DNA from: a virus | Strand: one strand, 5' to 3' | IMG/VR virus record: IMGVR_UViG_3300034105_003889 | Span: 1-20,697 of that record | Length of the DNA stretch: 20,697 bases | Shown: piece by piece, positions 1 through 20,697 of the stretch | Layout: each line of letters begins with the position of its first letter | Numbering within the stretch: the stretch's first letter is position 1 | Translations under genes and position numbers: made by a program | The notes under the pieces: generated by a model | Databases searched by the model: none | What the model was told of the DNA's origin: nothing | What the model saw: only the letters and a program-made list of their open reading frames with translations

Positions 1-1
1 G

Positions 2-466
2 ATGATCGATATGGGATTCCCACACGAGAAGTGTGTGATGAAACCAGATTCAGTTATGGTATTCTCTTTCCCAACAAAGTCGCCAGATGGATGCTTAACT
101 CGTAATGATCTTTCTGCACTTGATCATCTGAGTCTTTGGCTAACATATCAAAGATTCTGGTGTGAGCATAAACCAAGTATCACCGTAACTGTTCGTGAGA
201 ACGAATGGATGGAAGTTGGTGCATGGGTGTATAAGCACTTCGACGAGATCAGTGGTATTTCTTTCTTACCACACAGCGATCATAGTTATCGTCAAGCACC
301 ATATCAAGAATGCACCAAAGAAGAATTTGAAGCATTGACTGAGAAGATGCCCAAGAATGTGAATTGGTCAGATCTACACAAGTATGAGAAGGAAGACAAG
401 ACTACAGGCACTCAACAGTTTGCATGTAGTGGAGACAAGTGTGAGTTAGTAGATCTTACTAGTTAA
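2..466 (+). CDS. nrdJ: Class II (adenosylcobalamin-dependent) ribonucleotide reductase, C-terminal part
   Basis: This is the 3' end of a gene that begins before the window; the frame is open to the left edge, so the Met at base 2 need not be the start. The last 154 residues match the C-terminal region of monomeric B12-dependent ribonucleoside-triphosphate reductases: the stretch GISFLPHSDHSYRQAPYQE is typical of the Lactobacillus leichmannii-type enzyme. The tail carries a C-x4-C pair (C142 and C147 of the visible part, in ACSGDKCELVD), the position of the thiols that re-reduce the active site. The enzyme makes deoxynucleotides for phage DNA synthesis and needs cobalamin but no oxygen. It runs in the same direction as the RuvC-like gene 22 bases downstream, suggesting a replication and recombination module to the left. 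Family recognition is from memory of the motifs. Confidence 0.85.
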   Translation: MIDMGFPHEKCVMKPDSVMVFSFPTKSPDGCLTRNDLSALDHLSLWLTYQRFWCEHKPSITVTVRENEWMEVGAWVYKHFDEISGISFLPHSDHSYRQAPYQECTKEEFEALTEKMPKNVNWSDLHKYEKEDKTTGTQQFACSGDKCELVDLTS

Positions 467-475
467 TATATCTTC

Positions 476-483
476 CATAAATA
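476..483 (+). promoter_or_regulatory. T4-late-type promoter element (CATAAATA)
   Basis: The octamer CATAAATA followed by CC differs by one base from the T4 late consensus TATAAATA. It sits only 5 bases before the ATG of the RuvC-like gene in a 22-base intergenic gap that has no Shine-Dalgarno sequence. If used, transcription would begin at or next to the start codon, giving a leaderless message. Read-through from the reductase gene is the alternative. Confidence 0.45.
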
Positions 484-488
484 CCTGT

Positions 489-1049
489 ATGATAATAGCA
501 GGTGTGGATTACAGTTTAACTTCACCTAGCATTTGCATATACAACTCTGCATCTGGTAAATTTATATTTGAACATTGTATGATATATTTTCTTTCTGATG
601 TGAAGAAAATGCATACTTTGTTTTTAGGAAATGTTCGTGGAGAACCCTTTGAGGATTATGATCACGAATGCAAGAGATACGACACAATTTCGGATTGGGC
701 GATGCAGTACCTAATAGGTTGCACGATGGTTGGCATAGAAGACTACGCTTACGCAGCCAAGGGCCGCGTATTCCATATAGCGGAGAATACGGGTATTCTC
801 AAATACAAACTGTTTCAACAAATGATACCAATAGAGACATTTCCCCCAACAGTAGTGAAGAAGAACGCAACCGGCAAGGGGAATGCGGACAAGACGAAGA
901 TGTACGAGTCTTTTGTATTAGAAACTGGCGTGATGCTGAAAGACATCGTTAGTCCCAATAAAAAAGATGTCGGAAACCCCGTTTCCGACATCGTAGACTC
1001 TTATTACATCTGCAAGAGCCTTTGGCAGAAGATTTCTGCCTCAAACTAA
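489..1049 (+). CDS. RuvC-like Holliday junction resolvase (RNase H fold)
   Basis: A 186-residue protein that I read as a RuvC-family endonuclease, which would cut four-way junctions and branched DNA before packaging. The acidic catalytic set is visible: D7 in IIAGVDYSLTSPS (first beta strand), E84 in VGIEDYAYAAKG, and D167 and D170 in VSDIVDSYYI, with lysines K124/K125 in between. The length fits the family (about 160-190 residues). The start at 489 is set by the core strand beginning at residue 2, so no later start is possible. There is no ribosome binding site and a late-type promoter element lies 5 bases upstream. The codons for residues 160-168, including catalytic D167, form a perfect 12-bp inverted repeat that looks like the terminator of the opposing operon. 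Confidence 0.85.
   Translation: MIIAGVDYSLTSPSICIYNSASGKFIFEHCMIYFLSDVKKMHTLFLGNVRGEPFEDYDHECKRYDTISDWAMQYLIGCTMVGIEDYAYAAKGRVFHIAENTGILKYKLFQQMIPIETFPPTVVKKNATGKGNADKTKMYESFVLETGVMLKDIVSPNKKDVGNPVSDIVDSYYICKSLWQKISASN
957..992 (-). terminator. Intrinsic terminator of the leftward operon, inside the opposing RuvC-like gene
   Basis: Bases 966-977 and 981-992 form a perfect 12-bp stem (GATGTCGGAAAC against GTTTCCGACATC) with a 3-base loop. Read on the minus strand the stem is followed at once by TTTTTTATT (bases 965-957), the classic rho-independent layout. It lies about 70 bases after the stop of the last leftward gene. On the plus strand there is no T tract, so it should terminate only leftward transcription. 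It overlaps codons for D160-I168 of the resolvase. Confidence 0.8.
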
Positions 1050-1063
1050 TATGATTTGTTTAT

Positions 1064-1291
1064 TCAAACTGCGTAATGTATAAATACCTTACCAACAGTT
1101 GAATTGGGATTGACCTTATCAGCTCCTCTCATTCGAGGATTTACCCAAAGTGTCGTGGCTGGATCACCTCCTTGTAATAGGGGTCCCCTTTGGAAAAGTT
1201 CACATTGAGGGTGCATCGGTAAAATCATTTTAGTCCTTTTTCGCATGATCCCTTTCTCTGTAATATCTCGTACCCGCGAGAGCAAACTCAT
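1064..1291 (-). CDS. Small hypothetical protein at the end of the leftward operon
   Basis: A 75-residue reading frame, 22 bases after the lipoprotein gene and about 70 bases before the terminator, so it lies inside the transcription unit. I do not recognise it. It has a basic N-terminal part (MRKRTKM at residues 16-22) and no membrane segment or signal peptide. The start is uncertain: the ATG at 1291 has no clear Shine-Dalgarno, while the ATG at 1246 (Met16) follows AAAGGG with a short 3-base spacing. The codons for L-Q-G-G-D-P-A contain AAGGAGGTGATCCAGCC, the full complement of the 16S rRNA 3' end. The frame could be fortuitous, and the DNA could instead be an untranslated 3' region. Confidence 0.5.
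   Translation of the reverse strand: MSLLSRVRDITEKGIMRKRTKMILPMHPQCELFQRGPLLQGGDPATTLWVNPRMRGADKVNPNSTVGKVFIHYAV
1079..1086 (+). promoter_or_regulatory. Possible T4-late-type promoter (TATAAATA) with no gene downstream
   Basis: A perfect TATAAATA followed by CC on the plus strand, inside the last codons of the leftward small gene. No rightward gene follows, so a transcript would run antisense to the leftward operon. In AT-rich DNA a chance match is quite possible. Confidence 0.25.
1157..1173 (+). other. 17-base identity to the 3' end of 16S rRNA (anti-Shine-Dalgarno tail)
   Basis: GGCTGGATCACCTCCTT on the plus strand equals the conserved last bases of bacterial 16S rRNA. On the minus strand, in the frame of the small hypothetical gene, it reads as a full-length Shine-Dalgarno complement. 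No start codon lies at a usable distance downstream on the minus strand. The similarity does not clearly extend further into 16S rRNA on either side. Its meaning is unknown. Confidence 0.6.
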
Positions 1292-1313
1292 ACCGTCACT
1301 GGTATGTTTTTGT

Positions 1314-1601
1314 TTATAGTGGCTGATCTGGTTTTACTACTGGTTCATCTTTGTGCTGACCATCTTCACATAACAGAGGTCTGCGAACGAATTCTCTATA
1401 TGCCCATAGTGCAGTTATAACTGCGATGGGAGCATACCACAAAACCCAACCATATGAAGCTTTTACTCCACCCGCTTGTGCGATCTGGTCTTTTAATTGC
1501 AGCATAACTACGCTGTCGCCACTCATGTCTGGAACAATAGTTGGAGAAACATTACAACCAAATAGGAGTAATGATATGCCGATTAATAAAATAATTCTCA
1601 T
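1314..1601 (-). CDS. Small lipoprotein with a second membrane segment (spanin-like candidate)
   Basis: A 95-residue protein. Residues 1-15 are a short hydrophobic signal ending in LLLFGC, a plausible lipobox with lipidated Cys16, although Phe at the -2 position is atypical. A second hydrophobic segment spans about residues 51-68 (WVLWYAPIAVITALWAY), followed by a polar tail of about 27 residues. Lipoprotein signal plus a later membrane helix is the layout of one-protein spanins such as T1 gp11, which join outer and inner membrane in the last lysis step. Here the stretch between anchors is only about 35 residues, short for spanning the periplasm, so the role is inferred. The gene begins 9 bases after the holin-like gene, which supports a lysis function. 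A small inner-membrane lipoprotein is the alternative. Confidence 0.65.
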   Translation of the reverse strand: MRIILLIGISLLLFGCNVSPTIVPDMSGDSVVMLQLKDQIAQAGGVKASYGWVLWYAPIAVITALWAYREFVRRPLLCEDGQHKDEPVVKPDQPL

Positions 1602-1610
1602 GGATACTCC

Positions 1611-2048
1611 TTATGATTTGTTGGTTGCAGCAGCTGAACCGAAGTAGAAACCTACTATGCTCAGCAAGATTTGACGATTTTCAGATGCCCAGAGAAATCC
1701 ATTAATTTCTACAAAGAACTTCTTGCTGCTCTGTGGAAACAAACCAAACAATCCTTCTGGGCTGGTAGTGTCAACTTCTACGAAAGTTGGTACACCAAAG
1801 AAGGGAAGAATAAAGGGTGCTGCAAAAGCACCAAACAGTATTGTAAGTACGATGATCTGACGAACAGCTTTGCCGGAATCAATTGATACTCTTGCAACTG
1901 CTTTGTCTTGATTATCTGTGGTTTGCTTGTTTGCTTGAATGAGCTGAGTGAACATCTCTTTTTGATCTTGACTCTTCTGAGCAAGAAAACGAAAAAGAAA
2001 CCCAGTAGCACCACCAGCAATCATGCTAATCAATTCGGGTGAAAACAT
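1611..2048 (-). CDS. Holin-like membrane protein
   Basis: A 145-residue membrane protein. A weakly hydrophobic, Gly-rich N-terminus (residues 7-22) is followed by a polar, possibly coiled region with many Gln and Lys (25-60), a strong membrane segment at about 64-84 (QIIVLTILFGAFAAPFILPF) and a final one at about 126-140 ending in GFYFGSAA. The length and the closing G-F-Y-F-G motif resemble the three-TM holin family described for gene-transfer-agent release, which opens the inner membrane for endolysin. That assignment is from motif memory only. A good Shine-Dalgarno (GGAGG, 7 bases before the ATG) and a CATAAATA late element 18 bases upstream fit late lysis expression. The lipoprotein gene follows directly. 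Confidence 0.75.
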   Translation of the reverse strand: MFSPELISMIAGGATGFLFRFLAQKSQDQKEMFTQLIQANKQTTDNQDKAVARVSIDSGKAVRQIIVLTILFGAFAAPFILPFFGVPTFVEVDTTSPEGLFGLFPQSSKKFFVEINGFLWASENRQILLSIVGFYFGSAAATNKS

Positions 2049-2066
2049 AATAACCTCCGTTGTAAG

Positions 2067-2074
2067 TATTTATG
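2067..2074 (-). promoter_or_regulatory. T4-late-type promoter element (CATAAATA) before the holin-like gene
   Basis: Minus-strand CATAAATAC overlaps the stop codon of the 549-residue gene and ends 18 bases before the ATG of the holin-like gene, leaving room for the GGAGG ribosome binding site. It could start a separate late lysis transcript within the leftward cluster. Confidence 0.55.
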
Positions 2075-3719
2075 ACGTAGTAGCGCCAGGACCAAATCTT
2101 TTTGCGGCATTTTCTGTGTTCTTAGCTGGGAATCCACCAGGACCCTCTCGCACAAATTTGGCTTGAGTTTCTGATACTCCCGGTTTTCCCATAGAAGATA
2201 CAAAGCCTTCATGTTCTTCTTCTGCGTGAGTTTTTAAGCCTGGAAACTGATCCGAGTGTGTTTTAAACTGATCTAGTATTGCATGTTTGGCAGTATTGAT
2301 ATGTGCATGTGCTTGAAATAAACCACCAATGGATGATCCGTGTTGATCTATTGTAGAATGAAATGAATCTGTCATTGTCTTCTTGGTTTTGTCAGACAAT
2401 CCCTTTTGTGAAGATTTTGCCATATGAACAGGAATGAACTCTCTCAACCCCTGAGTTGTTCGTTCTCCGGTTGTTCTTGCTGCATGATTTGAATACTCCT
2501 GAACCATTCTATGGAACTTTGTATCACTTGGTAAAGTCTTTGCAAACTTTGCTATATCTTTATTTGCTAGAATTTTCTTTGCAGCAGCAATAGATGAAGA
2601 AACAGTTTTATGTAATTTTGGATGAAGACCTAATTTGGTCTGTTTGGTAATTGCCAAATCAGGAATCCAAGCACCAGAGACTTTCAATCCAGACGTATCT
2701 GGATGACTAGAAACTTTACGAAGATTTAAGCCATCTGTCGTATATTCTGAGTGTGGAGCAAATCCAAATGTTGCATCAGCTGGTGCATGGTAGTGAATGG
2801 CGTTTGGTTGTATTCTGCCAGGATGAGCTTGAGTAAACATCAAATCGCCCTGGATGGCTCTTCCCGGTTTTATTGAAGATCTTCTGGTAAAGTCTAGAGC
2901 TGGAATTAGTTCTTTGATCAGATGGGCTTTTCCAGTTGCATGAATCTGTTCTGGAGTAGTATATTCAGCTGCTCCTGACTTATATGCCACAGCTGCAGTT
3001 CCATCATTATGTCGTTTAAGAACAATACTCATACCACCATCTGCTTTTAACGACATCTTATGGTTAGGTGTTGATGCTCCGGTGCTAAAACGTCTGTGGA
3101 CAGCTTCTAGGTGCTTTATAGCGTGATCTGGAGCACCATAGTAGAGAAAGTCACCAAGATGCGTCATATGTCCTGTAGTCTCTACAACGCGACCTTTTGC
3201 TTCTGCTAGCAGTTCTTCAAACATGCGTCTTCGTCTAGGACCAGACTTCTTATACTTTGCTGCCGATTTGGGAGACACCACAACATTCCCAGCATTCTCT
3301 GGTTCAGCATCTAAGTTACTAATATTACTCACGCCAGCCAATCCACCACCACCCACTGACATACCATCTTCGAAGATGTATGACACATTATCAAGAAACT
3401 GTTGACCATTCCCACCAAACGATTCTACTTCTTCTGCTAGTGCATTAAGAGCTGCAGTGGGATTTGTTACAGTATAGCGAACAACCGGATCGGCTGATGT
3501 CAACAGAGCACGTTTTAGTATGACAACCAATCTATTAAAAGCACTACCAGCTGTTCTCTCTCGAACAGTTTCATAGTCTTTTGGTTCTTTTAGAAATTTA
3601 CCACGAGCATCAATGATTCCTACTCTGTAAATATCCATCTGATTGAATGGTTTTGCCAGTTGTGACAAGAATTCCCAGACGGTGAAACTAGTTACGATTT
3701 CGGAAAAAGATAGATTCAT
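2070..3719 (-). CDS. Two-part phage protein: conserved N-terminal domain plus KxDG nucleotidyltransferase-like (DUF6267-type) domain
   Basis: A 549-residue protein. The N-terminus (about 1-100, with DIYRVGIIDARGKFLKE) matches a domain that in cyanophages I recall as a separate small protein with a YKLGIID-x-x-GK motif. Residues about 185-345 resemble the T4-like phage family labelled DUF6267: HLGDFLYYG, then LKADGGMSIVLK (K225-A-D227-G228), AIQGDLMF (G291-D292) and QPNAIHYHAP. The K-x-D-G, GD-hydrophobic and PN-hydrophobic-Y motifs recall motifs I, III and IV of DNA/RNA ligases and capping enzymes, but activity is unproven and not claimed for the family to my knowledge. The rest is His- and Lys-rich and featureless. 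Its start overlaps the previous stop (ATGA), implying translational coupling. Confidence 0.75.
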   Translation of the reverse strand: MNLSFSEIVTSFTVWEFLSQLAKPFNQMDIYRVGIIDARGKFLKEPKDYETVRERTAGSAFNRLVVILKRALLTSADPVVRYTVTNPTAALNALAEEVESFGGNGQQFLDNVSYIFEDGMSVGGGGLAGVSNISNLDAEPENAGNVVVSPKSAAKYKKSGPRRRRMFEELLAEAKGRVVETTGHMTHLGDFLYYGAPDHAIKHLEAVHRRFSTGASTPNHKMSLKADGGMSIVLKRHNDGTAAVAYKSGAAEYTTPEQIHATGKAHLIKELIPALDFTRRSSIKPGRAIQGDLMFTQAHPGRIQPNAIHYHAPADATFGFAPHSEYTTDGLNLRKVSSHPDTSGLKVSGAWIPDLAITKQTKLGLHPKLHKTVSSSIAAAKKILANKDIAKFAKTLPSDTKFHRMVQEYSNHAARTTGERTTQGLREFIPVHMAKSSQKGLSDKTKKTMTDSFHSTIDQHGSSIGGLFQAHAHINTAKHAILDQFKTHSDQFPGLKTHAEEEHEGFVSSMGKPGVSETQAKFVREGPGGFPAKNTENAAKRFGPGATTS

Positions 3720-4096
3720 TTTAGCTCATTTAAAATTGTTGTTATCCTATGGTCACTTGGAGTTTTGTTCAAATCGACTTCAGGAATTTTTCGTGGTAGT
3801 ATCTGTAAATAATCTAAAAAAGATCTCAAGTATGGATGTAAATGCGGACAAACTTTATAAAACAAGATTCTAGAGCAAGCTTCATTACCAAATACATTAT
3901 TCAATATAATTATGTGGTTTAAAATCAATCTTTCTTTTAGAATCTTCTTCTTGTCGTATCGATTTAGGAGCCTTTTAACATACTTTATACGATTGATGTC
4001 TTCATTGAATTCTGCTAATCCCTTACAGAAAGGATTATCATATTCCTTCATGGCATACATCGTGAAGGTTTCATCATTTAAAGGTCCAAAAATCAT
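3716..4096 (-). CDS. Conserved small T4-like phage protein of unknown function (DUF7207-like)
   Basis: A 126-residue protein with the pattern EFNEDINRIKYVKRLL, LKERLILNHIIILNNVFG and RILFYKV, which I recognise as a family conserved in cyanophages and other T4-like marine phages. The function is unknown to me. It looks all-helical and soluble, with no signal or membrane anchor. It sits 6 bases after the 160-residue gene and overlaps the 549-residue gene by ATGA, so it is expressed with these probable structural or head-associated proteins. The DUF number is from memory and less certain than the conservation itself. Confidence 0.75.
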   Translation of the reverse strand: MIFGPLNDETFTMYAMKEYDNPFCKGLAEFNEDINRIKYVKRLLNRYDKKKILKERLILNHIIILNNVFGNEACSRILFYKVCPHLHPYLRSFLDYLQILPRKIPEVDLNKTPSDHRITTILNELK

Positions 4097-4102
4097 TAAT
4101 AA

Positions 4103-4585
4103 TTAAACTTCTTCTATATGAGCTTCAATCATAAATATACCAGATTTATCGCCATCTTTCACAGCGGTAACTTTGCATTTTAATACAAAATTCTTACCCT
4201 TAAATCCATTGGTAACCTCAAAACCATTTTTCAGATCATGGCTAGGAGATGTTCCAAATGTTCCACCATATCTCTTGAGTGGAAATTGATATTGAGTATC
4301 TAAAGACAATTCACTTGCTCTATTGAGATCAAAATCAACACCTGTTAGATTTAGCTTTGCTCGGAGGAGATACAAAGCAGATCGTGGATCGACATATGAC
4401 TTGGCACAAAAAGCAGTAATGAATGAGTTCATCGCATGCATACCAAACTCGTCATCGTAGCTTACTGGCTTAACATCCGGATTTGCAGATCTTCCTTTTG
4501 ACTGCAGGACTGGATCATAACCAAATCCACCACCTTCTGAGTTTTCTTCTGTTATTTCGGATCGTAGTTCTTTAAATCGTTTCAT
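4103..4585 (-). CDS. Conserved phage protein, possible virion component with head-targeting leader
   Basis: A 160-residue protein beginning MKRFKELRSEITEE, a short amphipathic leader with Glu near position 10 that resembles the T4 capsid-targeting sequence. The rest contains QYQFPLKRYGGTFGTS and ends in a probable beta domain (FVLKCKVTA, IFMIEAHIEE). I recall similar sequences (tyrosine-glycine-glycine-threonine motif) in cyanophages, without known function. A clear GAGG ribosome binding site lies before the ATG, and the gene overlaps its upstream neighbour by ATGA. Packaging into the head is inferred from the leader only. Confidence 0.7.
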   Translation of the reverse strand: MKRFKELRSEITEENSEGGGFGYDPVLQSKGRSANPDVKPVSYDDEFGMHAMNSFITAFCAKSYVDPRSALYLLRAKLNLTGVDFDLNRASELSLDTQYQFPLKRYGGTFGTSPSHDLKNGFEVTNGFKGKNFVLKCKVTAVKDGDKSGIFMIEAHIEEV

Positions 4586-4812
4586 GGGTTCCTCTTATCT
4601 GTATTTAGGTTTAATTTGGTCTGATCTGGAAAGTGCTTAGCTCTGAAGTCAGACAACATGTTTCGTATTTCAGCACCAGATGGTATTTCATTACCTTTTC
4701 TTCTAGCTTCTTGTTGTTGAGCTAATGCTTTTTTGATGTGTTTTTCTTCTGCTTCGTAGTCATACGGTGGTTCATCATCCTCTTCTTTGATGAATTTGGT
4801 AAAAGATATCAT
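4582..4812 (-). CDS. Small acidic/basic phage protein with head-targeting-like leader
   Basis: A 76-residue protein of unknown function. It opens MISFTKFIKEEDDEP, close to the T4 internal-protein leader (M-K-T-Y-Q-E-F-I-A-E), with Glu at positions 10-11. The remainder is charged and predicted helical (EAEEKHIKKALAQQQEARRK). It overlaps both neighbours by the 4-base ATGA arrangement, so it is almost certainly translated and coupled. No membrane segment, cysteine motif or known fold is visible. The candidate role is a small internal head protein, inferred from the leader. Confidence 0.7.
   Translation of the reverse strand: MISFTKFIKEEDDEPPYDYEAEEKHIKKALAQQQEARRKGNEIPSGAEIRNMLSDFRAKHFPDQTKLNLNTDKRNP
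4602..4608 (-). promoter_or_regulatory. Possible late promoter element (CTAAATA)
   Basis: Minus-strand CTAAATAC ends 16 bases before the ATG of the 160-residue gene, within the last codons of the gene before it. CTAAATA has been described as a late-promoter-like motif in cyanomyoviruses. Since it lies in coding sequence and is short, it may be fortuitous. Confidence 0.3.
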
Positions 4813-5501
4813 TCTTTATCTTTCTTTGCTTTCTTCTTTTTACCACTCTTTACTGGCTTTTCCTTCTTACCACCACGTTTTCTTAGCTCAATGTAGGTTG
4901 CTAATCTATACTTAGCATTTTCCGCTGTGTCACCCTTTTTAATGGGGGTAGCTTTAACCTTCTTAGCAATTCTATCTCTGCTGGTTATTTCCTTTTTAGA
5001 CATGGTTCCCGCATGCTCTTTATTGACAATTTCTTCTTTGACTAATAGATTTTCTTTAATTAAAGTCTTCATCTTAGATTTTAACTTAGTGAGACGTTTA
5101 GGTTTATTAACAGTAGGTTTTGACAGCTTGCGTTGTTTAGATGGTTTTTTAAACTCTCTAAGCATTCCTTCGCTCATGTACTTCAATGAAACTACATTAT
5201 CTAATTTCATTGGAATGCTGGTTTCTCCAGAAACAACTTCAATGTCATAACCCTCTCGCAACGATTTATTCGTTGCTATACGAACGATTCCTTTGACATA
5301 GTTCAACTTTCCATCTTCTTTGATGTACTGAACAATTGCTTTTTTATTGAGTGATGTGTTGTCTATTTTTTCTAATATTATCTTTTCCATACTACAAGAG
5401 TACCTTTCTGTCATATTTTTTGGTTTTAATGTTTTGCCAGCAAATGTTACAATCTTCTTGATCGTATGTTTACAGTTGCAACCTTCGTCGATTTGTTTCA
5501 T
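4809..5501 (-). CDS. Lysine-rich phage protein of unknown function
   Basis: A 230-residue, strongly basic protein. The N-terminus holds CNCKH (C8, C10) and later C36. Residues about 40-110 look like a small beta domain (KAIVQYIKEDGKLNYVKGIV, IEVVSGETSIPMKLDNVV). From about 115 it is Lys/Arg-rich. The segment SRDRIAKKVKATPIKKGDTA with the following ENAKYRLATYI resembles a C-terminal motif that recurs in marine T4-like phage proteins, including proteins that are otherwise unrelated. The tail is almost pure Lys/Gly. The charge suggests DNA contact or packaging with the genome, which is inference. It begins 1 base after the stop of the membrane-anchored gene and ends in an ATGA overlap. Confidence 0.7.
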   Translation of the reverse strand: MKQIDEGCNCKHTIKKIVTFAGKTLKPKNMTERYSCSMEKIILEKIDNTSLNKKAIVQYIKEDGKLNYVKGIVRIATNKSLREGYDIEVVSGETSIPMKLDNVVSLKYMSEGMLREFKKPSKQRKLSKPTVNKPKRLTKLKSKMKTLIKENLLVKEEIVNKEHAGTMSKKEITSRDRIAKKVKATPIKKGDTAENAKYRLATYIELRKRGGKKEKPVKSGKKKKAKKDKE

Positions 5502-5502
5502 G

Positions 5503-6129
5503 TTAATATCCCTTTTCTTGGTTACTTAGCTGAACTTCTATTGAATCTCTTGCATCTCTAATGTGGCATGATGCCATTTGTTTATTTACAGCATCAAGTT
5601 CTTTTTCATCGCACCACTGAATGAGCAAGAAGGCAGTAATAACACCTTTTACTTTTATTGGTAGGATCGACAATCCTTGAACATTATTTTCTTCTAGGAA
5701 TTGTTTTGAGTATGAATGTATTAGATCATCTATATGAAAAGGAGTTCCATCTGTTTTTAACATAATAGACAACAAAGGAACGAACATAGAACACAATAAC
5801 CCTGTCATTCTTCTTGAGTCTGCTGAGACTCCTTTCACAAGAGACTCATGAGTTAATGTAAATTTACGCATGGATACCCCATCCATGAAATACTCTCCAT
5901 TATGAAATTGTAATACTTGAGTTCTATCAGAGTTAGTTTGGATTCTCAACTCAGTCAAAGTTTCATGTATTCCGGTATGAACACGAATAAATCCAATATG
6001 TTCTTTTTCATTGTCTGGTTTTTTCACAAACATCTTTATAGATGCTGCAATGACTCCAACAATTACTCCGGAAATTATTGTAATAGTTTCAAACCACGAT
6101 ACATTACTTGCGCTTGACATATTTAACAT
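5503..6129 (-). CDS. Membrane-anchored GAF-like domain protein
   Basis: A 208-residue protein with one N-terminal membrane segment (about residues 13-33, FETITIISGVIVGVIAASIK) and a soluble domain from about 50. The domain pattern (helix, then SDRTQVLQFHNGEYFMDG, LTHESLVKGVS, and ILPIKVKGVITAFLLIQW) resembles GAF-type sensor domains; the R-x-x-v-x-q-F-H-N-G motif recurs in phage and Bacteroidetes proteins I remember. GAF domains bind small ligands such as cyclic nucleotides, but no ligand can be named. The N-terminus overlaps the end of the 1097-residue gene by 26 bases; Met4 (6120) is an equally good start and shortens the overlap. Neither start has a clear ribosome binding site. Confidence 0.7.
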   Translation of the reverse strand: MLNMSSASNVSWFETITIISGVIVGVIAASIKMFVKKPDNEKEHIGFIRVHTGIHETLTELRIQTNSDRTQVLQFHNGEYFMDGVSMRKFTLTHESLVKGVSADSRRMTGLLCSMFVPLLSIMLKTDGTPFHIDDLIHSYSKQFLEENNVQGLSILPIKVKGVITAFLLIQWCDEKELDAVNKQMASCHIRDARDSIEVQLSNQEKGY

Positions 6130-9100
6130 CTTTTGTTGGATTTACTGCGAATGGGGTATCTTTTATGTATTTTAGTAATAAAGCTTTAGTTCCTACTTCT
6201 CCAGCACCGTGTTCTTCATGCATAGCACGGTTTTTACTTTTAGACAACACTCTTAAATTGCCATTGGAATTGTTTTGTGGATTTCCATCTTTATGATCTA
6301 CATCTTTTCCATCACCTTTTTTAACCCGACCAGTTTTCATCAACTTGCGTCTAGCTAAAACTCTTTTACTTCGGTTTGCTCTTTGCTCCGCAGTACCATG
6401 ATACTCTTTATATTCTTTTTTATAGTTACGAGCTTCTTCTATGAAGCTCTCAAACAGCTCTGGTCTAATCACGCTGTTTTCCCACATCTCATGAAGCAGA
6501 TCTATTGCATTAACTTCTTCAACATTTTTTGTAATTGTTTCTGGTGAAACTAAGCCAGATGAAAGAATAAAATCAACTGCGTCTTGATCGTTCATGTTCT
6601 CGACTAAGAAATCATTTATAAAGTCATATGCCTCTGACATTTCCTGAGAACCAGAAGTATCGAATTGAGAGTAGTCTACAACAGGTATTGCAACTTCCGT
6701 TTCACCATCTATCGTGATGATGTTGTAGTCTCTTGCAGAACTGTCAATATAGTCAGACATATCAAGTGCATTTGATGTTATGAATTCAGGTTCAATACCA
6801 ACATAATTCATTAAACCAATAACATCATCTCCAATGTCTCGTAAATCTTGATCAACTTGTGATGATGAACCGGGATTAATTATTGGTACATTTAATTGTT
6901 GTTGTTGCTGTTGAGTTTCAGTTTCAAACTCTTCCTTCAAATCAATATTCAATACGGTTGATAATCCTCTGATTTTATTTGCACCTGTGCCTTTAGATCT
7001 TCCTTTAAATCCACCTCTGAATCGAAGATCCTTCATTAGTTTTTTGATCAAAGATTCTGATATCTGTTCCATCTTCACATCCGTGCCATCTTTGCTCAAC
7101 GCTAAAACATGACTGGCAGTTTGTGGTGCTTTCTCACCAAACTTCATACTACCACTCATACTCTCAAGACAGAATCCCATTTTGAATTCATCACTTGAGT
7201 CAAATATTTCTATTAGCTTAGCTCCTGCTTTTTTATGTAATTTCTCTTGTTCTTCAATAAGAACCTTTGATGCTTGAAACTGTTTATCTCTTGGCTCTTG
7301 ACCATCAGCAACCATTTTCTTTATTGCTGTTGCATCCCATTGACCAAGTTCGGCGGATTTAACAAACCCACTAATCATTTTCTTCAGCTCAGTCACCAGC
7401 TTAGAAACTTTTGGATTTTTAGAAGCAATGTTTCCTGCATATTCCATTGCTGCTTCAATTGTGGCAGTTGCTTCGCCAGATTCTGCGTTTAGAATTCTAG
7501 CTGATCCGCATTTGACGCTAGCTCTAATGCACTTATTCATATCAATCTTTGAGATATCTCCTTTAGACTTCTCCCAAAGATCTTTTGGTATGAATATTAC
7601 ATCAGTCTTTGATGTTCCATTTGTAGCTCCAGCTTTCTTCCACAACTCAGAAACTCTTCCTTTGTTCTTTCCCATATGAAAAGAAACGGATTCTCCGATT
7701 TGATTGAATATCAAATTTGCTGCTCGCTCAGCTGAAGCATATAAAGTCTGGCTATTCTGTATTTTTGCAATAGTGCTTTCGTTCTCTGTTCCAGTCTTAA
7801 CCCCCAACATCTGATTCATGACAATAGGAATCGCTTCCTCAAGGTCAGTTGCTTTATGATCCCAATCTGGGAATTGCGATCTACTACTAGTAGTTTTCCC
7901 GTGTGGTGGAGTTTTAGGAAGTTGTGGAAGAAGCGTTCTTGGATCTTGCTGAGTTACAGTTGGAGCAGGAGCTTCTTCTGCTTTCTTCTTTTTCTTCTTC
8001 TTCGGTTCTTCTTTTTTGTTTCCCTTTTTCTTACCTTCTTGTTTTCTTGCCCACTCAGGAAATAGTTTCTTAGATGATGGAGTTATAGCAAAGCTGGAAT
8101 CGTCAAGATATTTTGCAGCTTTGCCTCTGTCAAAATGTTGGGGATCAACAAGAACCTGAGAACTGCCAATATCAGCTTTGTCTACAATTTTGGTTTTACC
8201 ACCCTTTGTAGCCACAACAGCAAATTGAGCTTTTTTCCCCTTGCGCTCTTCTTGCTTTCGGATTGTATCTTTCTTCTTTGGATTTCCTGCGCTGCGAACT
8301 TCTGTTCTAACATTTGCTCTCACCTTAGAAGGAGATGCTACTGATTTCTTTTTCATCTTGGTAGCTTCAGTCAATGATTCTTCATTAATTTCTTGCGACA
8401 CTTCTTGCGACATAGTGTCGCGAGCAATTTTACGATTAGCCAATTCATTCAATATAGCATTAGCACTTTGTGCGCCCATGCCCACTCTTATAGCTTCTTT
8501 TCTTCCTAGCATAATAGAAGAACCTATAGCTTTGCTTTCTTCCAACATATTCACAAATGATTCTATGGATTCGGGTGAGAAATATTCAGTTATATTTTTC
8601 TTCTTTGCTGCATTTCTGGTTCTAGCCATAGCATTTCTTTCTACTCTTCTTTTTTCTTCTGCTCCGGGAACGACATCAGTAAACTGCTTACGAAGCATGG
8701 TTGCATATTGTTTTGTACCTTTAGCTTTGTGTATGGATTCTGGCATAAACGCACTAGCCAATTCATCATCTCCTGCTAGAATTGCTTTTCTCATTCTACC
8801 AGCTTTTGCATGTTCTACTGGAATTCTGCCATTCACAACTAGCTTCTTAAGTTGATCTCCAGTCAGATCTTCTTCGTTTCTTTTTGATGCTAACGGATGA
8901 AAGTCAATCTTAACTTTATGAACAGTCTTACCATCGGATCCTATCACTCCACCATACTTTTTGACATGAGCTTCTACCTGAGTTTTTAGTGTTGGTTTAC
9001 CAGTGCTAGTACCAAATTGATCTGGACCAACAGCTACAGTTATATGCTTATGTCCTCCTTTTTCAATCAGATGTACAATGTGATGAAATGGAGTGACTGA

Positions 9101-9397
9101 TGATTTTTGGGGTACTACTCCGAATTTTAATTTAGTACCAGGCATGCTATCTTTAATATACGCATGTGATCCCTGTATCAACTTTTCTTTTTGCTTGAAT
9201 GCTAGTGGTGCATCTGGAGCATTCTCAGAAGCACCAAGTCCATGATAGAAGTGACTGTACCCGGTAGAAGCAGCATGAGCAGCTGCAGCTTGAGCAATTT
9301 CCTCATGTCCCCGTGTGTATGGGTTAAATGCGCCAGTTACTAGGAAGGCAGATCCAACCGATTTTGCTTCTGTCATTAAGTTGAGTAGTTTGTTCAT
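6104..9397 (-). CDS. Giant multidomain protein: cytidylyltransferase-like N-terminus, nuclease-like middle, HNH C-terminus
   Basis: A 1097-residue protein. Residues 17-135 look like a nucleotidyltransferase (HIGH superfamily): VTGAFNPYTRGHEEI carries the G-x-F-x-P-x-x-x-G-H signature with Thr28 in place of the first His. Residues about 330-475 are Lys-rich low complexity, then a linker with PQLPKTPP. Residues about 520-830 form a conserved phage domain with GTSKTDVIFIPK and IRASVKCGSARILNAESGEA; the D...x-x-K spacing recalls PD-(D/E)XK nucleases, which is inference. A poly-Gln run lies near 830. The C-terminus (about 1000-1070) is an HNH-type nuclease motif: VDHKDGNPQNN (D1034-H1035), NLRVLSKSKN (N1047, N1056). 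The leader MNKLLNLMTEA fits head targeting. It follows a terminator, has no clear ribosome binding site, and heads the leftward cluster. Confidence 0.8.
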   Translation of the reverse strand: MNKLLNLMTEAKSVGSAFLVTGAFNPYTRGHEEIAQAAAAHAASTGYSHFYHGLGASENAPDAPLAFKQKEKLIQGSHAYIKDSMPGTKLKFGVVPQKSSVTPFHHIVHLIEKGGHKHITVAVGPDQFGTSTGKPTLKTQVEAHVKKYGGVIGSDGKTVHKVKIDFHPLASKRNEEDLTGDQLKKLVVNGRIPVEHAKAGRMRKAILAGDDELASAFMPESIHKAKGTKQYATMLRKQFTDVVPGAEEKRRVERNAMARTRNAAKKKNITEYFSPESIESFVNMLEESKAIGSSIMLGRKEAIRVGMGAQSANAILNELANRKIARDTMSQEVSQEINEESLTEATKMKKKSVASPSKVRANVRTEVRSAGNPKKKDTIRKQEERKGKKAQFAVVATKGGKTKIVDKADIGSSQVLVDPQHFDRGKAAKYLDDSSFAITPSSKKLFPEWARKQEGKKKGNKKEEPKKKKKKKAEEAPAPTVTQQDPRTLLPQLPKTPPHGKTTSSRSQFPDWDHKATDLEEAIPIVMNQMLGVKTGTENESTIAKIQNSQTLYASAERAANLIFNQIGESVSFHMGKNKGRVSELWKKAGATNGTSKTDVIFIPKDLWEKSKGDISKIDMNKCIRASVKCGSARILNAESGEATATIEAAMEYAGNIASKNPKVSKLVTELKKMISGFVKSAELGQWDATAIKKMVADGQEPRDKQFQASKVLIEEQEKLHKKAGAKLIEIFDSSDEFKMGFCLESMSGSMKFGEKAPQTASHVLALSKDGTDVKMEQISESLIKKLMKDLRFRGGFKGRSKGTGANKIRGLSTVLNIDLKEEFETETQQQQQQLNVPIINPGSSSQVDQDLRDIGDDVIGLMNYVGIEPEFITSNALDMSDYIDSSARDYNIITIDGETEVAIPVVDYSQFDTSGSQEMSEAYDFINDFLVENMNDQDAVDFILSSGLVSPETITKNVEEVNAIDLLHEMWENSVIRPELFESFIEEARNYKKEYKEYHGTAEQRANRSKRVLARRKLMKTGRVKKGDGKDVDHKDGNPQNNSNGNLRVLSKSKNRAMHEEHGAGEVGTKALLLKYIKDTPFAVNPTKDVKYVKRK

Positions 9398-9436
9398 GTA
9401 TTACATTTTCGGAAAGTGTTAACCCAGTAGAGTATG

Positions 9437-9467
9437 TAGAAAAAGAAAGCCGAGCACTTGCTCGGCT
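9437..9467 (-). terminator. Intrinsic terminator of the exonuclease unit
   Basis: On the minus strand AGCCGAGCA/TGCTCGGCT form a 9-bp stem around a 2-base loop (bases 9448-9467), followed by TTTCTTTTTCT (9447-9437). It lies about 30 bases after the stop of the 113-residue gene. A second weaker hairpin (ACACCC at 9474-9479 with GGGTGT at 9492-9497) sits between that stop and the terminator. Confidence 0.85.
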
Positions 9468-9498
9468 ATTAGTACACCCGGAGAGTATTTTGGGTGTC

Positions 9499-9840
9499 TT
9501 AAATGAGTTTTTCTACCTTGATGAACCCTTTGTGGCTTTTGCGCTTACCATTCATCAGTTCATACATGGCAGATTTCGATAGATCGTGTATTCGGCAGAA
9601 CTCCATGAAGTTTTGCACGAGAAAGGATGCTCCAGTAGAGTTGGTAAACATCCAGAGTTTTGTTGGAGTTTGTTCCGTTTCTTCGGGTTTTTCATCCCAC
9701 TTCCATGCCAATCCTGTCTTTATAAAACGACCACCATATTTTTCTACAAAAGCAGATCTATATTTGTGGGAAGATGCAGTTTCGTTGGCTTTTACCCATT
9801 CTCTAGTGTTTTTTATGTTAATCAGTTGTGTGCTATTCAT
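9499..9840 (-). CDS. Small NUMOD-like DNA-binding protein
   Basis: A 113-residue protein. The N-terminal half includes EKYGGRFIKTGLAWKW. The C-terminal half (about 63-112) reads SFLVQNFMEFCRIHDLSKSA, then MYELMNGKRKSHKGF, which resembles the NUMOD-type helix-turn-helix modules that accompany homing endonucleases (pattern: v-x-N-L/M-x-x-F-C-R-x-H-x-L-S ... G-K-x-K-x-H-K-G). No nuclease motif is present. It is likely DNA-binding; whether it is a remnant of a homing endonuclease or a regulator cannot be told. The start overlaps the exonuclease gene by 8 bases and has an AGGAAAG ribosome binding site inside that gene. Confidence 0.75.
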   Translation of the reverse strand: MNSTQLINIKNTREWVKANETASSHKYRSAFVEKYGGRFIKTGLAWKWDEKPEETEQTPTKLWMFTNSTGASFLVQNFMEFCRIHDLSKSAMYELMNGKRKSHKGFIKVEKLI

Positions 9841-10486
9841 GATGATCTTTCCTAAAAGTATCTATTGCTTTCTTGAGTTTACGAACATAATTAACAGGAT
9901 TTCTTTCAAACACTTGAACCTCTCCTGTTTCGCATGTGATGATTATACAAATATTTGTTATGGGAATTCCAAATAATTCTTGCCACATTATCGCATACGC
10001 AGTTGTCTGTGTGAAATAATTCTCAATGTGTTCTTCTGTCTTTAATCGAGTGCTTCCCTTGAAGTCTATTACTGACAGTTTTCCATTGAATTCTGCGATG
10101 CAATCGATTCTTCCTGCTAGTTTTAAGTTTCTACTGAACAGCGGAGCTTCTATTGCATGAATGTTGTCAATTTGATCTAGGATAGGCTTTGTCTGGAGAA
10201 AAAGATCCAGTACATCCGGCATGATCTCTTTCGATTTGAGATCTTGGTTTAAGAGGTATCTTTCGATGATGGAGTGCAGGTTTGTCCCTCTTTTTATTAC
10301 CCGCTTTGATTCTGCTTGATTGTTTTTTCGCCATTGTGCAAAGAATATACGTTTTTCCCAACCAGTTACTGTTGTCACCGAAGGATAATGCACACCTTCG
10401 CAAAGATATCTGCGACCGTTAATCTCATCTTCGACGGATTCGATAGATGCGAAGGTGTGCGGAATGTGGGTAAATTGTTTTTTCAC
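9833..10486 (-). CDS. RecB-type PD-(D/E)XK exonuclease
   Basis: A 217-residue single-domain nuclease of the RecB/Cas4-like superfamily, widespread in cyanophages and other T4-like phages. Visible motifs are YPSVTTVT near the N-terminus, RGTNLHSIIE (H71), E113 in HAIEAPLF, D128 in LAGRID, D141-F-K143 in VIDFKGS, and the Q160-x-x-x-Y164 motif in FTQTTAYA. This completes the metal-binding catalytic set. The probable role is degradation or processing of DNA ends in recombination or host-DNA breakdown. The start codon is GTG at 10486, chosen because the conserved region begins within a few residues. No Shine-Dalgarno exists, and a good sigma70 promoter places the transcript start at the GTG itself. 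It is coupled to the NUMOD-like gene. Confidence 0.88.
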   Translation of the reverse strand: MKKQFTHIPHTFASIESVEDEINGRRYLCEGVHYPSVTTVTGWEKRIFFAQWRKNNQAESKRVIKRGTNLHSIIERYLLNQDLKSKEIMPDVLDLFLQTKPILDQIDNIHAIEAPLFSRNLKLAGRIDCIAEFNGKLSVIDFKGSTRLKTEEHIENYFTQTTAYAIMWQELFGIPITNICIIITCETGEVQVFERNPVNYVRKLKKAIDTFRKDHHE

Positions 10487-10493
10487 TAGTCAC

Positions 10494-10522
10494 AGTATAC
10501 ATCATGAATACGCTATAGTCAA
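10494..10522 (-). promoter_or_regulatory. Sigma70-type promoter of the exonuclease gene
   Basis: Minus-strand TTGACT (10522-10517), a 17-base spacer and TATACT (10499-10494) match the -35 and -10 consensus at 5 of 6 positions each. The -35 abuts the stop codon of the preceding gene. The predicted start site is about 10487, next to the GTG start codon, implying a nearly leaderless mRNA. Confidence 0.75.
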
Positions 10523-11413
10523 TTACTTTTTAGGTGCGCCTCTGAATTGGCTAGTAACGTCATGATTTTTTTCATCATAGACTTTGAAGTTACTCTTGCC
10601 ACTAACAATACGCATTACACCCTTATGAGAAACTGCTGTTCCTTTTTTCTTCATGCCTTTATCCATGAAAGTAATCTTGAATAGCTTTTTCTTGTGCTTT
10701 ACTATAGATTCTCTCAGTGCTGTAACATCTTGCATTGACTGGTTCTTAATTATAGAAGCAACACCATATGGATCAGTAGTAGTAGGACTTCCAGCTCGCC
10801 CTGGTTCTACGGTTTCTTCTTCTTCTTCTTCTTCTGGTTGCTGTCCGGGAGTGTTTCCCTTTGGTGTTAGTGGAGCAGGTTGGGGTGGAGGAGGAGGAGG
10901 TGCAGTGGCTTCACCTAGTGTCTTCTTTTTAACTATACCATTTTCTCCTACTTCTTTCTCTCCTATTTTTCCGACTCTTCTTCCAACTTCACCAGCTGCT
11001 GCCATGGTTCCAGCTCTCAATGCTGCTGCTCCTAATCCTCCGGCAGCAGCGCCGCCTGCAGCAGCGCCACCACCTATACCAAGTAAACCTAGTAGCAATG
11101 GTGCGAGTTCTAACAAAACTTCTTCCATAATGCATGAAAATACTTCTTCTGGACTATTTTCATTAATTAGCGTGTGAACGTCTTCAGACAAATCAATCTG
11201 TTTGATTGTTGGTCTGTTCATGCATTGATCAAAACCGATCCGAGTGAGCAATTTCTCTTGTTCTTCTGTTAACTCTACCCCCATCTTGTCTTCAAATGCT
11301 TGTAGACTGTAACAAACGGCTTCAGTTATTTGTGCATATAGTGCATCATTACTTGGTTTATTGACTATTGAGTTTACAGCTTCTAACAGGGATCGTTGTT
11401 TTGAGTTATTCAT
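10523..11413 (-). CDS. Low-complexity, probably virion-associated protein with Gly/Ala-rich membrane-active segment
   Basis: A 296-residue protein that I do not recognise. The leader MNNSKQRSLLEAVN has Glu11 in a head-targeting-like context. Residues about 20-95 are helical and acidic. Residues about 97-140 are hydrophobic then Gly/Ala-rich (LLLGLLGIGGGAAAGGAAAGG), like glycine-zipper or membrane-inserting regions. After about 170 come a poly-Pro run, a run of seven Glu encoded by seven GAA codons, and a spacer. A small basic C-terminal domain (about 240-296, KLFKITFMDKGMKKKGTAV ... VTSQF) may bind nucleic acid. TATAAATA lies 15 bases before the ATG with GGAG between, so it is a late gene. 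Ejected virion protein is the inferred role. Confidence 0.7.
   Translation of the reverse strand: MNNSKQRSLLEAVNSIVNKPSNDALYAQITEAVCYSLQAFEDKMGVELTEEQEKLLTRIGFDQCMNRPTIKQIDLSEDVHTLINENSPEEVFSCIMEEVLLELAPLLLGLLGIGGGAAAGGAAAGGLGAAALRAGTMAAAGEVGRRVGKIGEKEVGENGIVKKKTLGEATAPPPPPPQPAPLTPKGNTPGQQPEEEEEEETVEPGRAGSPTTTDPYGVASIIKNQSMQDVTALRESIVKHKKKLFKITFMDKGMKKKGTAVSHKGVMRIVSGKSNFKVYDEKNHDVTSQFRGAPKK
10814..10834. repeat. Trinucleotide repeat (TTC)7 coding poly-Glu
   Basis: Seven uninterrupted TTC units (GAA on the coding strand) encode seven glutamates in the linker of the low-complexity protein. Such a pure repeat can change length by slippage without breaking the frame. Confidence 0.9.
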
Positions 11414-11428
11414 AGAAATCTCCGAAGG

Positions 11429-11436
11429 TATTTATA
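11429..11436 (-). promoter_or_regulatory. T4-late promoter (perfect TATAAATA)
   Basis: Minus-strand TATAAATACC, an exact T4 late octamer, ends 15 bases before the ATG of the low-complexity protein, with a GGAG ribosome binding site in between. It lies in the 57-base gap between divergent genes. Confidence 0.75.
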
Positions 11437-11470
11437 GTATACATACTTTTACTTATAAGAGGAATACTAC

Positions 11471-11710
11471 ATGGATTATAAAAGCGCAAGATTAGTTGGT
11501 GCAAGCGGAAAACTTCAGAAAAATAAGGGAGTAATGTTTATTGGCACAAACAATCAAACCTGCACATTAGGATTTAAAGGTCTTAGTGGTGGAAATTGGG
11601 TTGATTCTTCTGTAACTTTGACTTTAACCACCACTCAGTTGTCTATTATTATTCCTGTGCAAGTTTATGGTGCTACTCTTGGCACTGGATCTTTATTCGA
11701 ACTCAATTAA
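11471..11710 (+). CDS. Small beta-rich protein, possible virion decoration
   Basis: A 79-residue rightward gene among leftward ones. The sequence is Gly/Thr/Ser-rich with alternating hydrophobic strands (KGVMFIGTNNQTCTLGFKGL, SVTLTLTTTQLSIIIPVQVY), ending GTGSLFELN. Small proteins of this style (extended strands with a closing G-T-G turn) occur among phage structural and decoration proteins, but I cannot name a family. The start is supported by AAGAGGAA 8 bases upstream. No perfect late octamer faces it in the shared intergenic region; the promoter is unidentified. Its TAA stop interlocks with the TAA stop of the opposing endolysin gene in TTAA, leaving no room for a terminator. Confidence 0.65.
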   Translation: MDYKSARLVGASGKLQKNKGVMFIGTNNQTCTLGFKGLSGGNWVDSSVTLTLTTTQLSIIIPVQVYGATLGTGSLFELN

Positions 11711-13161
11711 TCTTTTTTAGTAGACCAAAGTTCTCCTTCGGCTTTTCTCCTAGTGATTAAGCCAGGGAGAACTTTTCCTTGAGACTTATTATACTTTGTT
11801 AGAGCAGCGGGAACTTGATGCCAATTATCAGGATGACTGAGAGCACCTGAGATGCTTTCAAATCCCTTCTTACCATAAAAATTCTCACCAACATTATACG
11901 AGAAGCTCATCATTGCTGCTTGTTGATGCGGTGACATCTTACCCCAATGTGGTAGTTTTGCTAACTTTGGAGAAACTACATTCTCTAGGTGGTGAGTGAA
12001 ATGTTTCTGCGCGTCTTCTCGCGTAACAGTATCACCCGGTTGAACTGCTTTTCCAGTTGAGTACCGAGTGTTTCCATACCCAATAGTCCAATGCCCATCT
12101 TTGTTGTATGCTTTTGTTTCAAAACCTTCTTTGCCTGTGATCAATGCAGAAGCAATACCATGAGCAGTTGGTGTTGATTTTTCTTCTTTTTTCTTTGCTA
12201 CAACTTTTCCAGAACCAACACTAGGAGCAGGAGAAGTTATCGCAGTTCTGCTTGGTTGTGGATTAGACATAAGTTTATGTCCGCCAATAACAGAACCAGC
12301 CAAACCTAAACCAATTGCTGTTCCTTTAACTAAATTTTTAAAGTCCATAGTTTCTTTTAATTGTGGAGTTTCTGGAAATAATATAAAGCTAGTACGATTG
12401 CCCATTGTCTCACTATAAGCTTGACGGCTGTGTTTATTTGGCTCATATGGTTCTCCGACAGTAGGAGGACTTGATGTTGCTGATTTACCAATTCTTTTTT
12501 CTATCTTAGCTGCATATTTTTGTTGTTGTGTTGGTGATAAGTTTGGTTTTTTAATTGAAGTTAGTTCCATTTTATCATGAAGATTATTATAAGCTATAGT
12601 TGGAATTCGTTCTCCAGATGGAGTAATCATATGACTGTTAGTATCATAAAATAAATGTACTTTTCCTATCTTTGCTAATCGAGCCCACACAGATTTTGCA
12701 CCAGTGCTTTGATCAGATCCAGCAAGTAATGGAGATTGGTTATGATTTGCTATGGCTTGATAAACTTTTGGAACTAGATCTTCAACTTTAGATTTTTTTC
12801 CACGATGATCTTGATGTACTCGCACATGCGATACAGATAAATGAGTAGAATGTCCAGTAGCTTTATGAAAACCACTATTTTCTTTTCTGTCTGTTCTAGA
12901 AATTTGAACTGTGCCAACTAATTTATGGCTTCCAGATTCGTTGGGATGAGTAATATGATAATGTGTTTCATTTCCCATCTTGTGTATATGATATGGACCA
13001 ACTTCTCCTATTTTAAACTTACCACTGTTAAAAACTGCAGGATGAGCATCCATAGGAACATAAAAACTTCGTTCATTATATGATGCATCAACCTCAGGCG
13101 ACATGGCTATCGGTTCTTCGTTTAAATAGCGTTTATTCATACATTTATGTAGTTTAGCCAT
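11707..13161 (-). CDS. GH24 endolysin (T4-type lysozyme fold) with extra N-terminal GNAT-like domain
   Basis: A 484-residue protein. The C-terminal 150 residues form a phage lysozyme that cleaves the glycan strands of peptidoglycan: the E-D-T catalytic set is visible as E345 in TGKEGFETKAY, D355 and T359 in KDGHWTIGYGNT, followed by AAMMSFSYNVG and LITRRKAEGELW. Residues about 45-175 form a separate domain with VGPYHIHK, RVHQDHRGKKSKVEDL and SDQSTGAKSVWARL, which looks GNAT-like and is shared with the protein at the right edge. A hydrophobic stretch at about 279-292 follows Met272. Typical GH24 endolysins are 150-180 residues, so this one is nearly three times longer. The start lacks a ribosome binding site; Met8 is an alternative. 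It could be a virion-associated lysin rather than the lysis endolysin. Confidence 0.85.
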   Translation of the reverse strand: MAKLHKCMNKRYLNEEPIAMSPEVDASYNERSFYVPMDAHPAVFNSGKFKIGEVGPYHIHKMGNETHYHITHPNESGSHKLVGTVQISRTDRKENSGFHKATGHSTHLSVSHVRVHQDHRGKKSKVEDLVPKVYQAIANHNQSPLLAGSDQSTGAKSVWARLAKIGKVHLFYDTNSHMITPSGERIPTIAYNNLHDKMELTSIKKPNLSPTQQQKYAAKIEKRIGKSATSSPPTVGEPYEPNKHSRQAYSETMGNRTSFILFPETPQLKETMDFKNLVKGTAIGLGLAGSVIGGHKLMSNPQPSRTAITSPAPSVGSGKVVAKKKEEKSTPTAHGIASALITGKEGFETKAYNKDGHWTIGYGNTRYSTGKAVQPGDTVTREDAQKHFTHHLENVVSPKLAKLPHWGKMSPHQQAAMMSFSYNVGENFYGKKGFESISGALSHPDNWHQVPAALTKYNKSQGKVLPGLITRRKAEGELWSTKKD

Positions 13162-13200
13162 TTATTTTAATTTGTCGTGGATTTATGTGTCCAACTATGG

Positions 13201-13208
13201 TATAAATA
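13201..13208 (+). promoter_or_regulatory. T4-late promoter (perfect TATAAATA) of the outer-membrane protein gene
   Basis: TATAAATAACC lies 57 bases before the ATG in the 104-base gap between divergent genes. The expected transcript start is near 13213, at the base of a small hairpin. Confidence 0.75.
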
Positions 13209-13213
13209 ACCCT

Positions 13214-13233
13214 ACACCCGCTACAAAGGGTGT
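13214..13233 (+). other. 5'-end stem-loop in the leader of the outer-membrane protein gene
   Basis: ACACCC and GGGTGT pair into a 6-bp stem with an 8-base loop. With the late promoter upstream, the stem would sit at the very 5' end of the mRNA. Such terminal hairpins protect messages from 5'-dependent decay in other systems. The AAAAGGAG ribosome binding site downstream remains free. Confidence 0.5.
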
Positions 13234-13265
13234 TAGTCTTTAAAATCTTACAAAAGGAGATATGA

Positions 13266-14003
13266 ATGAAGACAGTATATTCAGTTATGACTGCATTAGC
13301 AGTATCAGGAACCGCAGTTGCACAAGAAGTCGCACCTGCTCCTGCGTCCACTCAGATCGTAGATGCTTTGTCTCTTACACAGACAGTCGGCATCTATGCT
13401 AAGAATGGTTCTGCTAGTTCAGTAGCAGCATTAGATTCTACTATTGCTGCAAAGGCATTTGGATTAGATTGGCACTTCAATGTTCCAGTTTATATTTCGG
13501 ATGCTAGTGGTTACGGTTCGTTGGAACTTGGCGTTTCTTGGGATTTTCTCAAGAGTGCAGAGTTCTTGTCATCCAAGACAACTCTCAATGTTGAGGGCGG
13601 TTTGTGGATGCCAACAGGTTCAGCAGGTTATGAAACCACAGATCTCAATCCACACATCGGTTTCGGTGTGAATATGGATTGGACTAATTGGAATTTTAAT
13701 CAAACTGCTGATTACCGTTTCGTTCCCGGTAGTATGTACGATCCACTTCTTGATCGCGTTGATCAAGATGTTGTTTCTCTTGTCAGTGATATTGACTACA
13801 AGTGGAGTAAGGAACTCACTGTTGGTGTAAATATTACTCAAGAGTATTTTGATGGCGGTGGCGTTGCGCTGCTCGGTCCATCGATGAGTTGGAAGCCAGC
13901 AACTTCTGTTGATGTATCAGCAGGAATTGGTTTCCCTGTTTGGCAAGAACTCTCTGTTGAGAATTCTTGCGTTGTAAATGCTGGTGTTAGTTTTAAATTC
14001 TAA
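13266..14003 (+). CDS. Phage-encoded outer-membrane beta-barrel protein (porin-like)
   Basis: A 245-residue exported protein. Residues 1-19 are a standard signal peptide (MKTVYSVMTALAVSGTAVAQ, cleavage after AVA). The mature part is a series of amphipathic strands rich in aromatic girdle residues and Asp/Asn turns (LELGVSWDF, LNPHIGFGVNMDWTNWNF, DIDYKWSKELTVGVNIT) and ends in F-K-F, the C-terminal Phe that directs insertion by the BAM machinery. The size suggests about 10-12 strands. The specific family is not recognised. The start is fixed by AAAGGAG 7 bases upstream; the ATG at 13262 is out of frame. A perfect late promoter drives it. Possible roles are altering the infected cell surface, superinfection exclusion or a permeability change, all inferred. 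Confidence 0.8.
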   Translation: MKTVYSVMTALAVSGTAVAQEVAPAPASTQIVDALSLTQTVGIYAKNGSASSVAALDSTIAAKAFGLDWHFNVPVYISDASGYGSLELGVSWDFLKSAEFLSSKTTLNVEGGLWMPTGSAGYETTDLNPHIGFGVNMDWTNWNFNQTADYRFVPGSMYDPLLDRVDQDVVSLVSDIDYKWSKELTVGVNITQEYFDGGGVALLGPSMSWKPATSVDVSAGIGFPVWQELSVENSCVVNAGVSFKF

Positions 14004-14018
14004 GAAAGGAATATTACT

Positions 14019-14192
14019 ATGGTTACTGAAAATGAAGTTTGCGTAAAGAAGTGTTGGATGCCCGGTGGTTTTTGCTGGAAGAATGTTTGGCATTGGGCTT
14101 TCGCTCTTGCTGTTCTTCCATTCGCCGTCAAGGGCGTTGCTGTATTGGTTAATGCTGTTCACACTGTTGTGGACACTTTAGCTAGTAAGTGA
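14019..14192 (+). CDS. Small single-pass membrane protein downstream of the outer-membrane barrel
   Basis: A 57-residue protein 15 bases after the barrel gene, with a good ribosome binding site (AAGAAAGGA). The N-terminus holds Cys8, Cys12 and Cys19 (VCVKKCWMPGGFC), then one hydrophobic helix at about 26-48 (WAFALAVLPFAVKGVAVLVN), ending in a polar tail. No family is recognised. It shares the late promoter and the terminator with the barrel gene, so the two form a two-gene unit; the function is unknown. The aromatic and Cys content could fit a small inner-membrane accessory protein. Confidence 0.7.
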   Translation: MVTENEVCVKKCWMPGGFCWKNVWHWAFALAVLPFAVKGVAVLVNAVHTVVDTLASK

Positions 14193-14210
14193 TTTTACAT
14201 ATCATCTAAG

Positions 14211-14250
14211 AAAACAAACCCCTCAGTTTGACTGGGGGGTTTGTTTGTAT
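14211..14250. terminator. Bidirectional intrinsic terminator between convergent units
   Basis: AAACAAACCCC (14212-14222) pairs with GGGGTTTGTTT (14237-14247), and CAGT with ACTG inside, giving an interrupted 15-bp hairpin. Leftward, the stem is followed by TTCTT; the A/T-rich outer stem itself supplies a U-run in both directions. It separates the barrel unit from the end of the leftward operon. Confidence 0.8.
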
Positions 14251-14268
14251 AAAAATATAATAATTATT

Positions 14269-14553
14269 TTATGCGTTGATTGCGTATGATGATGCGTAAT
14301 CACAATAATGATCTATTCCGCGCAGATCTTGTTTACCACTATTCTTGTGGTGCGTTGTATTTTGCAATACCATAATCATAGCTGATTGATTTCTATTAAA
14401 CTCTAAAAGCTTTTCGTTTTCTTTATTGAGTTCAGCATTTTCTTTTTGCAACCGCTTGCGTTCATGATCGATTATAGAAATATCTTCCAAAAGTCTTTCA
14501 ACTACACTCACAGCTACTTCTGAAAAAGCTTTATTCATTTCATCACTCATCAT
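14269..14553 (-). CDS. Small coiled-coil protein
   Basis: A protein of 94 residues (95 codons). The frame extends further upstream, but I place the start at 14553 or 14550 (MMSDEMNKAFSEV), because this gives an 8-11 base overlap with the previous gene and an AAGGG ribosome binding site, whereas the longer version would overlap it by over 120 bases. The middle is a clear heptad coiled coil rich in Glu, Lys and Leu (DHERKRLQKENAELNKENEK). The C-terminus is polar. There is no known family. It is the last gene of the leftward early-type operon, before the bidirectional terminator. Confidence 0.6.
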   Translation of the reverse strand: MMSDEMNKAFSEVAVSVVERLLEDISIIDHERKRLQKENAELNKENEKLLEFNRNQSAMIMVLQNTTHHKNSGKQDLRGIDHYCDYASSYAINA

Positions 14554-14731
14554 TGCCCTTACCCCATCCTGTTCCATGTTTGTAATGATTAATAATGTCT
14601 TCTGTATATTTACCTGATGCTTTGAGTACTCTAATTTCTTCAGCAGCATCGCGACAAATATCATAAACTTCTTGGTTTACTGTACGCCATTTATCAGCCA
14701 TATTTCGTAATCTTGTTTCTACGTCTATCAT
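14543..14731 (-). CDS. Small helical hypothetical protein
   Basis: A 62-residue protein with the pattern RLRNMADKWRTVNQEVYDIC followed by RDAAEEIRVLKASG, typical of short helical phage proteins of the type that pair a damage- or growth-related early role with no known fold. The function is unknown. It overlaps the protease stop by ATGA, so translation is probably coupled, and it overlaps the coiled-coil gene start. Confidence 0.65.
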   Translation of the reverse strand: MIDVETRLRNMADKWRTVNQEVYDICRDAAEEIRVLKASGKYTEDIINHYKHGTGWGKGNDE

Positions 14732-15801
14732 AGTCTTTTATTTTGTGTCCTTCCACTTTTATTTGTGGATATTGTGGCTGGTGGTGCAACAGGTACTGGA
14801 ACATTTCGAGCCATTGTGTATGCTCCCCATGCCGCTTGTAGTTGAGCAACATCTGCTCCATCTATTTTGCCGTCTCCGTTGATATCCATGAAGATATTGT
14901 TGTTTCCCCATGCGCCGAGAAGCATTGCCAAATCTGCACCATCGACTTTACCGTCATCGTTCAAGTCTTCGATCTTAGATGACAGCATAACATGAGTTAC
15001 GGAGTAGCCGTGCGTCTTGAGTTGAGCATTGATTGCAATAATCTCAGGAGCATTCACCTGCATACCACCGTTCATCAATCCAACGAATATAGTATGTCCA
15101 CCACCATCAATGACGAATGCAGGACTGCCGGAATCGCCACCCCAAATGACTGGCCATCCGCCAGCTTGTGCGCCTTCATTGACACCATCTTTGATTGGCA
15201 TAACACCAAAGCCGCTGCACACATCAGCACTACTTACGAAAGACTTATCCATCTCCATCTTATAAGCCTTACCTTCACACTCAAAAACCCATACAGGGTG
15301 TTTAAGTGGAATATATCGCGCATCAGCGATATGATCATACACACAGACATCATCAGCAGGGAATGCTGATTCAAATTCTAATAGAGTGTGATCAGGACCA
15401 ATTGAAAAGGTTACCTTTACGACTTTGCGAGTATGTCGAGTGCCAGACTTACCTAAGAATGTGTAGGCTTCATATTCACCGACAGGGCGACCTGGTCCTC
15501 TGTAATGCTCACAAATGAGAGCATGTTTGGGTGATATGAGAACAGCAGCAGGATTGGTTGTGTTCCAGAAATTAATACTCTCCGCAATATACGGAGTGGT
15601 GAGATTGCCTCTTAGTAATTTAGAGTACTCTCGTGCAAATGCGCGGGGGCGTAAACTTACACCCGACCAATCAACTGCTGCTCCTTGACAAGCAGCATTG
15701 AATCCCTTCTGCTCACCACCAACAAGTGGTACGAGTGTTGCGGGGGCGTGGTAGGTATGAATGTCATGAAGGACGGGGTTGTAATTTTTGAGTATTGCCA
15801 T
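14728..15801 (-). CDS. Trypsin-like serine protease with two dockerin-type calcium-binding repeats
   Basis: A 357-residue protein. Residues about 40-265 look like a chymotrypsin-fold protease: H99 in ALICEHYRG (after LISPKH), a candidate D137 in GPDHTLLEFE, and the nucleophile S224 in WGGDSGSPAF. Residues 279-299 and 306-326 are near-identical dockerin/EF-hand units: DLNDDGKVDGADLAMLLGAW and DINGDGKIDGADVAQLQAAW, each with D-x-N-x-D-G-x-x-D calcium ligands. A Pro-rich tail follows. There is no signal peptide, so export by the Sec route is unlikely; virion surface or cytoplasm fits better. CATAAATA lies 7 bases before the ATG and no ribosome binding site is evident. It sits among small early-type genes. 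Dockerins bind cohesins in cellulosomes, but no cohesin is visible here. Confidence 0.82.
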   Translation of the reverse strand: MAILKNYNPVLHDIHTYHAPATLVPLVGGEQKGFNAACQGAAVDWSGVSLRPRAFAREYSKLLRGNLTTPYIAESINFWNTTNPAAVLISPKHALICEHYRGPGRPVGEYEAYTFLGKSGTRHTRKVVKVTFSIGPDHTLLEFESAFPADDVCVYDHIADARYIPLKHPVWVFECEGKAYKMEMDKSFVSSADVCSGFGVMPIKDGVNEGAQAGGWPVIWGGDSGSPAFVIDGGGHTIFVGLMNGGMQVNAPEIIAINAQLKTHGYSVTHVMLSSKIEDLNDDGKVDGADLAMLLGAWGNNNIFMDINGDGKIDGADVAQLQAAWGAYTMARNVPVPVAPPATISTNKSGRTQNKRL

Positions 15802-15808
15802 AGTCCCG

Positions 15809-15816
15809 TATTTATG
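15809..15816 (-). promoter_or_regulatory. T4-late-type promoter element (CATAAATA) before the protease gene
   Basis: Minus-strand CATAAATAC ends 7 bases before the ATG of the protease gene, in the 22-base gap after the 79-residue gene. A start site 5-6 bases downstream would give a leaderless message. It would let a virion-type gene be expressed late from within an early operon. Confidence 0.5.
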
Positions 15817-15823
15817 ACAAAAC

Positions 15824-16063
15824 TTATTGTGAGTGTCGCTCCTTCAACCAAAACTCTTCATCAGCTTCACGCTGTGCATCCTTGGCATAGAATGTCATCT
15901 TCATCTCATAGAAATCCCGTTCCTTGGTGAGAAACTGAATTCGATCCGAAGCCTCCCTCAGGAGATCGCGCACCACCTTGTGTGCGAAATCTGAGTGCTC
16001 TTCGAGACGAGCCACAAGAGTGGATGCGTCATTGATCGGTGCATTATCGTTTGTCATTGTCAT
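15824..16063 (-). CDS. Small helical hypothetical protein
   Basis: A 79-residue charged protein, predicted helical throughout (LVARLEEHSDFAHKVVRDLL, REASDRIQFLTKERDFYEMK). The style matches short phage proteins related to the 62-residue neighbour (both carry an L-x-E-A-x-D/E-R/E-I motif), so the two may be diverged copies, a weak inference. Met3 is an alternative start. The function is unknown. Confidence 0.6.
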   Translation of the reverse strand: MTMTNDNAPINDASTLVARLEEHSDFAHKVVRDLLREASDRIQFLTKERDFYEMKMTFYAKDAQREADEEFWLKERHSQ

Positions 16064-16079
16064 TGCAATTTTTTCTCTT

Positions 16080-16295
16080 TTACTTTCTAAACTTCTTCAT
16101 GAAGTCACACTTGCATTGCTTGAACTCAACATCATCTGCATGAATCAAAAGACTATCCCAATCATCACACCAATGCCATCCATCTTTGAGTTCCTCTGCT
16201 GTGAGCATGACGCTCTCATCGCCTTCAAAGGGCTGCATTAGAAAATCAAATCGCTCCTGAGTCATTCCATGTTTTACAAATTGTCCATTAGCCAT
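16080..16295 (-). CDS. Small hypothetical protein
   Basis: A 71-residue acidic protein with an aromatic-rich centre (DGWHWCDDWDSLLIHAD) and a Cys pair at the end (FKQCKCDFMKKF). No family is recognised. The start overlaps the end of the previous gene by 8 bases in the manner of coupled early phage genes. It could bind a metal through C-x-C and the nearby His, but that is not established. Confidence 0.65.
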   Translation of the reverse strand: MANGQFVKHGMTQERFDFLMQPFEGDESVMLTAEELKDGWHWCDDWDSLLIHADDVEFKQCKCDFMKKFRK

Positions 16296-16647
16296 TGGTA
16301 TTTTCCTCCTGTGCTAACTTCTGAAAAGTAGTGTGATATTTGGTGGCAATCTTTTCGTAACTCTCAGTGACAGAATTGTTAGGAATAACCATATCCTCAA
16401 CTTCTCTTCTTGCAAGATCATACAGGAGCTTATTAAGACTTCCGTCTTTAGCACCACCGCCTTCAAAGCACCATCCAATATCATGCAATATCTTCTGCCT
16501 TCGGACACTTTCCTTGTGCTTGAGTTGATCGAGTTCCTGAGCAAAATGTACAACATCCTCACGGAGTAGTTTAATCATTTGCAACAGAACATCAGTAGGC
16601 GGAACTGCATCACCATGATCGTTACCTCCGACAAATATATCAGACAT
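16288..16647 (-). CDS. Hypothetical protein of the leftward early-type operon
   Basis: A 119-residue protein with an N-terminal Gly/Asp stretch (SDIFVGGNDHGDAVPPTD), a helix with charged heptads (LLQMIKLLREDVVHFAQELD), a WCFEGGGAKDG loop and a helical C-terminus. No family is recognised. The ATG is supported by AGGAAAG upstream. Neighbours on both sides overlap or nearly abut. Confidence 0.65.
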   Translation of the reverse strand: MSDIFVGGNDHGDAVPPTDVLLQMIKLLREDVVHFAQELDQLKHKESVRRQKILHDIGWCFEGGGAKDGSLNKLLYDLARREVEDMVIPNNSVTESYEKIATKYHTTFQKLAQEENTNG

Positions 16648-16651
16648 TGAT

Positions 16652-16840
16652 TTACTTTCCTACAGTAATGGTAATCTTCTGGCAGAGTTGCAGACTCATG
16701 AGAAACAATGTACTCGCAGCAAACGTGAGCATGGCTAGAATAGCCAAGTCAAGAAGCACAGAGAATACACCCGGTGGGGGCATTAATGAGAGAGTATAAC
16801 GCATATAGGCAGGCTTGGTAGTTTTCTTTTTTGTAGTCAT
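16652..16840 (-). CDS. Small single-pass membrane protein
   Basis: A 62-residue protein with a basic cytoplasmic-looking head (MTTKKKTTKPAYMR), then one long hydrophobic helix at about 25-50 (VFSVLLDLAILAMLTFAAST, continuing LFLMSLQL). The positive-inside rule suggests the N-terminus stays in the cytoplasm. It overlaps the phosphoesterase gene by ATGA. The function is unknown; small membrane proteins in early operons often modify host processes or exclude other phages, but nothing here shows which. Confidence 0.65.
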   Translation of the reverse strand: MTTKKKTTKPAYMRYTLSLMPPPGVFSVLLDLAILAMLTFAASTLFLMSLQLCQKITITVGK

Positions 16841-17394
16841 GTGATTTCCTTGTGATGAAGTGCGGCAACGCGGTTTCGTATCTCATCGATACTTATTGGA
16901 TTATATCCGATTCTCTCTACACAGCAAGAGAAATATCTAAGATCTGTCACGCCTTCTACAAGCGTAACTTCTTCGGCATGTAGGTGAGCATGTATATTCA
17001 ACCAAAACGCATTCCTCTTGGCTCTCCATAGAGACACAGGATGAATTGGAATATGTGACAGAACTTCATTGTCGAGTTTGTGATAGGCACGAACATCTCG
17101 AAAGTACTTGGCATACTGAGCAAGAGGCAGATTATCATGGTTACCCTTGATGAGAATCTTTGAGCCATTGAGTGATCCAAGAATCTTGAGATCTTTAGGC
17201 TTAAATGCCACATCACCCATGACATACACCTTGTCACCTTTGCGAACAGTCTTGTTCCAATTTTCCATGATGACTGCATCGCCTTCTTCAGCACAAGAAT
17301 ATGGACGAACCTTTTCGCCATTTGCACGAACAAAGCGATACATGGCTTCGTGTCCGAAGTGAGTACAACCGATGAAGTATGTGCATGCGCTCAT
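16837..17394 (-). CDS. Calcineurin-like metallophosphoesterase with a replaced first metal ligand
   Basis: A 185-residue protein of the phage-type calcineurin-like phosphoesterase family. Motifs in order: GCTHFGH (residues 9-15), GDVAF (G60-D61), GNHD (84-87), SHIPIHP and NIHAHLH. In most relatives the first motif is S-D-T-H-F-G-H; here the metal-binding Asp is Cys10, a two-base codon change (TGT). The last motif has HAHLH where GHxH is usual. The other ligands are kept, so it may use one metal, have altered substrate choice, or belong to a subfamily with this Cys. The substrate (nucleotides, nucleic acid or phosphoprotein) is unknown. It overlaps both neighbours by 4 bases. Confidence 0.82.
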   Translation of the reverse strand: MSACTYFIGCTHFGHEAMYRFVRANGEKVRPYSCAEEGDAVIMENWNKTVRKGDKVYVMGDVAFKPKDLKILGSLNGSKILIKGNHDNLPLAQYAKYFRDVRAYHKLDNEVLSHIPIHPVSLWRAKRNAFWLNIHAHLHAEEVTLVEGVTDLRYFSCCVERIGYNPISIDEIRNRVAALHHKEIT

Positions 17395-17687
17395 ATGCGT
17401 TCTTTTTCAGCTGCGGAGATCATGGAATCAATTATTTTATCTGTACCAGAACAGTAAACACGAAGACTTCCAAACTTCTCCTTGATCTGGTCGACCATAA
17501 ACGGATTGGCTGGATCTTCTTTTCTGGTTGAAAGATAATCGTTGATTTTGTTTAAAAGCTTTTCGATAACAGGTAGCCATTCACCTGAACATTCTGGACC
17601 CCAGAAGTATTTGGAAGTTGTCTTGAATGTGTGTGGATACTTAGTTTTCCACGAAGAAAAAGTACTGTCGGCATCAATATATGTCAT
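17391..17687 (-). CDS. Conserved phage protein with Q-I-K-E-K-F-G-x-L-R motif
   Basis: A 98-residue protein and the first gene of the leftward operon. It has GEWLPVIEKLLNKI and DQIKEKFGSLRVYCSGTDK, then IIDSMISAAEKE. This is a widespread phage and bacterial family I recall with the pattern GW-x-P-L-I ... Q-x-K-E-K-F-G-x-L-R-F-Y ... I-x-x-A-E, often followed by a zinc-binding C-terminal part that is absent here. The function is unknown. The ATG is preceded by TATAGGAAC, a modest ribosome binding site, and a sigma70-type promoter lies about 45 bases upstream. Confidence 0.78.
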   Translation of the reverse strand: MTYIDADSTFSSWKTKYPHTFKTTSKYFWGPECSGEWLPVIEKLLNKINDYLSTRKEDPANPFMVDQIKEKFGSLRVYCSGTDKIIDSMISAAEKERI

Positions 17688-17733
17688 TTTAAAGTTCCTA
17701 TAGAGGAAAGAATATGGCTATTTCTGATTTTTA

Positions 17734-17762
17734 AGTGTAATCGAAATAACCGAGAAAGTCAA
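17734..17762 (-). promoter_or_regulatory. Sigma70-type promoter of the leftward early-type operon
   Basis: Minus-strand TTGACT (17762-17757), a 17-base spacer and TACACT (17739-17734): 5 of 6 and 4 of 6 consensus matches with ideal spacing. The predicted start is near 17727, giving a leader of about 40 bases. It lies in the 94-base gap between divergent genes and shares its -35 with the exonuclease promoter. Confidence 0.6.
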
Positions 17763-17781
17763 CACTCAATATATATTTCAT

Positions 17782-20166
17782 ATGAAAGACTTTAAAAAAC
17801 AATTAAAAGAAGGTCTTCGTGATTGGTTTGGCAATTCCAAATCAAAAGATGGAAAGCCTGGTTGGGTAAATGTCGTAACTGGTGGAAGCTGTGCAAGTGA
17901 CGAGCCGGGAGAAGGCGTTCCTAAGTGTGTTTCATCTCAAAAGAGAGCCAGTATGACAAAGGCAGAAAGAAAGTCTGCTGCACGAAGAAAGAAAGCGGCA
18001 GATCCTAATCAACAATCAAAGTCTAATGCTGCAAAACCAACGAATGTAAAAACTATGAATGAAGAATCTGACAAAAAAGGAAAAGGTAGCGGTAAAAAGG
18101 ATGCTTGCTACAGTAAAGTAAAGTCGAGATATAGCGTTTGGCCTTCTGCTTATGCTTCCGGAGCATTGGTTAAGTGTCGTAAGGTTGGCGCTGCAAATTG
18201 GGGAAATAAATCTGTAAACGAAGAACACACCATGAAAACATTTAATCAACACATAATAGAAAACGATTTGGTTTTGACATTCAACGATTATTTAAATTTC
18301 TTGATGGAGGATGTTTCTCTTCCTCAAATGCCATCAGCTGCACCTGACAAGAAGAATTGGGGATCGGTGAAGCAGGGGTTCGATGCTGTTGTGAATCCTG
18401 CAGAACAAAAGGTTCATGCAAAGGCTGGAAGAGCCATGCGAAAGACAAAGCTTCTTGGTGCCGAAGGCAGCAACCCAAAACTAGCCAAAGAGGGAATCAA
18501 TGTTCCCACCTATGCAACCAAAGGACTTTCTCTTTCTCCTTCCACTGAGTCTGGCAGAGTAAACACTTGTGCGTGTGCAACTCAGGAATGCAAAGCAGCA
18601 TGTTTGAATAAAGCTGGGCGTGGAGCAATGAACTTCACTCAAAAAGCAAGACTCAACAAAACTAATTTCATGTTGGATCACCCAAGTAAATTCATGGGAA
18701 TGTTGCACAGCGAAATTGACACACACGAAAAATCTGCTGCTAAGAATGGTAAAAAAGCTGCTGTTCGGCTCAATATAGTTTCGGACATTCCACACGAAAG
18801 TCTTCACAAAGAAGTATTCACACAACATCCAAATGTGCAGTTTTATGACTACACCAAGATAGCTTCTAGATTATATCATCCGGATGGATCAAAGAAACAA
18901 CTTCCTTCGAATTATCATCTTACTCTTTCGTCTACTGGTATTCAGGGAAAAGAACAAAATTGGAAACATGTACGGCACCATTTGAATAATGGTGGTGTTT
19001 CCGCTATGGTGTTTGCTGTGAAAGCAGGTCGTGGTGGTAAGGAAGGCGATCCGCTTCCAACACATGTACATGATGAAGAAACAGGTAAACGATATAGAGT
19101 GATTGATGGAGATTTGCACGATCATCGCCATTTGGATCATGTGTACAATGATGCTCAACCAGGCGAAGGTCTGATTGCTGGTCTTCGTATCAAAGGTGGA
19201 AAGAAAATGTTAGCGAAAGCTGGAGACTTTGCAGTTCAACCACACTCAAGTGGTATTGTAACTGTTCCGAAGGGTACAGCTGCCATTAATGAAGCCAGAG
19301 TTGATGCATACAAAGCAGCAACAAACTCAGCTGGAGAATTCGCAGGTGATATTGCACGAGCAAGTAAACCTAAATTGGATTCTGTCACTGCCGATGTTAC
19401 ACATGCTGCAAGAGCCCATTCGGCTAACAAGGTACACGCATTAATTTCCACACACCTGTCGAGTGGTCGTGGCGTTGCTGTGCATATGCAATCTACTCCT
19501 GAGTTTGGTGCAGAACACGAAGGTGATTTGAGCAGACATCATTTAGTTACCCATGATAACAAGACATACCTCGTCTCTGGCAAAAAGACAATCGAAGTAG
19601 CATCAATGAATCCATCGGCTTCTGGATTTGTTTCAATCATGCCACATGCGACAAGAGGAAAGCGATCTGTTTCTCCTATTGGTTACATTCCAGCAGGAGC
19701 GGGTGGAGCAGATTCTATAAGAACATTTGATCCAAGTAACTTAGAGAGAACCGGGTTTGGCAAGACTATGAAAATGAAAGTTCCGGGAACTATGGAACTT
19801 GATGAAGAAATCGTTCGCGGTTCCGCCGCTGCTGCAATAATGTCACGACTAAAAGGCAAACAACTTCCAACCAAGAAGGAAGCAGAAGCAGCAGAGCATA
19901 AAATTCGTATAGAACAAGAACTTGAGAAAGCTGGTCTGGGTAGAATTGGTAAGCCAAGAGAAGTCAATGAAGTACTGGATAATATAAATGATAGAATGGC
20001 GGCTAGACATATCACAAAACATTCAATTGATCAGATTGCTGCACACAAATCTATGTTGTCTAATATGGGTGTGATACCAACACACGATTTAGCTGCAAGA
20101 GCAACTCAGCAAAAGAAAAATAGAGAAAGTCTTCTTACTCGACTCAACGCTAAACTAGCAAAATGA
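17782..20166 (+). CDS. 794-residue mosaic protein with DUF5872-like, Lys/Trp-rich and GP88-like domains
   Basis: Residues 1-60 (GLRDWFG, GKPGWVNVVTGGSCASDEPG, VPKCVSSQK) resemble a viral domain I know as DUF5872. Residues about 106-145 (DACYSKVKSRYSVWPSAYAS, then GALVKCRKVGAANWGNKS) are a module repeated across marine phages. Residue 151 begins MKTFNQHIIEND, a second head-targeting-like leader, so the gene looks like two proteins joined. Residues about 240-470 match the GP88 family from mycobacteriophages: C263, C265, C270, C274, LNKAGRGAMNFTQKARLNKT, VRLNIVSDIPHE, RVIDGDLHDHRHLD and GLRIKGGKK. The function of GP88 is unknown to me; the Cys cluster suggests metal binding. Residues 480-794 are unassigned, ending in helices. 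There is no ribosome binding site at the start. Confidence 0.78.
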   Translation: MKDFKKQLKEGLRDWFGNSKSKDGKPGWVNVVTGGSCASDEPGEGVPKCVSSQKRASMTKAERKSAARRKKAADPNQQSKSNAAKPTNVKTMNEESDKKGKGSGKKDACYSKVKSRYSVWPSAYASGALVKCRKVGAANWGNKSVNEEHTMKTFNQHIIENDLVLTFNDYLNFLMEDVSLPQMPSAAPDKKNWGSVKQGFDAVVNPAEQKVHAKAGRAMRKTKLLGAEGSNPKLAKEGINVPTYATKGLSLSPSTESGRVNTCACATQECKAACLNKAGRGAMNFTQKARLNKTNFMLDHPSKFMGMLHSEIDTHEKSAAKNGKKAAVRLNIVSDIPHESLHKEVFTQHPNVQFYDYTKIASRLYHPDGSKKQLPSNYHLTLSSTGIQGKEQNWKHVRHHLNNGGVSAMVFAVKAGRGGKEGDPLPTHVHDEETGKRYRVIDGDLHDHRHLDHVYNDAQPGEGLIAGLRIKGGKKMLAKAGDFAVQPHSSGIVTVPKGTAAINEARVDAYKAATNSAGEFAGDIARASKPKLDSVTADVTHAARAHSANKVHALISTHLSSGRGVAVHMQSTPEFGAEHEGDLSRHHLVTHDNKTYLVSGKKTIEVASMNPSASGFVSIMPHATRGKRSVSPIGYIPAGAGGADSIRTFDPSNLERTGFGKTMKMKVPGTMELDEEIVRGSAAAAIMSRLKGKQLPTKKEAEAAEHKIRIEQELEKAGLGRIGKPREVNEVLDNINDRMAARHITKHSIDQIAAHKSMLSNMGVIPTHDLAARATQQKKNRESLLTRLNAKLAK

Positions 20167-20697
20167 AATCCTTTCTACGATACATTTCTGAGGATATGCC
20201 GAGTGTGACTGAGAACGACAAACGCAGTCATAGAAGAGACGGCGATTCTGAGCTTACTTCAACATTGATTCAGCGTGGGTTTATTCCTCGCATTAAACCG
20301 GATGATCCACCAGTTTTGGCTTATACCCGCACAGATAGATATTCGGCTCAACATAAACAAATAGGAAACATTGGTCCATATAAGGTATACCATGCACAAA
20401 CAAATGATGGTTCATTGAGTCATGATGCTAATCCCAAAAATATTCATAGTGTTGTTGTGAAACACAACGATGACATAGTTGGTCATGCTAGGTTCTTCGA
20501 AGAGAATAAACCACACAGATTAGATAATCCTGCTACTACTATACTGTCTCCAGAAGGAGCGCCGCGATTCATGCGCGCTCATACAGGAAAACGAGCACAT
20601 GCGAGTGATCTTGCTGCAAGAGTCTATATGATGGCAGCTGCTCATACTAAACTTCCAATTATGAGTGGAGACACACAGTCAACGGGAGCGCATAGTA
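20163..20697 (+). CDS. GNAT-like domain protein, 3' end beyond the window
   Basis: At least 178 residues, open at the right edge, with its start overlapping the previous stop (ATGA). The leader MKSFLRYISEDM fits the head-targeting pattern. Residues 67-178 share a domain with the N-terminus of the endolysin: IGNIGPYKVYHA, DIVGHARF, H140-T-G-K-R, DLAARVY, P165 and SGDTQSTGAHS align with IGEVGPYHIHK, LVGTVQI, HRGKK, DLVPKVY and AGSDQSTGAKS, with 17 of 39 identities over the last block. The pattern (small strands, then an R/K-G-x/K loop before a long helix) suggests a GNAT acyltransferase-like fold; no substrate can be named. Such Q-S-T/x-G-A motifs recur in large phages. Confidence 0.7.
   Translation, partial: MKSFLRYISEDMPSVTENDKRSHRRDGDSELTSTLIQRGFIPRIKPDDPPVLAYTRTDRYSAQHKQIGNIGPYKVYHAQTNDGSLSHDANPKNIHSVVVKHNDDIVGHARFFEENKPHRLDNPATTILSPEGAPRFMRAHTGKRAHASDLAARVYMMAAAHTKLPIMSGDTQSTGAHS

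Follow-up and report, generated by a model that had tools for sequence, protein, structure and literature searches.

A phage-encoded chymotrypsin-fold protease with a type I dockerin in viruses that probably infect freshwater Planctomycetes

Introduction

Dockerins are the assembly modules of cellulosomes. A gene on a 20,697-nucleotide stretch of viral DNA (IMG/VR record IMGVR_UViG_3300034105_003889, positions 1 to 20,697; here called the window) joins such a module to a predicted serine protease, and the question is what a phage would use this combination for. The first-pass annotation of this DNA had called a fusion of this kind unexpected in a T4-like phage, and the analysis supports that surprise. 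A literature search of partial coverage found no paper on phage dockerins. Here we describe the domains of the protein, its relatives and their gene neighbourhoods, and weigh the functions that it may have.

Results

A chymotrypsin-type domain with an invariant catalytic triad

The 357-aa reading frame (Table 1) is a real, conserved protein and not a chance product, because its family is conserved, with purifying selection, over about 20 contigs. We based an AlphaFold2 model on 16 relatives (pLDDT 77.5, pTM 0.78). It is poor for the 9 N-terminal and the 20 C-terminal residues and has the double beta-barrel of the chymotrypsin fold. In the VIA fold comparison it matched plasmin (Z 13.9 over 174 aligned residues at 3.0 Å) and also the V8-like protease Esp (Z 13.8). 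With these S1/PA-clan enzymes (PDB 8f7v, 6q12) the phage protein shares the fold and the order of the triad, but it is only 12–13% identical to them and has no match to Pfam Trypsin (PF00089) at E up to 1. No Pfam domain was found in the N-terminal part, a PHROGs search gave no significant match, and Foldseek against viral models returned general S1-fold proteins only.

H99, D137 and S224 together with the GDSGSP motif are invariant in 16/16 aligned sequences, the most distant of which have about 36% identity. In the model H99 follows a strand, D137 lies just before one and S224 sits in the loop preceding strand 226–231, a placement that agrees with the expectation for a chymotrypsin fold. Both the complete His-Asp-Ser set and the trypsin-like nature of the domain, as proposed in the first-pass annotation, were thus confirmed by alignment and structure prediction. 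In contrast to trypsin, the place of Asp189 (six residues before the catalytic Ser) reads as Val. Sequence and model together predict that the domain is proteolytically active.

Table 1 Features of the protease-dockerin gene and its upstream motif in the window
Feature	Position	Strand	Description and basis
Whole ORF	14728..15801	(-)	357 aa, ATG start; S1-like protease, type I dockerin and Pro-rich tail
Chymotrypsin-fold serine protease domain	14989..15771	(-)	Residues ~11-271; AlphaFold2, VIA-align, alignment
Catalytic His99 codon	15505..15507	(-)	Invariant across relatives (alignment)
Catalytic Asp137 codon	15391..15393	(-)	Invariant across relatives (alignment)
Catalytic Ser224 codon, in GDSGSP	15130..15132	(-)	Invariant across relatives (alignment)
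Type I dockerin, one domain with two EF-hand repeats	14836..14970	(-)	Residues 278-322; Pfam PF00404 above cut-off, alignment
Calcium loop 1, DLNDDGKVDGAD	14932..14967	(-)	Residues 279-290; dockerin alignment
Calcium loop 2, DINGDGKIDGAD	14851..14886	(-)	Residues 306-317; dockerin alignment
Variable Pro-rich C-terminal tail	14731..14811	(-)	Residues 331-357; low pLDDT from residue 338, dN/dS 0.3-0.87
Late-promoter-like CATAAATA	15809..15816	(-)	7 bases before ATG; window and three closest relatives only

One dockerin behind the protease

Behind the protease domain, Pfam Dockerin_1 (PF00404) gave a single match (residues 278–322, E 7.6e-7, 29.7 bits against a cut-off of 22.9). While this profile search established the dockerin identity, the two tandem dockerin units of the earlier reading had to be given up, since Pfam gives one stretch and the repeats are the two EF-hands of one type I dockerin. 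That these repeats are calcium loops was borne out by Asp at positions 1, 5, 9 and 12 of both loops in 7/7 aligned dockerins. The dockerin helices 288–296 and 315–323 are well modelled. With its two-repeat calcium loops and its PF00404 score above the cut-off, the phage domain is like cellulosomal dockerins (PF00404; PDB 6kg9, 1daq). It differs from them by a shorter inter-repeat linker and by its partner, which is a protease and not a glycoside hydrolase; no scaffoldin or cohesin was found in the window or in its relative G005 (113 kb), both incomplete records.

The sequence is also like the dockerins of Planctomycetota secreted proteins, with up to 63% identity, although the corresponding NCBIfam model for GC-type dockerin-anchored proteins (NF041540) gave the phage protein 21 bits, below its cut-off of 29. 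Planctomycetota dockerins are mostly C-terminal and stop right after the match, whereas in the phage protein the dockerin is followed by a 27-aa tail without Cys, and a signal peptide is missing. The absence of a signal peptide, already noted in the first reading, was judged by inspection, as the N-terminus is not hydrophobic. The Pro-rich tail stood up as well; it is disordered in the model (pLDDT 31–38) and weakly constrained. Judged by its sequence, the dockerin may provide calcium-dependent docking on a cohesin-like partner.

Relatives and selection

Tblastn against 50,697 deposited phage genomes found no relative of the window protein, and the deposited phages also held no relative of the L017 or L049 protein described below and none of the dockerin. 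No relative of the whole protein was found in genome contigs. In viral contigs, 17 loci were recovered by tblastn with the window protein and two further groups (L031/L032/L035 and L049) by profile searches. The total of about 20 IMG/VR contigs comprises T4-like and other phage types, with identities to the window protein from 96% down to about 36% and the triad always present. The dockerin is kept in three diverged groups, namely the main group (L002–L014), L035 on a 174-kb contig, and L049. Four relatives (L015, L016, L017 and L018) have none, which indicates that docking is not required for the core function. In L015, which is 78% identical, precisely the dockerin is missing, so that ...MSS is directly followed by RNVPVPV...

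Protease and dockerin are both under purifying selection, with dN/dS values of 0.06–0.11 for the protease and 0.01–0.10 for the dockerin where computable (one pair gave no value); the 0.3–0.87 of the tail indicates weak constraint. The protease-domain tree had long branches and was mostly unresolved, and was left out of the counting of gains and losses. In L010–L014 a protein about 83% identical is encoded in another genome, where a Terminase_6N gene lies close to it, L015 has another terminase, and G002 and G005 carry the T4-type major capsid protein gp23. The deposited phages that match G005 in its capsid region are mostly cyanophages. The occurrence of nearly the same gene in at least three phage backgrounds points to its exchange among phages sharing hosts.

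Gene neighbourhoods

In the T4-like group the protease gene lies in a non-structural region beside a phosphoesterase gene and small unknown genes; in L003, L005 and G005 the phosphoesterase, a 119-aa and a 79-aa gene precede it. A role as capsid maturation protease was dropped, because the gene is outside the head gene block in these relatives. In L010–L014 it and the neighbouring terminase genes lie on opposite strands. In L015 it closes a block of tail-fibre-like, terminase and tail protein genes. The protease module of L017 and L018 forms the N-terminus of a 1030-aa protein, whose gene is flanked by a baseplate wedge gene (phrog_438, E 6e-43) and the gene of a 2923-aa tail-spike-like protein (weak tail-spike matches) that contains beta-helix and RCC1 repeats. 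A second baseplate-like gene lies upstream. A glycan enzyme was considered for the 579-aa gene beside L016 and for the C-terminus of the L017 protein and found no PDB or Pfam support.

In planctomycete genomes the full-length profile was swamped by dockerins (about 30–110 matches in each genome; those listed fall almost entirely within the dockerin), and therefore the protease domain was searched alone. Its sole match in 198 genomes (L121, E 5.3e-6) is a GDSGSP protease with an Ig-like match, which follows portal, capsid, cement protein and Mtd_N-type fibre genes in one operon. The contig is binned in a planctomycete MAG of the class of G020 (Phycisphaerae). The deposited genome MW202510 (Podoviridae sp. 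ct3Et533; L122) encodes, in this gene order, an internal virion protein, a structural protein, a lyase, an S1-like and an fn3 protein. Its S1-like hypothetical protein is likewise a GDSGSP protease within a structural gene block, but it is reached only via L121 (26%), has an Ig-like N-terminus by eye and no dockerin. The evidence for kinship of L121 and L122 to the window protein is one profile match (E 5e-6) together with operon likeness. The protease is thus encoded in the structural block in L015, L017, L018 and the distant L121 and L122 and outside it in the T4-like group, for which a location in the virion is putative.

Two other genes of the window may be mentioned. A 245-aa protein (13266–14003, plus strand) with a signal-peptide-like start and a C-terminal Phe reads as an outer-membrane beta-barrel; it also occurs in L002 and G005, has a weak relative in a Phycisphaerae MAG (29%, E 3e-9) and may be a superinfection-exclusion protein. 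In a 1097-aa protein (6104–9397, minus strand) the N-terminus looks by eye like a nucleotidyltransferase, and an HNH_3 domain (Pfam E 1.6e-8) lies at the C-terminus.

A late-type motif before the start codon

In the window, L002 and L003 the motif CATAAATA is found seven bases upstream of the ATG; L004 has TATAAATA at this position, with a different sequence further upstream. A putative late-type promoter, as proposed earlier, is present in these four phages; in the other relatives (L005–L018) the motif is missing. By inspection, 4/7 of the NATAAATA sites in the window precede a correctly oriented start by no more than about 30 bases. A transcript from the CATAAATA site would be nearly leaderless.

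Probable hosts and their cohesins

When only the dockerin was used to scan genome contigs, mostly Planctomycetota were found, with the best match in a Phycisphaerae MAG (63%). On such sequence likeness, the hosts are probably freshwater Planctomycetes. The abundance of dockerins in this phylum, stated in the first-pass annotation, was evident from the match numbers given above. The search for cohesins in likely host genomes gave a divided result: 8/19 planctomycete genomes had 1–3 matches each and 11/19 had none.

Further dockerin and cohesin-like proteins of related phages

The L003 contig, which encodes gp23 and a gp19-like T4-type tail tube protein, carries a second, unrelated dockerin protease. 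This subtilase (L003:18410–19837, minus strand; Peptidase_S8, E 6e-42) has an N-terminal hydrophobic segment and, by sequence, a C-terminal planctomycete-type dockerin. It was found in 20 further contig records, 21 in all (L129–L149), and among those listed every complete copy has the dockerin. In a search of planctomycetes only, the best match of the phage protein was an S8 protein (G139), 48% identical over residues 48–474, dockerin included.

Contigs that also hold the S8-dockerin gene encode further proteins of this kind. One is a 1083-aa tail-fibre-like protein, collagen-like and of Lcl_C type, which has a complete dockerin in its interior (L151:4033–7284; PF00404 above cut-off), the other a 264-aa secreted cohesin-like protein with its own C-terminal dockerin (L152:2801–3595). 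The latter gene adjoins that of a PEP-CTERM-like secreted protein (L152:1804–2478; Pfam match below cut-off). In G005 a tail-fibre-like protein (L054:1822–2679) has half a dockerin, that is one EF-hand repeat, below the Pfam cut-off. A second secreted cohesin-like protein is encoded two genes behind the protease-dockerin gene in L035 (L035:9427–10677).

The cohesin-like domains of L152 and L035 are homologous (E 3e-18). Their joint profile matched a planctomycete cohesin profile (hhalign E 1.5e-5, probability 80%), which itself clearly matches solved cohesins; against the PDB the joint profile found no cohesin. In phage contigs, Pfam Cohesin (PF00963) gave only a sub-threshold match, in L035-type phages, and the cohesin-like family was present in 2/30 phage contigs searched. 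A single-sequence AlphaFold2 model of the L035 protein was useless (pLDDT 33), and its assignment is therefore based on sequence profiles. We consider both proteins to be probable cohesins.

Discussion

We hold with about even confidence that the window gene encodes a phage protease of the late phase, which docks on the Planctomycetota envelope by means of a host-type dockerin and cuts a surface protein there. The protease would be expressed late and would act outside the cytoplasm on the host envelope. Its protease module would belong to a group of S1-like proteases associated with adsorption or tail modules of phages, and in this branch it carries a host-type dockerin. Besides fold, triad, the selected dockerin, the late-type motif of the closest phages and the tail or late contexts of relatives, this reading draws on the dockerins in tail-fibre-like proteins of related phages (complete in L151, half a domain in G005); a planctomycete host is suggested by the closest dockerins and by the S8 match. 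Carried on the virion or released together with it, the protein would fold its dockerin in calcium-containing water and bind a cohesin-like receptor on the Planctomycetota cell surface. Docking would hold the protease against surface proteins. By cutting these it would give access to the receptor during entry, or remove receptor and debris during release. We infer the catalytic activity, the virion or extracellular location, the docking partner, the substrate and the host.

The earlier reading offered two alternatives, a protease on the virion surface or an intracellular one directed against the host. The latter would stay in the cytoplasm and cleave host proteins during takeover, as the missing signal peptide and the small early-type and phosphoesterase neighbours in the T4-like group would allow. 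Nevertheless, the cytoplasm is low in calcium, and a strongly selected calcium-loop dockerin makes little sense there. Several relatives without a dockerin are encoded in operons for baseplate, tail or packaging functions. An adsorption or late function fits this better than an intracellular one, and the late-type motif of the closest phages argues in the same direction. We therefore regard an intracellular function as unlikely; of the earlier alternatives, the adsorption or late role is favoured by the contexts of L015, L017/L018, L121 and L122, but not by the non-structural location in T4-like phages. Also against it count the strand of the gene in L010–L014, the missing motif in L005–L018, the four relatives without a dockerin and the negative cohesin search in the window and G005. 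A late role could also be that of a lysis or release enzyme outside the virion, freed via the holin lesion or at lysis, which would digest envelope protein or debris while its dockerin holds it to cell-wall remnants. Besides the late-type motif, a lysozyme gene about 1.6 kb downstream in the window and in L002 is consistent with this, as is the gene next to the protease-dockerin gene in L035, which encodes a 65-aa membrane protein and precedes that of the secreted cohesin-like protein. The small L035 protein has no Pfam holin match, however, and the module stands in baseplate or structural operons of L017/L018, L121 and L122, so that a release enzyme appears to us the less probable though still a sizeable possibility.

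The dockerin might instead fasten the protease to a phage-encoded cohesin-like protein and so serve assembly within the phage system. The cohesin-like gene two genes downstream in L035-type phages would suit this, as would the homology of its domain to the cohesin-like protein with its own dockerin in another phage and their joint match to planctomycete cohesins. The family is nevertheless confined to two of the 30 phage contigs searched, its Pfam Cohesin match is below cut-off, and its members have signal peptides whereas the protease has none; we consider docking within the phage quite improbable. Least credible is a purely adhesive S1 fold. Inactive chymotrypsin folds do exist in binding proteins, for instance in HGF, which was among the fold matches, but the invariance of triad and GDSGSP in all relatives makes such a non-catalytic role highly improbable for the phage protein.

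The docking protease that we prefer may be part of a wider pattern, which we put forward tentatively and with some doubt: Planctomycetota phages may have taken over the dockerin-cohesin surface display of their hosts, tagging S1 and S8 proteases and a tail fibre with dockerins and encoding cohesin-like proteins themselves. Host docking sites would then serve attachment or be blocked, and the gene described here would provide the virion-side protease.

As far as the collections searched show, the combination of a protease with a host-type docking module is a new phage enzyme design. The planctomycete genomes examined have about 30–110 dockerin matches but few or no cohesins. A phage dockerin under strong selection on a protease is a handle for finding its binding partner on the cell, and the protease-dockerin gene is a pointer to T4-like phages of Planctomycetota.
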